Positions 1 to 64,000 of a DNA stretch of 64,000 nucleotides are shown in pieces. The position numbers and the translations under genes were made by a program. The notes beneath the pieces are model-generated. The model was not told the DNA's origin and did not search any database. It worked only from the letters and a program-made list of their open reading frames with translations. Origin of the DNA: Gracilibacillus orientalis (GTDB lineage Bacteria; Bacillota; Bacilli; Bacillales; Amphibacillaceae); NCBI RefSeq assembly GCF_900114645.1, contig NZ_FOTR01000008.1, positions 1 through 64,000 of the forward strand, in the 5' to 3' direction. Positions within the stretch are counted from its first letter, which is position 1. Each line of letters begins with the position of its first letter.

Positions 1-123
1 AAGTGGTGCTCCATACTTGATCGTCGTTCAGTAAAAAACTTTTCATGGCTCTTTTTCATCATGCTTAATAATTTTGTGAAATCCTCAACCGCCAACAGCT
101 CTTACATTTCCATCAGACTCGAT
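1..123 (-). pseudogene. Degenerate partial copy of the MerR regulator gene
   Basis: Positions 1-123 match 2626-2748, inside the intact merR gene, with four mismatches and no gaps, in the same orientation. Similarity stops abruptly after 123 and the left end runs off the window. Read in the merR frame, the GAA codon of the Met-Glu-Met-Glu-Glu segment has become TAA and the next-but-one codon CCA has become CTG, so this copy cannot encode the full protein. It is best explained as the remnant of a duplicated merR gene, left by duplication or recombination around the merR-MFS-DUF899 cassette. The bases from 124 to 272 hold two copies of GTTGTTTACTTT and nothing else I can name. Confidence 0.85.
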
Positions 124-272
124 GTTAAGTGAAAATAAAGTTGTTTACTTTCTAAGATGAGAATCCGCATATATCCGTTGAAAAATGTGGCTTGTTCAAA
201 TAATAGTTGTTTACTTTTCATGTTCAGACAGTTATTGCGCGTATTAACTTTATGCACCCGAATACCGTTATT

Positions 273-944
273 CTAGCGACCTAGCGGTGTTAGATCAAGG
301 TAGTTCAAGGAAAAAAGAAGGATATCCAGGCCACGTGAATAGGTTGAATAAGTGTGAAAAATACGATCATCTTCGCGTAAAAACACACTCACACCTGGTA
401 ATTCAGTACCCCATATGTCCCAACGTCCGACAGCCTTCTCATGCTCTTTCTTACTTCTAAAGTTAATTTGGAGTGGAGTGACGGCCTCATCCAATGTGAC
501 ATGAAAATCGTAATTGAAGTCGCTTCCGAATGAAGAATACCAGGGAAACGTCCAGCCCATTTCCTTCTTGTATGCAACAATTTTAGATAGAGGTGCTCGG
601 GAAACCACTGCTAACGTTGTGTTTTTCTCATGAAGATGTGGCAAATGGCCAAGGTCGTCCATATGGTGTGTACATCCTGAGCATGCCTTGTTCCAGCTAG
701 GATCGAACATGACATGATGGACGATTAGTTGGCGTCGACCTTCAAACAGGTCGAGCAGACTGGCTTTTCCACGTGCCCCTTCAAAGATATACTCCATATC
801 AATTTCGACCATTGGCAACTTGCGGCGCTCAGCATTCAGTTCATCTCGTGCCCGGGTGAGTTCCTTTTCCTTCTTGAGAAAATCTTTACGGGAAGCAAGC
901 CATTCCTTTCGGGAAACGATGTTTGGTTTGGTAGTTTCTTGCAT
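273..944 (-). CDS. DUF899 family thioredoxin-fold protein
   Basis: The 223-residue product has the features of the DUF899 family, which has a thioredoxin-like fold and is often annotated as a thioredoxin or dithiol-disulfide isomerase-like protein. Visible features are the N-terminal charged helix (RKEWLASRKDFLKKEKELTR), the core segment around VHHVMFDPSW, and a CSGCTHHMDDL segment whose C-x-x-C pair would be the redox or metal site. A C-terminal aromatic segment (FHTYSTYSRGLD) is also typical. The ATG at 944 was chosen because AAAGGAG lies just upstream; the frame is open further upstream but that part runs into the MFS gene. It is the last gene of the cassette merR, SRPBCC remnant, MFS, DUF899. 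The biological role is unknown; a function linked to export or stress is only inference from the operon. Confidence 0.8.
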   Translation of the reverse strand: MQETTKPNIVSRKEWLASRKDFLKKEKELTRARDELNAERRKLPMVEIDMEYIFEGARGKASLLDLFEGRRQLIVHHVMFDPSWNKACSGCTHHMDDLGHLPHLHEKNTTLAVVSRAPLSKIVAYKKEMGWTFPWYSSFGSDFNYDFHVTLDEAVTPLQINFRSKKEHEKAVGRWDIWGTELPGVSVFLREDDRIFHTYSTYSRGLDILLFSLNYLDLTPLGR

Positions 945-975
945 GATGCATTTCTCCTTTCGGTTTTTTATCAAT

Positions 976-2457
976 TTATGATGACACGTCTGTGTTCTCA
1001 GTCTTTTCCTTTCGAGGCTGACCAAGAAAAATGAGAGAAGCTAACAGCCCAAGCAGAGCAAATCCGGCTGCCACTCCGAACGCGAATTGGTAACCTTCAT
1101 GCAAAGCAAGCAACTGAACTTGTTGATCCGCATCATCGGGAATATAACCAGTGTGTGATATTGCAATAGCTGCAAGAAGTGACACACCAAGTGGACTACC
1201 AATAGAACCAGAGGTTTCTACAATGCCAGAAGCCAACCCCGAATCTTGTTCAGCAACTCCTGTCAAGGCAGCAATTTGTGAGGCAACAAAGGCAGCACCC
1301 ATCCCAAATCCGAACATTAGTAAACCAAGTAAGATGATCATAAATGAACTACTTTCGAATGGTACCATGGTCAACGTCATACAACCAATTCCAAGCATAA
1401 CCATACCGAATGCGGCAACTTTCTGTACACCAATACGTGACACAAAGCGCTGTCCCACAGAGACCCCTACAATCGATATAACTGTCATAATCATCATTGT
1501 CAGGGCAAATTGTACAGCCGAGTATCCAAGTATTCGTTGGGCATACATGGTAAAAGTAAATAGCATGCCATCTACCGACATGAATGCTGCTATGCATACA
1601 AAGTTGCCACCTACAAGTGTTTTCGAACGAAAAATTCCTAATGGGACAAGAGGAGCTTGAGATCGTGACTCAATGTAGATAAAAAGTAACACAAGAGCAC
1701 CCGAAATCAGCAGCAAACCGATCGTCTGCATCCCCAACAAGCCGGCCATTGGTGTTTCCGAAATGGCATAGACAAGAAGAAATAGAGCAATCGTTATGGT
1801 TATAGCACCAGCTACATCAAAAGTACGTCTAGTCTCTCGCACCCCACGACTCTCGTGCAACAACAGAAAACTTAATGCAAACACAGCAAGACCAACCGGC
1901 ACGTTGATGAAAAATATCCATTCCCAACCAAACCACTCCGTTATTAATCCGCCTATCAACAAACCTGAAGTAGCACCGATCCCTCCAAGTGCTCCCCATA
2001 CACCAAGTGCCTTGTTGCGCTCAGTTCCCTCCTTGAAAGTGATCATCAGAATAGAAAGTGCAGCCGGAATCATCATGGCCCCTGAAATACCCTGAATCAT
2101 ACGTGCGACAATTAACACCTTGTCCGTCCAGGCAAATCCACAAAAGAGGGAGGATAAGACAAATAAGCCAACGCCGAACATGAACAAACGGCGACGGCCA
2201 AGTATGTCTGCTGCACGACCACCGAGCAGCAACAGGCAGCCGAAAGTCAGGGTATATGCTGTAATGACCCATTGTACATCTCCTGCTGCAAAACCAAGAC
2301 TTGATTCGATAGACGGGATGGCTGTAAAGACAGTTGTAGAGTCGGTCACAACCATGAAAAAAGCAGTACAAAGCAGTGCAAGAATGTATGTGCGATGTCG
2401 TTTATCGATGACATCCTTGTCGGTCTTCTTCACGTCTTTCTTACTTCTAAATCGCAT
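976..2457 (-). CDS. MFS multidrug exporter, DHA2 (14-TM, EmrB/QacA) type
   Basis: This 493-residue integral membrane protein would export drugs or toxic metabolites by proton antiport. The N-terminal helix carries the acidic DHA2 signature (MVVTDSTTVFTAIPSI, about residues 35-50). Cytoplasmic loop 2-3 has MFS motif A (GGRAADILGRRR, 79-90). A glycine-rich helix 5 (motif C region) is followed by WIFFINVPVG, typical of 14-TM exporters. The C-terminus is basic and cytoplasmic. The start ATG overlaps the stop of the short SRPBCC remnant by one base (TAATG), with GGAG upstream, so the gene is probably translated from the merR transcript. A MerR regulator next to an exporter suggests substrate-induced expression. 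The substrate cannot be told from sequence. Confidence 0.88.
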   Translation of the reverse strand: MRFRSKKDVKKTDKDVIDKRHRTYILALLCTAFFMVVTDSTTVFTAIPSIESSLGFAAGDVQWVITAYTLTFGCLLLLGGRAADILGRRRLFMFGVGLFVLSSLFCGFAWTDKVLIVARMIQGISGAMMIPAALSILMITFKEGTERNKALGVWGALGGIGATSGLLIGGLITEWFGWEWIFFINVPVGLAVFALSFLLLHESRGVRETRRTFDVAGAITITIALFLLVYAISETPMAGLLGMQTIGLLLISGALVLLFIYIESRSQAPLVPLGIFRSKTLVGGNFVCIAAFMSVDGMLFTFTMYAQRILGYSAVQFALTMMIMTVISIVGVSVGQRFVSRIGVQKVAAFGMVMLGIGCMTLTMVPFESSSFMIILLGLLMFGFGMGAAFVASQIAALTGVAEQDSGLASGIVETSGSIGSPLGVSLLAAIAISHTGYIPDDADQQVQLLALHEGYQFAFGVAAGFALLGLLASLIFLGQPRKEKTENTDVSS

Positions 2458-2564
2458 TAGTTGTCTCCGCTTCTTTCAAAATAAAATAGGATCATCATCT
2501 GTGGAGCATTATAGGTCTTTTTAATGACAAAAGTGTCGTGTGTTGCAAAGCGTTTGTTCATCAT
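2457..2564 (-). pseudogene. Truncated SRPBCC/AHSA1-type gene, 35 codons left
   Basis: A strong ribosome binding site (AGGGAGG) precedes a 35-codon frame beginning MMNKRFATHDTFVIKKTYNAP. The segment THDTFVIKKTYNAP resembles the first beta strand of AHSA1/SRPBCC proteins, which usually continue with a helix of the type x-x-VFxAWTDP. Here the family match ends after about 22 residues, and the rest (QMMILFYFERSGDN) looks unrelated. The stop codon overlaps the MFS start as TAATG. The simplest reading is an internal deletion that removed most of an SRPBCC gene and fused its start to the MFS leader; the short frame may still help translate the exporter. SRPBCC and DUF899 genes are often neighbours elsewhere, which supports the assignment. 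Confidence 0.6.
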
Positions 2565-2576
2565 TTATTCCTCCCT

Positions 2577-3077
2577 TTAGGTTGATTCATTTGAATGCTT
2601 GTCGAGAAAGTCGCCAAGCTTGTCGAAGTGGTGCTCCATACTTGATCGTCGTTCAGTAAAAAACTTTTCATGGCTCTTTTTCATCATGCTTAATAATTTT
2701 GTGAAATCCTCAACCGCCAATGGCTCTTCCATTTCCATCAGATTCGATACATTTTGTAATTCTTTTAAAAGTTTCTGTTGAACTCTGATATGTTCTCTAA
2801 GTCGATCGATTTGAAGCGATACAATTTCGAATGGATTGTAATTGTCATCAGCTAGAATCGATTTAACTTCATCGAGTGATAAACCTAGTTCCTTTAATGC
2901 CAGTATTTGTTGTAGACGTGAAAGGTCAGATTCGTTATACAACCTGTATCCTGAGTTAGAATATCCAGATGGAGAATACAAGCCAATTTGATCATAATAC
3001 CGCAATGTTCGAACGGTTACCCCTGTTAATTTTGCAAGTTCCCCAACTTTCCAATATTTCTTACCTGCAATAATCAT
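2577..3077 (-). CDS. MerR family transcriptional regulator
   Basis: This 166-residue regulator has the MerR winged helix-turn-helix at about residues 9-76 (KVGELAKLTGVTVRTLRYYDQIGL, then GYRLYNESDLSRLQQI). A dimerisation coiled coil follows at roughly 80-125. The C-terminal tail is short and lacks the cysteines of the metal-sensing members, so the ligand is more likely organic. It probably binds its own unusual promoter and activates the downstream exporter cassette. The start ATG is preceded by a GAGGGG ribosome binding site. Part of the gene (2626-2748) is duplicated in degenerate form at the left edge of the window. Confidence 0.88.
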   Translation of the reverse strand: MIIAGKKYWKVGELAKLTGVTVRTLRYYDQIGLYSPSGYSNSGYRLYNESDLSRLQQILALKELGLSLDEVKSILADDNYNPFEIVSLQIDRLREHIRVQQKLLKELQNVSNLMEMEEPLAVEDFTKLLSMMKKSHEKFFTERRSSMEHHFDKLGDFLDKHSNEST

Positions 3078-3115
3078 CCCCTCATTTCGCGCGACTATTA
3101 ATTACCGGTGGCTTT

Positions 3116-3146
3116 AATATAAATCATTACGTGACGTAAGGGTCAA
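3116..3146 (-). promoter_or_regulatory. merR promoter with 19-bp spacer and central dyad
   Basis: On the minus strand a -35 box TTGACC (3141-3146) and a -10 box TATATT (3116-3121) are separated by 19 bp. The spacer contains the palindrome TTACG-N3-CGTAA (3127-3139). A 19-bp spacer with a dyad between the boxes is the hallmark of promoters that MerR proteins activate by DNA distortion. It lies about 40 bp upstream of the merR start. Confidence 0.8.
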
Positions 3147-3180
3147 GTTAATATATAAAATTTATTTTAAAGAGATAAAA

Positions 3181-3560
3181 AGTATTGAAGGGATCCTAAA
3201 TCATATCGGACTCCCATCCCCCATAGAACACCCTTATTTTTCTTAAGATTATCACACACACCTGCTGAGTATTTCTTTTCGATTGCTCAATTTATAAAAG
3301 GAAAATTTCACTACACTAATATATAAAACGGTCGTTTTGTGATAAATAGAAAGAAAAGGGAGTGCAAAGGAAGTTCTTGATGTACTCGAACCTTGATAGG
3401 TTTTACGGACGATTAGCACCGTGTTAAAGAAGAACTATGGGGTATCAAGTCCTGTGACCAACGTCGATACTAGAGTATCCTGTTCGTCGTACTTTGTACA
3501 TTCACAATTTTTACTACGTCTCGCATTACCACTCTGCTAACATTTTATACTTTTCTAACG
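3181..3560. other. Non-coding stretch with one orphan palindrome
   Basis: I find no convincing gene here. The one clear feature is the palindrome AAAACG-GT-CGTTTT at 3325-3338, the size and style of a TetR-family operator, which lies within an AT-rich promoter-like stretch and is followed by AAAAGGGAG. No regulator frame continues after it. The block at 3360-3500 has a higher GC content than its flanks and short broken frames on both strands. It may be a remnant of a lost gene or mobile element, but I cannot identify it. Confidence 0.35.
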
Positions 3561-3561
3561 T

Positions 3562-3604
3562 AAAAAAGAGCATTACATTGCTTTGTTTTGCAATGTAATG
3601 CTCT
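3562..3604 (-). terminator. Intrinsic terminator of betBA
   Basis: A perfect 14-bp stem (3567-3580 with 3591-3604) and a 10-base loop are followed on the minus strand by a run of T residues. It lies 57 bp beyond the betA stop codon. Confidence 0.9.
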
Positions 3605-3661
3605 AAATATATATCTAAAAGGGGGTAATACATTCAGAATTAGTCCTTCTCATAAAAAAAA

Positions 3662-5356
3662 TTATTTGGTTTGTTTAGTCATTGTACCTGCATCTGCCGG
3701 ATCAATACCATGACGGTAATAGTCCGCATAAATAGGCTTGAGAGGCTCTTTTCCAAGAATTAAGTCTGCTGCCTTTTCTGCTAGCATCAACACCGGTGCA
3801 TGGATATTACCGTTAGTGACGTAAGGCATGGCTGATGCATCAGCCACTCGAACATTGTCGAGCCCATGAACTTTCATAGTGTTCGGATCTACGACAGCCA
3901 TAGGGTCTGAATCTGGTCCCATTTTTGCCGTGCACGATGGGTGAAGTGCAGTCTCCGCATCTTTTGCTACCCAATCCAAAATCTCTTCATCTGTTTGAAC
4001 AGAAGAACCAGGGGAGATTTCTCCTGAATTATAAGGCTCCATTTCTGGCTGAGACATAATTTCTCTTGAAACTCGTATAGCTTCAACCCACTCACGTCGA
4101 TCCTGTTCGGTAGAAAGGTAGTTATAGACCATACTTGGATGTTCTTTTGGATCTTTCGAACGAATCTTTAAAGACCCTCGAGCATCAGAATACATAGGTC
4201 CTACGTGTACCTGGAATCCATGATCAGTGTCCGCTTTTTTTCCATCATACCTTACAGCTACCGGAAGGAAATGGAACATCAAATTTGGATACTCGACTTC
4301 CTCGTTCGAACGGACAAAACCTCCGCCTTCAAAATGATTGGTAGCTGCTGGACCTTTGCGACCAAGTAACCACTGCAAACCGATCCAAGGCATCCGCAAT
4401 TTATTTAAGTTAGGCTGTTCGGATACCGGTTTCGAACAAGAGTATTGGATATAAGCTTCGAGGTGATCCTGAAGGTTTTCACCAACACCAGGAAGATCAA
4501 CTTTTGGTTCGACACCAACTGAGCGCAGATGTTCTGCATCGCCCACACCTGATAGTTGAAGAAGCTGTGGCGTATTGATTGCACCGCCGACAAGTATAAC
4601 TTCACCTGCTTTGACATGATGCATCTTCCCATTTCGTTGATATGTCACACCTTCAGCTTGTCCACCATTTATGTCGATATTTGTAACGAATGCACGTGTT
4701 CTTATGGTGAGGTTCTTACGGCTCTTAACCGGATGTAAATAAGCGCGAGAAGCTGACATCCGTCTACCTTTATACACGTGTTTATCAAATGGTCCGAACC
4801 CTTCTTGACGATAACCGTTCACATCAGGTGTTCGAGAGTATCCAGCCTCGACAGCTGCATTAAAAAAGGCTTGGAATAATGGATTTGTTGCTGGTCCGCG
4901 TTCCAATTTGATAGGACCATTGTGACCACGAAGTTCATCATCTGGATCTGCTGCTATAGCATTTTCCAAACGATTAAAATACGGAAGACAGTGTGCAAAA
5001 TCCCATGTTTCCATACCTGAGTCTTTTCCCCAACGTTCATAGTCCTTTGGATTGCCACGCTGGTAAATCATACCGTTAATCGAACTTGAACCACCAAGCA
5101 CCTTACCACGAGCATGCTTAATTCTTCGACCACCCATATAAGGTTCAGGGTCAGACTCATATTTCCAGTCGTATAAACTTTTTCCGGCAGGGAACGGCAA
5201 AGCTGCTGGCATTTGAATCAATAGATCCCATGCATAGTCACTACGTCCTGCCTCTAATATAAGAACACTGTTTGTCCCATCTTCACTAAGGCGGTTACCA
5301 AGTACAGAACCTGCACTACCACCGCCGATGATTACATAATCAAATGTTGCACTCAT
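3662..5356 (-). CDS. betA: Choline dehydrogenase, GMC flavoprotein (BetA/CudB type)
   Basis: The 564-residue enzyme would oxidise choline to betaine aldehyde, and possibly on to betaine, using FAD. The N-terminus has the Rossmann dinucleotide motif ([17 protein letters not shown], residues 7-23). The GMC signature ([15 protein letters not shown]) follows near residue 80. The C-terminus has the catalytic histidine region ([11 protein letters not shown]) and the closing segment with [18 protein letters not shown]. Length matches the family (about 550-570). The ATG at 5356 was chosen because AAGGAGG lies at good spacing; the frame is open upstream but without homology. It follows betB by 93 bp and shares its promoter. 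B. subtilis uses an iron alcohol dehydrogenase (GbsB) for this step, so this GMC arrangement resembles the staphylococcal cud locus. Confidence 0.92.
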
Positions 5357-5449
5357 TTTACGAACCTCCTTATATTTTGAATGTAGAGATGAGAATATTA
5401 TGAAAACATTCATCAAAAACCTCATTCAATTATTAGAACAAAATAATAG

Positions 5450-6916
5450 TTACTTAAACCAATTAAGCGGCTCTGGATTGAGATTGCGATAAACATGTTT
5501 CGTTTCTGTGTATTCTTCCAATCCAATTTTGCCTAACTCACGTCCGATTCCAGACTGTTTATATCCACCCCACGGAGCTTGTGCAAAATATGGGTGGAAA
5601 TCGTTGATCCATACAGTGCCCATCCGTAATTCAGATGCAACACGTTCCGCCTTATCCACGTCTGTTGACCATACCCCGCCGGCAAGGCCATAGATGGAGT
5701 CATTAGCAAGACGCACTGCTTCTTCTTCACCTTTAAAACGTTCGACCGTTAAAACGGGACCAAATACTTCCTCCTGCACAATCCGCATACTAGAACGACA
5801 ATCAGTTAATATGGTAGGCAAGTAGAAGAAGCCGTTTTGCAGTTCGGGGGCATCAGGACGAGAGCCGCCAACCAATACGTTTGCTCCTTCTTGTTTTCCG
5901 ATTTCCACGTATTGTTCAACTTTTTCTCGATGCTCTTCTGAAATCAATGGGCCAGATTGCGTTTCCTCATCGAATCCGTTACCTAATTTAATTCGCTTAG
6001 CTCTTTCCGCAAGTGCTTCGACAAAACGGTCATGAATTGAATCTTCAACAAGTAACCTAGCCCCTGCTGAACAAACCTGACCAGCATGGAAGAAAACGGC
6101 ATTCAAAGCCTGATCAAGCGCCGTATCAAAATCAGCATCCGCAAATACGATATTCGGATTTTTCCCTCCGAGTTCCAGCGCAATCTTTTTCACATTTCCG
6201 CTTGCCGCCTGCATAATCTTCTTACCTGTCACAATACCGCCTGTGAAAGATATGAGATCGACGTCATGGCTCACGGCTAATTCGTTACCAACTGTTTCAC
6301 CTTTACCAAGCACAAGATTGACTACGCCGTTCGGAAAATCTACTTCTTCCATTAATTCTGTCACTTTAATAGTGGTTAATGGAGTAATTTCACTTGATTT
6401 CATTACAATTGTATTTCCAGCCGCAAGCGCGGGTGCAATTTTCCAGGCTGCTTGTAAAAGTGGATAATTCCATGGCATGATTTGACCACAAACGCCAACC
6501 GGTTCACGAACAACTTTACTTTGGCTATTTGGAATCGGTGGTTCAATAATTTCTCCGCCGTCTTTATCAGCTAAACCGGCAAAATAACGAAAAACCCCTG
6601 CAATATCATCCATATCTGCACGACTTTCTTCGATTGTTTTTCCAGTATCCAGCGATTCTAATTCCGCAAGCTCTTCCTTATCTCTTTCAATCAAATTCGC
6701 AATTTGGAATACTTTATTACCTCGTTCACTAGCAGGTGTATATCTCCAATTCCCATGATCAAAGGCTTTTCGAGCTGAAGAGATTGCTAGTTTCGCATCT
6801 TCTGCGTCCCCTTCAGCAACCGTTGCAATAATTTCCTGATTAAACGGGTTGATGATGCTCCTGCTCTCTCCAGAGCGAGCCTCAGTCCATTTCCCGTTGA
6901 TGAACATTTTTTTCAT
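5450..6916 (-). CDS. betB: Betaine aldehyde dehydrogenase
   Basis: This 488-residue aldehyde dehydrogenase converts betaine aldehyde to glycine betaine with NAD(P)+. The conserved Asn is in MPWNYPLLQ (N150). The general base Glu is in LELGGKNP (E248), and the catalytic Cys is in GQVCSAGARL (C282). The C-terminal segment ending in PWGGYKQSGIGRELG is typical of the betaine aldehyde branch (BetB/GbsA). The start is preceded by AAGGGGG. It is the first gene of the betB-betA unit, divergent from gbsR, with a promoter and a dyad operator in its leader. Together the two enzymes make the osmoprotectant glycine betaine in the cytoplasm from imported choline; no choline transporter is in this window. 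Confidence 0.93.
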   Translation of the reverse strand: MKKMFINGKWTEARSGESRSIINPFNQEIIATVAEGDAEDAKLAISSARKAFDHGNWRYTPASERGNKVFQIANLIERDKEELAELESLDTGKTIEESRADMDDIAGVFRYFAGLADKDGGEIIEPPIPNSQSKVVREPVGVCGQIMPWNYPLLQAAWKIAPALAAGNTIVMKSSEITPLTTIKVTELMEEVDFPNGVVNLVLGKGETVGNELAVSHDVDLISFTGGIVTGKKIMQAASGNVKKIALELGGKNPNIVFADADFDTALDQALNAVFFHAGQVCSAGARLLVEDSIHDRFVEALAERAKRIKLGNGFDEETQSGPLISEEHREKVEQYVEIGKQEGANVLVGGSRPDAPELQNGFFYLPTILTDCRSSMRIVQEEVFGPVLTVERFKGEEEAVRLANDSIYGLAGGVWSTDVDKAERVASELRMGTVWINDFHPYFAQAPWGGYKQSGIGRELGKIGLEEYTETKHVYRNLNPEPLNWFK

Positions 6917-6941
6917 ATATTTTCCCCCTTACATTAATTTT

Positions 6942-6959
6942 GTTAAATTATTTTTTAAC
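6942..6959. promoter_or_regulatory. Candidate GbsR operator in the betB leader
   Basis: An 18-bp dyad GTTAAA-N6-TTTAAC lies between the betB -10 box (6975-6980) and the start codon, so a bound protein would block elongation rather than polymerase binding. The same dyad with the same spacing occurs in the gbsR leader at 7073-7090. A repressor acting as a roadblock downstream of the start site is known for GbsR in B. subtilis. Confidence 0.7.
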
Positions 6960-6974
6960 GTATTGAACACATTA

Positions 6975-7003
6975 AATATACCACAGTGATTTTTCTTTGT
7001 AAA
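6975..7003 (-). promoter_or_regulatory. Promoter of betB-betA
   Basis: On the minus strand TTTACA (6998-7003) and TATATT (6975-6980) are separated by 17 bp. This is a good sigma-A promoter about 60 bp upstream of the betB start. Confidence 0.75.
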
Positions 7004-7031
7004 CCAACGTCTATTTTTGATTAAATAATTT

Positions 7032-7059
7032 TTGACATTCACGCAAGATACGGTATAGT
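7032..7059 (+). promoter_or_regulatory. Promoter of gbsR
   Basis: TTGACA (7032-7037) and TATAGT (7054-7059) are separated by 16 bp on the plus strand. The box is 75 bp upstream of the gbsR start, with the dyad 7073-7090 just downstream of the expected start site, which suggests autoregulation. Confidence 0.75.
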
Positions 7060-7072
7060 TAAAATTAAAGAA

Positions 7073-7090
7073 GTTAAATTTATATTTAAC
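7073..7090. promoter_or_regulatory. Candidate GbsR operator in the gbsR leader
   Basis: Second copy of GTTAAA-N6-TTTAAC, 13 bp downstream of the gbsR -10 box. A further half-site GTTAAA with an AT-rich partner follows directly (7093 onward). The matching dyad is in the betB leader. Confidence 0.7.
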
Positions 7091-7134
7091 CAGTTAAATT
7101 TTAATTATCTGCCAAACATAATATGAAATGAGGG

Positions 7135-7734
7135 ATGAAATTGGAAGATAAAAAAGATGAAAAACAGCAGAAAGCTGGAGAATTGCTTGAAGATGCAGAA
7201 CGCGCAGTCATTAACTCTATTGCTGAAACAATGGATCTATACGGCGTCACAGCATCTATCGGAAGATTATACGCAACCATGTATTTCAAGCATGATCCCT
7301 TGACTCTTGATGATATGAAAGATGATCTTGGAATGAGTAAGCCGAGTATGAGCACCGCCGTTCGAAAGTTACAAGATATCAATATTGTAAAAAAAGTCTG
7401 GAAAAAAGGTTCTCGTAAGGACTTATTTATTGCCGAGAAAAATTTCTTCCAATATTTTTCCCATTTCTTTGGGGATAAGTGGGAAAGGGAAGCTAAATTA
7501 AATCTTTCGTCCATCAATTATGCTATAGAGAAACTGCAACAAGTACTACATGATGAGGAAATCGATGAAGAAATGAAACAACGAGCTGAACAAGATTTAC
7601 AGCAACTCGAGGAATATAGGAGCTATTGCCACTGGTTGGAGAGACTTACCCATTCCATTGAATCCGGTGAGATTTTTGAATTCTTACCAATTGAAGATCC
7701 GAATCCAAAAGATCACAATCACAATGAAGACTAA
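7135..7734 (+). CDS. gbsR: GbsR/CudC-type choline-responsive repressor (MarR-like)
   Basis: The 199-residue protein matches the GbsR branch of MarR-like regulators. It has an N-terminal helix with AERAVINSIAETMDLYGV and a winged helix-turn-helix at about residues 60-95 (DDMKDDLGMSKPSMSTAVRKLQD). A C-terminal helical dimer region follows (KWEREAKLNLSSINYAIEKLQQ). Known members repress choline-to-betaine genes and choline uptake, and release DNA when choline is present. The divergent position next to betB-betA fits this role. The ATG directly abuts the AGGG that could serve as its ribosome binding site; TTG at 7141 has better spacing (six bases), so the protein may begin two codons later. A strong terminator follows. 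Confidence 0.88.
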   Translation: MKLEDKKDEKQQKAGELLEDAERAVINSIAETMDLYGVTASIGRLYATMYFKHDPLTLDDMKDDLGMSKPSMSTAVRKLQDINIVKKVWKKGSRKDLFIAEKNFFQYFSHFFGDKWEREAKLNLSSINYAIEKLQQVLHDEEIDEEMKQRAEQDLQQLEEYRSYCHWLERLTHSIESGEIFEFLPIEDPNPKDHNHNED

Positions 7735-7760
7735 CCAAATATGCTAGTGAAAGAAATGAA

Positions 7761-7796
7761 AAACAGCCTCTCGCTATGTGGAAGAGGCTGTTTTTT
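7761..7796 (+). terminator. Intrinsic terminator of gbsR
   Basis: An 11-bp stem (7761-7771 with 7783-7793) with an 11-base loop runs into a row of T residues, 27 bp after the gbsR stop codon. Confidence 0.9.
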
Positions 7797-7946
7797 ATTA
7801 TATGCTTCTAAAAACAATGAAATAGTGCATTATTATATTTTCGAAGGACTCGGTATAGATATTAAAAGCTCTCACTCCCCCCAAGTGTAGCAAGTGTCTG
7901 TGTACCTTGACCGTATCCAAACCTGATTTAAGATGGAATTATTAAC

Positions 7947-9518
7947 TTAATACGAGTTATTTTTTGAAACCACAAACAAATTTTTGTATTCTGTAGGAGA
8001 CATTCCTGTGTACTTTTTAAAAGCCAGACTAAAGTAATGGCTTTTATTACCAAATCCTGTAATATCTGAAATCTCAAACATTTTCAAATTACTTTTTTCT
8101 TCCAAAAGATGTTTTGCTTTCTCCATCCTGAGTCTATAAACATATTGTGAAAATCGTTCTCCCATTTCGCGTTGAAATAAGCGACCTAGGTAGTCTTCAT
8201 TCATGAATAATATTTCTCTAGCAATTTTTTTCAAGGATAACTCAGGGTTAGCTAATTGTTCTTCAATATAGTTAATAACTTGTTCGACGGCTTTACTGTA
8301 TTTCTTTACAGTATACTCATAGTTTGATTTAGTAATTTCAATCCCTAATTTAGTCACATATTGTTCAACTTGCGAAAGTGTATCCATTTTATCTAACTCT
8401 ATAATAGCTTGGGCATAAGTATCTAAATCATCAGAAGTACTTTGTTGCAATATGTTAATTAATAGCTCCATGCATTTCATATTAGTAATTTCTATTCTTT
8501 GTTTAGTATTGGACAAGTGCATAAAAAAATTACTCATTTGTAACTTTACCGCTTCGACGTGTCCAGTTTTTACAGAAACAACAATTTTTTGAAAATATTT
8601 ATCTAAACTATTATTTACTGTATCTTTTTCTAAATTAATTTCATTCTTTGTTATTAAATGTCCTTCACCGATATAAAAACCATATTGTAAACATTCGCGA
8701 ATATCTGCATACATAGATTGTATTTCTTCAAGTGGAGCTTCATCACTTATCGCAATAAACGTTTTTTTATCATAATATTGAAGAAAAACTTGTTGTATCT
8801 CCTCGAGTGGTTTTTCTAACTCTGCATGTTCTACAGAACCAAATAAAAGCAAAATATCTCTATTAGATATTGCACTAATTTGTAATTTCTTTAATGCAAG
8901 CAATTCCTCTGAAATGTTTTTTAAAGCAAACCTTCCAAGCAAACTACATTCCTTTTCAGGTCTTAATAATACTAATCTATAAAACGAATCAGTCATTTCA
9001 AACATCTTTTTTATACTTTTAGTATTAGCTAAATAACTATCCATTTCAATTGCTTCAACAAGAAATTTTTCTTTTATTTGCGGCAGGGCTTTCTTCCAAT
9101 TATCCGTCATCCTATTAAAAATCTGCTCCTTTTTTTCTTTTTGACGGATATCTTCTAGTACCTTTTTGAGAGATTCTGTTATTTCTATATCATCACAAGG
9201 CTTTAAGATATATTCTTGCACTCCAAATTTCATCGCCGTACTTGCAAACTCAAATTCGTCATAGCCTGATAAAACGATGAAGTTCACATTTAAATTCTGA
9301 TTGTGAACTCTCTTAATTAGTTCAAGTCCATTCATCTCAGGCATCATAATATCTGTTATTACTATTTCTGGTTCTTCCTTTTCAATAATATCTAATGCTT
9401 CAATACCATTTTCCCTTGAACCAATTACTTTTAACCCTAGTGACTCCCAATCAATCAATTCTATAATTCCTTTACAAATTGTAGGTTCATCATCGACTAT
9501 TAACACCTTATACTTCAT
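7947..9518 (-). CDS. YesN-type response regulator with AraC DNA-binding domain
   Basis: The 523-residue protein has an N-terminal receiver domain (VLIVDDEPTICKG, phospho-acceptor D56 in TDIMMPEMNG). A central helical and linker region of about 300 residues follows. The C-terminal AraC/XylS double helix-turn-helix lies at roughly 425-515 (SLKKIAREILFMNEDYLGRLFQ and FEISDITGFGNKSHYFSLAFKKYTGMSP). Such regulators pair with YesM-type kinases and activate polysaccharide-use genes. The start overlaps the kinase gene by 11 bp; a GTG three codons upstream is the alternative, and both have imperfect spacing to AAAGGAGG. It is the best candidate to bind the 31-bp direct-repeat element found upstream of three units in this locus; that link is inference. 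Confidence 0.9.
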   Translation of the reverse strand: MKYKVLIVDDEPTICKGIIELIDWESLGLKVIGSRENGIEALDIIEKEEPEIVITDIMMPEMNGLELIKRVHNQNLNVNFIVLSGYDEFEFASTAMKFGVQEYILKPCDDIEITESLKKVLEDIRQKEKKEQIFNRMTDNWKKALPQIKEKFLVEAIEMDSYLANTKSIKKMFEMTDSFYRLVLLRPEKECSLLGRFALKNISEELLALKKLQISAISNRDILLLFGSVEHAELEKPLEEIQQVFLQYYDKKTFIAISDEAPLEEIQSMYADIRECLQYGFYIGEGHLITKNEINLEKDTVNNSLDKYFQKIVVSVKTGHVEAVKLQMSNFFMHLSNTKQRIEITNMKCMELLINILQQSTSDDLDTYAQAIIELDKMDTLSQVEQYVTKLGIEITKSNYEYTVKKYSKAVEQVINYIEEQLANPELSLKKIAREILFMNEDYLGRLFQREMGERFSQYVYRLRMEKAKHLLEEKSNLKMFEISDITGFGNKSHYFSLAFKKYTGMSPTEYKNLFVVSKNNSY

Positions 9519-11259
9519 GATTGTCACTAACCTCCTTTAGAGGAATTTTTAATGCAACAGATGTTCCTATTGGCTCCTTACTATGTACAGTCAGACCATA
9601 TTGATTTCCAAAACTCAATTTCATACGCTTATCTATATTTTTCAGACCAATACCTGTACTAGATGAACTTTGACCATCAGTTTGAACTTTTTCTAATTCA
9701 GATTTACTCAATCCGGGTCCATTATCTGAAATAATAATCTCAATAAAGTCTTCTTTACTTTCAATCTTAATGTTAATTCTGCAAGTGCCCGCTTTTTGTT
9801 CTAATCCATATTTGATAGAATTTTCAACTATTGGTTGTAAACACATCTTTATAATATATTTATCCTTTAGGTGTTCCGGGCATTCACAATCAAATTCAAG
9901 TCTACCTTCATAGCGATACTTAAGAATCGTTATATAGGCGTCTACAAGCTTTAATTCTTCACCAATAGTCGTAACATGATTAGAATTTTTAGTTGCACTT
10001 CTCAACATGGCACCTAAAGCCTTCACCATCGTCGCTATCTTATGCTGTTTACTTAATTTTGCTTCCCAATTAATAAAATTTAACGTGTTGTATAAAAAAT
10101 GCGGATTGATTTGAGCTTGTAAAGCCTTAAGTTCTGCCTCTTTTATTAGGAGTTGTTTGATGTAATTTTCCTTAATTAATGTTCTGATTTTATTAACCAT
10201 GAAAACAAAATCATTATTAAGTTTGGCAACCTCATCACCATCAGGTTGTTTTTCTAGAGGAAATTCTGTTATCTCAAATTCTTTTTTATCTATTTTTTTC
10301 ATTCGATTACTTAACTTAATAATCGGAGCTGTTATATGATTAGATAATTTCATACCTACTACACAAAGGATGAACATTAACACAATAAAAGTTAGTAAGA
10401 GAATAAGACGAGTAATGGAAATACTATTAAATATACTTTCATAAGGGACTACTGTGTAATAGGACCATGACGTATAACCAGAATATCCTTTAGTTATCAG
10501 ATACTTATTTCCTTCGATATTCCTTATATCATATGATCCCACTAAATCATCGGGACTAAATTGTTGTTCTGGTAATAGTGGATCCTTATAAATTTTTTGA
10601 TTATTCTCATTAAATATTAAAAGTTCCCCTCTTGCATCTGGCCAAGTACTAGAAACCCATCTAACAAGTCGCTCAGGGTCAATTCTTATTAAAATATATC
10701 CAATCGGTTTAAGTTGTTCCACAGATCTTAGTTTTCTTGCGACTAAAAAACTCGAATCACCTTCCATTGGTTTAAACCATGATATTTCCCCTTGAGTGTT
10801 ATCTAGCTTGTTCATAACCATCTCCAAGTAATTACCTTTAAATACTGTAACACTATTACCAACCGTATATTCAACACCTTTCGTATTAAGATAACTAACA
10901 GAGGAGATATAAGGTTCTGCTTGCGAAAGTGATAGAAGTTTACTTCTCATCTCATTGGTTGCGACATACCTTTCATAGGATGAAGAATCTGTATTCATTT
11001 GCTGTAAATTGTCTTGCGTGCTTCCTTCCATTAAGAACGAAAAAGTATGTTTCTCAACTTTTCTTAATTCATTTTCTAATGCAGTTGTGTACACATTCAG
11101 CATTTTAGATGTATTATTAAGCAATTGTTTATCATAAATATGGTAAACAACTTGTATAGCGGAAAAAGAAATGGTACTTACTGAAATAACAAATACTAAT
11201 AAAATAGATATAAGTTTCTTTTTGATTGAAAGTGTGTTGTAAAATCTTTTTATATTCAA
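9508..11259 (-). CDS. YesM-type sensor histidine kinase
   Basis: This 583-residue membrane kinase has two transmembrane helices (about 14-36 and 283-303) enclosing a large extracellular sensor of the Cache type. A HAMP region (about 303-360) follows. The His_kinase domain has the phospho-acceptor in QINPHFLYNTLNF (H387). The ATPase domain shows VENSIKYGLEQ, ISDNGPGLS and TGIGLKNIDKRM. This is the sensor that pairs with the overlapping YesN-type regulator. Kinases of this type usually sense sugars directly or through a solute-binding protein, and the adjacent importer genes fit that. It lies 170 bp downstream of the yesL-like gene. Confidence 0.92.
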   Translation of the reverse strand: MNIKRFYNTLSIKKKLISILLVFVISVSTISFSAIQVVYHIYDKQLLNNTSKMLNVYTTALENELRKVEKHTFSFLMEGSTQDNLQQMNTDSSSYERYVATNEMRSKLLSLSQAEPYISSVSYLNTKGVEYTVGNSVTVFKGNYLEMVMNKLDNTQGEISWFKPMEGDSSFLVARKLRSVEQLKPIGYILIRIDPERLVRWVSSTWPDARGELLIFNENNQKIYKDPLLPEQQFSPDDLVGSYDIRNIEGNKYLITKGYSGYTSWSYYTVVPYESIFNSISITRLILLLTFIVLMFILCVVGMKLSNHITAPIIKLSNRMKKIDKKEFEITEFPLEKQPDGDEVAKLNNDFVFMVNKIRTLIKENYIKQLLIKEAELKALQAQINPHFLYNTLNFINWEAKLSKQHKIATMVKALGAMLRSATKNSNHVTTIGEELKLVDAYITILKYRYEGRLEFDCECPEHLKDKYIIKMCLQPIVENSIKYGLEQKAGTCRINIKIESKEDFIEIIISDNGPGLSKSELEKVQTDGQSSSSTGIGLKNIDKRMKLSFGNQYGLTVHSKEPIGTSVALKIPLKEVSDNHEV

Positions 11260-11429
11260 TAGTATCTTACCTTCTTTCTAAAGATGTTATCTCATTTACT
11301 TAAAAGTATTAATATTAAAGATACTACAACAGTTAGTTAGAGTAATAAATAAAGATAATATGTAATAACATACTCACAAAATTAAAGCGATTACAAAAAT
11401 CTATTATGCTTTTTATCAGCCTACCACCA

Positions 11430-12074
11430 TTAGTTTACCATAACATTTTTGGAATGTTTTGCGTTTTTCTGTTCCACTTTACGAAATGCTTTATTAGATA
11501 ATTCCATTAATAGATATGAAGTAATACTTATTGAGAAAAATGGGATTAAAAAGGGGATTGCTGTACTTAGAAAAACACTCAAAAAAATTACAGCAAACAT
11601 TACAAAAGTTATAATAGGATTGATCATCCCAATAACACACGCAAATTTGAAATACTGTATAAAGCTAGCTTTGTAATGTACATAAACCGGAAATATAAAT
11701 AGGGATATAACTGCAAATAAAACTAATATAATACTGAAAACCAATGTCATTGCGTTAATAAACATACCATTTGATTGATTAATATAGTTAAAATCAGTAT
11801 ATAAAATTAACCCAAATATTATCAGTACCAATCCAATCGCATTACTCTGTACAAACAATTGTTTATAAGTACTTACAAACAATTTAAATATATAAACTGA
11901 ATCCTCTTTATCAATGATCCATTTTCGAACGACAGTGAATGTAGCAATTGTCGCTGGAAATAATCCAAAAATTCCTAGACCAACTAAAGTAAATACCCAC
12001 CATAATACATTGACATATGCAAAAAGCATTATCCAATTACACGTTTTATAAATTACATTACTAAGCCCGAACAT
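11430..12074 (-). CDS. YesL family (DUF624) membrane protein
   Basis: This 214-residue hydrophobic protein has five or six predicted membrane helices. It has the DUF624 look, with CNWIMLFAYVNVLWWVFTLVGLGIFGLFPA near the N-terminus followed by a VVRKWIIDKED cytoplasmic loop. Members sit almost always next to YesMN and binding-protein ABC importers for plant polysaccharides, but their biochemical role is not established. The start is preceded by AGGAGG. It lies about 200 bp downstream of the second permease, with a hairpin in between. Confidence 0.85.
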   Translation of the reverse strand: MFGLSNVIYKTCNWIMLFAYVNVLWWVFTLVGLGIFGLFPATIATFTVVRKWIIDKEDSVYIFKLFVSTYKQLFVQSNAIGLVLIIFGLILYTDFNYINQSNGMFINAMTLVFSIILVLFAVISLFIFPVYVHYKASFIQYFKFACVIGMINPIITFVMFAVIFLSVFLSTAIPFLIPFFSISITSYLLMELSNKAFRKVEQKNAKHSKNVMVN

Positions 12075-12110
12075 TTTTCTCCTCCTGTTGTAAAATAACT
12101 AAATTTGAGC

Positions 12111-12143
12111 ACAGCAGGTTTTGCCTCTATGCAAACCTGCTGT
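12111..12143. terminator. Hairpin between permease and yesL-like gene
   Basis: An 11-bp perfect stem ACAGCAGGTTT/AAACCTGCTGT (12111-12121, 12133-12143) lies between the two genes. The T-rich tract is on the plus-strand side, so for the minus-strand transcript it is more likely an RNA-stabilising or partly terminating hairpin than a full terminator. Confidence 0.5.
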
Positions 12144-12277
12144 ACGATTTTTTCATTCTATATAGAATATGTCCCCATTTACATCCATTAGCTACTGAGT
12201 CATGTAACTCAAAATATGAATTAGTAGCTTAGCACTCTTAAGAAAATCTAATTCTTAGTTTATCCATTTTAAATTGT

Positions 12278-13186
12278 CTAACCTTTTACCCCACTTGTAG
12301 CAATACCTTCTACTAGGTAGCGTTGGAATAAAAGAAATACTCCGATAACAGGTATTAAAGATAGAGTTGACATAGCAAATAATCCACCATAATTACTATA
12401 CGAATTCGGGTCCAAATATAAATTCAAGGCTAAGGATACGGTAAACCATTCAGGTGAACTTATAAAAATTAACGGTTGAAAGAAATCTTGCCATATCCAG
12501 TAAAAACAAAATATAGTAGAAGTAACGATAGCTGGTGCTACTAAAGGTAATATTATTTTAAAGAATATACCTAACTTGCCAGCGCCATCCATCTTAGCGG
12601 CTTCATCCAATGAAATAGGTAAACCACGAATGAACTGTACCATTAAGAAGATAAAGAAGGCATGACCGAATATCCATGGTGCCATTAATGCTGGTAAACT
12701 ATCAATTAATCCTAACCATCTTAATATAATATATTGTGGAACAACCATGACTTCGTTAGGAATCATTAGTGTTACCATTACACACATAAACCAAAATCCA
12801 CTAAATTTAAAATTCACTCTTGATAAAGCATAAGCAGCCATTACTGAACTAAATACTCCGCCTATCGTTCCCGCTCCTGCAACAATCAGTGAATTTAACA
12901 TGAATCTTCCAAAGGAGTACCCACTTATACCATCCCAACCTGAAACATAATTTTCAACAATTGCCCATGTTTCGGGAATTAGGGAATAAGCATTAGTAAA
13001 CATTGTTGCGTTATCTTTGAAAGAACTAGCTAATGCCCATAATAATGGATAAATCATTATAACACCAATGACTAGCGCCGCTATGTGAAAAGTCAGAGAT
13101 GAAATAATTTTCTTTCGATTTCTTTTTTTCTTAAGCTTACTAATTTCCTTAGGCTTAGTTCTTTTATCTATTGTTGTATCAATCAT
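12278..13186 (-). CDS. Sugar ABC transporter permease (MalG/UgpE family)
   Basis: The 302-residue protein has six predicted membrane helices. The binding-protein-dependent permease signature is EAAKMDGAGKLGIFFKIILPLVAPA, the loop that contacts the ATPase. The basic N-terminal tail (about 30 residues) is cytoplasmic. Its ATG overlaps the TGA of the partner permease by four bases. With the partner permease and lipoprotein it forms a CUT1-type oligosaccharide importer. No ATPase gene is present, so a shared MsmX-type ATPase encoded elsewhere is expected. Confidence 0.92.
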   Translation of the reverse strand: MIDTTIDKRTKPKEISKLKKKRNRKKIISSLTFHIAALVIGVIMIYPLLWALASSFKDNATMFTNAYSLIPETWAIVENYVSGWDGISGYSFGRFMLNSLIVAGAGTIGGVFSSVMAAYALSRVNFKFSGFWFMCVMVTLMIPNEVMVVPQYIILRWLGLIDSLPALMAPWIFGHAFFIFLMVQFIRGLPISLDEAAKMDGAGKLGIFFKIILPLVAPAIVTSTIFCFYWIWQDFFQPLIFISSPEWFTVSLALNLYLDPNSYSNYGGLFAMSTLSLIPVIGVFLLFQRYLVEGIATSGVKG

Positions 13187-14091
13187 TTCCCTCCTCCTTT
13201 CGACTCATAATAAACCCATGAATTTTGTGTTTTGAAAACAATAAATGTAAATAAGCCGATAATGGATACTAATACCCAAGCCATTGCACTACTATATCCC
13301 ATTTCAAAATAAGTGAAAGCTCGTCTATATAAATTAAGAACATAGAATAAGGTGCTGTCCATTGGTCCACCTTCAGTAATGATAAAACCTTCGGTAAATA
13401 CACGAAAACCATTAATAGACTGTAATATTAGATTGAAGAAAATAACTGGTGTTAACATTGGAATTGTAATTCTTGTAAAATTAACCCAGCTATTTGCTCC
13501 ATCAATTGATGATGACTCATATAAGCTATTAGGTATCTGTTTTAATGCCGCTAGGAATATTAGCATAGATGATCCAAATTGCCAAACTCCAAGCGCAATA
13601 ATTGTCCATATTGCTGTAGAAGGATTACCAATAAATGATACATCTTGTGGTATCCCCATAATCGCAAGAAGAGTCATTGCAACTCCATCATTACCGAACA
13701 ACTGTTTCCAAACTATTGAAACAGCTACACTACTACCTACAATAGAAGGGATATAAAACAGAGTTCGGTACACCCCTAAGAATTTACGTTTGCTATTTAA
13801 AAGCATAGCAACAAGTAATGCAAAAAATAGTCTTAAAGGAACCATTACAAATACATAAAAGAAAGTAACTTTTAAAGATTGCCAGAACGATTCATCCTGA
13901 AACATTCTTTGATAGTTATCTAATCCAGTCCATTGAGGAGGACTTAACAGATTATAACTTGTAAATGAATAGTAGATAGAAAGAAACATTGGTGTCACAT
14001 ACATTATCATAAAACCTAGTAGCCACGGTGAAAGCAAAAGATAGCCGACGAGGTTTTCATTTTCTTTTTTAATTCCATTTTTAACTTTCAT
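13183..14091 (-). CDS. Sugar ABC transporter permease (MalF/UgpA family)
   Basis: This 302-residue permease has six predicted membrane helices, and the EAA-type loop is SSSIDGANSWVNFTRITIPMLTP. The first helix carries the LLSPWLLGFMIMYVTPM segment common to lplB/yesP/UgpA-type proteins of CUT1 importers. The ATG at 14091 was chosen because AGGGG lies eight bases upstream; a GTG three codons earlier overlaps that site. The gene is coupled to the following permease and lies 81 bp after the binding-protein gene, with a hairpin in the gap that could lower permease expression relative to the binding protein. Confidence 0.92.
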   Translation of the reverse strand: MKVKNGIKKENENLVGYLLLSPWLLGFMIMYVTPMFLSIYYSFTSYNLLSPPQWTGLDNYQRMFQDESFWQSLKVTFFYVFVMVPLRLFFALLVAMLLNSKRKFLGVYRTLFYIPSIVGSSVAVSIVWKQLFGNDGVAMTLLAIMGIPQDVSFIGNPSTAIWTIIALGVWQFGSSMLIFLAALKQIPNSLYESSSIDGANSWVNFTRITIPMLTPVIFFNLILQSINGFRVFTEGFIITEGGPMDSTLFYVLNLYRRAFTYFEMGYSSAMAWVLVSIIGLFTFIVFKTQNSWVYYESKGGGK

Positions 14092-14124
14092 GTAGATCAC
14101 CCCTCCATGCTGTATAACATCATA

Positions 14125-14155
14125 GAGGCTGAATCTTACTTATTAATCCAGCCTC
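14125..14155 (-). terminator. Intercistronic hairpin between binding protein and permease
   Basis: GAGGCTG (14125-14131) pairs with CAGCCTC (14149-14155) around a 17-base loop. There is no T-run, so partial termination or 3'-end protection of the binding-protein mRNA is likely, as seen in many binding-protein operons. Confidence 0.45.
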
Positions 14156-14172
14156 ATGTTGTTAAATTATTA

Positions 14173-15504
14173 TTAATTTCTACTTAATATATTATTTGCT
14201 TCACTTCTAAAATTAGATGCCGCTGTTTCGACGTCAATCTGACCATACAACGTTTTGTCTACTGTATCATTAAAAAGTTGTTGCACTTCCGATACTCCTG
14301 CTGGTTCAGGCGGGTCAATCGAAGTAGCATTCTCAGCAGCTAAATCGATATAATCGAACATTTTTTGTGACTGCTCAGATAGTTGAGGCTTTAAATAATC
14401 TCTGATTTCTGAAGAAACCGGAATACCTCTTTCCGCTTTAATAATGTCATTTGCTTCCTCACTATTATTAAACCAATTAATGAATTTTGTTGCTTCCTCT
14501 TGATGCTTGGAAGATTCTGCAACTGACCAAAACATACCTGGCTTAATCCATAATCCATTCTCACCACCTGCTTTTTGAGATGGAGTCATTAACTTCAAAT
14601 TAGGGTTTGCTTCTTCCGTAATTACTGCGAAGTTTGACCAGTCAAATGTAGTTGCTCCTTCTCCTGTAACGACCGGTTCTGCTTCTTTTCCTTTAGAAGA
14701 AATTTGTGCCCATTCATCTGGATTAGGTAATGCATCATTCTCTTCAAGTTCTTTTAATAAGTTTAAATAGTCTACAAAAATTTGATCATCTTCATACCCT
14801 AGCTTTGTTCCATCTTCAGCAAACAACGATTTACCATGCTGTCTTACCCAAAGAGAGAAGTTATGCATATCTGTTATCTTCGCAGTACCATATACTCCTG
14901 TTTCTGATTGAATTTGCAACAGGTCAGATTTAAAATCCTCCCAAGTCCATTCAGATGTAGGTTCTTCTACTCCTGCTTGCTCAAATACTTCAGGATTATA
15001 AGTAACTGCTATTGCCGAACTAGAAACTACCGCTCCTGTTAATTCATTATTTACTTTACCTGAATCTACTAAGTTCGCATCTACGTTGCTCATATCGAGT
15101 GTTCCATTATCGACAAATGGTTGGAGGTCTGCTAAAACACCATTATCACTAAAAGTAGCAATATAAGAGTAGTCCATTTGAATGATATCTGGCATTGAAC
15201 CACCAGCAGCCTGTGCAGATAGCTTATCAAAATAGCCATCCCATCCTGATGGTGTAGTTTCAAAAGTGACATGTGGATTTTGTTCCATGTATAAATCTAA
15301 TACTTGCTGCGTGCTATCATGTCTCGTTTGTGATCCCCACCAAGTGATGTTAAGGGTGATTTCATCCTGAGAATCTCCCTCATTATTTGTTTCTTGTTCC
15401 TCATTATTAGCGTCCTTTGAACTGTCATCTGTGCTCGAACAAGCAACTAATCCAAACAAACCAATTAGAAGTACTAATAAAAAACCTAAAAATCTCCTGT
15501 TCAT
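14173..15504 (-). CDS. Extracellular sugar-binding lipoprotein of ABC importer
   Basis: The 443-residue product has a lipoprotein signal peptide with lipobox LVAC (lipidated C22) and a long acidic linker (SSTDDSSKDANNEEQETNNE). The mature part is a bacterial solute-binding protein of family 1 (LNITWWGSQTRHDSTQQVLDLY, then MPDIIQMDYSYIATFSDNGVLADL). It would deliver oligosaccharides to the two downstream permeases. It is the first gene of the importer unit. The leader is short (about 27 bases) and carries a -10 box TATAAT, a cre-like site over that box and the 31-bp direct-repeat element upstream. The start is preceded by GGGGAG. The ligand cannot be told from sequence; neighbouring enzymes suggest acidic xylo-oligosaccharides. 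Confidence 0.93.
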   Translation of the reverse strand: MNRRFLGFLLVLLIGLFGLVACSSTDDSSKDANNEEQETNNEGDSQDEITLNITWWGSQTRHDSTQQVLDLYMEQNPHVTFETTPSGWDGYFDKLSAQAAGGSMPDIIQMDYSYIATFSDNGVLADLQPFVDNGTLDMSNVDANLVDSGKVNNELTGAVVSSSAIAVTYNPEVFEQAGVEEPTSEWTWEDFKSDLLQIQSETGVYGTAKITDMHNFSLWVRQHGKSLFAEDGTKLGYEDDQIFVDYLNLLKELEENDALPNPDEWAQISSKGKEAEPVVTGEGATTFDWSNFAVITEEANPNLKLMTPSQKAGGENGLWIKPGMFWSVAESSKHQEEATKFINWFNNSEEANDIIKAERGIPVSSEIRDYLKPQLSEQSQKMFDYIDLAAENATSIDPPEPAGVSEVQQLFNDTVDKTLYGQIDVETAASNFRSEANNILSRN

Positions 15505-15536
15505 CTAATCACTCCCCTTTTCATATTTATATTCAT

Positions 15537-15601
15537 ATTATAAACGCTTACACTCACCATTTCCTTACTATTTACCTATATGATTTTATAATTTACCGAC
15601 T
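15537..15601 (-). promoter_or_regulatory. Importer promoter with direct-repeat element, copy A
   Basis: The 31-bp element at 15571-15601 reads AGTCGGTA at one end and TAGGTAAA at the other on the minus strand, with the two GG pairs exactly 21 bp apart. A -10 box TATAAT (15537-15542) begins 34 bases from the second GG. There is no good -35 box, as expected for an activator-dependent promoter. The same layout recurs at 18974-19038 and 26396-26460. Confidence 0.75.
15539..15552. promoter_or_regulatory. cre-like site over the importer -10 box
   Basis: TATAAACGCTTACA matches the CcpA consensus TGNAANCGNWWNCA at all but one defined position. It overlaps the -10 box, so CcpA binding would repress. 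Confidence 0.6.
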
Positions 15602-15603
15602 AT

Positions 15604-15617
15604 TTGAAGCGCTTTCA
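15604..15617. promoter_or_regulatory. cre-like site upstream of the importer element
   Basis: TTGAAGCGCTTTCA has one mismatch to the CcpA consensus and lies three bases beyond the direct-repeat element, a position where CcpA could interfere with the activator. The remaining bases to 15817 show no other feature. Confidence 0.55.
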
Positions 15618-15817
15618 GTTTAGATGTGCAACTTTTTTTCTCTACTTTTATGGTTAACAGGACTTCTGAATCATAATGAAGTTATAATTTGAATAAGGTG
15701 AACAACCATCCAATGTGTATCAGAGCATCTCACAGGATAATAACTGCATAGACATTAGCAAATTCACAGAATCATAAAAATGCCACAATATCATCATTTA
15801 AAGAAAGTAATAGAAAT

Positions 15818-15854
15818 TAAAAAACAGAAGCAGATCTTAAAAGACCAGCTTCCG
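15818..15854 (-). terminator. Terminator after the GH115-like gene
   Basis: On the minus strand a 14-bp stem with one mismatch and two G-U pairs (15825-15838 with 15841-15854) is followed by a run of T residues, 53 bp after the stop codon. Confidence 0.7.
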
Positions 15855-15906
15855 TATATTTTTTCATTAATTTCCGCTTTCTTGATTGTTCAACGCTTAG
15901 TAGCTA

Positions 15907-17952
15907 TTACGATAGCATGTTTGGAATACTACTATCTCTCCATTTGTCATCACCTGAATCTTCTTTCATTAAAGTAAGCAACTCCTCATCCGTCAAATGA
16001 TTTTGTATATTTGTCAGCAATAAGATCTTCCTATCTTCTTCAGAATACAGAAGCTCTCTTTGCCAGTAAAAGAATCTAGGTCCTTCCCCTATAACACGGA
16101 TATAACCCATTAAATTCTTCAACACATGTGCTGTAAACTTGAAATTACTCAAACAGTCATTAGCATAAAAGCCCTTCCAGATGCCATATTCATGATTTCT
16201 CATCTCTTTATTTGCATCTGCAAATTTTTCAGAAGCCAAACCTACTTTTAAAAACGCACTCATATATTTTTTTTCAACAAAGTATGCATACGCTTCACAA
16301 AAATCTAGTGAACCTTGGATACAATACAAATGAATTTTTGTTTGTAAATATATAGTAGCATCAAACAGTGTTTTTTGTTCACCTGTCAAAGTATTACTAA
16401 CTCTGTTACACGTGTCATATAAATGAGTGAATGACTCTAAACCTCTGCTACAAGCCTGCCTAAAGTAATCTATTTGTTTATTAAATCCAACGTTCCCAGT
16501 AGCCCAAACATAATGTGACGCAGTTTCTTGATCATTTTCCATCCATTGACTTGCTAAAATCCTTACCCCATAATTATAAAATTGTTCACCGGCCTGATCA
16601 TCTTCATGTTCACCATACTTGATAGTAGCTTTGGGATATTCAGAAAAACATTCCGCAACACCATCTGCACCATCAAAGTATTCTGCCACAAATGCTTGAG
16701 CATGTGCTGCACTATTAATATTTTCACCTTCCCAAATCTTTTTGATAACGTCCAAATAAAAAACATGTGGACGTATATTGGAGGCATTTACAATCAAAAA
16801 GTCGTTTGCTCCTTTTGTAAACGCATGATGTAATTCATTATTTACCATGTCGACTGAATTAGGAAGCATTGTCATATGGCTTGCCGCTTGTAAATCATAG
16901 AACGACACATGGTAATACATGCCATGCCGACCATCTTCTCTTGGTAAGGCTGGCACTCGCGGATTAGAGTTGCCTTGCCTTCTCGAGACCATTTTTCCGT
17001 ATCCATTATCAGCCCATATTTTTATGATTTCAGGATTTAATTCGATATAACCTTCTTGATATAGTTCCATCATTTCGCCATATAAATTTGTACAACAAAT
17101 AGGGTTATCTACATATTTCTTTACCATTTCATACTGCATATTAATAAGCTCACTAATTAACGCACCTTGTTTTTGAGGTGTATCATACTCAGGATTTTCT
17201 TGCCAAAACGGATAATCTCCTTGCCCTCGAAAACCTAGATTATAAATCGTCTTATTTTCTTTCTGTTCTAATATCCCTTTCTTCCATAGTTCTTGAAACT
17301 TTTCAGCATGTTTTGTATAAGAGGCATCTAAATGTGGATATTCTCTAGTAAACATCTCTGCACCCAATGGTTCAGCATGGTGATGTGTTATCCAAAGTCC
17401 TGCATCAACTGCCTTACTTCGATATTTCCTGGAATTATTATCTGTTCCGGGGATAATCATATTACCTCCACACCTAAGTAAAGCTTCAAATGCCATATCC
17501 CAAAATTGATCTGAATCATTTTGTTGACTCACATAATCGATCAATACCTCATCATTGATAAACCAACCCCGATACTTTACGATCTTTTCTCCGGACTGAT
17601 AGGATTGTATCGGAACTTCAATTTTGTCCGTTTGCTTGATTTTCTGGTCCATCCAAAACCAAAACGGCTTTATATTCAAAAAATCACTACTTATAAAAAG
17701 TAATGCATAGATAAATCCGAGGTCATCTGATGCTCGTACTTCCATCATGTCTTTAGATAAAACGTCAATTCTATATTCCTCTTCACCTAGTAAGTTATCT
17801 TCTATCAATCTAATTTGATTATCGTTTGTATCAATTTGATCAAACACCTTCTCAAAATCACGATTTAAGATTTTGATACCGTTCCATATCGGTTTTGATG
17901 CTAGCTCAAATTTGATTGTTGTCCCTCCATTTAAATCAAAAAAGCTATCCAT
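15907..17952 (-). CDS. GH115-like alpha-glucuronidase, cytoplasmic
   Basis: The 681-residue protein looks like glycoside hydrolase family 115, which removes (4-O-methyl)-glucuronic acid from xylan and xylo-oligosaccharides. Matching segments are KYRGWFINDE (126-135), a helical stretch ending LLRCGGNMIIPG, HHAEPLG (190-196), NLGFRGQGDYPFW (238-250) and YGEMMELY (291-298). WADNGYG (313-319) follows. It has no signal peptide, so it should act inside the cell on imported oligosaccharides. It is shorter than typical secreted members (800-1000 residues), apparently through loss of C-terminal domains. The gene follows gntR by about 170 bp and ends in its own terminator. A family member with another uronic acid substrate is the main alternative. 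Confidence 0.78.
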   Translation of the reverse strand: MDSFFDLNGGTTIKFELASKPIWNGIKILNRDFEKVFDQIDTNDNQIRLIEDNLLGEEEYRIDVLSKDMMEVRASDDLGFIYALLFISSDFLNIKPFWFWMDQKIKQTDKIEVPIQSYQSGEKIVKYRGWFINDEVLIDYVSQQNDSDQFWDMAFEALLRCGGNMIIPGTDNNSRKYRSKAVDAGLWITHHHAEPLGAEMFTREYPHLDASYTKHAEKFQELWKKGILEQKENKTIYNLGFRGQGDYPFWQENPEYDTPQKQGALISELINMQYEMVKKYVDNPICCTNLYGEMMELYQEGYIELNPEIIKIWADNGYGKMVSRRQGNSNPRVPALPREDGRHGMYYHVSFYDLQAASHMTMLPNSVDMVNNELHHAFTKGANDFLIVNASNIRPHVFYLDVIKKIWEGENINSAAHAQAFVAEYFDGADGVAECFSEYPKATIKYGEHEDDQAGEQFYNYGVRILASQWMENDQETASHYVWATGNVGFNKQIDYFRQACSRGLESFTHLYDTCNRVSNTLTGEQKTLFDATIYLQTKIHLYCIQGSLDFCEAYAYFVEKKYMSAFLKVGLASEKFADANKEMRNHEYGIWKGFYANDCLSNFKFTAHVLKNLMGYIRVIGEGPRFFYWQRELLYSEEDRKILLLTNIQNHLTDEELLTLMKEDSGDDKWRDSSIPNMLS

Positions 17953-18121
17953 ACAAAATTCACTCCCTATTTATAATATATCTTCCCAAATGATTTAAAT
18001 TATTTTTCATTTTATTTATGTTAGCGCTGTGACAAAGATATTATTTAAAGACAATAGTGAATTATCATAAGCTCAGATAATTTTAATTAAAACTTGTGCA
18101 GCCTCTATAATCAAAAATTAT

Positions 18122-18799
18122 CTAAACAGTGAGGAAATATGAACTTTCACCATTTAAATCCTTTTTCTCAACATTTACTAATCCCAAATGATCATTGATT
18201 ATTTGCTCAGCCAATATAGCATCACCGTTAGAAATAGCATCAAAAATTTGATGATGTTGAGAAACAATAATGTGCCAATCATGATTAATTAACTTTCTAG
18301 ACAATTTTAATCGATCGAACTGGATATTCATTTGCTTAACCATATTCCATGTCCGAACTTTTCCACATCCCTTATATACGAGACAATGAAATTCATCGTC
18401 TAATTCTAACAGTCGTTGATATGAGCCCTTCTCTAATAAAAAATCTTGTAATGTTAAATTAGTCTCTAGCTGTAACATCATTTCTTTATCTAAGGATATC
18501 ATTGCTTCTCTAATAATTGCTTTCTCAATATTTTCTCGAACGAATCGACCTTCCTCAACTAAATCCAAATCTATTTTTTTCACAATTGAACCTATTTGAG
18601 GAAAAGTACCTAAAAGTTCTTCTTGATTCAATTGCAAAAAAGCTTCTCTCACCGGTGTTCTACTTACCTTTAATTCGTCCGCTATCTCTTTATATGATAT
18701 TTTAGTTCCAGGTACAATTTCTCCATTCATAATTTGATCTTTCAATACGTTATACACATAATCCCTTGATGAACCTCTTGCTCGATTCTCACCAGACAT
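18122..18799 (-). CDS. GntR family regulator, FadR/FCD subfamily
   Basis: The 225-residue protein has an N-terminal winged helix (YVYNVLKDQIMNGEIVPGTKISYKEIADELKVSRTPVREAFLQL, with the GntR signature). A C-terminal all-helical FCD ligand domain follows (DDEFHCLVYKGCG, later SQHHQIFDAISNGDAILAEQIINDHL), whose His and Asp residues usually hold a metal and a small acid. Subfamily members often sense uronates or related sugar acids, which fits the GH115-like gene next to it. The ATG at 18799 was chosen because GGGGAGG lies at correct spacing. The direct-repeat element copy B lies about 175 bp upstream of the start. The leader also has a small GCGGGA/TCCCGC hairpin (18886-18908). Confidence 0.88.
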   Translation of the reverse strand: MSGENRARGSSRDYVYNVLKDQIMNGEIVPGTKISYKEIADELKVSRTPVREAFLQLNQEELLGTFPQIGSIVKKIDLDLVEEGRFVRENIEKAIIREAMISLDKEMMLQLETNLTLQDFLLEKGSYQRLLELDDEFHCLVYKGCGKVRTWNMVKQMNIQFDRLKLSRKLINHDWHIIVSQHHQIFDAISNGDAILAEQIINDHLGLVNVEKKDLNGESSYFLTV

Positions 18800-18973
18800 A
18801 GCTTCCTCCCCTTCATGGTAGTATCGTAGTTTTGTAAATGGTAATTTTACTACAGTCAATTAATAGAGGATCTTTTTCGTGTGGGGCGGGATAGGAACTT
18901 TTTCCCGCTATCTTAGCTTATTTGTTATTCTGAATAATAAGATAAATTCATTATTGTATAATTATTCATTATT

Positions 18974-19038
18974 ATGTTAACTTAGTTTTGCTATCTTTTC
19001 TTTATCATTTACCTATTAATATTTATGAATTTCCGACT
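18974..19038 (-). promoter_or_regulatory. gntR promoter with direct-repeat element, copy B
   Basis: The element at 19008-19038 reads AGTCGGAA and TAGGTAAA on the minus strand, with GG pairs 21 bp apart. A -10-like TAACAT (18974-18979) begins 34 bases from the second GG, the same distance as in copies A and C. The 12 bases beyond the proximal half-site (ATGATAAAGAAA) are shared with copy C. Confidence 0.65.
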
Positions 19039-19120
19039 CTTTTAATAAAATTCAGAAATATCAATGTCGAAAATCACTGATTTCTTATTCATTAGATATA
19101 GTTTGTCAGTATCTAATAAC

Positions 19121-19160
19121 AAAAAGAATAGATCTGAGAATGGAAGCAGATCTATTCTTT
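19121..19160 (-). terminator. Terminator after the esterase gene
   Basis: A perfect 14-bp stem (19123-19136 with 19147-19160) with a 10-base loop is followed on the minus strand by five T residues, 79 bp after the stop codon. Confidence 0.85.
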
Positions 19161-19238
19161 ATTAATGAATTTCCCAAATTAAAATAGTTTGCTTATCTAT
19201 GGTGTGGGAGACTATAACAAGATTTCCGCTCTATCCTG

Positions 19239-21215
19239 TTATCCTTCAAGCATTTCTTCTACCCAAACGTGGATAATGTCTAATTGTTCGCTACTCAAAG
19301 CTTTACCTTCTTGGGCACTCACTTGATTGAGGAATGCATTCACTTGATTATCTCTTGCTTTATTTTTTCCTTTCTCTTCCGAAGCTTTTGCTTTTTCTAA
19401 TTTTGAAGTTAGCGCATTGGTGATGCCTTTACCACCATTTACGTCATTTTCATTAATAAACGCGGTCACTAATGATGATAGGTTATCATAATTAACTTCA
19501 ACCTCAATTAATCCATCGGTTGCTGACTTGAGCGCGGAAATGGCTTCTAATAGTTCTGCTTCAGTTTCAACAGTTTCTACTGCTTCTTCTGCTGGTTCAA
19601 TTGCCAACTGAAGTTCCTCAAAAGATTCTGTTGTGTAGAAATAGTTGTCATTATCAATTGCTTGAGCTTCTTCTATGATTGCCTCTAATGGCTCGGTATC
19701 AACTGGTTTACTAATGAATTTCAACCTGTCAACACGTGCCGCCTCATAATGTTCAAAATTACCCTCAATCTTTATCAAGCTACCTTTCTGTATACTAACA
19801 TTTTCGAAATTCTTATTAGTTAACGAGATGCTATCTGCTCCAGCGGAAGCTAGATCACGGTCTGCAGTCCATGAACCAATAAGAGTATCACCTACATACA
19901 GGCTGTAATTAGATTCGCCGTCATTTTCATCAAAGTAATTGACTTGAATATCATACGTACCTGATGCCTCTGCAAATGTATAACTTGCAGTTCCTGTACC
20001 TGACGAAGGAACCTTAATATTATTCAAAAACGATGCTTCTTCATTATTCTCTATCGAGTAATTTGAAAGATCCATGCTCTCAGCTTCAACTATATGTTGT
20101 GTGACAGGTAGATCTAAGTATGTCTTTAAAATAGGAATCAAATGTTTAGCTACCTTTGTGTGCCCTAGACTAGTTGGATGAACACTCTCCCCCCCTTTAG
20201 CATAATCTTCTGTATCGGGGTCTTTATAGCCTTCAAGCCATCCCGTTGTATCAACATAGTGAACCTTAGTATCACCCGCATCAATTCTCGCATCAACAGC
20301 ATTGCTAACTTCAGACTCATACCAACCGTTGAAAAGCCTTAACGCAAATATCTCAGTATTGGGGTATAAATTCCTGAGGTATGTCAAAAAGTCAATATAA
20401 TGCTGTTGAAAAAGAGCTGGTTGGGCATCAGTGTAATAATCGTTTGAGCCAAGGTTTATCACAATAGCTTTAGGAGCATACGTTGAATGGTCCCAATCTG
20501 AGCTCGTTCTGTGATAAGCGGATTTCAGTCGGGAATATGCAATTTCCATATCTACAGTAGAAGATCCATATCCATCTATGAGTGCTATACCGGGATATGA
20601 AATTTGCGTGTGCTCACTCCCCAGTAGGTCACCTACCAACCATGGGAATGCACTTGCACTCCGATATTTAGTGTCATAACCACTAGTAATAGAATCACCT
20701 ATGAATTCAATAATCTTATTGTCAGAAATCGAAGGTTCTACTGTTGTTTCTCCAGAATCAAGTAACAATCCATTGAATACAATTTCATCTCTGTGAGAGT
20801 AGGTCGCAACCTTTAACGTATGCGTTCCCGAAGGTAATCCATTAGGTGTTAAATTAACTGTCCCATTAACATCTCTGATCAACTGATCACCAGTATCATT
20901 GATATTTACAATAAGTGATACTGTTTTGTCCAACTTAAGCTGTACACTTGAACCTGTAAACCTGACCTTCATGTATGCTCCATTCCAATAACTGTGATAG
21001 GAATCTTGATCGCTTTTATCCCATCGGCCGTAATACTCTATATTTGCATCACCAGGGTGCACTGCATTTGCCGTAGTTTGGGTAGTTGTCTTAGTAACAC
21101 TCGATCCGGCTGTATGAACAGAAATTGAATTTAAACAAAGTACAGCGAACATTATAGTAAAAGTAAACCATAGGACTCTAATGGCGCCCACTTTACTCTT
21201 TTTAACAGAATACAT
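19239..21215 (-). CDS. Secreted CE2-like SGNH esterase with CBM, FIVAR and FIMAH domains
   Basis: This 658-residue exported protein has a signal peptide (about 1-36). A beta-sandwich (56-160, with YYGRWD) and an SGNH hydrolase domain (165-370) form the layout of carbohydrate esterase family 2 acetyl esterases. Catalytic candidates are S175 in GDSIT and H346 in SVHP; N258 is in GSND. Position -3 from the His is Glu, not Asp. A carbohydrate-binding module of the CBM35/CBM6 kind follows (375-502, ending AARVDRLKF). Then come a FIVAR-like helical repeat (505-572) and a C-terminal FIMAH-like domain (573-658). It probably removes acetyl groups from xylan outside the cell. The last 73 bp and the FIVAR region are nearly identical to parts of the upstream 1591-residue gene. 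Confidence 0.82.
   Translation of the reverse strand: MYSVKKSKVGAIRVLWFTFTIMFAVLCLNSISVHTAGSSVTKTTTQTTANAVHPGDANIEYYGRWDKSDQDSYHSYWNGAYMKVRFTGSSVQLKLDKTVSLIVNINDTGDQLIRDVNGTVNLTPNGLPSGTHTLKVATYSHRDEIVFNGLLLDSGETTVEPSISDNKIIEFIGDSITSGYDTKYRSASAFPWLVGDLLGSEHTQISYPGIALIDGYGSSTVDMEIAYSRLKSAYHRTSSDWDHSTYAPKAIVINLGSNDYYTDAQPALFQQHYIDFLTYLRNLYPNTEIFALRLFNGWYESEVSNAVDARIDAGDTKVHYVDTTGWLEGYKDPDTEDYAKGGESVHPTSLGHTKVAKHLIPILKTYLDLPVTQHIVEAESMDLSNYSIENNEEASFLNNIKVPSSGTGTASYTFAEASGTYDIQVNYFDENDGESNYSLYVGDTLIGSWTADRDLASAGADSISLTNKNFENVSIQKGSLIKIEGNFEHYEAARVDRLKFISKPVDTEPLEAIIEEAQAIDNDNYFYTTESFEELQLAIEPAEEAVETVETEAELLEAISALKSATDGLIEVEVNYDNLSSLVTAFINENDVNGGKGITNALTSKLEKAKASEEKGKNKARDNQVNAFLNQVSAQEGKALSSEQLDIIHVWVEEMLEG
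19244..19316 (-). repeat. FIMAH tail repeat R1, copy 1
   Basis: 73 bp identical to 21456-21528. It encodes the end of the FIMAH-like domain (AQEGKALSSEQLDIIHVW and on) in the esterase gene. Confidence 0.9.
19564..19707 (-). repeat. FIVAR repeat R2, copy 1
   Basis: 144 bp identical to 21537-21680 except for one base (19595 G, 21568 A). It encodes the start of the FIVAR-like domain. Near identity at the DNA level points to recent gene conversion or domain copying between the two secreted proteins. Confidence 0.9.
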
Positions 21216-21301
21216 TCATTTTCCTCCTTCAATTTTCACTTCCATGAATATTGAATCAACATTATGAATCAGAAATCCCCGAACACATAGAATCCGCCAA
21301 A

Positions 21302-21315
21302 TGATAACGATTACT
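21302..21315. promoter_or_regulatory. cre-like site upstream of the esterase gene
   Basis: Read on the minus strand, AGTAATCGTTATCA has one mismatch to the CcpA consensus. It lies 87 bp before the esterase start. The nearby hairpin at 21380-21416 (TTTGGGAGACTG pairing with CAGTCCCCCAAA, one mismatch) lacks a T-run. Confidence 0.5.
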
Positions 21316-21450
21316 TAATGGTGGAAGAAGGCTCTAGAGCTACACCAATGTAAACTTCAATTTATACCTATTAATTAGATTTGGGAGACTGGGATACATT
21401 CCTCAGTCCCCCAAACTATCTGACTAATAGTCTATATGTTGTAGCGCCTG

Positions 21451-21528
21451 TTACTCTTCAAGCATTTCTTCTACCCAAACGTGGATAATGTCTAATTGTT
21501 CGCTACTCAAAGCTTTACCTTCTTGGGC
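21451..21528 (-). pseudogene. Out-of-frame FIMAH tail of the 1591-residue gene
   Basis: The last 25 codons of the FIMAH-like domain (AQEGKALSSEQLDIIHVW through EEMLEE, then TAA) are intact but one base out of frame with the upstream gene, which instead stops at 21515. Shortening the A6 run at 21530-21535 by one base would join the two frames. Compared with the esterase gene, 247 bp (19317-19563) are missing and replaced by eight bases (21529-21536). Confidence 0.75.
21456..21528 (-). repeat. FIMAH tail repeat R1, copy 2
   Basis: 73 bp identical to 19244-19316. Here it lies after the stop codon of the 1591-residue frame and is read out of frame. Confidence 0.9.
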
Positions 21529-24500
21529 CAAAAAAGGTTTCAACAGTTTCTACTGCTTCTTCTGCTGATTCAATTGCCAACTGAAGTTCCTCAAAAGATT
21601 CTGTTGTGTAGAAATAGTTGTCATTATCAATTGCTTGAGCTTCTTCTATGATTGCCTCTAATGGCTCGGTATCAACTGGTAAACTTAACTGCTCAACCAT
21701 TTGTTGATACATCCCATCGACAATCTCACTGTCTGCATCGGTGTCCACGATTACAGTTTCACTATGATCACCCTGAAGTACTGTAATAGAGTAAGAGCCC
21801 TCAGGTACATGGAAGTAATATTGAAGCTCCCCACTTGTATCCGTTTTATCCTTCAATCCATAGTTGTCAGTGAGTTCATTGTATGCAGCTGTATAAATGG
21901 CACCTTCTGAGTTAGCAATTTCCACAGTAGTTTCATCAGCAACATTACCATTTAATGCTATGTCTCCAGACAAATGATACAGTTCAGGAGCAGGTGGTTC
22001 TTCTGGAATCACGGTTAATGTGTATTCTCTATAGGCAGTTCCATCTTGTGCATCTACCCTTATTGTGATAGAAGATTCCGAGGTTAATGGAATCCGGTTA
22101 GAAAATTCACCACTTTCAACTTCCTGACCATTTATTGTTAAGCCCGCTGCATCCGTATTCAATGTCGCTGCAATTTCTATTTCACCGTCAGCAGTAGTTA
22201 CCCCTTTCACAGTGTAATCTGTGTTTTCTGGTGTAAAGGAAGGATTTAACTCACCAATTGATAGATTTATATCTGTTAAACTTGTATCTTTTTGAGCTGG
22301 TGTTCTTGTCACATCAATTGTGTATGTCTCGGTTGTAACGCCGTCCTCAGCTGTTACAGTTATCGTAATCTCATTTTCACCTTCATTTAGTGAAATAGCC
22401 TGTGATTCTTGACCGTTTTCTACTTCTTCTCCGTTTACCTCAACACTTGATACGAATTGGCTTGTAGTAGTTGGTGTCACTTGAATTTCATCAACATAGT
22501 TTCCAGCATCCACTGTATATCTTGTATCCGATACCTTAGTGAGTTCACCTTGGCTTATAGCGATTGAGTCAAGAGTCGAGTCATCCTTGGCATAAGGTAC
22601 GCCTTTAATAACGCGAATATTATCCATGTAAGCTTCTACCATGTTGCTGCTAGTCGCAGACACTTCAATCTTTTCTACATCTTCAATTTGACTTCTGAAT
22701 GGTGCATTATCCCAAATCATTTGTCCATCAATAATTAAATCAAATTCTTTTGTTATGATGTTCATCACAATTTGAACGTTATACCACTTTCCTTGCTCAT
22801 AAGGCATTACAGTTTCAGAAGCTCCGCCATTATAAGCTACAATGTTACCTTTATCAAAGGCAAAGCTCACACCTTTTTGGCCATTACTACCATAAATATA
22901 TGGAATACTTACCCATGAGGGACTACCATAAATATCATTTCTCATGATATCCGCTTCTACCGTGACAATACCAGTTAATTCTTCTGGTTCATAATTCTTA
23001 GTAAATGAAGTTACTCCACTATTCGTATCACGCTTAAAGTAGAACGCTGTGTTAGTAGAATCAGTTGGATCAGTAACTACAGTTACATCGCCACCATCTT
23101 TTGAAACGTCCCAATCCACAGGCAATTGCCCAGATTCAAAATCCTCATTAATTAGATATTCTGGGTGATTCCCTGTTAGGAACAGGTCTTCTTGAGGTGC
23201 AACATGAGCAGGAAATATTTCAATATCACTTATATGATCTGGATTATATCCTTCCTTAGTAGCCTTAAGGTTGTAGCCTGCACCGTGCAAGGCGCTATCA
23301 ATTACATATTCACCAGATTCGTTAGAAACCGTAGTATACTCGGTTTCATCTTTAGCAGTTAATGTAATAGTTGCTCCAGGCAAAGGCTCGCCATGTCCAT
23401 CTCGAGCAATACCACTTATCCCACCAAATTCAGTTGTTGGTTCCATTACTAGTTCAACATTTGATAATGTATTTGTAGATTCTACATCAACAACATCAGT
23501 ACCGGAATTGTACCCGTCTTTACTTGCTGTTAAGGTATAATCTGTACCAACAGGAACATTTAATAATGAGAAATAACCTGTTTTATCTGATTTATCACTA
23601 TATGTTTGCCCGTTAATCTCAACAGAAACTTCGGCTCCTATAACTCTATTGCCATTAGTATCCTTTACTTTTCCTGTAACTGATTCAGTAGTACTATTTT
23701 CGGATCCATAATATTCAAAAGCACCAACATCTGGTGTTCCGTGATAGACTGAATTTCCTGCCATATCTTGTCCACCATTGTTTGCTACTTCAGCTCCAGC
23801 ACCAATTAATGGAGAACCTGATAATAGTTTATACCCATCTAAAGAATCTAAAGCTGGACCTGATTCCTCTGTTCCTTTTCCACCTGTATTTACAGCTGCC
23901 AGCATTGGATCGATCGTAATTGCATTCTCATCATCTGCAGGAATTGGGAAATCGGCACCATAATAACTATTATTGTTATAACTAGCACCACCACCTGTAG
24001 TGAAGACCGCATCATCTCTTGTAGAGTATAGAATGTTATTATAGATATTGTATTCGGAATTCATAAATATCCCATAACCATACACCATGTATTTACTTTC
24101 TTCATTGTAAATCGTGTTATTATAAATTTCTGCAGTTGCAGCACTATTAGAATGGAGATAAACTGGATAGCGATCCGTATTCTCAACAACATTGTAACGT
24201 ACAATGACATCTCCAAAATCGAATTGGCAAAGTAAAAATCCATCACCAGTGTCATGAACATAGTTATACTGGAACACAGTATTGGTTGTTGCTTTATCTG
24301 CGTCAATACCGTTATGATCGGCACCGCCAGCTTTTCTTCTAGTATCAAATACTTCGTTATACTGAACAACTACATCATCTGTATAATACAGCTCAATGCC
24401 TGATGTTCCTGCACCAGCAACAACATTATTCTCAATTAGTCCATCTTGAACACTTGTGAAATAAATAGAGTTACAACCGTAATCTGTATCATATTGATCT

Positions 24501-26290
24501 AAATAGTTGTTTCGAATCGTTACGTTGGTATGCGGTGTAAACGTCTCATCACTTGGTGAATCATATATACCCCAGCCTACCTTTTCTGCACCTTCGTTAA
24601 CTCCTGCATATTGCTTGATTATAATTCCACCGAATGAAGTGTTTTTAATGCTTGAGTTCTCAACAATAACATCATTAAATGTCGTTGGATTTCCAGGATT
24701 AGCAGGATCCTCTACAGTGGTATCAAATACAATACCCCCTGTTCTTTTCGAATTATCCCAGCCTGTTCCCTTTTCAATACCTGGTCTTGGTGGATTCTCA
24801 GGACTACCACCTATCCAATTAACTTCACCACTAACGTCGTGAACGGATACATCGTTGATTCTAAAATGATTTAATTGTGTTCCGTTATCACCTGTAATGT
24901 GGATACCTCGGTAATTCCCTAATGATTCAGCAAATGTTGTCTCAACAGGAGGTTCATTACTCACATCAAGGTTATTAATTCCCCAATAGGATTGGTTTTT
25001 CAGATAAACCGCTGCACCAAATTGACCTTTACCTTCAATCTTTGGCTTATCACCTGATCCATATTGATCAATAACAATAGGTTTATCTGAATCACCAGAT
25101 CCCTTTGGATAAAGTTGGCCAGTCCATGATTGTCCAGCTTTTAATAGTATTTTATCTCCTGGTTCAAAAGTTGTAGCATTTACTTTATCTAAAGATTTCC
25201 ATGCTGCGTCTTCCGTAGTACCATCATTGTCATCGTTTCCATTTGTAGCATCTACATAATAGACGTTTCCATCAACAGCAGGTGCTGCTTCTCTTGTAAC
25301 GTTAATTTGATACGCTACTTTCGTTCCGTCCTCTGCTGTTACTTCAAGGGTAAATTTATTCTCCCCTTCAATCAAAGAAAGTTCGTAAGCTGCACCACTA
25401 ACAACCTCATCTCCCTGTATATCAATAGAAGCATTTGAACTCTCCGTAGTAGGCGTTACATTAATACTTGAAGTATCAAATGGGACACTGGTAGAGTAGT
25501 TTGTATCATCAACATTAAATGTCCCTGCATCACTGGATAATGAAGCTAGTGTGGCATTGTCATCCACAACATTTGCATTTTCTTGAGCAATACGCACATT
25601 GTCAAGATAAGTTTCCATTACATTGCTGCTGTTAGCATAGAATTTCACTTCGGCAATATCAGAAACTGATTCTCTAAATGCATAATCATCAGCTACCAAT
25701 GTTCCATCAACATATAAATCGTAAGTTTGTGAGTCAATATCCAACACGAACTTAAGGTTATACCATTGGTCTTTTTCATATTCCATTACATCTACTGTAG
25801 TATTTCCATCACGAGTTTTAATTACCCCGTCATCAAAAGCTGCACTAATAGCCCTATTACCATTTGAACCAAAAATATATGGAACGCTTGCCCAGCTAGG
25901 ATCACTGATAACTCCATCGTTTCTCATAATATCTGCTTCAACAGTAACAATACCAGTCAATTCTTCACCAGCAGCGAATTTCTTAGAGAAACTTGTTTCC
26001 CCACTATTTGCTTCACGTATCATACGTAAAGCATGGTCACCTCGGGGCGATTCAACTACTTCTACACTCCCGCCCGATTCAGAAATATCCCATTCAGCTG
26101 GGTCGAAATCGCTTTCGAAATCTTCATCTACTAAATAATTTGATTCTCCTGTACTTTCAGTAGCACTGTCAGAATTTGCACTCACTTCGGTAGTAACAAA
26201 GACTGCACTAAAGGTTTGTAAAACTAATAGAAAGATTAAAAATAATGCTACCCTACTGTTTCTTTTTTCCACTGACTTATACTTTTTCAT
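21515..26290 (-). CDS. Large secreted multidomain beta-helix protein, C-terminus truncated
   Basis: The 1591-residue product has a signal peptide (about 1-38). Its domain order is a concanavalin-like sandwich (48-235, DEDFESDFDPAEWD) and a cadherin-like beta-sandwich (about 245-335). A right-handed parallel beta-helix (about 342-850, opening YYVDATNGNDDNDG) comes next. Two carboxypeptidase-regulatory-like domains (about 862-1012) follow. A second concanavalin-like sandwich (1018-1215), two more cadherin-like domains (about 1220-1410), a further beta-domain and a cut-short FIVAR repeat complete it. The two sandwich-plus-cadherin blocks are clearly related, so the gene grew by internal duplication. 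Beta-helix enzymes include polysaccharide lyases and hydrolases; I cannot assign a catalytic site. The gene has its own element-bearing promoter. Confidence 0.8.
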   Translation of the reverse strand: MKKYKSVEKRNSRVALFLIFLLVLQTFSAVFVTTEVSANSDSATESTGESNYLVDEDFESDFDPAEWDISESGGSVEVVESPRGDHALRMIREANSGETSFSKKFAAGEELTGIVTVEADIMRNDGVISDPSWASVPYIFGSNGNRAISAAFDDGVIKTRDGNTTVDVMEYEKDQWYNLKFVLDIDSQTYDLYVDGTLVADDYAFRESVSDIAEVKFYANSSNVMETYLDNVRIAQENANVVDDNATLASLSSDAGTFNVDDTNYSTSVPFDTSSINVTPTTESSNASIDIQGDEVVSGAAYELSLIEGENKFTLEVTAEDGTKVAYQINVTREAAPAVDGNVYYVDATNGNDDNDGTTEDAAWKSLDKVNATTFEPGDKILLKAGQSWTGQLYPKGSGDSDKPIVIDQYGSGDKPKIEGKGQFGAAVYLKNQSYWGINNLDVSNEPPVETTFAESLGNYRGIHITGDNGTQLNHFRINDVSVHDVSGEVNWIGGSPENPPRPGIEKGTGWDNSKRTGGIVFDTTVEDPANPGNPTTFNDVIVENSSIKNTSFGGIIIKQYAGVNEGAEKVGWGIYDSPSDETFTPHTNVTIRNNYLDQYDTDYGCNSIYFTSVQDGLIENNVVAGAGTSGIELYYTDDVVVQYNEVFDTRRKAGGADHNGIDADKATTNTVFQYNYVHDTGDGFLLCQFDFGDVIVRYNVVENTDRYPVYLHSNSAATAEIYNNTIYNEESKYMVYGYGIFMNSEYNIYNNILYSTRDDAVFTTGGGASYNNNSYYGADFPIPADDENAITIDPMLAAVNTGGKGTEESGPALDSLDGYKLLSGSPLIGAGAEVANNGGQDMAGNSVYHGTPDVGAFEYYGSENSTTESVTGKVKDTNGNRVIGAEVSVEINGQTYSDKSDKTGYFSLLNVPVGTDYTLTASKDGYNSGTDVVDVESTNTLSNVELVMEPTTEFGGISGIARDGHGEPLPGATITLTAKDETEYTTVSNESGEYVIDSALHGAGYNLKATKEGYNPDHISDIEIFPAHVAPQEDLFLTGNHPEYLINEDFESGQLPVDWDVSKDGGDVTVVTDPTDSTNTAFYFKRDTNSGVTSFTKNYEPEELTGIVTVEADIMRNDIYGSPSWVSIPYIYGSNGQKGVSFAFDKGNIVAYNGGASETVMPYEQGKWYNVQIVMNIITKEFDLIIDGQMIWDNAPFRSQIEDVEKIEVSATSSNMVEAYMDNIRVIKGVPYAKDDSTLDSIAISQGELTKVSDTRYTVDAGNYVDEIQVTPTTTSQFVSSVEVNGEEVENGQESQAISLNEGENEITITVTAEDGVTTETYTIDVTRTPAQKDTSLTDINLSIGELNPSFTPENTDYTVKGVTTADGEIEIAATLNTDAAGLTINGQEVESGEFSNRIPLTSESSITIRVDAQDGTAYREYTLTVIPEEPPAPELYHLSGDIALNGNVADETTVEIANSEGAIYTAAYNELTDNYGLKDKTDTSGELQYYFHVPEGSYSITVLQGDHSETVIVDTDADSEIVDGMYQQMVEQLSLPVDTEPLEAIIEEAQAIDNDNYFYTTESFEELQLAIESAEEAVETVETFFGPRR
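21537..21680 (-). repeat. FIVAR repeat R2, copy 2
   Basis: 144 bp matching 19564-19707 with one mismatch. It encodes the last FIVAR-like residues of the 1591-residue protein and ends at the deletion junction. Confidence 0.9.
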
Positions 26291-26325
26291 TCTTCTCCTC
26301 CTCTTTTTTCTTTCAAAATAAACAA

Positions 26326-26339
26326 TTAAAGCGTTTTCA
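26326..26339. promoter_or_regulatory. cre-like site in the leader of the beta-helix gene
   Basis: TTAAAGCGTTTTCA has one mismatch to the CcpA consensus. It lies 36 bp upstream of the start codon and downstream of the predicted promoter, a position suited to roadblock repression. Confidence 0.55.
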
Positions 26340-26395
26340 TTTTTTAAGGCCTGAATAATGGAATATGTAACCCTCCTTTATAATTATTCACCATC

Positions 26396-26460
26396 ATTCT
26401 AGTCCATTTCGTTAAGTTTTTCTTTATCATTTACCTACTAAACATTATAAAATACCGACT
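26396..26460 (-). promoter_or_regulatory. Beta-helix gene promoter with direct-repeat element, copy C
   Basis: The element at 26430-26460 reads AGTCGGTA and TAGGTAAA on the minus strand with GG pairs 21 bp apart. A -10 box TAGAAT (26396-26401) begins 34 bases from the second GG, as in copies A and B. Between here and 26732 I see only AT-rich sequence. Confidence 0.7.
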
Positions 26461-26732
26461 ACTTATTAAAAAAAGGAGAATATGATATAATTTACGACTA
26501 TATTTATTCTTAATAGAATTATTTAATAAAGTATCACCTGTAAAATGACCGACTTCGATAATAGGAATTTATAAAATGCATTCGAAGGTGAGCAATTATC
26601 AAAATACTAAAGGAAAAGGAGAAAGATAGAACTAGTTTCCTGATACAAAAAAGCCTGCATGTTATATTGAAAAAAACAGTAAATCCATAATCAATTTTCA
26701 AGAAAATATTGAAAGGATATTGATTTGCACAT

Positions 26733-26766
26733 AAAAATCTCGGGTTCTTATTGAAAAAACCCGAGA
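26733..26766 (-). terminator. Terminator after the DUF1456 gene
   Basis: A 9-bp stem TCTCGGGTT/AACCCGAGA (26738-26746, 26758-26766) is followed on the minus strand by five T residues. It lies about 115 bp after the stop codon. Confidence 0.75.
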
Positions 26767-26880
26767 GACCTGAAATCGAAAATGTTTATTCTAATTTTGA
26801 AATTTACTTTTTAATTACATACCAAGTCAGGTGAACGGTTTATTCCACTACTTGTAGATACTATGTCCCTATACCTTTCC

Positions 26881-27393
26881 TCAGCCCCTATACCTAACAG
26901 TCAATCCCTTCAATAAATTTCGTGCATATTTATCTCCGCATTCTTTGAAATTCTTATGTCCCTTTTTCCTTAATAGGGCTCCTAATTCACTTTTGGTAAT
27001 AGTGACGCCTGCTTCTTCTAATAGTTCAATAATATCCTCACTTGTTAATGTTAGTGCTATTTTTATTTTTTTGAGAAGGATGTTATTAGCAGGTTCATTG
27101 GACAATGGTGGTCTTTCAGGTTGTCCCGGTTTTGGCTCTTGTTTTCCTCTTTTAAAAATGATTAAGCCATTTAAAAATAACTCTAAATTCTTATTATTGA
27201 CATTTATACTCTCTTCATCATCTGCTGGATCAAAATCATCCTCATAATCGTAATCATCTTTGGGTTTTGTGAGCATTTTTTGCACTTCTTCTTTTGTCAC
27301 TTCAATGCCACCAAGTTTAAAAATCTCTACCATATCTTTATCTTTAATATCTAATGCGTATCTTAGTCTAATTAATATATCATTATTAGTCAT
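26881..27393 (-). CDS. DUF1456 family protein (YehS-like)
   Basis: The 170-residue protein consists of two repeats of the DUF1456 module, each starting with a helix like NNDILIRLRYALDIKDKDMVEIFKLGG and NNILLKKIKIALTLTSEDIIELLEEAG. An acidic linker (KDDYDYEDDFDPADDEE) separates them, and the FLNGLI helix of the first repeat follows. The family is widespread and its function is not known. The ATG at 27393 follows GGAGG by seven bases. It is a single-gene unit. Confidence 0.87.
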   Translation of the reverse strand: MTNNDILIRLRYALDIKDKDMVEIFKLGGIEVTKEEVQKMLTKPKDDYDYEDDFDPADDEESINVNNKNLELFLNGLIIFKRGKQEPKPGQPERPPLSNEPANNILLKKIKIALTLTSEDIIELLEEAGVTITKSELGALLRKKGHKNFKECGDKYARNLLKGLTVRYRG

Positions 27394-27475
27394 CAATAAA
27401 CCTCCTACAAAGGGAACAGAACGGGACTGTTCCCTTATCCACTTTCATTAACAGTATACCTGTTTATTTTAGTTG

Positions 27476-28855
27476 CTACAATTTCCGCTCCAACCAACAA
27501 ACATTCTCAATGTGCGTCGTCTGCGGAAACATATCCACTGGCTGCACTTCTTTTGTCTCATATCCGCCATCCTCTAATATCCGCAAATCTCTTGCTAATG
27601 TAGATGGATTACAAGATACGTAAACAATTCGTTTTGGTTTCATCTCTAGCATAGCTTCCAGTAATGCCTCGTCACAGCCTTTTCTTGGTGGGTCTACGAC
27701 AATAACATCTGGCTGCAGGCCTTGTGCTCGCCACCATGGCATTACTTTCTCCGCTTCTCCTACAAAAAATTCTGCATTGTCTATGTGATTTAGCTTCGCA
27801 TTTTCTTTTGCATCACTTACTGCTTCTGGTACGATTTCCACACCGTATACCTTTTTCGCCTTTTGTGCCAGAGATAACGAGATTGTTCCAATACCACAGT
27901 AGGCATCAATCACTGTTTCACTTCCTGAAAGATTCGCATATTCTAACGCTTGATCATATAATTTTTTCGTTTGTGGCGGGTTTACTTGATAGAATGATTT
28001 AGCAGAAATGGCAAACTTGATATCTCCAATCTGATCGTAAATGTATTCTTCCCCCCAAAGTACTTTCGTTTTATTTCCGAGAATAACGTTCGTACGGTCT
28101 GGGTTAATATTTTGCACGACCGATTTAACATGAGGATTTGTTTCGGTTATTTCCTTGATCAGTGTATCTAACCCAGTTACTTTTTCTTTTCTTGTTACTA
28201 ATACAACCATCGTCTGCTTTGTTTCTTGACCAGACCTCACCATAATATGACGTAAAATACCACGGTTATTTTTCTCATCATAATGAGGGATACCTAACCG
28301 ATTGGCAATTTCACGCACCGCCTCAACCATGCGGTCATTGACCTCATCAGTAATGATGCAGCGGGCCATATCATCAATAATTTCATGACTTCTTTTTCGA
28401 TAAAATCCAGTTATTAATTCACCATTTTTCGATCCTACTGGTATTTGAACCTTATTGCGATAACGCCAAGGATCATCCATGCCGATCGTTGGATGAATCG
28501 GTATATTTTCAATATGGCCGATCTTTTTCAAGGCGCTTTGAACTTGATTTCGCTTCATTTCGAGCTGCATCTCATAACTCATGTGCTGCAGCTGACATCC
28601 ACCACATTTATAATACACATTACATGGTGGTTTGACACGATCTTCACTTTCTTCTCTTACTTCTATTAATCGACCGAATCCGAAGTTCTTTTTGACCTTT
28701 ATTACTTTCACTTCTCCTGTTTCACCAGGTAATCCATTAGGAACAAAAAGCGGATAGCCGTCTACTTTTCCAACTCCAGCACCTTCGTGCGTAATATCTT
28801 CAAATGTTAATTCGATTGTTTGATTTTTCTTCACAGGTGGGGCTGTTTTTGTCAT
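27476..28855 (-). CDS. rlmD: 23S rRNA (uracil-C5)-methyltransferase, RumA/RlmCD type
   Basis: This 459-residue enzyme methylates C5 of uracil in 23S rRNA using S-adenosylmethionine. It has an N-terminal TRAM domain (about 8-68). The 4Fe-4S cluster ligands are C78, C84 and C87 ([10 protein letters not shown]) with C166. A Rossmann methyltransferase domain carries [11 protein letters not shown] for cofactor binding, and the catalytic Cys is in [12 protein letters not shown]. The B. subtilis homologue YefA (RlmCD) modifies two positions (U747 and U1939), and this one may too. AAAGGA precedes the start. The dgkB neighbour is shared with B. subtilis. Confidence 0.92.
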
Positions 28856-29012
28856 ATTATCAACGTCCTTTTTCTCAGGTAAAATGTCTTTATTCGTCAG
28901 TCGACATTCTCTCTTATCATATGTTGTCCAAATTTTATCACAGCTAATGACAAATAGAAAATACTGTGTCTAATTTGATCATTTCCTGGGAAATAATCCT
29001 ATAATTTTATCG

Positions 29013-29049
29013 AAAAATAAAGGTACACTCTCCGACAGAATGTACCTTT
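29013..29049 (-). terminator. Terminator of dgkB
   Basis: A 9-bp stem AAAGGTACA/TGTACCTTT (29019-29027, 29041-29049) lies six bases after the dgkB stop and is followed on the minus strand by ATTTTT. Confidence 0.85.
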
Positions 29050-29054
29050 TCTTA

Positions 29055-29969
29055 CTATTCGATTTTCGCTTGTTTTTCGATAAAATCCTCGGAAACAAAA
29101 AAATCGATATGCTGATAGAGGTTTTCAAATTCACCTGGTAACAAACCGCCGTACTCTCCATCTAAATTAAGTTGCATTTTTTCTTCTGTATGTACTTTAA
29201 TGCGATTTGCTCTCGTGTAGAAGATATGATTATCCTCTAAGTGTGCGCCTTTTGTCGCAAGGCTAGCAATACGAACAAATTCAGCTAAATTTGTCTTCCG
29301 CAGTATTACTAAATCAAAATACCCATCATCCATTTTAGCTGCTGGTGCAATCTTCTCAAAACCGCCTACCGAGTTCGTATTAGAGACAAGGAAAAGCATG
29401 ATTTCATCATCAAACCATTTTCCATCGTACTCAATTTGAACTTGCGTTGGCTTCAAAGATGGAAGCATTTCAATTCCTTTCAGATAATAGGCGAGCTGAC
29501 CAAGCATCGTTTTTAATTTACTGGGGACTTCATAGGTTAATTCTGTTAACTTTCCGCCACCTGCTATATTCATGAAGTAACGATCATTTACTCTACCTAT
29601 ATCAAGCTTGCGGATATTATGCTCAAGTATCACACTTACAGCTTTCTGGATCTCACGAGGAATACCTAATGCTCTTGCGAAGTCATTGGTTGTCCCAACT
29701 GGAATAATTGCTAACTGCGGTCGATATTCCTGCTCTGCCATACCATGTATGACTTCATTAATGGTGCCATCCCCACCTGCAGAAATTATCAGATCAAACT
29801 TGCGTTCTACCGCAATTCTCGCAGCATTTATCGCATCTCCTTCACATGTAGTCGCATGGGCGGATGTTTCATATCCTGCTTCTTCAAAGCGCCTTAAAAC
29901 CTCTGGCAGCTCTTTTTTGAAAGCCTCACGACCAGATGTTGGATTGTAGATAATGCGTGCACGTTTCAT
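29055..29969 (-). CDS. dgkB: Diacylglycerol kinase (soluble, DgkB type)
   Basis: The 304-residue lipid kinase returns diacylglycerol, a by-product of lipoteichoic acid synthesis, to phosphatidic acid using ATP. The N-terminal nucleotide-binding fold shows RIIYNPTSGR and ISAGGDGTINEVIHGM (the GGDGT motif). Then come VGTTNDFARALGIP and a C-terminal beta-sandwich with DDGYFDLVIL. The ATG at 29969 was chosen because AGGAG lies seven bases upstream; the ATG two codons earlier is too close. It has its own promoter and terminator. The position beside rlmD and near gat is as in B. subtilis. Confidence 0.93.
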   Translation of the reverse strand: MKRARIIYNPTSGREAFKKELPEVLRRFEEAGYETSAHATTCEGDAINAARIAVERKFDLIISAGGDGTINEVIHGMAEQEYRPQLAIIPVGTTNDFARALGIPREIQKAVSVILEHNIRKLDIGRVNDRYFMNIAGGGKLTELTYEVPSKLKTMLGQLAYYLKGIEMLPSLKPTQVQIEYDGKWFDDEIMLFLVSNTNSVGGFEKIAPAAKMDDGYFDLVILRKTNLAEFVRIASLATKGAHLEDNHIFYTRANRIKVHTEEKMQLNLDGEYGGLLPGEFENLYQHIDFFVSEDFIEKQAKIE

Positions 29970-30004
29970 AGTCATTCTCCTCTTAACGTAACTTCCTATC
30001 TTAC

Positions 30005-30032
30005 ATCATAATAGTTTTAACAAAATTTGCAA
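30005..30032 (-). promoter_or_regulatory. Promoter of dgkB
   Basis: Minus strand TTGCAA (30027-30032), a 16-bp spacer and TATGAT (30005-30010), about 35 bp upstream of the start codon. Confidence 0.6.
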
Positions 30033-30043
30033 ACAATAACTTA

Positions 30044-30125
30044 CTTTTATTTCATGAAAGAATTCTCTTTCCCCAGATAAGTGCTGTTGGTAGCACAATA
30101 TTATTCTTCTTTCACGAGATAAAAG
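30044..30125. other. Long imperfect inverted repeat between gatB and dgkB
   Basis: Two 19-base arms (30044-30062 and 30107-30125) are complementary except at two positions, which would be G-U pairs in RNA. They enclose 44 bases holding a smaller hairpin GTGCT/AGCAC (30081-30085, 30092-30096). The right arm can also pair with about 12 of 15 bases near 30132-30149, so two folds compete. It carries no gene and its function is unknown. Confidence 0.6.
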
Positions 30126-30147
30126 AAGATATAATATATCGTGAAGA

Positions 30148-30177
30148 AAGGACTGTGCTATGTACTGCACAGTCCTT
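30148..30177 (-). terminator. Terminator-like hairpin after gatB
   Basis: An 11-bp perfect stem AAGGACTGTGC/GCACAGTCCTT (30148-30158, 30167-30177) with an 8-base loop begins nine bases beyond the gatB stop. The downstream T-rich tract on the minus strand (TTTCTTC) is weak. Confidence 0.65.
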
Positions 30178-30186
30178 CAACTTTTT

Positions 30187-31620
30187 TTATCTTTTTTCGA
30201 TTTCTTCATTGATGATTTTGTTTACCATTGGTGGGTTGGCTTGTCCTTTTGTTGCTTTCATTGTTTGACCAACGAGGAAGCCGAGTGCTTTGTCTTTACC
30301 ATTTTTGAAATCGATGATGGATTGTTCATTTTCATCAAGGATGCCAGTGATAATTTCACGAAGTTGACCTTCATCAGAGATTTGCACTAGTCCTTTATCT
30401 TTGACAATTTTTTCTGGTTCTCCGCCATTTTCCACTAGTTCCGCGAAAACTTTTTTCGCCATCTTAGATGAGATTGTACCATCTTCAATAAGTTGAATCA
30501 TTTTCGCAAGAGCTGCTGGTGTCATTTTCAAGTCTTCGATTTCGACTTGTTGTTTATTCATATAGGCTGATACTTCACCCATTAACCAGTTAGACGCTTG
30601 TTTGGTATCTGCGCCAGCTTCAATGGATTCTTCAAAGAAGTCAGACATTTCTTTTGTACTTGTTAATACACCTGCATCATAAGCTGGCAGGTCTAAATCT
30701 TTCACATAACGTTCGCGACGAGCATCTGGTAATTCCGGAATTTCAGCACGAATGCGCTCTTTCCATGCGTCATCAATATAAAGTGGAACAAGATCTGGTT
30801 CTGGGAAATAACGATAATCATCAGAACCTTCCTTAATACGCATAAGAATCGTTTCTTTCTTTTGCTCATCGTAACGACGAGTTTCCTGAAGGATCTCACC
30901 ACCGTTTAGTAATACTTCACGTTGGCGTTTTTCTTCAAATTCCAACCCTTTTTGAACAAAAGAGAAGGAGTTTAAGTTTTTCAATTCTGTTTTGGTACCG
31001 AATTCCTCTTGCCCTACTGGACGGATGGAAATATTGGCGTCACAACGCAGGGAACCTTCTTCCATCTTACAGTCTGATACACCTGTATATTGGATGATAT
31101 TTTTTAGTTTTTCTAAATAAGCATATGCTTCTTCTGGTGTACGAATATCCGGTTCTGATACGATTTCGACAAGCGGTGTACCTTGACGGTTATAATCCAC
31201 TAAAGAATAGCCATCATCACCGTGGGTTAGTTTCCCAGCGTCTTCTTCTAAGTGAAGACGTGTGATACCGATACGTTTCTTTTCTCCGTTCACTTCAATT
31301 TCGATCCAGCCATTTTCCCCGATAGGTTGATCAAATTGTGAGATTTGGTATGCTTTCGGATTGTCTGGATAGAAATAGTTTTTACGGTCGAATTTTGTAT
31401 CTGTTGCGATATCACAGTTGATCGCCATTGATGCTTTCATCGCATAATTTACTGCTTCTTCATTTAATACAGGTAATACACCTGGATATCCTAAGTCGAT
31501 CGGGTTTACGTTAGCGTTTGGCTCTGAACCAAAGGCATTAGGACTTGGACTAAAAATTTTCGATGCCGTTTTTAATTCAACGTGTACCTCTAAACCAATA
31601 ACTGTTTCAAAATTTGTCAT
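30187..31620 (-). CDS. gatB: Asp-tRNA(Asn)/Glu-tRNA(Gln) amidotransferase subunit B
   Basis: This 477-residue subunit binds the mischarged tRNA and its kinase site activates the carboxylate. Features are the N-terminal cradle ([20 protein letters not shown], and [16 protein letters not shown]), the zinc and ATP region ([13 protein letters not shown]) and the C-terminal YqeY-like tRNA-contact domain. The ATG overlaps the gatA stop by one base (TAATG); the ribosome binding site GGAGGTGA is formed by the final gatA codons. It is the last gene of gatC-gatA-gatB. The complex makes Gln-tRNA(Gln), and often Asn-tRNA(Asn), by transamidation. Confidence 0.96.
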
Positions 31621-33089
31621 TATTGGTCACCTCCTAAATTAGGACGTTTCTTGTGATGATCAGTTGCTTGCTCGTAAGCGTATGCCGTACGATAGATGGT
31701 TGATTCATCGAAGTGTCTACCAATGATTTGTAGCCCAATTGGTAAACCGTCACTTGAGAAGCCACAAGGTATAGACATACCCGGCAATCCGGCAAGGTTT
31801 ACTGGCGTTGTTAAAACATCATCCGTATACATTGTTAATGGATCATCAATTTTTTCACCGACTTTGTATGCTGGTGTTGGTGTTGTTGGTCCAATCACTA
31901 CATCATACTCATCGAAGATTTTTTCGAAGTCATTTTTAATAAGTGTACGTACTTTTTGTGCTTTTTTGTAGTAAGCATCATAGTAACCAGAGCTTAATGC
32001 AAATGTACCAAGCATGATACGACGTTTTACTTCGTCACCAAAGCCTTCTGCACGAGACTGTTTGAACATATCAACCATATCAACGTTTTTCTCTGTACGA
32101 ACACCGTAGCGTACACCGTCGAAACGAGATAGGTTGGCACTTGCTTCTGATGATGCTAGCAAATAATAGGCAGCAACCGCATATTTAGAGTGTGGTAAAG
32201 AAACTTCTTCCCATGTTGCCCCTAATTCTTCATATTGTTTTAAAGCAGCAAGAACTGCCTCTTTCACTTCTGGGTTAACCCCTTCTTGTAAGTATTCTTT
32301 TGGTACAGCAATACGCAAGCCTTTAACATCTTCTTTGAATGCATTACTATAGTTTGGAATATCTACATTGGCTGAAGTGGAATCCATTTTGTCATTGCCT
32401 ACAATTGCCTGTAGTAAATGGGCATTGTCTTCTACTGTTCTTGTAATTGGTCCAATTTGATCAAGTGACGATGCGAACGCAACAAGACCAAAACGGGATA
32501 CAAGACCATATGTAGGTTTCATTCCAACCACACCACAAAATGCTGCTGGTTGACGGATCGAACCACCTGTATCAGATCCTAATGAGAAAAATACTTCTCC
32601 TGCTGCTACAGCTGCTGCGGAACCACCACTGGAACCACCGGGAACATAGTCTGTATTCCATGGATTACGGGTATTTTCATAGCTGGAATTCTCTGTAGAA
32701 GAACCCATCGCAAACTCGTCCATATTTAATTTCCCGATATTAACTGTGTTTTCTGTGTCTAATTTCTGCATAACCGTTGCATCATACAAAGGATCGTTCA
32801 AATTATCAAGGATTTGACTTGCACAAGTTGTGCGCAATCCTTTCGTTACGATATTATCTTTAATTCCGATTGGCATACCATATAAAATGGATGCGTCAGA
32901 ACCTAATTTCTCGTCTAATTCTTTCGCTTGCTTTTTTGCTTCTTCTTCATTTAATGTCAAAAATGCTTTGACTTGATCATCCACTGCATTTATTTGGTTA
33001 TATGAAGCTTCGACAAGATCACTAACAGTAATTTCTTTATTATGTAGCTTTTCTTGTAACTCCTTTAACGTATAATCAAAAAGTGACAA
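31620..33089 (-). CDS. gatA: Asp-tRNA(Asn)/Glu-tRNA(Gln) amidotransferase subunit A
   Basis: The 489-residue amidase subunit hydrolyses glutamine to supply ammonia. The Ser-cisSer-Lys triad is visible as K77 (GIKDNI), S153 in [10 protein letters not shown] and S177 in [12 protein letters not shown]. Length is normal for the family. It follows gatC by 12 bp and overlaps gatB by one base. Confidence 0.97.
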
Positions 33090-33101
33090 AAGAAACCCTC
33101 C

Positions 33102-33392
33102 TTATTCAAGAATTGATGGTACACGGAACTGACCATTTTTTTGATCTGGTGCATTCTTTAACGCATCTTCTTTCTTAATCCATTCTTTCGGCTCATCTTT
33201 GCGCATTACATTTTTTAAATCTAATACGTGTGTTGTTGGCTTGACGTCATCGGTATCCAACTCGTTTAAAAGCTCTGCGTAATTGATGATATCTCCCAAT
33301 TGTTGGGTGAATGTTTCTACTTCTTCATCTTTTAAAGCTAGACGTGCTAAATTTGCGACGTGCTTTACTTCTTCTTTTGAGATTTCTGCCAT
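33102..33392 (-). CDS. gatC: Asp-tRNA(Asn)/Glu-tRNA(Gln) amidotransferase subunit C
   Basis: This 96-residue subunit wraps between GatA and GatB and stabilises the complex. The family signature is present: an N-terminal helix with [38 protein letters not shown], and the C-terminal FRVPSIL. The GGAGGTGA ribosome binding site is ideal. It is the first gene of the operon. Confidence 0.96.
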
Positions 33393-33497
33393 GTTATTTC
33401 ACCTCCATATATATTAGAAACTAACTATTATATTAGTAAAATCCATAACGTTTATTTTACCATTAATCCTATCTTTGCAAAACTTTTTTGAATAGAA

Positions 33498-34654
33498 TTA
33501 TCGGTATATGTGTACAGTTCCTTCTTCTTCTCCTGCGTCTCTTATAATTAAAGCCTCTTGTTTTTCACCAGATGTGATATTGACCTCTAACTGATAGGTA
33601 TTAGGAAAGCCTGATAAAACGAGTCCATAGACATATTGTGTAAAACCGATTAATTCTGCCTTCCCATAAAAAGATACCGGGATCTCCACTGTTAATTCAC
33701 GTAACTCACCATTTTGGAAAAAGCCTTTACCTATCACACTTACATAGTTCGGGAAATAGGAGCCAATATCTGCTTCAAAATCGACTAATGTTGCCCCTAT
33801 ATCTGGATACGTACTTTTTCCATAATCGGATGGAAACATCACGTTTTCTTCATTTACTTCCTTCCAGTCCCCCACAGATGAACTATCTCCAGCAACATTC
33901 GTTTTTGCAACAAAATTTCCTGGTACTAGAGAGTTTTGCTCTTCTTCTCGAAAGATAGCTAACATAATAGGGACATTTTCCAGTCCTTCCATTTCACGAA
34001 TACGTTGAACAATTTTCTCAGCTATATCATTAGCCTCACTCATCATGTCTTTCTTTGAAATCTCTTCTTCATAATATGGGGAGTATGTACCGTCTTCTAG
34101 CTGTGTTCGAAAACGGTATACAGATTTCATCGCAATTCCGATCGAAATTCCTGCCAGCTCCACAGAATCATCATCTGTTTTTCTTAGATAATCTTGTTCT
34201 AAAATGTGTGACAAGTATTTCGGGTTGTCTTTTTCTCCTTCTTTACCTTCTTTCTCAAGCTCCGGATTAAGTCCCGATGGCTGATCTTCCTCATCATAGC
34301 GTGACAGCCAGTTATATAAAATATCATCAGTTAAATACTGACCTTCCTGGAAATAGTATGTGTCCGGATCATATACCTCCATAGAGTGACGGCGTAATCC
34401 TTCCTCTAATTCATCAATATCGAGGCGATTGGCTACTTGATTGGTAATCACTCCTCTTGCTTGGCTTAAATTAGAATCAATTAATACTCGATAATTCTCT
34501 TCATCCAAATTATATTTCGGAATGATCGCTGTGTCTTGTAATGAATCATCTATATTTTCATCGATTATAGCTTCCTCTTGTTCTTCACCAAAATCCGGGG
34601 CACACCCTGCTAATACTAAAACGACAATGAAGAGGCTAGCTACAGTCTTCTTCA

Positions 34655-34655
<1 letters not shown>
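33498..34655 (-). CDS. camS: CamS family sex pheromone-like lipoprotein
   Basis: The 385-residue lipoprotein has a signal peptide with lipobox VLAGC. The mature part matches the CamS/YerH family (YRVLIDSNLSQARGVITNQVANRLDIDELEEGL, ending with NITSGEKQEALIIRDAG). In enterococci and staphylococci, the processed signal peptide of such proteins yields a conjugation-inducing peptide; whether that happens here is unknown. Its ATG overlaps the ligA stop by one base, with GGAGG inside the last ligA codons. The ligA-camS pair is conserved in Bacillaceae (yerH in B. subtilis). Confidence 0.92.
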
Positions 34656-36685
<2,030 letters not shown>

Positions 36686-38935
36686 TTACACCTTCGTAAT
36701 TGGGGCGAATTTAGCGAGCAGTCGTTTAATTCCTGTTGGTGCTGGGAAGGCAATGTCTAATTCCATCGCATCGCCGGAACCATCAACTTTTACAACTGTT
36801 CCTTGCCCCCATTTTTTATGCGTAGCTTTGTCGCCTACATTCCAGGCTTCTTTTTCTCCACCAGTTGTTTCATTAACATAACGAATCGGTTTACGCTTCG
36901 GTTTTTCCATTTGTTGTTTTTCAAACGGTAAGTCCTGATTTTGAATAGCCATTCGCCCAGACTGTGAGCCAAACATCGATTCCTGTAATTCTTCTTTCCC
37001 CTCTACTAAGTCGGCTGGAAGTTCATCAATAAAGCGACTTATAGGGTTCATATTCGTTCGTCCAAATAATGTCCGCATCTTCGCATGGGAGACGTGCAAC
37101 AGTTCTTCTGCTCTGGTAATCCCTACATAAGCGAGGCGTCGTTCCTCCTGCATTTGTTCCTCATCCATCATCGAACGGCTATGTGGAAAGACACTTTCTT
37201 CCATTCCAATTAGAAATACAACTGGAAACTCTAGCCCTTTTGCCGCATGTAATGTCATCATCGTTACACTGTCATCTGCAGTTGGATCATCGTCCATGCG
37301 GTCTATATCTGAAACCAGTGCTAAATCAGTCAAGAAATTGACTAACGTTTTATCCTCATTTGTTTCCTCAAAATGTTTCGTAACGGTTTTGAATTCTTCA
37401 ATGTTTTCCAGACGTGTTTGTGCTTCAATGCTGCGTTCATTATGAAGCATTTCTTCGTAGCCTGTTTTATCAATGACTTCTTTGACCATGTCAGTTGCGG
37501 ATAGAAATTCTTGTTGCTGTGTCCAATTTTTAATCATCTGGCCAAACTCCATTAATGATTTTGCTGCTTTAGCACTGACACCGACAAAATCTACTTCTTG
37601 CACTGTCGTGTATAATGAAATATCATGTGCCGCAGCATAAGCCTGGAGCTTGTCCAGCGATGTTTTTCCGATACCTCGTTTTGGTATATTAACGACACGG
37701 ACAAAGCTAATATCATCATCAGGATTGACAATTAAACGTAAATAAGCAAGCAAATCTTTAATTTCCTTACGATCATAGAACTTAGTGCCCCCGACCATTT
37801 GGTACGGAATATTTGCTTTCATAAAGGTTTCCTCTATCGCACGTGACTGAGCATTCGTACGGTAAAGAATCGCAATATCTTTATGCGTATGTTTAGTTTC
37901 CTGGATTAATTCTTCAATCCGATCCGCAACAAATAATCCTTCTTCTCGTTCTGTTGACGCTTGAAAATAACGAATTTTATTTCCATCCTGATTTTCAGTC
38001 CATAGATTTTTCGGTTTTCTACCCATATTGTTTTCGATTACCTGATTGGCAGCTTGGAGAATTGACTTTGTAGAACGGTAATTTTGTTCCAGTATGACGA
38101 CACGAGCAGACGGATAATCTTTTTCAAAAGAAAGAATATTGGAAATGTCAGCACCACGCCATGCATAGATCGATTGATCAGAGTCGCCGACAACACAGAG
38201 ATTTTGAAAACGTGCTGCCAGTTGTTTCACTAATGAATACTGCGCATGGTTGGTATCTTGGTACTCGTCAACATGAATATATTGAAAACGACGCTGAAAG
38301 TACTCTAATACTTCCGGGACTCGTTTAAATAAGTGTATCGTCTGCATAATTAAATCATCAAAATCCAGTGCTTGATTTTTACGCAATCGCCGCTGGTATT
38401 CGCTATACACTTCCGAAACTTGACGATCAAAGAAATTGTTCACTGATTCTGCAAACTTTTCAGGTGTAATAAGTTCGTTTTTCGCACCGCTAATCACACC
38501 GAGTATCGCTCTCGGCTCAAACTTCTTAGCATCGATATTTTTATCCTTAACGATATTTTTGATTACGGTGAGCTGATCACTACTATCTAATATGGAAAAG
38601 TTTCGACTGTATCCAATTCTGTCAATATCTCGTCTCAGGATACGTACACACATCGAGTGGAAGGTGGACACCCACATATGGGCTCCATATGGTCCTACAA
38701 GGCCGGATATTCTTTCTTTCATTTCACGTGCCGCTTTATTTGTAAAGGTGATCGCTAAAATATTTCGGGGTGAAACTTCCTTTTCATCTAACAAATAAGC
38801 AATACGGTGGGTCAATACGCGGGTTTTTCCACTTCCTGCCCCTGCCATGATTAGTAAGGCTCCTTCTGTATGCTGTACAGCTTCGCGCTGTTCTTTATTT
38901 AATCCTTTTAACAAGTCTTGCATCATCCGACTCAT
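36686..38935 (-). CDS. pcrA: ATP-dependent DNA helicase PcrA
   Basis: This 749-residue UvrD/Rep superfamily 1 helicase moves 3' to 5' and acts in repair, plasmid replication and removal of RecA. Motif I (Walker A) is [11 protein letters not shown] (31-41). Motif Ia is [14 protein letters not shown], motif II is VDEYQDTN, and later motifs include [30 protein letters not shown] and VGITRAEE. The C-terminal tail has the PcrA-type segment [18 protein letters not shown], which contacts RNA polymerase in B. subtilis. It lies 14 bp after pcrB and 18 bp before ligA. Confidence 0.97.
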
Positions 38936-38949
38936 TGTTACACCGTCCT

Positions 38950-39630
38950 TTATTTTGTTGCTTTCACCGTTTTTAACGCTTCTTTCGGGTTATCATATAG
39001 TGCGTTGCCGACCACTATGATATCGGCATATGCACTTATCTCAGCGGCTTGTTCCTTTGTTGCAATACCACCGCCGTAAATTAATTTCGTATGGTTGAGT
39101 TCCTGACTGATTGTTTTTACTAGTGTCGGATCACCGTATGTACCACTGTATTCCAAGTAAAAGAAAGGTAAGCGGAATAAATGCTCTGCCATTCTTGCAT
39201 AGGCAATCGTTTCTTCGTTGGAAGGCAGGTTGCAATTAGCATGCTGATAGACTTTTGACTTATCATTCATAATACAATATCCTTCAGCAAACATCTCGTC
39301 CCAATTAACAATGTCGCCATATTCAAGTACCGCTTGATGTTGTATATCCATCATCCATTTTTTATCTTGACTGTTTAACACCAATGGCACAAAGTAATAA
39401 TCATAACCTGGTGTAACAGATTCGATATTGGATATCTCTAAAATAACAGGTACCGTATGACGGCGGATGCCGCTTAATAATTGCAATACACCATCTAATG
39501 TTACATCATCTGTACCGCCGACCATAATGGCATCTGTGCCTGATTCACATATTTTATCTATCATTTCTTCAGAGATCTCTTTGGCTGGATCTAACTTGAA
39601 GATATGTTTCCATTCGTCGATATTATACAC
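38950..39630 (-). CDS. pcrB: Heptaprenylglyceryl phosphate synthase
   Basis: This 226-residue TIM-barrel enzyme joins heptaprenyl diphosphate to glycerol-1-phosphate, making an archaeal-type ether lipid precursor. Segments include [10 protein letters not shown] at the N-terminus, [29 protein letters not shown] and [11 protein letters not shown] with VVGNALY for phosphate binding. GTG at 39630 was chosen because GGAGG lies eight bases upstream and the protein then begins like B. subtilis PcrB. An ATG 12 codons upstream would start seven bases after the -10 box and is unlikely. It is the first gene of pcrB-pcrA-ligA-camS. Confidence 0.93.
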
Positions 39631-39672
39631 AATCTGATCCTCCAATAATGAAGATTCTATATCCATTATTTC

Positions 39673-39678
39673 ATTATA
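39673..39678 (-). promoter_or_regulatory. -10 box of the pcrB operon
   Basis: A perfect TATAAT on the minus strand within TGCTATAAT (TG-extended by one base) lies 42 bases upstream of the GTG start. The -35 region is weak. Confidence 0.6.
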
Positions 39679-40138
39679 GCAAAAATATACACCTTTTTAG
39701 AATGATATTGGAAAAGAATTTAAGAAAACGTCACAATCGTTTGTAAGGGGATTTTGTAATCGTGGACAAAAGGAAGATGAGAGGGAGCAGGAGAAGAGTC
39801 TTACGGACAAAATTATATCACTATACCTTACTTAACCTACTAAAATTAAATTCACACGTTCCCTTAATAAAAGAAACGTGTGTAGATATTCCTATGCAAG
39901 CTGTTTTTTCTCGTCTTTCACAATCATTCCCTCCTGTAATAAAATATAACGCTTTATGCTTACTTCTATATTACTATATCATCCAGTAATTAATAAAAAC
40001 TCAGTTGAAAACCAGTCACCGATAGACAACTGGTGATTCATTTAATTCGCTCCATTGTGAATAAACAATGAATTTTACGTTCAAAATGGTAGAATGAAAA
40101 GAATTATTTCAACGAATTTATGAACTATAATTATATCA
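39679..40138. other. Intergenic stretch with a tiny open frame and hairpins
   Basis: No gene of normal size is supported. On the minus strand ACAGGAGGGAATGATTGTG gives a strong ribosome binding site before an 11-codon frame (39927 down to 39892; nine codons if GTG is used). A hairpin CACACGTT/AACGTGTG (39853-39860, 39875-39882) follows without a T-run. A second hairpin, ACCAGT/ACTGGT, lies near 40012-40036. The plus-strand frame across this area lacks a ribosome binding site and looks random. Confidence 0.4.
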
Positions 40139-40168
40139 TTACACATATAAGGTTATTTATTTTATAAT
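40139..40168 (+). promoter_or_regulatory. Promoter of ahpC-ahpF
   Basis: TTACAC (40139-40144) and TATAAT (40163-40168) are separated by 18 bp. The leader to ahpC is about 80 bases and AT-rich. A half PerR-like box TTATAATAAT overlaps the -10, but the second half does not match. Confidence 0.6.
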
Positions 40169-40255
40169 AATGTTTGGTGTGTAATGAATACTTTTTATTC
40201 AAAGAATAAGTATTCAAAAAAATAAAAAAGCACATACATAAGGAGGACAATCATT

Positions 40256-40819
40256 ATGTCATTAATTGGAAAAGAGGTACTACCATTTCAAGCATCTGCA
40301 TTTCGTCAAGGTGATTTTGTAGATCTAACAGAAGAAAATTTCAAAGGAACCTGGAGCATTGTTTGTTTCTATCCCGCAGATTTCACATTCGTGTGTCCTA
40401 CTGAATTGGAAGATTTACAGAATCAATATGCAGAATTACAAAAGTTAGGTGTAGAAGTATACTCTGTTTCTACAGACACTCACTTTACCCATAAGGCATG
40501 GCACGAAAGCTCTGATGCCATCGGTACTATCGAATATACAATGATTGGAGACCCTTCACACATCATCTCTCAAAACTTTGATGTACTACGTGAAGATGCA
40601 GGTCTAGCTGATCGCGGAACTTTCATTATTGACCCTGATGGTGTTATCCAAGCAGCAGAAATTAACGCAGAAGGTATTGGCCGTGACGCTAGTACACTAG
40701 TTAATAAAATTAAAGCTGCACAATATGTACGAAGCAATCCTGGTGAAGTGTGCCCGGCTAAATGGGAAGAAGGCGGCGAAACACTTAAACCAAGTATTGA
40801 TCTAGTAGGGAAAATATAA
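40256..40819 (+). CDS. ahpC: Alkyl hydroperoxide reductase subunit C (peroxiredoxin)
   Basis: The 187-residue typical 2-Cys peroxiredoxin reduces hydrogen peroxide and organic peroxides. The peroxidatic cysteine is C47 in FVCPTE and the resolving cysteine is C166 in EVCPAKW; the T and R of the active site are in place. Length matches AhpC exactly. AAGGAGG precedes the ATG at good spacing. It is followed after 15 bp by ahpF, its reductase. Confidence 0.97.
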
Positions 40820-40834
40820 GAAAAGAGGGTCAGA

Positions 40835-42361
40835 ATGCTTGATCAAGAAATAAAATCACAGCTTAATGAATATTTGAAACTGTTAGAAAATGATATTGTC
40901 ATTAAGACAAGCATTGGTTCTGAAGATGTTTCAAAAGAAGTAGACGAATTAGTAAAAGAAATTGCAAACATGTCTAATAAAATCACAGTGGAGAAAGGCT
41001 CATTTGATCGCACTCCAAGTTTTAGTATAAATCGTGCCGGTGAGGACACTGGTATAATTTTTGCTGGTGTTCCACTTGGTCATGAGTTCACTTCACTCGT
41101 GTTAGCACTCTTACAAGTGAGTGGACGTCCACCAAAAGTTGATGATTCTGTTATAGAACAAATCAAAAAACTAGAAGGTCCACTACACTTTGAAACATAT
41201 GTAAGCTTATCGTGCCAAAAATGTCCTGATGTCGTTCAAGCACTTAACATTATGAGTGTTGCTCATCCTGCCATCACCCATACGATGGTAGATGGATCTG
41301 CTTTTAAAGAAGAAGTAGATAGTAAAGATATTATGGCTGTTCCGTCTGTTTACTTGAATGGAGAACAATTTGTGGATGGTCGACAAACAATTGAAAGCAT
41401 TCTGGAAGCATTAGGAAGCAGTGCTGACACTTCTGAGCTAAATGATAAAGATCCTTATGATGTATTAGTAGTTGGTGGAGGTCCTGCTGGTTCTAGTGCT
41501 GCCATTTATGCTGCTCGTAAAGGTATTCGCACTGGTATCGTAGCAGAACGCTTTGGTGGACAAGTTCAAGATACACTTGGTATTGAAAACTTCATCACTA
41601 CCACTTATACAGAAGGTCCTAAACTAGTTGCTAACTTGGAAGAGCATGTTCGTGATTATAAGGTTGATATCATGAACTCGATGCGTGCGAAGTCTTTACA
41701 GAAAAAAGACCTTTTTGAGCTTGAATTGGAAAACGGTGCAACACTTAAAAGTAAAACCATTGTCCTTTCAACTGGTGCACGTTGGCGTAATACCGGCGTT
41801 CCTGGTGAAGCAGAATTCAAAAACAAAGGGGTTGCCTACTGCCCACACTGTGACGGCCCAATCTTTGAAGGAAAAGATGTAGCCGTAATCGGTGGTGGAA
41901 ACTCTGGTGTCGAAGCAGCAATTGACCTCGCAGGTATTGTTAAACACGTTACATTAATTGAATTCGCTCCAGAACTGAAAGCAGATAATGTTTTACAGGA
42001 TCGCCTATATAGCTTATCCAATGTAACAGTACTTGCAAACGCAAGGACTTCTGAAATTTATGGTTCAGATAAAGTTGAAGGACTCAAATATGTAGACCGT
42101 GAAACAGAAGAAGAGAAAAGTATTGAGCTTGCTGGTGTCTTCATTCAAATTGGTCTCGTACCAAATACTGAATGGTTACAAGACACGGTTGAATTAAATA
42201 AATTTGGCGAAATCGTTGTCGATGACCATGGTACAACAAGTATCCCTGGTGTGTTTGCTGCAGGTGACTGTACGAACAGTGCTTATAAGCAAATCATCAT
42301 TTCCATGGGATCTGGTGCCACTGCATCACTAGGCGCATTCGATCATATCATTCGAAATTAA
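40835..42361 (+). CDS. ahpF: Alkyl hydroperoxide reductase subunit F
   Basis: This 508-residue flavoprotein passes electrons from NADH to AhpC. The N-terminal double thioredoxin fold has the CxxC pair C127/C130 (SCQKCPD). The FAD site is [12 protein letters not shown] (about 212-223), the catalytic CPHC is C336/C339 and the NADH site is [12 protein letters not shown]. The C-terminal [15 protein letters not shown] completes the FAD domain. Order and length are standard. The pair is an insertion relative to the B. subtilis order of this region. Confidence 0.97.
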
Positions 42362-42364
42362 TTT

Positions 42365-42405
42365 GAAAGAGGTTGTCACCTTTTGTTAGAGTGACAACCT
42401 CTTTC
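42365..42405. terminator. Hairpin between the convergent ahpF and oxidoreductase genes
   Basis: A perfect 15-bp stem (42365-42379 with 42391-42405) with an 11-base loop sits between two convergent genes. T-runs are weak on both sides, so it is a plausible bidirectional terminator. Confidence 0.75.
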
Positions 42406-42442
42406 TATTATTAAAATATACTTTTTTATTTTAAAAAAAGCG

Positions 42443-43429
42443 TTACTTTTTATCAGCTGGAAATACTACTCCGATTTCTTTTCTAGCCTGATCTAGGACT
42501 CGAATGGTTTCCAAGGAGTTTTCCCATGTATTCACTTTATTTTCTATTTCATTATTTTCTATTGATTCGATAAATGATTTTGCTTCATAATACATCGTGT
42601 TTTCTTCTTGCCCAGCATCTAAAATCTCTTCAGAACCATCTTTATACAAGATTTTCACATCACTCATATCAGAAAACTTTCCTATCACGATGGATCCTTT
42701 TTCCCCTTGAATTTCTGAAGGGATAGAAGAGTTAGTTATTTTAGAAAACATACAGACACCATTTAAGGAAGGGTAGTCCACTGTCACCGTTCCTTCACCG
42801 TCAACACCCGATTCCAGCAAATAGGCTGTAGCTTTTACACGATCTGGACCACCAAATAACGCCACCATCGGATAAATACAATAGACACCGATATCCATCA
42901 ATGACCCATTGGATAAATCTGGCTTAAATGCGTTTAATACAATACCTTCTTTGTATTTGTCATAGCGGGAGGAATATTGACAGAAGTTTGCAACAAAGCG
43001 ACGAACCGGTCCAATTTCATCCAATTTTTCTTGAATGAGCTTGAAATTGGGTACATGAGTCGTTTTCATTGCTTCCATAAGCGTAACATTGGTTTGTTTT
43101 GCAGTATCGATCATTGCTTGTACTTCCTGTTCATTGGAAGCAAAAGGTTTTTCCACAATAACGTGTTTACCACCTTGCATACAAGCTATCGCATATTCAC
43201 TGTGTAATGCGGTTGGCGAAGCGATATAAACAGCATCAATATTCTCACTGCTTGCCAACTCATTTAGATCTGTATATGTATGCTCCACATTATACTTACT
43301 CGCAAATTCTGTTGCCTTTTCTTCCGTTCTTGAATAAACAGCATTTAATTGAAAATTATCTAATTTACTTGCTCCATCAATAAATCGATCGGTAATCCAA
43401 TTCGTACCAATAACCCCAAAGCGAATCAT
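42443..43429 (-). CDS. Gfo/Idh/MocA family oxidoreductase
   Basis: This 328-residue protein has an N-terminal NAD(P)-binding Rossmann domain (FGVIGTNWITDRFIDGA). The EKP motif appears in GGKHVIVEKPFASN, where Lys is catalytic. The C-terminal alpha/beta substrate domain follows (SLMDIGVYCIYPMVALFGG, with the D-x-G-x-Y segment). Such enzymes oxidise or reduce sugars, inositols and related compounds; the substrate is not predictable. It appears to be a single-gene unit with no operon partner, just downstream of yerC. Confidence 0.88.
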   Translation of the reverse strand: MIRFGVIGTNWITDRFIDGASKLDNFQLNAVYSRTEEKATEFASKYNVEHTYTDLNELASSENIDAVYIASPTALHSEYAIACMQGGKHVIVEKPFASNEQEVQAMIDTAKQTNVTLMEAMKTTHVPNFKLIQEKLDEIGPVRRFVANFCQYSSRYDKYKEGIVLNAFKPDLSNGSLMDIGVYCIYPMVALFGGPDRVKATAYLLESGVDGEGTVTVDYPSLNGVCMFSKITNSSIPSEIQGEKGSIVIGKFSDMSDVKILYKDGSEEILDAGQEENTMYYEAKSFIESIENNEIENKVNTWENSLETIRVLDQARKEIGVVFPADKK

Positions 43430-43483
43430 TATATCCTACCTCCATGTTTTTGTTCATTTTCACGACGCTTTCATTCAGCATCG

Positions 43484-43515
43484 AAAAAGAGTCCCTCTCG
43501 TCACAAGAGGCACTC
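43484..43515 (-). terminator. Terminator of yerC
   Basis: A 10-bp stem with one mismatch (43489-43498 with 43506-43515) is followed on the minus strand by five T residues, directly after the yerC stop. Confidence 0.8.
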
Positions 43516-43521
43516 CTTAGT

Positions 43522-43818
43522 TTACTCTTTTTCCTTTAATCGGTCCAACACCATACTGTATCCATCGGTACCATATGCAAGGCATCTCTTCACTCGAGAG
43601 ATAGTTGTCGAGGACGCGCTAGACTCTTCCGCGATCGCTGTATATGTTCTGCCTTCATCAAGCATTTTGGCTACTTGCAGGCGTTGCGCAAGTGATTGAA
43701 TTTCGTTCATTGTTGCAATATCATCAAAAAAGCGGTAACATTCTTCCCGGTCTTCTAGCGTTAAAATAGCATCAAATAATTGATCTAATTGTTTGCCACG
43801 CAATTTATCGATTTGCAT
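43522..43818 (-). CDS. yerC: YerC/YecD family TrpR-like regulator
   Basis: The 98-residue protein belongs to the TrpR-like YerC/YecD family. It has an N-terminal helix pair (QIDKLRGKQLDQLFDAILTLEDREECYRFFDD) and a helix-turn-helix (MNEIQSLAQRLQVAKMLDEGRTYTAIAEESSASSTTISRVKRCL). It should bind DNA; the regulated genes and ligand are not established. The ATG at 43818 matches the start of known members; an ATG three codons upstream lies too close to AGGAG. It follows yerB by 18 bp, as in B. subtilis. Confidence 0.9.
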   Translation of the reverse strand: MQIDKLRGKQLDQLFDAILTLEDREECYRFFDDIATMNEIQSLAQRLQVAKMLDEGRTYTAIAEESSASSTTISRVKRCLAYGTDGYSMVLDRLKEKE

Positions 43819-43836
43819 GGTATACATCTCTCCTTT

Positions 43837-44880
43837 TTACTCCGTCGCACTTGATAGTTCCACACCATCAATACCAGGACTTGTAGGAATCACATTGATC
43901 CAAGTTTGTCCTGGAACAAACGGAACAGGCTCTCCATCTTTTGTTGGGATTATTCTACCATCTTTTCGTTCCCATTGCACGTCTTGCACTTTACCTTGCT
44001 GTAGTAATAAAGCATTTCCGCCAGATGCAAAGTCAATTTCACGTCTTCCTTCATCGTCTATTACTTGATGGGCTGTTTCGATAATGAGTACGTTATCCAA
44101 TTGAATTGGAGAATTGTCCGCATTGTCTACTGTTTGTACACCGTCACTAAATCTCAGATATTTGTCCGCCACCTCATCGTATTGGTAGCTTACACTATTA
44201 CTTCCATATCGAAAGCTTATATCAGTAGCTATTTCACCTTCTACATCTTCTTCATCTGAAAATGTCATTGGTTGATACGCTGCTTCAAGTTCGTATCCTT
44301 GTTCCTCTGCTCGTTGATAGATGCCATCAAACAAAGTATACGAGTTATGTGGTGGATTACGATCAGGTGATCTTTCAAATAACACCTTATCATTATCATA
44401 GTACATGCCATTTAAACCTTTTACTGCACCTGTTTGGATCATATTTTCAATATGATCCGCAGCACCATGATATACATAAATGGCATTATAATCGTTTGCT
44501 AGATTAAAATAGTATGGTCTTGCACTTCTGACAGGTCCGACTCGATCAGGAATATTACTGTGGAAAAGTGCCATAAATCTAGTAACATTACCTTCAGCAA
44601 GAATTTCAAACACTATATCTGCCTGAGAAAGTCCTGTTTGCGGTCTTGCTTTTGGATGATTATTGACCATTATAGCAATCATGCGATCTGTCAATTCTTC
44701 ATTAGATCCAAGGCCTGTTAAAGGATATACATGCTCTGGTTTCTCCGTTGTTTCAGGATCTGCCGGTTCCTCTTCCACAATTTCTTCTGGTTCTTCCTGC
44801 TCGTTTGTTGCTTCTTCATTATGAGAACATGCCACTAATGAACATAATACAATCATAAAAAGAACACATAATTTCTTCAT
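43837..44880 (-). CDS. yerB: DUF3048 family lipoprotein (YerB)
   Basis: The 347-residue lipoprotein has a signal peptide with lipobox LVAC (C18) and an acidic linker (EEATNEQEEPEEIVEEEPAD). The DUF3048 domains follow (PLTGLGSNEELTDRMIAIMVNNHPKARPQTGLSQADIVFEILAEG, later IPDRVGPVRSARPYYFNLA). The C-terminal domain ends PFVPGQTWINVIPTSPGI. The function of the family is unknown; it is anchored outside the membrane. The ATG at 44880 was chosen over a GTG four codons earlier because AAGGTGG has better spacing. Confidence 0.9.
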   Translation of the reverse strand: MKKLCVLFMIVLCSLVACSHNEEATNEQEEPEEIVEEEPADPETTEKPEHVYPLTGLGSNEELTDRMIAIMVNNHPKARPQTGLSQADIVFEILAEGNVTRFMALFHSNIPDRVGPVRSARPYYFNLANDYNAIYVYHGAADHIENMIQTGAVKGLNGMYYDNDKVLFERSPDRNPPHNSYTLFDGIYQRAEEQGYELEAAYQPMTFSDEEDVEGEIATDISFRYGSNSVSYQYDEVADKYLRFSDGVQTVDNADNSPIQLDNVLIIETAHQVIDDEGRREIDFASGGNALLLQQGKVQDVQWERKDGRIIPTKDGEPVPFVPGQTWINVIPTSPGIDGVELSSATE

Positions 44881-44919
44881 TAAAAAGGCCACCTTTTCTT
44901 ATCATCTAAAAATAGTAAA

Positions 44920-44957
44920 AACGCAATATCGGCATGCTAATTCACTGCATGCCGATA
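44920..44957 (-). terminator. Terminator-like hairpin after yerA
   Basis: An 11-bp perfect stem TATCGGCATGC/GCATGCCGATA (44927-44937, 44947-44957) is followed on the minus strand by TTGCGTTTTTAC. It lies between yerA and yerB and suggests separate transcription. Confidence 0.65.
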
Positions 44958-45068
44958 GATCTAATTCTATTATAGAGGATAGTTGACTAATAGCCAACCT
45001 CTTTTCTTGTATATTCATAGATGTCTAACTTCAACTAAGTGAGTTCCTAAGAGCGCTCTACATCTTCC

Positions 45069-46811
45069 TTATCTCATAATCGCTGGAAAAAGTATATCTT
45101 TTTTCTTCACATCGATAATACCTAGTGGTGTAATTCGGACAAAAGGTAAGTGCATCGATGATAAAAATAGTAAATTGTAAGGAGGATCCACATATTGATA
45201 GCCATGATCGATGAGAATTTCTTTTAATCTTTTGTCTTCTGCTATCAGTTTTGGCATTTTGCCTTTGTACATCATACCAGCAATTTGTAACGGTAATTCA
45301 AAAATTACTTTTCCTTCATGTACAAGAACAATACCCCCACCAATTTCTTTCATTCTTGAAAATGCAAGCAACAGATCTGATTTACTTTTTCCGATTAACA
45401 CAATATCACCTGTTAAGGAATAGGAACTGGCCAATCCTCCTAACGTTTCCGTGAATCCTTTAATAATCGTATTCACTCGCCACTTTCCATGACGGTCGAT
45501 TAACATCAAGAAGGATTCATCCGTTGAATTCGTAATTTCTTCTGTATTTGCATCAATTGTAATCGGATATGGTTTCATGATTACATCATTGACCATTTTC
45601 AATCCGACCGGCATCGAGAATTGCAAGTCTTCCTCAGTTAACTGCCAGTCTAATGCGAGCTCTCCTAATCCATATTTATCCCAATCGATTTCGACATCTT
45701 GATCTATCAACTGCCCATCTTTTTTTAACCATTTACCTTTGGCAATAACAGATTCAGGTGTGGCATTATTAACATCTGATAAGATATTAAGGTGTGCTAC
45801 TCGACCCGGAGCAATACCACCGAGTCGTTCTTCTAAATGAAATTGTTCTGCTGCATTATATGTTGCCATCATATAGGCTTCGATCGCCGGAACACCACTG
45901 TCTATTGCGATTTGAACACATTGATTAATTATTCCATTTTCATAAAAAGCAGGTGTGGAACCATCTGTTGTCATCGTTAAGAAATCATAAGAATCGATAC
46001 CAAGATCCTGCAGTTCATTCAACAATTTCCCCAAATCAGGACGTATCGAAGAATTACGTAAACCAACGCGATACCCCATGGATAGACGATTATATACCTC
46101 TTCACCTGATAATGCTTCATGATCTGAGCTGACACCAAGCAGCTTTAGCTTTACTAATGTATGCTCGGATGCACCAGGAAAGTGCCCTTCAACTGGCTTG
46201 CGAAGCCGCTTTGCTTCCTGCATCCAATGAAGAATACGATCATCGTCACGTAACACTTGTGGCCATGCCGTTAATTCCCCACCTTGCACAACAGCTTCAT
46301 GCTGTAACCATGCTTGCACTTCCTCATCCGTGAAAATTTCTTGTTCTTCATTTATTTCGGATTGTGAATCAAACCTTGCCCACCAGTACATCGATACAGG
46401 GAGCTGCATGAAATCTTCTAGTAATGTAAATGCTTTTTGTCTATTAGTCAAATACAGCCATGGTAGATTGTCGTTCATCATTGTTGTTGTGCCTGTTTGC
46501 CCGGCATACATCGCTAATTCATAAGGGTTATAAAGTTGGAATGGGTGTGCATGTGGTTCGATATATCCAGGTACTACATATTTACCTGTACAATCCACTA
46601 CTTCCGTGTCTGTTAATGACTTTGGTAATTTCGAACCAACGTATACAATCCGATCATGATAGATCCAAATATGTGCCTCCAACCATTTTCGTAGGAAGAC
46701 ATTTAAATAATAAGCATTTTTTAAAATAAGTGTTGGTGATTCTTTGCCATCAATAACGGCTACTTGCTTACGAATTTCTTTATTACGCCATCTATATAAA
46801 TGATCATTCAT
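45069..46811 (-). CDS. yerA: Adenine deaminase-like amidohydrolase (YerA)
   Basis: This 580-residue amidohydrolase resembles adenine deaminases (Ade family) that convert adenine to hypoxanthine. The metal site begins with PGYIEPHAHPFQLYNP, later segments include EGHFPGASEHTLVKLKLLGVSSDHEALSGEE, and MTTDGSTPAF holds a metal-binding Asp. The Ade-type C-terminal domain has GFTETLGGLASSYS. B. subtilis YerA is the orthologue by position; its activity is listed as putative. The ATG at 46811 was chosen for GAGGAG upstream; the frame is open for 21 more codons without homology. A purine-salvage role would fit the nearby pur operon. Confidence 0.85.
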   Translation of the reverse strand: MNDHLYRWRNKEIRKQVAVIDGKESPTLILKNAYYLNVFLRKWLEAHIWIYHDRIVYVGSKLPKSLTDTEVVDCTGKYVVPGYIEPHAHPFQLYNPYELAMYAGQTGTTTMMNDNLPWLYLTNRQKAFTLLEDFMQLPVSMYWWARFDSQSEINEEQEIFTDEEVQAWLQHEAVVQGGELTAWPQVLRDDDRILHWMQEAKRLRKPVEGHFPGASEHTLVKLKLLGVSSDHEALSGEEVYNRLSMGYRVGLRNSSIRPDLGKLLNELQDLGIDSYDFLTMTTDGSTPAFYENGIINQCVQIAIDSGVPAIEAYMMATYNAAEQFHLEERLGGIAPGRVAHLNILSDVNNATPESVIAKGKWLKKDGQLIDQDVEIDWDKYGLGELALDWQLTEEDLQFSMPVGLKMVNDVIMKPYPITIDANTEEITNSTDESFLMLIDRHGKWRVNTIIKGFTETLGGLASSYSLTGDIVLIGKSKSDLLLAFSRMKEIGGGIVLVHEGKVIFELPLQIAGMMYKGKMPKLIAEDKRLKEILIDHGYQYVDPPYNLLFLSSMHLPFVRITPLGIIDVKKKDILFPAIMR

Positions 46812-46905
46812 TATAATCTCCTCAATTTCTTTGTAATTTTCTTTTATTCTAACACGCATTGATAGCGTTTGCATTGTGTGTTTTTTACAAATTTATGACT
46901 ATTTT

Positions 46906-47556
46906 TTAGTCAGATTTACGTATAAAAAATAACATAACAAATGATACGACAATGATTGACAAAACCCATGCCCATGCTAGTGTCATTTTATTTGATTCAA
47001 AAGCTACATAGATCGCCATCGGTACTGTTTGCGTACGCCCGGGAATATTGCCGGCAAACATTAACGTAGCACCAAATTCCCCTAAAGCTCTGGCAAAGCT
47101 AAGAATGATCCCTGAAAGAATAGGCCGTTGAATTAATGGTAATGTGATATACCGAAAAACATTCCATTCATTGGAACCATCTACTCTTGCTGCATCTTCA
47201 ATATGACGGTCTACAAATGTTAAACCCGTTTTGACAGACTGATACATAAGCGGAAAAGCAACCACCACTGCTGCGATAATAGCTGCCCAAATCGTAAACA
47301 TAAGCGATTGATTAAAAAGCAGATTCGTTACTTTCCCCAACATTCCGTTTTGACCAAATAGCATAATTAAAATAAACCCAATTACAGTAGGAGGTAAGAC
47401 GATCGGTAATAGTAATAATGTTTCAATCAAGACTTTTCCTTTAAACTTTTTCTTAGTCATCAACCATGCTGCTGAAGTCCCCAGGAAAAAGACGATTATT
47501 AATGCTATGACCGATACAATTAATGATAATTTAATCGGTTGAAAAAATGCTTCCAT
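46906..47556 (-). CDS. modB: Molybdate ABC transporter permease
   Basis: The 216-residue permease has five predicted membrane helices and the ModB signature (ALLPIVLPPTVIGF-like segment LLLPIVLPPTVIGFILIMLFG). The EAA loop is DAARVDGSNEWNVFRYITLPL. GFGATLMFAGNIPGRTQT-like residues (GEFGATLMFAGNIPGRTQTVP) are diagnostic. It overlaps modA by 26 bp. No modC ATPase follows; the next gene downstream is yerA. The ATPase must be elsewhere or shared. Confidence 0.93.
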   Translation of the reverse strand: MEAFFQPIKLSLIVSVIALIIVFFLGTSAAWLMTKKKFKGKVLIETLLLLPIVLPPTVIGFILIMLFGQNGMLGKVTNLLFNQSLMFTIWAAIIAAVVVAFPLMYQSVKTGLTFVDRHIEDAARVDGSNEWNVFRYITLPLIQRPILSGIILSFARALGEFGATLMFAGNIPGRTQTVPMAIYVAFESNKMTLAWAWVLSIIVVSFVMLFFIRKSD

Positions 47557-48292
47557 CTATGTCACCATCTATTTCTAGAAATCCATAATGTTTAAATATG
47601 TTAAGTGCTTCTTCTGACTGTATATATTGATAAAAGGTTTCCACCGCCTGAGAATTCTCGATGATACCGACTGGGTATATAATATCATCGTACTCCCCCA
47701 TTGGCAGTGTTTCATTTACTTGTACGTCATCAGAGATCAGCGCATCTGTAAGATATACCATTCCGGCGTCAACATTGTTACTTTCCACATATTGTACAAT
47801 TTGTCTTACGTCTTTGGTAAAAATTAGTTGCTCTTCTATTTCGTTATAGATTCCTTGTGCTGTCAATGCTTGTTTTGCATAATTACCAGCAGGAACAGTG
47901 TCTGGTGTACCAATCGCTATTTGATTAAATGGCTCAATCGTTGGCGCTAATTGTTCATCTTTTGGTTGAATCCATACGAGTTCATTTGTTAATAAAGCTT
48001 GCGCATTTCCTTCCTTGATTAATCCTGCTTCCATAACACGTTCAAAGTGATCTAAAGAAGCCGAGAAAAAAATATCTGCAGGTGCTCCCTGCACAATTTG
48101 CTGACTTAATGCTCCTGAACCACCAATATTCATGGCAACGGTTATATGAGGATTTTCCTTTTCAAATTGCTGGACAACCTCTTGTAATGCATCTGTTAAG
48201 GATGCTGCTGCAGAGATCGTTATTTCCTCTTCCTCTGGTTGACATCCGGTTAATAAGGTGATAGCTACTAATATGTATATAACTCGCTTCAT
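47531..48292 (-). CDS. modA: Molybdate-binding lipoprotein
   Basis: This 253-residue lipoprotein has signal peptide lipobox LLTGC (C17). The ModA fold shows ITISAAASLTDALQEVVQQFEKENP, then NIGGSGALSQQIVQGAPADIFFSAS, where Ser residues bind the oxyanion. VPAGNYAKQAL and SNNVDAGMVYLTDA follow. It captures molybdate or tungstate for ModB. The ATG at 48292 was chosen because it gives a clean lipoprotein signal; an ATG eight codons upstream is an alternative. It is divergent from moaC, and the two share a compact promoter region. Confidence 0.93.
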   Translation of the reverse strand: MKRVIYILVAITLLTGCQPEEEEITISAAASLTDALQEVVQQFEKENPHITVAMNIGGSGALSQQIVQGAPADIFFSASLDHFERVMEAGLIKEGNAQALLTNELVWIQPKDEQLAPTIEPFNQIAIGTPDTVPAGNYAKQALTAQGIYNEIEEQLIFTKDVRQIVQYVESNNVDAGMVYLTDALISDDVQVNETLPMGEYDDIIYPVGIIENSQAVETFYQYIQSEEALNIFKHYGFLEIDGDIDGSIFSTD

Positions 48293-48325
48293 TTTAATCT
48301 GTACCTTTCCGATCATGATCTGTCT

Positions 48326-48353
48326 ATTATAACATGTTTTTTTATAGTATAAT
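48326..48353. promoter_or_regulatory. Back-to-back -10 boxes of modA and moaC
   Basis: A perfect TATAAT reads leftward at 48326-48331 and another reads rightward at 48348-48353, only 16 bp apart. The divergent mod and moa units must share control DNA. The -35 boxes are weak on both sides. Confidence 0.6.
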
Positions 48354-48375
48354 GTTGGCGAGGGTTGGTGATAAA

Positions 48376-48861
48376 ATGGATGAATTTTCTCATATAAATG
48401 AACAAGGTAGAGCGAAAATGGTGGATATAACCGATAAAAAGGTAACGAGCAGAATCGCCATAGCCCGTTCGAGTATTTTTGTTAATCAGGAAATTTATAC
48501 AAAAATCGTCGATCAAACGATTGGCAAAGGGGATGTCCTTTCTGTTGGACAAGTGGCCGGAATCATGGCCGCAAAGCAAACATCGACCATTATTCCGATG
48601 TGTCATCCATTACCATTAAGTGGTGTCAATATTCAGTTTGACTGGCAAAATAAAGAGGATAATTATCAATTAGTGATAACGGTAGAAGCCAAAACAAAAG
48701 GCAGTACCGGCGTTGAAATGGAAGCCTTAACCGCTGCCTCTATAACAGCACTTACAATTTATGATATGTGTAAAGCGGTTGATAAAGGGATGGTAATTGG
48801 CCAGACTTATTTAGTTGAAAAAACCGGCGGAAAAAGCGGTACATATCGGAGAGAAGGATAA
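48376..48861 (+). CDS. moaC: Cyclic pyranopterin monophosphate synthase
   Basis: The 161-residue enzyme makes cyclic pyranopterin monophosphate, the first stable step of molybdenum cofactor synthesis, together with MoaA. Segments are [47 protein letters not shown] and [28 protein letters not shown] with the active-site His, Glu and Lys. Length is normal. The ATG at 48376 was chosen over an upstream in-frame ATG that would lie upstream of the -10 box. It faces moaB in convergent orientation. Confidence 0.95.
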
Positions 48862-48863
48862 GG

Positions 48864-49031
48864 TCATAAGTAGCCTGTTTCGAAGTAATCAACATATAAT
48901 TGTTCTTTGAAACAGGTTACCTTTCCATTCGTCGTGACCAGATTCTCGGATAATAGCATTTGGGGATTGGCTTCAATCTTTTGTTCCATATCTTCTATTT
49001 TCCATTTCCTCTCCCAAACCAACTCACGCAA
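48864..49031 (-). CDS. Possible 55-codon small protein after moaB
   Basis: A frame beginning with TTG one base after the moaB stop codon encodes 55 residues (inner part MEQKIEANPQMLLSENLVTT; end DYFETGYL). An internal ATG at 48989 would give 41 residues. I do not recognise the sequence. It has mixed charge and no membrane segment. Immediate position after moaB would permit translational coupling, but there is no clear ribosome binding site for the TTG. It could also be the remnant of a larger gene or chance. Confidence 0.3.
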   Translation of the reverse strand: MRELVWERKWKIEDMEQKIEANPQMLLSENLVTTNGKVTCFKEQLYVDYFETGYL

Positions 49032-49032
49032 T

Positions 49033-49542
49033 CTATAAGTCTTTATTAATCTCTCTCATAACATGTCCCAGTTCCGGAATAATCAATTTTTCCATTGCTA
49101 ATTTTACGGCACCAGATGAACCCGGTGTTGCAAAAACGGCTTTGTCCTGTACTACACCTGCTGTAGCGCGGGAAAGTATCGCCGCTGAACCGATATCTTC
49201 TAAGTAACTGAGCATGCGGAAGATTTCCCCGAATCCAGGTAGTTCTTTATCTAGCATGCTCTCGACCGCTTCGATTGTCACATCTCGTTTGGCAATGCCC
49301 GTGCCGCCATTAATTAAGATCGCATCAATGTCAGGCTGCTGTATGCCTTTTTCTATGGCTTGTTGGATATCAGCTTGTTCATCTTTCACAATATCATAAG
49401 CGTTCACTTGATGATTGTTATCTTCTAAATATGTATGCATCAGCTTACCACTTTTGTCAGTCTCCTTCGTTCGTGTATCACTAACAGTAATGATTTTACA
49501 ACTCACTGTATGTGGTGCTTCTGCTTTGTGTGTTTGTAGCAT
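49033..49542 (-). CDS. moaB: Molybdenum cofactor biosynthesis protein B (MoaB)
   Basis: This 169-residue MogA/MoaB-type protein adenylates molybdopterin before metal insertion. The family segments are CKIITVSDTRTKETDKSG, ILINGGTGIAKRDVTIEAV (the GGTG motif), FGEIFRMLSYLEDIGSAAILSRATAGV and FATPGSSGAVKLAMEKLIIPELGHV. Length is normal. It lies near moaC and modAB, though other cofactor genes (moaA, moaD, moaE, moeA) are not in the window. Confidence 0.94.
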   Translation of the reverse strand: MLQTHKAEAPHTVSCKIITVSDTRTKETDKSGKLMHTYLEDNNHQVNAYDIVKDEQADIQQAIEKGIQQPDIDAILINGGTGIAKRDVTIEAVESMLDKELPGFGEIFRMLSYLEDIGSAAILSRATAGVVQDKAVFATPGSSGAVKLAMEKLIIPELGHVMREINKDL

Positions 49543-49627
49543 GATTAATCTCCTTGTTTTACAAAATAGACATAATCCCTCATTTGCTTAACAGCCTTCG
49601 AAGGATTATGTATTTATATAGATAATT

Positions 49628-50974
49628 TTAACTTTTATAGAAATATGTTTCTAGCCAATCAAGGAACAACTCGTAATCCTGTTCTACTTGGCGTTTATAA
49701 AAACGTGACCATAATACCATTTCCTGAATAAATGCATCTTTATTTCCCTCGATCGTCTGATAAATAACGTCTTCACTGTGATAGTCCAGTAATTCCTCAT
49801 TGATATCTTGGTCAGCTCGAGCATGAATTTTCGCTGCGATCTTGCCCATGATTTTGACGGATTGCTTAATGGGCTTTAATTCATTGAGATGCTTTGGTGA
49901 GATGTCTTTATCGTAAGCACAACGTTCTCGCACATAAAATTCACGGTTCCCAATCGTTAGGTGACCTAAGTATGCATCTGTTTTATGGTGCATCGCTTTT
50001 TGAGTCGCTACTACTCGTTCTCCCTGGTGTTTATAATAGTCCCAAAATGTTCCATTATATGGCACAAAATAAGCTGGTATCGCTGGACGTGCTTCTTTGA
50101 CTTCTAATATGACGTCATCGTTATCCAATTCATTTGTTCCTTCAATTAAGACATAATATCTTTTGAGGCCTGTGGATGCGACGCCAGCTCCCGTTTTCTT
50201 GACAATGTCCTTGATTTGATAATGATCGTTTCCTTTAAATAAGGATGATTCAATCGAATCTAAATAGTAGTCCCAGTGTTCTTTTATTTCTTTATATTCT
50301 TTTGGTGAGACCTTCTCGAGCTTTTCTTTTTCAAGGTTAAAGACGCGCTCTCCCTCATCATTTACAGTGGTCTGTTTATGCAGTTCATGTGTTGCTTGGC
50401 GTTCCTCTAATTTATTCAAGACATTTTTGATAGGACCTTTCGCATTATCGACTGTGAAATGTAATGCTTTCGGGTCATCTTCTCGTTTGGCAAATTTCTT
50501 GATCTGCTTACGATAAGCTTTCAAAAAAGTGGTGACTAACTCATCACGATTTTCTTCATCTGTAATCCCTTGCTGTTCCGCTAGCAAACGGATGCTGACC
50601 ACCATTCTTAAAACATCATAAAGATAAGAGCCCAGATACCCCTCATCAAAGTCATCGACATCAAATACTAGATGTCCTGCTTCATCTTGGAAACTACTAA
50701 AATTATCAAAATGCATATCACCCATAATCCATGTCGGCTTATGCTCGGGTGTATGGAAACTGAATGGGATTTTCGTTACATCATAATAGAAAAGATAGGC
50801 ACTACCTCGATAAAAACTATATGGATTTTGTTTCATTTTGTGATATTTTTTACGTCTGTCTTTTTTCGAAAGTTCCATTACATAGCTGTCTAGTTGTTCT
50901 AATATAGTATGTAGTGATTGCTTCCGTAATAATAGACTTGTTTCCTGGACTTTTGTTTGAATGCTATGTACCAT
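49628..50974 (-). CDS. DUF2252 family protein
   Basis: The 448-residue protein matches the DUF2252 family, which has a protein-kinase-like or aminoglycoside-phosphotransferase-like fold of unknown role. Family segments are KKYHKMKQNPYSFYRGSAYLFYYD, WIMGDMHFDNFSSF (kinase-like catalytic loop with GDxHxxN), LVFDVDDFDEGYLGSYLYDVLR (metal-binding Asp residues) and GAGVASTGLKRYYVLIEG. The ATG at 50974 follows GGAG by eight bases. It appears to be transcribed alone. No substrate can be proposed from sequence. Confidence 0.88.
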   Translation of the reverse strand: MVHSIQTKVQETSLLLRKQSLHTILEQLDSYVMELSKKDRRKKYHKMKQNPYSFYRGSAYLFYYDVTKIPFSFHTPEHKPTWIMGDMHFDNFSSFQDEAGHLVFDVDDFDEGYLGSYLYDVLRMVVSIRLLAEQQGITDEENRDELVTTFLKAYRKQIKKFAKREDDPKALHFTVDNAKGPIKNVLNKLEERQATHELHKQTTVNDEGERVFNLEKEKLEKVSPKEYKEIKEHWDYYLDSIESSLFKGNDHYQIKDIVKKTGAGVASTGLKRYYVLIEGTNELDNDDVILEVKEARPAIPAYFVPYNGTFWDYYKHQGERVVATQKAMHHKTDAYLGHLTIGNREFYVRERCAYDKDISPKHLNELKPIKQSVKIMGKIAAKIHARADQDINEELLDYHSEDVIYQTIEGNKDAFIQEMVLWSRFYKRQVEQDYELFLDWLETYFYKS

Positions 50975-51000
50975 CAAAATCTCTCCTCATGCTCTTTTGA

Positions 51001-51855
51001 TCATTGAATCATAGAATATGCGTTGCCTTCATATTGTAGCGAGATGGCTTCTGTATCCTTGGTTGTTGCTTCATATAAGATAATCTCACCAGTAGGAGGT
51101 TCTGCGTTATTTTCATCAAAGAAAAAATCATCCCCTAATGCAATCGTCCATTTTGCTTCCGCATTATCAGATAAAACAATGGCTAATGTACCATATTGTT
51201 GAGTCTGATCCCATTCGAATAATTGACGGTTAATTGTGATACCTTCCTGATTAACCGTTATTGCCGTGTTCTCATCTTCCCATTGACCATAAATTTGAGC
51301 GCCAACATAGGAATAAGACGAACTATCTTTACGATCACCGTATGTGCCAACAAATTGCTGCATCTGTTGCTGTTTGTCTCTATATGTAAAAACAGCAATA
51401 TCATCCGCTAACCACATAAGATCTCCTTCTTTGTCAATTGGACTTGGCAATGCTTCTTTCGGACGACCTAATATCCGATAATAACTGCGATAATAGGTTG
51501 CTTCACCCGTATTCGTATTTTTCTTCAGTGAGAAAATTTGCTTGGTATCTGGTGAGATACTTGTAATATTTTTAATATCTTGATTACTTTGATACATCAA
51601 ATAACTATTTGCTATAATGATCAAACTCGCTATAGTAACAAGGATAACATTTCCCATTTTCTTAAGCGAAAGAATCGACAAGAGACTTAATCCTAAACTA
51701 ATGACAATGATAATATTAAATATATAAAATAAACCGTTATCAATATATTCTGCCTGATAGTGTGATTGAACGATAAGACTGCCCACTTGCAATAAGAGAA
51801 AAGCAACAGCAATCAGAAAAAAGACGCCACCGAACCACTTAGCCCTCTTCTTCAT
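51001..51855 (-). CDS. Membrane protein of unknown function, paired with Asp-box protein
   Basis: This 284-residue protein has three predicted helices in its first 90 residues (about 9-28, 41-61 and 68-87). An outward-facing domain of about 190 residues follows, with alternating beta-type sequence (GQWEDENTAITVNQEGITINRQLFEW). I do not recognise a family. Its start overlaps the end of the upstream gene by 17 bp, so the two are co-translated and likely work together at the outer membrane face. The ribosome binding site is weak, which suggests translational coupling. Confidence 0.7.
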   Translation of the reverse strand: MKKRAKWFGGVFFLIAVAFLLLQVGSLIVQSHYQAEYIDNGLFYIFNIIIVISLGLSLLSILSLKKMGNVILVTIASLIIIANSYLMYQSNQDIKNITSISPDTKQIFSLKKNTNTGEATYYRSYYRILGRPKEALPSPIDKEGDLMWLADDIAVFTYRDKQQQMQQFVGTYGDRKDSSSYSYVGAQIYGQWEDENTAITVNQEGITINRQLFEWDQTQQYGTLAIVLSDNAEAKWTIALGDDFFFDENNAEPPTGEIILYEATTKDTEAISLQYEGNAYSMIQ

Positions 51856-52768
51856 TTTCCGGTTCTACCTCCTCTGAAAATTCCCATGTATGTCCATTAT
51901 CAGTTGAAATAAACTTGGCTCTAATCAATCCGTCTCTATAGTAGTCACCATTAGGCCCTTGATCCATGATTAGGGCTAGATGATCTTCTTCTTTAAATGG
52001 TGCTCTGGCAATGACAAAGACTCTATCATATTTTGAAGGCATATCAAATACGGCCTGTTCCCACGTTTCACCTTGGTCATTAGTCACATATAAACTTGGC
52101 TCCTGAGGGTTAATCGTACCATAGGACATAAAGCCTGTCTTCGCATCGACAAAACCACCATCCGCTATAAGTCTTGTTGTATCCGGGATATTAATAGATT
52201 GCCAGCTTTCACCCTGATTCGTAGTTATGTAGATAAACGACACTTCCGATGACATCGTTCGATCTGCAGAAAAAATAACATACCAAAATTGATCATCAAG
52301 GAATACTACTTTGCGGAATCTGATAGAAGGGACTCGATCACTTACAACCGTTTCATCCCATGTTTCCCCCTGATTCTGTGAATGAATCACTTTTACTACT
52401 CCTTCCGAATAAAGAAAAGCAGTATCATTCTCTGTAAGAATAAAACTATTATCTATTAATTCCGTTTTATTCCCTTGGTATTCACCTTCAAATAGCTTAT
52501 CCTTTTCAATAGGGACTAGTGTCCATGTATTACCATCATCATAAGTAATTTGCAAGTCATCATTTTGCAGACTATAGCCTATTCTATCCTCCACGTTTAT
52601 CGGAACTAACGGAGCTTTTTCAGTCGTAGCATTTTCTTCATCTGGTTGATTCTGTTCCACTATAGCTGAGGGTAAAGGAATGGGCTCACGCCTTTGATAA
52701 TAAAACATCGACATGATAATCGCCAAGCCAATCATACAACTAAGAACTATTAATACTTTTTGCACCAT
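51839..52768 (-). CDS. Membrane-anchored Asp-box (BNR/sialidase-like) beta-propeller protein
   Basis: The 309-residue protein has one N-terminal membrane helix (about 3-24) and then an extracellular domain with five Asp-box motifs: TYDDGNTWTL, SQNQGETWDE, TTNQGESWQS, TNDQGETWEQ and STDNGHTWEF. Asp boxes mark beta-propeller turns in sialidases, but the sialidase FRIP and catalytic residues are not visible, so an enzymatic role is unlikely. A binding or sensing role at the cell surface is more plausible. It is the first gene of the pair with the 284-residue membrane protein. Confidence 0.8.
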   Translation of the reverse strand: MVQKVLIVLSCMIGLAIIMSMFYYQRREPIPLPSAIVEQNQPDEENATTEKAPLVPINVEDRIGYSLQNDDLQITYDDGNTWTLVPIEKDKLFEGEYQGNKTELIDNSFILTENDTAFLYSEGVVKVIHSQNQGETWDETVVSDRVPSIRFRKVVFLDDQFWYVIFSADRTMSSEVSFIYITTNQGESWQSINIPDTTRLIADGGFVDAKTGFMSYGTINPQEPSLYVTNDQGETWEQAVFDMPSKYDRVFVIARAPFKEEDHLALIMDQGPNGDYYRDGLIRAKFISTDNGHTWEFSEEVEPENEEEG

Positions 52769-52880
52769 GTAATCCTCCTCACCTTCATTATACGATACCT
52801 AAAGCTATTCTAAAATCATATATACTGACTGTGTAGTCTTAACGAACTAAATCTGAACGTTATGATCAAAAAGTTAAAAT

Positions 52881-52916
52881 TAAGAAAAGGCTTGATTTAG
52901 ATCAAGCCTTTTCTTA
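52881..52916 (-). terminator. Terminator of the VOC gene
   Basis: A perfect 16-bp stem (52881-52896 with 52901-52916) and a 4-base loop, followed on the minus strand by ATTTTAACTTTTT. It lies beyond the 51-bp repeats, about 215 bp after the VOC stop codon. Confidence 0.75.
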
Positions 52917-52942
52917 TCTAATTGAGGAACTGTGCTTTGATG

Positions 52943-53088
52943 ATGATGGACACTTTTTTGGTTTTCCCACTATTTTTGTCCTTCATCTCACTTATGATGG
53001 ACACTTTTCTGATTTCCCCGCTACTTTTGTCCTTCATCTCGCTTATGATGGACACTTTTCTATTTTTCCATTTGCTTTTGTCCTTCAT
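52943..53088. repeat. Tandem repeat, 51-bp period, nearly three copies
   Basis: Units start at 52943, 52994 and 53045; the first two match at 45 of 51 bases and the third is shorter. Each unit has GATGGACA near one end and TGTCCTTCATC near the other, which can pair with a bulge. The period is 17 codons and the repeat is open in one frame on each strand (minus strand unit MKDKSSGEIRKVSIISE), but no ribosome binding site supports a gene. Confidence 0.85.
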
Positions 53089-53130
53089 TAATTCAAAACA
53101 TTTTTTAAAACTGTGTCATAATGCTCTTCC

Positions 53131-53979
53131 CTAATAAGTTAGAATAATTTTATTCCCAGACGGATCTCTCGTAATAGCTTGGTATTCTTCTTCCTCAACA
53201 GAAGCTCCAATTGCCTTTAAATTCTGAATCGTACGATGGACCGCTTCTTTAGTTGGATAGCTGATCGTATAAGATTGGAGCCCAGCACTATTTTCTGATG
53301 GCGCAGGTGCACCAACTCCATTCCACGTATTTAAGCCAATGTGATGATGATATTTTCCTGTCGAAATGAATAATGCTTGATCACCGAATTGACACACTGT
53401 CTCAAAACCTAGTCCTTTTTCATAAAAATGCTTGGTATTTCCGATTTCCGCAACATAAAGGTGAATATGTCCCATAGCAGTCTCTTGCGGCAGCCCTTGC
53501 CATGCATCTTTTTCACCTTCTTTTAAAAGATCCTCAAAATCTAATGGATCAACGGCCATATTCACTTGATCACCTTGCCACGTCCACCCTGCAGGATCTC
53601 TGTCACGATACACTTCAATACCATTTCCATCTAGATCAGAAAAGTATAATGCCTCACTCACTAAATGGTCAGATGATGCCAATGGTAAACCTACCTCCAT
53701 ACTATGAAAGACAAAGTTTGCAAGGTCTTTTCGTGTTGGTAATAGAATAGCAAAATGGTATAACCCTGTCGTACGTCCCTGTTTAGGCACTGCATTTTCG
53801 GGTTGTTCAAGTGTAAGAATACTTGTTTTTCCATCTGCAGTAAGTGCTGCGGTTGTGTTTGTTTTTTCTAATATATCAAATCCAATGACTTTTTGATAAA
53901 AGGCAATCGATCTAGCTAAATCCTGTACTCTTATGGTGACATTGCTGACAAACGTTATCGGTTTACGATGAAAGTTCAT
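53131..53979 (-). CDS. VOC family protein, CatE/YfiE-like dioxygenase
   Basis: The 282-residue protein has two vicinal-oxygen-chelate modules. The first includes VTIRVQDLARSIAFYQKVIGFDIL, with metal-ligand candidates in LYHFAILLP and GIEVYRDRD. The second is HIHLYVAEIGNTKHFYEKGLGFE with YHHHIGLNTWNG. It resembles B. subtilis CatE (YfiE), a catechol-2,3-dioxygenase, and the related YwbC/YkcA proteins. The substrate is uncertain. The ATG at 53979 was chosen because AAGGAG lies seven bases upstream. It appears monocistronic. Confidence 0.85.
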   Translation of the reverse strand: MNFHRKPITFVSNVTIRVQDLARSIAFYQKVIGFDILEKTNTTAALTADGKTSILTLEQPENAVPKQGRTTGLYHFAILLPTRKDLANFVFHSMEVGLPLASSDHLVSEALYFSDLDGNGIEVYRDRDPAGWTWQGDQVNMAVDPLDFEDLLKEGEKDAWQGLPQETAMGHIHLYVAEIGNTKHFYEKGLGFETVCQFGDQALFISTGKYHHHIGLNTWNGVGAPAPSENSAGLQSYTISYPTKEAVHRTIQNLKAIGASVEEEEYQAITRDPSGNKIILTY

Positions 53980-54045
53980 AATCAATCTCCTTTTTAATTA
54001 CTTTATGTAAGCAATTATACTTTTGTAAGTGGATGATATCAAGAA

Positions 54046-54077
54046 AAAGCTACTAATCTGTAAAGAATAGTAGCTTT
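54046..54077 (-). terminator. Terminator of purD
   Basis: A 10-bp stem AAAGCTACTA/TAGTAGCTTT (54046-54055, 54068-54077) begins 11 bases after the purD stop and is followed on the minus strand by TTCTTG. Confidence 0.7.
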
Positions 54078-54087
54078 CCTATATCTG

Positions 54088-55344
54088 TCATTCTTTTGAG
54101 AATCCAATATCTTTTCTATAGAAAAAGTCGTCGTTTTGATCAAATCGTTTCAGATATTGGTAGATTTCTTTTTGTGCTTGTTCCGGGCTGTCCTGAATTG
54201 AACCTACTAGAAGAACACGACCACCTGTTGAATAGAATGATCCATCTTGCGACTGACCTGTTCCAGCATGGATCACATATACCTGATCATTTGCCTTAAG
54301 ATCTGGGAGGACCACATTTTTAGCATATGAACCAGGATACCCCTTCGAAGCAACCACTGTCCCGATCGCATAACCATTCTTCCATTGAAATTGTGGATCT
54401 TTTCCGGCAGTTACGTCTTCAATTACTTGAATGAGATCATTTTCGAGAAGAGGCAATACCACTTGTGTTTCGGGGTCACCGAATCGCGCATTAAATTCGA
54501 TGACTTTAGGTCCTTCTTTCGTCTCAATCAGACCACCGTAAAGCACCCCGGTATATCTACGACCTTCCTTTTTCATTCCTTTTGCAACAGGCTTGAGTAT
54601 TTTTTCAACCGTAAATTCTACAAGTTTTGGGTCTAAATCCGGTACCGGAGAAAAAGCACCCATACCACCAGTGTTTGGACCTTCATCATTGTCATAGGCA
54701 CGTTTATGATCGCGAGCAGGTACCATAGGATACACATTTTCTCCATCAACCAAAGCAAAAAGGGAGAACTCTTTTCCTTCTAAATATTCTTCGATAACTA
54801 CTCTGCTTCCAGCTTCCCCGAATTTGTTATCGGTCAGCATATTGTCCACTGCGTCTAACGCTTGTTGCTCTTTCATTGCAACTACGACACCTTTTCCAGC
54901 GGCAAGTCCATCTGCTTTTATGACAATTGGTGCACCTTCTTGTTGTACATATGCTTTTGCTTTTTCAACATCAGTAAATGTCTGGTATTTGGCAGTCGGT
55001 ATATCATATTGTTTCATAAATGCTTTAGCAAAGTCTTTGCTACCTTCAATAAGAGCAGCTTCTTTTTTAGGGCCGAATACTTTGAGGTTTTTTTCTTGGA
55101 AAGCATCTACTACCCCTTTGGTTAATGGAACTTCAGGACCCACAATAGTCCAATCTATTTCTTCTTTCTGTGCAAAAGCGACTAATTCTTCAATCGCATC
55201 ATCTTTGATTGGAACACAAGTTGCATCTTGTGCAATACCGCCGTTTCCTGGTGCGGCAAAAATTTCTGTTACACGCTTGCTCAGCTTTAGTTTTTTGACG
55301 ATGATATGCTCACGACCACCGCCACCAATTACTAATACTTTCAT
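54088..55344 (-). CDS. purD: Phosphoribosylamine-glycine ligase
   Basis: The 418-residue ATP-grasp enzyme makes glycinamide ribonucleotide, the second step of de novo purine synthesis. It has the N-terminal GGGGREHII phosphate loop and the ATP-grasp segments PIVIKADGLAAGKGV and GPNTGGMGAFSPVPD. The metal-binding IEFNARFGDPETQ and the C-terminal domain with GGRVLLVGS follow. AGGAGG precedes the start. It lies 162 bp after purH, separated by a hairpin, whereas the other pur genes overlap or nearly touch. Confidence 0.96.
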   Translation of the reverse strand: MKVLVIGGGGREHIIVKKLKLSKRVTEIFAAPGNGGIAQDATCVPIKDDAIEELVAFAQKEEIDWTIVGPEVPLTKGVVDAFQEKNLKVFGPKKEAALIEGSKDFAKAFMKQYDIPTAKYQTFTDVEKAKAYVQQEGAPIVIKADGLAAGKGVVVAMKEQQALDAVDNMLTDNKFGEAGSRVVIEEYLEGKEFSLFALVDGENVYPMVPARDHKRAYDNDEGPNTGGMGAFSPVPDLDPKLVEFTVEKILKPVAKGMKKEGRRYTGVLYGGLIETKEGPKVIEFNARFGDPETQVVLPLLENDLIQVIEDVTAGKDPQFQWKNGYAIGTVVASKGYPGSYAKNVVLPDLKANDQVYVIHAGTGQSQDGSFYSTGGRVLLVGSIQDSPEQAQKEIYQYLKRFDQNDDFFYRKDIGFSKE

Positions 55345-55472
55345 GAAAGGCCTCCTATTTTTGCGAAAAATGAGATAATGATATGATTACGAATTATAAT
55401 CGTATTATTGCGAATATCGTGTTCTTTATTGAAACCTAATAATATGACATTTTCTCACTTTCTAGACAGCAA

Positions 55473-55498
55473 AGGATTCTCAACTTTTTGAGAATCCT
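55473..55498 (-). terminator. Hairpin after purH
   Basis: A 10-bp stem AGGATTCTCA/TGAGAATCCT (55473-55482, 55489-55498) lies nine bases beyond the purH stop. The T-run on the minus strand is short (TTTG), so read-through into purD is likely. Confidence 0.5.
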
Positions 55499-55506
55499 CC
55501 TTTTTC

Positions 55507-57042
55507 TTAGTGCTTGAAGTGGCGCATTTTGGTTAATACCATAGCAATTCCATGTTTATTACATTCGTCAATCGAGTCTTGATCGCGCTTGGAACCACCT
55601 GGTTGGATGATAGCTTTGATTCCTGCTTTTGCTGCATTTTCTACTGTGTCTGGCATTGGGAAGAATGCATCTGATGCCATTACGGCACCTTGTGTTTTTT
55701 CTCCTGCCTGCTCAAAGGCAATTCCAGCAGCACCAACACGGTTCATTTGTCCGGCACCAACCCCAAGTGTCTGGTCCCCTTTTGTGACAACAATCGCATT
55801 AGATTTCACGTGTTTTACCACTTTCCATGAGAAAAGAAGCTCATCAATCTCTTTTGCATCTGGTTTACGTTCAGTCACTACTTCTAAATCTTCCGCTAAC
55901 ACTTTACCATTATCACGGTCTTGAACAAGGAGCCCGCCAATTACACTAACTACTTTCTTCGTATCGTCTTCGTTTACGTGCATGGATGTTTCCAGTAAGC
56001 GAATATTCTTTTTCACAGTCAAGATTTCGAGAGCTTTTTCAGAAAAGCTTGGTGCAATTACGATTTCTAAGAAAATTTCTTTTAACTGGTTGGCAGTTGC
56101 TTCGTCCACTTCACGATTAAGTGCTACAATTCCACCGAAGATTGATACCGGATCACCGGCATATGCCTTTTCAAAAGCAGCAGAAATCGTGTTACCGATA
56201 CCTACACCACATGGATTCATATGCTTCACGGCTACTGCCGCCGGTTGTTCAGGGAATTCAAGCACAACCTCTAAAGCTGCATTAGCGTCCTGGATGTTAT
56301 TATACGATAATTCTTTTCCATGCAATTGTTTTGCATTGGCAATCGATGCACCTTTGACATTTCCTTCTTTATAGAACGCTGCTTGCTGGTGCGGGTTTTC
56401 ACCATAGCGAAGGGATTGTACTTTTTCGAACGTTTGGGTGAATGTTTCCGGATCTTCTTCACCTGTTATATCAACAAAATAGTTAGCAATCATAGCGTCA
56501 TAGTTTGCCGTATGACGGAACACTTTTGCCGCTAGTTGTTTACGAAACTCAACCGCTCCACCATTATTACCTAAGTTATCTAACACCGCATCATAATCAG
56601 ATGGATCAACGACTACAGTGACGTCACGGAAGTTTTTCGATGCAGATCGTAACATCGTTGGACCTCCGATATCAATATTTTCGATCGCATCTTCTTCTGT
56701 TACACCTTCTTTTGCAATCGTTTCTTTAAATGGATAAAGATTGACAACGACAACATCAATCGGTGTGATGTCACGCTCTTCCAGTTGCTTGACATGAGAT
56801 TCTTCATCACGACGAGCAAGAAGTCCTGCATGAATATATGGGTGTAACGTTTTTACACGACCATCCAAAATTTCATCAAAATTGGTGATTTCAGAAACAC
56901 CTTTTGCAGGTAATCCAGCATCATGTAATGCTCTTAATGTACCACCTGTTGATATCAGTTCATAACCTAATTTGTCTAACCCTTCTGCAAAAGGGACTAA
57001 ATTACTTTTATCAGACACACTTAGTAAAGCACGTTTTTTCAA
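55507..57042 (-). CDS. purH: Bifunctional AICAR transformylase/IMP cyclohydrolase
   Basis: The 511-residue bifunctional enzyme performs the last two steps of IMP synthesis. The N-terminal MGS-like IMP cyclohydrolase domain (1-190) has [10 protein letters not shown] and [16 protein letters not shown]. The AICAR transformylase domain (200-511) has [13 protein letters not shown] and the catalytic KHMNPCGVG. The start codon is TTG, nine bases after the AGGAG that overlaps the end of purN; no ATG lies nearby in frame. It follows purN by two bases. Confidence 0.96.
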
Positions 57043-57044
57043 CG

Positions 57045-57617
57045 TTATTCTCCTCTCGTGATCAGTTTTTGAATCGTAGCTGGATATAACTGATGTTCTA
57101 CTTGCTGAATCGCTTTTTGCAAATCATCTCTTGTCATACCGTCTTGTACATCAACTGCTTGTTGAGCAATAATTTTCCCTGTGTCCATCCCGGCATCCAC
57201 ATAATGCACGGTAACACCTGACACTTTCACACCAGCATCAAATGCTTGTCCGATTGCGTCCAATCCAGGAAAAGAGGGTAAAAGCGAAGGATGGATATTG
57301 ATAATTTTCCCTTCAAAGGGACGTAATAATGTCTCACCAATCAATCGCATATATCCTGCAAGAATAATCAAATCAATTTCTTCTTCTTGTAGCACTTCAA
57401 CAATTTTCGCTTCAAACATCTGCTTATTTCGGTATTGTTTTGGATCAAATACGAAAGCAGGCGTTCCATTTAATTTGGCATCTTCGACTACTTTTGCATT
57501 TGGCTTGTCACAAACAAGTGAAGTTACCTCAGCATCTAGTGTACCATTTTTCACCGCTTCGACAATCGCACCGTAATTACTGCCGGTACCAGATGCAAAT
57601 ACTGCTAATTTAGTCAT
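57045..57617 (-). CDS. purN: Phosphoribosylglycinamide formyltransferase
   Basis: The 190-residue enzyme formylates glycinamide ribonucleotide with 10-formyl-tetrahydrofolate. It has the phosphate loop [12 protein letters not shown] and [13 protein letters not shown]. The catalytic Asn and His are in [14 protein letters not shown], and the Asp is in [13 protein letters not shown]. Length is standard. It overlaps purM by eight bases. Confidence 0.96.
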
Positions 57618-58638
57618 GGGAGAATGTCACCCCAGTTTCTTCTGTAACCTCACCGATGAGGTAGGCTTCTTCACCGATATCCTCTAATAATTGCAGAGCC
57701 ATATCCGCCTCATGCGCTTCGACAATAACTGCCATGCCGATGCCCATATTAAAGACTCCGTACATATCTTCTTCTTTTAAGTTTGCCTGTTTTTGCAAGT
57801 AATCAAAAATGGCAGGCTTTTGCCAAGATCCTTGCTGAATCTTTATGCCAAGATGTTCCGGTAAAGCGCGTGGGAGATTTTCATAGAAACCACCACCTGT
57901 TACATGACTGATTCCTTTTATCGTAAGGTCTAATTTAAGTTGCTGAATCGCTTTTGTATAAATTCGCGTTGGTTCTAATAATGACTCCCCTAATGTTCTT
58001 GATAGCTCAGGAATTTGGTCATGATAGCTTAAGCCTTTGTCTTCGATAATTTTTCGAACAAGTGAAAAACCGTTAGAATGAACGCCTGATGATGCAAGTC
58101 CGATCACTTTATCACCAGCTTCAATCTTTTCACCTGTGATAATTTGTTTTTTGTCAGCCATACCAACTACAAATCCAGCAAGATCATATTCATCATCATC
58201 GTACATACCTGGCATTTCCGCCGTTTCCCCACCAATAAGTGCTGCATTACTTTGGACACAACCATCTGTGATGCCTTTTACGATCTGCTCGATTTTTTCC
58301 GGTTGGTTTTTGCCACACGCAATATAATCTAAGAAAAAGATTGGATCGGCACCTTGAGCAACAATATCATTAACACACATTGCTACTAAATCAATCCCGA
58401 CTGTATCATGTTTGTCCATGGTAAAGGCGAGCTTCAACTTTGTCCCGACACCATCTGTTCCAGAAACAAGCACTGGTTCTTCGTATGAGAATTTACTTAA
58501 GTCAAAAAGGCCAGCGAATGCACCCACACCACCGATTACTTCTGGGCGATTTGTTTTGGCGATATGTTTTTTCATTAAATCGACTGCCTGATAGCCTGCA
58601 TTTACATCGACACCGGCATTTTTATAAATATCACTCAT
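57610..58638 (-). CDS. purM: Phosphoribosylformylglycinamidine cyclo-ligase
   Basis: The 342-residue AIR synthetase closes the imidazole ring using ATP. Segments include [34 protein letters not shown] and [26 protein letters not shown] (the metal-binding D-x-VAMxxND type segment). [11 protein letters not shown] follows. The ATG at 58638 has AAGGAG at nine bases; a longer upstream frame exists but lacks family similarity. The gene lies between purF and purN in the usual Bacillus order. Confidence 0.96.
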
Positions 58639-58709
58639 TGTATGAACTCCTTTTGTGACACTCTCGAATTTATCAGTTTCCATAGTATTTATCAGTCACT
58701 TCCGAGCGT

Positions 58710-60122
58710 TTAATCTTTATAAGCAGGGATTACTGTATCTGGATAAATTTCTGTCGGATAGTTGCCGGTAAAGCATGCCTGACACACACCATACTTTTGA
58801 CGATCACGATCCTCTACAATGGAAGTTTCCAATCCTTCTGTTGACAAAAAGGATAAGGTGTCTGCACCAGTAATTTTGCGCATATCTTCAATCGAATTAT
58901 TAGCCGCAATTAACTCACCTTTCGTAGATGTGTCGATTCCGTAATAACACGGGTTCTGAATCGGCGGAGAAGCGATACGTACATGGACTTCCGTAGCGCC
59001 TGCTTCTTTCAATAAACGAACGATACGACGGCTTGTTGTTCCACGAACGATCGAGTCATCAACCATGACAACACGCTTCCCGTCTACAATCCCGCGAACC
59101 GCTGACAGTTTCATCTTCACCCCTTGCTCACGTAATTCCTGGGATGGTTGGATAAAAGTACGGCCGACATAACGGTTTTTAATTAAACCGAGCTCATACG
59201 GAATGCCTGTTTCTTCTGAAAATCCTATCGCAGCGGATATACTCGAATCCGGTACACCTGTGACCACATCCGCTTCAACTGGTGCTTCGACTGCTAATTG
59301 TTTCCCCATCGTTTTACGGCTTGCATGGACATTTTTTTCATTTAAATCACTGTCCGGGCGAGAAAAATAGACGTATTCCATTGAGCAAAGTGTACGTTCC
59401 ATTGGAGAAGTGAATTGTTTTGTTCTGAGTCCGTCCTCATCAATCACGATTAATTCACCAGGTCTTACTTCACGTTCATAGGTTGCACCGATTAAATCAA
59501 AAGCACACGTTTCTGATGCAACAACATAAGCATCACCTAAACGACCAATCGATAGCGGACGTAAACCGCGTGGATCCAATCCGATAAACAGTTGATCCTC
59601 TGTTAAAAGTGAGAAAGCATAGGCACCCTTAATCATACCTAATGCAGAAGAAATCGCCTCTTCCATCGGTACATTACCACTACGTTTTACTAGGTGAGCG
59701 ATAACCTCTGTATCAGAAGTGGTCTGCATAATACTTCCTTGTGCTTCCAGTTGACTCTTCAAGGCATGAGCATTGACCAAATTTCCGTTATGCGCCAATG
59801 CTAGACTAGTCGTTTGAGAACGAAAAACGAGTGGCTGTACATTTTCATAGCCACCACCACCTTGTGTGGCATAGCGAACATGCCCAATTGCCGCATGTCC
59901 TTTCAGGCGGGAAACTTCACCTTCTGAAAAAACATCATTGATTAAGCCGACACCCTTATGAACATTTAATTTATCTCCGTCTGTTGTGACAATACCAGCA
60001 CCTTCTTGCCCACGATGTTGGAGAGCATGGAGCCCGTAATACGTCATTTCGGCTGCTTTTTCATGTCCCCAGATCGCGAATACACCACATTCTTCATTTA
60101 GTCCTTTGATTTCAGCAAGCAC
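58710..60122 (-). CDS. purF: Amidophosphoribosyltransferase
   Basis: The 470-residue enzyme commits PRPP to purine synthesis. It starts with GTG and an 11-residue propeptide ([11 protein letters not shown]) that is removed to free the catalytic N-terminal cysteine (C12). The glutaminase segment is [12 protein letters not shown], and the PRPP loop is [13 protein letters not shown]. Cysteines for the Bacillus-type 4Fe-4S cluster are present in the C-terminal third. GTG at 60122 was chosen because GGAG lies eight bases upstream and the leader length is then correct. It overlaps purL by 25 bp. Confidence 0.96.
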
Positions 60123-62326
60123 GGGATAGCTCCTTTCCACAGTTGTTGTAATGATGTTACGTTTTCTGTGATTGCATCTGTTTCTCCGCTTCGAACCACT
60201 AGATTATTTGTATTTGTTACCGTTCCTAATAACGTTACGTTCTCCACTTTTGCTTCGAATGCTTCACGATCTTTCTCTGGAATAGATACGAGAAAACGTG
60301 ATTGTGTTTCACTAAACAATACTGTTGTTAGATCTCCTTCAACCTGGATATCTGCACCAAAACCTTTCCCATTAAAAAGACTTTCCGCCAATGCAATACC
60401 GAGTCCACCTTCTGCAATGTCATGAGCAGATGAAATAAGACCTGTACGGATTGCATCTAATAATTGTTCCTGGCGTTTTACTTCCGTATCTAAATCTATT
60501 GCCGGAGCTTTACCGAAGTATTTACCTTCTAAAAGGTTTTGCAGCTCACTTCCTCCGAACTCTGCTTCTGTCTCACCAATTACGTAAATCAAGTCACCTT
60601 CATGTTGGAAGTGAGAGGCTGTAATATGATCAAGTGATTCATGTAATCCAACCATACCAACAACAGGTGTTGGGAAGATTGCCTGACCGTTTGATTCGTT
60701 ATAAAGCGAAACATTACCGCTGATAACCGGTGTGTTCAGCTTTAAACTGGCGGCACTCATACCGTCTACGCTTTTTTCCATTTGCCAGAAGTTTTCTGGT
60801 TTGTCCGGGTTACCGAAGTTTAAACCGTCCGTAAGTGCAAGTGGTTTCGCACCAGAGGCAACGATATTGCGTGCTGCTTCTGCTACCGCAATTTTACCGC
60901 CTGCTTCCGGGTCTAAATGGATATAACGAGAATTACAGTCCGTTGTCATTGCAATGGCTTTGTTAAATCCGCGAACACGTACAACTGCTGCATCCGAACC
61001 TGGTGATAAGACGGTATTCGCCTGTACCATCGAGTCATATTGATCATAGACATATTCTTTGCTTGCGATCGTTGGCTGTTGTAATAATTGCTTCAATACA
61101 TCTGCATGGTCAGGTAGTTCCGGTTGGTATGCAGGCATTGCTTGGTATTCTTGATAAAAGCTTGGAACTTTCGATTCCTTATAGAAAATCGGCGCATCTT
61201 CCGCTAAGTTATCGACTGGAATATCAGCAACAACTTCCTCTTTATGCAACAAGCGGAACATTTTATCTTCCGTAACTTGACCTACTGCTACTGCTTCCAG
61301 GCCATATTTCTTAAAAATGTCGACGATTTCCTGTTCCTCACCTTTTTTCACACATAGCAGCATACGTTCTTGTGATTCTGACAACATCATTTCGTACGCC
61401 GTCATGTTCTCTTCACGTTGTGGGATCAGGTCTAAGTTCATTTCCATCCCCATACCCGCTTTACTCGCCATCTCACTAGCAGATGAGGTAAGACCTGCTG
61501 CACCCATATCTTGAATCCCAACTAAGGCATCCGAATGAATTACTTCCAAACATGCTTCAATTAATAGCTTCTCCATAAAAGGGTCACCGACTTGTACGTT
61601 GGAACGCTTGCTTTCTGAGTCTTCAGATAAATCTTCAGAAGCGAATGTAGCACCATGGATTCCGTCACGGCCTGTTTTTGAACCAACATACATTATCGTG
61701 TTTCCAAGTCCAGCAGCGATCCCTTTTTGAATATCTTTCGTATCGATTAAGCCGACAGACATTGCGTTAACGAGTGGATTGCCTTCATAGCAATCATCAA
61801 ATTGTACTTCGCCTCCGACAGTTGGTACTCCAACACAGTTACCGTAGCCAGCGATTCCGTGAACCACTTCATCAAAAAGATATTTGACCCGACCAGTGTT
61901 AAGATTACCGAAACGTAACGAGTTCAATGATGCGATTGGACGAGCCCCCATCGAGAAAACGTCACGGATAATACCACCAACTCCTGTTGCTGCCCCTTGG
62001 TATGGCTCAACCGCTGAAGGGTGGTTATGACTTTCGACTTTAAATACGACACCTTGGCCATCACCGATATCAACAACGCCAGCACCTTCACCAGGACCTT
62101 GCACAACTTGTGGTCCTTCAGTCGGAAATTTCTTTAATAATGGTTTAGACGTTTTATAACTGCAGTGTTCCGACCACATTACTGAAAAAATGCCGATTTC
62201 GGTAAAATTCGGGCGACGACCCATAATGTTTTTAATCATGTCATACTCTTTATCTGTTAAGCCCATTTCCTGATAGACTTTATCTTGTTCTACCAATTCA
62301 GGAGTAATCTCAGGCGCCTGCAACAT
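60098..62326 (-). CDS. purL: Phosphoribosylformylglycinamidine synthase subunit II
   Basis: The 742-residue small-type PurL makes formylglycinamidine ribonucleotide together with PurQ and PurS. Features are [48 protein letters not shown] (with the ATP-site His-Asn-His) and [25 protein letters not shown]. The repeated pseudo-dimer half contains [17 protein letters not shown]. Its length identifies it as the type that needs separate PurS and PurQ. It overlaps purQ by 17 bp and purF by 25 bp. Confidence 0.97.
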
Positions 62327-62993
62327 AACGTTCCCTCCAGTTTTCTAGCATTGATTGGAATAATTTTAATCCGTCATCACTATTTAAAATGGCTTCAACC
62401 GCACGTTCCGGGTGTGGCATCATTCCTAGTACGTTTCCTTGTTCATTGATGATTCCGGCAACATCACTAACCGAACCATTCGGATTATTTTGGTACGTAA
62501 AGACGATTTGATTGTTTTCTTTTAATGTAGCAAGTGTCTCATCATCACAATAATAGTTTCCATCATGATGGGCGATCGGAATCGATATTACTTCGCCTTT
62601 TTCATATTTCGATGTAAAAAGGGTGTCATTGTTTACCACGTTTAAGCTTTCAAAATGACACATGAATTTCAGATTCTTATTTCGTAGCATAGCACCTGGC
62701 AATAGACCAGATTCTAATAATATTTGAAATCCGTTACAGACACCTAGAATGGGAACCCCTTTGTCTGCTTGTTCTCGTAACTGCACGACGATTTCCGATG
62801 TAGAAGCAATCGCGCCGGAACGAAGATAATCACCATAAGAGAATCCACCTGGTAGTAAAATCGCATCATAGCCTTCCAAGTTTGCTTCCTGATACCAAAG
62901 CATATCTGCTTCTTCGCCCAGTGCATCCTTTGCTGCATAGTACATATCGCGGTCACAGTTGGATCCAGGGAAGACAATCACAGCAAATTTCAC
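62310..62993 (-). CDS. purQ: Phosphoribosylformylglycinamidine synthase subunit I (glutaminase)
   Basis: The 227-residue class I glutamine amidotransferase supplies ammonia to PurL. The nucleophile is C86 in GVCNGFQIL and the triad is completed by H and E in [10 protein letters not shown]. The oxyanion region is [17 protein letters not shown]. It overlaps purS by four bases and purL by 17. Confidence 0.96.
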
Positions 62994-63241
62994 TGGGCAA
63001 CCCCCTCTTCTACTGTATACGAATAATTTTCGATAACTGGATTTGCGAGTAGTTTGTTACACATATCTTCAATTTCTGATTCGATATTCGCATCATCATG
63101 AACCGTTAACTCTAGATACTTGCCAACACGAACCTCTTTGACATTGTCATAACCTAGAGTATTTAATGATCCTTGCACTGCTTTCCCCTGTGGGTCTAAT
63201 ACGCCCTCTTTTAATGTAATGTGTACTTTTACTAGTTTCAT
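62990..63241 (-). CDS. purS: Phosphoribosylformylglycinamidine synthase subunit PurS
   Basis: The 83-residue structural subunit joins PurL to PurQ. The family segments are [41 protein letters not shown] and [16 protein letters not shown]. It overlaps purC and purQ by four bases each (ATGA type), so translation is coupled. Confidence 0.95.
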
Positions 63242-63951
63242 TGTTTTGCCTCCAGTCTCGATAAAATATGGTCATATACAGTAACTAAGTCACCTAAGTC
63301 TTCTCTAAATACGTCTTTGTCCATTTTCTCTCCTGTTGCAATATCCCAAAGTCTGCAAGTGTCAGGACTCACTTCATCTGATAACACAATCTCGCCACTA
63401 GCATTGCGACCGAATTCCAATTTAAAATCGACAAGCTGCAAATTAATTTCTTTGAAGAAAGCTTGCAATTGTTCATTTACTTGAAGTGCCATTTTTTTAA
63501 TTTTTGTCAGATCTGTTTCGGTTGCATCCGTTAATAATAACGCATGGTCGTCATTGATTAATGGATCACCAAGCTCATCCTTTTTATAAAAAAGTTCCAC
63601 TAGCGGCGGATCGAAAATCGTTTTCTCTTCAATTCCTGTACGACGGACGATGCTTCCTGCCGCGACATTGCGAATAACAACCTCAAGCGGAATAATCGTT
63701 GTTTTCTCAACTAATTGCTCCGTTTCATTTAAAGCTTCTTTAAAATGACTGTTAATCCCCTGTTGATGGAGATATTCGAATACTTTAGCAGAAATTAAGT
63801 TGTTATAGCGTCCTTTCCCCTGAAATTCCGCTTTTTTTTCGCCGTTAAAGGCTGTTGCATCATTTTTGTAAGAAAGGACTAATAAATTCGAATTATCCGC
63901 TACCGTAAATACTTGCTTTGCTTTTCCTTCATATAACAGCTTGTCTTTCAT
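63238..63951 (-). CDS. purC: Phosphoribosylaminoimidazole-succinocarboxamide synthase
   Basis: The 237-residue SAICAR synthetase joins aspartate to carboxyaminoimidazole ribotide with ATP. Segments are LLYEGKAKQVFTV, SYKNDATAFNGEKKAEFQGKG, PLEVVIRNVAAGSIVRR and DFKLEFGR with SDEVSPDTCRLWD. Length is standard. AAGGAGAGG precedes the ATG and lies just after the purB stop. Confidence 0.97.
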   Translation of the reverse strand: MKDKLLYEGKAKQVFTVADNSNLLVLSYKNDATAFNGEKKAEFQGKGRYNNLISAKVFEYLHQQGINSHFKEALNETEQLVEKTTIIPLEVVIRNVAAGSIVRRTGIEEKTIFDPPLVELFYKKDELGDPLINDDHALLLTDATETDLTKIKKMALQVNEQLQAFFKEINLQLVDFKLEFGRNASGEIVLSDEVSPDTCRLWDIATGEKMDKDVFREDLGDLVTVYDHILSRLEAKQ

Positions 63952-63964
63952 TGGATTCCTCTCC

Positions 63965-64000
63965 TTATGCCAGGCCTATTTTTTTGAAAATCTGATCCAC
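63965..64000 (-). CDS. purB: Adenylosuccinate lyase, C-terminal end only
   Basis: The last 11 codons and TAA stop of a minus-strand gene (VDQIFKKIGLA) run off the right edge. The ending VDxIFxxxGLA is that of Bacillus PurB, and purB precedes purC in the B. subtilis operon. The gap to purC is 13 bp and carries its ribosome binding site. Confidence 0.8.
   Translation of the reverse strand: MDQIFKKIGLA

Follow-up and report, generated by a model that had tools for sequence, protein, structure and literature searches.

A probable deletion scar in a C-terminal module shared by neighbouring esterase and beta-helix protein genes of Gracilibacillus orientalis

Two adjacent genes of Gracilibacillus orientalis, read in the same direction, share near-identical DNA at their ends, and the frame of one of them breaks at a run of six A. 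Is this break a genuine deletion scar, a slippery run by which a protein tail is switched on and off, or an error of sequencing or assembly? We addressed this question in a window of 64,000 nucleotides, the whole stretch of DNA that was analyzed, and extended the comparison to the rest of the genome and to related genomes. The intact gene (19239–21215, minus strand; ORF and Pfam evidence) encodes a 658-residue esterase with CE2_N and GDSL lipase domains, followed by a C-terminal FIVAR-like and FIMAH tail. The broken gene (21515–26290, minus strand; ORF, Pfam and PDB sequence matches) encodes a 1591-residue right-handed beta-helix protein, hereafter the 1591 protein, with a truncated C-terminal module. 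Most likely, the scar reflects a genuine deletion, recent and ordinary, within a C-terminal module that the two genes share, and the enzyme is shortened and otherwise complete.

Pfam assigns Beta_helix, CBM-like, CarboxypepD_reg and Cadherin-like domains to the 1591 protein. Its beta-helix region is similar in sequence to solved lacto-N-biosidases, as four of its five distinct PDB sequence matches at E ≤ 0.001 carry that name (5gqc, E 4.8e-23; 7v6i; 24mr; 6kqs); the highest-ranking of the five, 7v6m (E 2.8e-33), is annotated as a fibronectin type III domain-containing protein. We take the family of these lacto-N-biosidase relatives to be GH136. However, the 1591 protein falls far below the NCBIfam LnbX equivalog cut-off (80.3 bits versus 2500) and also differs from the LnbX-type enzymes in its neighbours, which are genes for a GH115 protein, the CE2 esterase, a GntR regulator and a sugar ABC transporter. 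Given these neighbours, we infer that its substrate is another glycan, and gene content suggests a xylan-type glycan locus. The esterase and the 1591 protein both have N-termini that look signal-like by eye, which may point to secretion of the two proteins. The 1591 gene also contains an internal repeat (25860–25966 and 22881–22984, 77% identity, approximately residues 109–144 and 1103–1137). This repeat fits two Sialidase-like CBM stretches that Pfam finds in the protein, as well as a double alignment to one region of a Paenarthrobacter protein.

BLASTN of the two gene ends shows that homology starts at the module boundary, and it reproduces the coordinates and block sizes of the initial annotation. 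Of the FIVAR-like block, the 1591 gene retains the first 144 nt (21537–21680, minus strand), 143/144 identical to the esterase copy (19564–19707, minus strand), with an E value of 4e-72 that excludes chance. These proximal copies are near-identical direct repeats lying 1,973 bp apart. The distal similarity covers 82 nt with two mismatches (21447–21528 versus 19235–19316, 80/82, both on the minus strand); it includes the esterase stop codon and runs 4 bases past the stop codons of both copies. Within it lies a perfect run of 73/73 nt from the esterase FIMAH end (21456–21528, minus strand), most of which is situated past the stop of the 1591 gene. Between the two blocks, 247 nt of the esterase module (19317–19563, minus strand) are missing from the 1591 gene and replaced by an 8-nt filler (21529–21536, minus strand), which reads CTTTTTTG on the coding strand and CAAAAAAG on the plus strand and holds the A6/T6 run (21530–21535). 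On both sides of the gap, identity to the esterase is 99–100%. The frameshift and early stop attributed to this replacement can be read directly, as the 1591 frame follows the shared sequence as far as VETVET, after which come six foreign residues, FFGPRR, and its stop. In a frame other than that of the 1591 protein, the distal remnant can be read through to its own stop.

The shared blocks were found only in these two genes. A DNA search of the whole genome (4,611,824 bases in 29 contigs), in which 40 of 55 candidates were scored, gave 41 matches at E ≤ 10, three of which belong to the esterase and 1591 genes, while the next best match to the blocks had an E value of 0.02. The only place in the genome that matches a 13-mer spanning the junction exactly is the scar itself. 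Allowing one mismatch adds 12 further places, compared with 8 for the reversed pattern, which is near chance. The filler is absent from the esterase module and may have been copied from elsewhere, given that two further copies of the 8-mer, oriented alike, lie at 18635 and 26646 (within the 18001–28000 interval examined). At neither place does the match extend by a single base on either side, so neither can be named as a template; the window as a whole holds six copies of the 8-mer per strand. No microhomology was seen by eye at the breakpoints. A promoter and terminator scan of 18900–21800 returned 7 and 0 sites, respectively, not above the numbers from shuffled sequences (10.3 and 1.4).

The esterase was originally described as ending in FIVAR followed by FIMAH, and the second name stands. 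The esterase exceeds the FIMAH (PF22888) cut-off (26.0 bits versus 24.8; 28.5 bits for the tail alone) and does so at its C-terminus, like the other translated FIMAH ends of this genome, although the match extends only over positions 2–67 of the 81 in the profile. The 1591 gene, in contrast, retains just the last part of the domain, and its protein has no FIMAH match at E ≤ 1. The name FIVAR (PF07554) proved too specific, with no match at E ≤ 1 in the esterase or in either window copy. Two tails of similar sequence, taken from two further genomes of the family (G165 and G047), come near the FIVAR cut-off, at 28.8 and 26.2 bits versus 29.2, and the esterase block is predicted to form three helices, as described below; we therefore use the label FIVAR-like. 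Those two genomes together provide 16 matches to the block or the tail at 39–58% identity. In G165, a relative with a genome of 2.9 Mb, there are 15 matches to the FIVAR-like tail, and the five loci that were translated (L042, L049, L052, L057 and L061) all end, by eye, in a sortase-type LPxTxT signal. A search of one literature collection for the FIMAH domain found no paper, and we state no function for the tail.

An AlphaFold model of the esterase tail (residues 505–658, no alignment) was used to relate the missing DNA to structure. The model has a mean pLDDT of 61 and a pTM of 0.45, with ten-residue block means of 66–92 over model residues 1–70 and 38–49 beyond. In the FIVAR-like part, helices are predicted at 4–18, 25–44 and 48–63 (means 66–92). 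The FIMAH part shows helices at 72–85, 91–108, 115–130 and 138–153 at low confidence (means 38–49), and it is thus used as a helix count only. The lost 247 nt correspond to approximately esterase residues 552–633, or model residues 48–129, and take in helices 48–63, 72–85 and 91–108 together with nearly all of 115–130. According to the model, the 1591 gene lacks the last of the three FIVAR-like helices and roughly three of the four in FIMAH, and neither domain is whole in any frame.

The genome encodes seven FIMAH ends above the cut-off, the esterase among them. Nine of 14 control genomes also matched the profile at E ≤ 1, with none above the cut-off, so only the seven above-cut-off matches were used. 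The DNA around these seven loci (approximately 3.2 kb each) has in common one 24-nt match between two loci and no other long match. Separately, a protein that by eye looks sugar-binding (L031, G000:C14:214817-214906) seems to end in an early portion of FIMAH (profile 2–31; 12.7 bits, E 0.76), a match that may be due to chance.

Relatives of the 1591 protein are few and end in different ways. A search of 100 relatives gave two matches at E ≤ 1e-30, from genomes G056 and G007. The first (31% identity over residues 242–872) ends in FIMAH, at 88 bits, with no FIVAR match, and the second ends in an LPxTATN sorting signal. Both lack the combined tail, and no 1591 orthologue with an intact FIVAR-like and FIMAH tail was found among the 100. 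The closest long relative found is a hypothetical protein from plasmid pTC2 of Paenarthrobacter aurescens TC1, which matches residues 344–1427 at 43% identity, indicating that this part of the 1591 protein is complete; its C-terminus is unrelated to the 1591 tail. When the search was widened to the order and the class (samples of 397 and 398 genomes, including this one), only the gene itself was returned at E ≤ 1e-40 and 1e-60, respectively, with at most two candidates per genome scored among the matches listed, so that relatives may be missed. A scan of genome contigs yielded three distant partial matches. For the esterase, the catalytic part had no match at E ≤ 1e-10 in the 16 other genomes of the genus, two of which match it in the tail only. 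As judged from these sequences, the terminal module varies within the beta-helix class, with FIMAH among the observed ends but not universal.

Taken together, we favour, with a probability of roughly 0.8, a recent duplication or gene conversion of the module followed by a deletion with filler that broke the 1591 copy. The 1591 gene would once have had the same FIVAR-like/FIMAH module as the esterase, presumably as a full copy, and the near-identity of the modules would derive from a recent local duplication or gene conversion with either gene as the donor. Homology that extends from the module boundary to 4 bases past the stop, in adjacent and codirectional genes, fits such an event. A later break may then have been repaired by a process of the end-joining type, with 247 nt lost and 8 nt gained, which would have destroyed the 1591 module and shifted the frame. 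End joining with filler is a fair guess, as the genome codes for Ku (192.6 bits) and, according to an excerpt of PMC3656841, purified LigD of Bacillus subtilis, with the aid of Ku, ligates and realigns mispaired 3′ ends. The real deletion scar, one of the options left by the initial annotation, is well supported by both flanks and by the unique junction 13-mer. In its favour are also the FIMAH end known in the beta-helix class (G056) and the seven in the genome itself, whereas the lack of an orthologue with an intact tail and the different ends of the G007 and Paenarthrobacter proteins count against it. With the rest of the 1591 gene open and its enzyme part complete, the product is probably a working protein that would do without the terminal FIMAH tail. 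The locus thus offers a clear and, by sequence identity, recent case of how adjacent enzyme genes can come to share C-terminal modules and later lose them; otherwise, it is ordinary gene decay.

An error of sequencing or assembly, with the true 1591 gene having a full tail or a scar of another run length, is unlikely, but it draws some weight from the draft state of the genome (29 contigs) and from the near-identical direct repeats. An excerpt of PMC3711429 also describes lone frameshifted genes without clustered counterparts as likely to reflect an indel mutation or a sequencing error. Such an error could lie in a chimeric read, in faulty gap closure or in a miscalled length of the run. Collapse of near-identical repeats, as suggested at first, is an unlikely cause of the scar: collapse merges or drops copies but does not write CTTTTTTG, the junction does not consist of repeat-copy sequence only, and its 13-mer occurs nowhere else in the genome as an exact match. 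The scar and both shared blocks amount to 225 nt and would just fit a read if the reads were 250 nt long, and the assembly has a completeness of 100% and a contamination of 0%. The homopolymer runs counted below have little bearing on the error rate, since the ORFs that contain them were picked as open.

We consider it quite improbable that the A6 run switches the tail on and off by slippage in replication, transcription or translation. The distal remnant is indeed open to its stop in another frame, the initial annotation had proposed that loss of one A from the run would restore the frame into the FIMAH end, and Listeria inlA offers a phase-variable parallel in which the frame breaks at an A run of similar length (A7/A6). 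An excerpt of PMC2831843 estimates that the A6 to A7 change in inlA is about 1000 times as frequent as a point mutation, with 4.5e-10 for the latter. However, this amounts to only about 4.5e-7, and the same excerpt reports A7 to A6 as not significantly different from an A2GA4 control. A run of six nucleotides is also short, although rare slippage at this length is possible; according to PMC1088944, selection against slippage is evident at nine nucleotides in a large proportion of genomes, and a run of 8 As is called non-slippery, which leaves the present run below the length at which frequent slips are expected. Moreover, runs of at least six are common here, with 95 (two of them G) in 45 ORFs of the window, where a run within two overlapping ORFs would be counted twice. 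These 45 ORFs are those taken as genes from 48 of at least 150 amino acids, after three that overlap (273–1025, 1151–1660 and 54824–55378) were left out. Above all, in contrast to inlA, the frame is broken here by the replacement of 247 nt with 8 nt, which cost parts of two domains, and the run lies inside the filler. Because the deletion took helices of both domains, a slip at the A6 run restores neither: the tail within reach would still lack the third helix of the FIVAR-like part and some three of FIMAH, and the other frame would add little beyond the last FIMAH helix, as far as the low-confidence FIMAH model goes. No known domain would be switched, and the few relatives that turned up show no comparable break. 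The case illustrates that a homopolymer found where a frame breaks is not necessarily a switch; here the domains to be switched are gone.

It is very improbable that the scar is one state of a tail-exchange locus working by recombination between the 144-nt direct repeats. If this were the case, recombination would excise the esterase gene and join the whole FIVAR-like/FIMAH tail of the esterase to the 1591 protein, and a population would hold two forms, one with an untailed enzyme and a tailed esterase and the other with a tailed enzyme alone. Hardly credible is a history of two separate gene-conversion patches over an older tail, with the 8 nt as its relic and a full near-identical copy never present, since the patches would have to meet within 8 nt where one deletion suffices, even if the filler is not found in the esterase module and no long DNA match links the other FIMAH genes to that module or to each other.

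Apart from the module shared by the two genes, other repeats are present in the window. A 123-nt direct repeat (1–123 and 2626–2748, 96.7% identity) has its first copy as a fragment at the start of the contig (C7) and its second within a 166-residue ORF (2577–3077), which we take to encode a MerR-type regulator. Upstream of the 1591 gene and of the GntR-type gene (18122–18859) lies a shared element on the same strand (26418–26474 and 18996–19050; 57 and 55 nt, 82% identity), which could be an operator common to genes of the glycan locus. Finally, positions 52881–52916 form a 36-nt near-palindrome with AAGCCTTTTCTTA-type arms that is terminator-like by eye.
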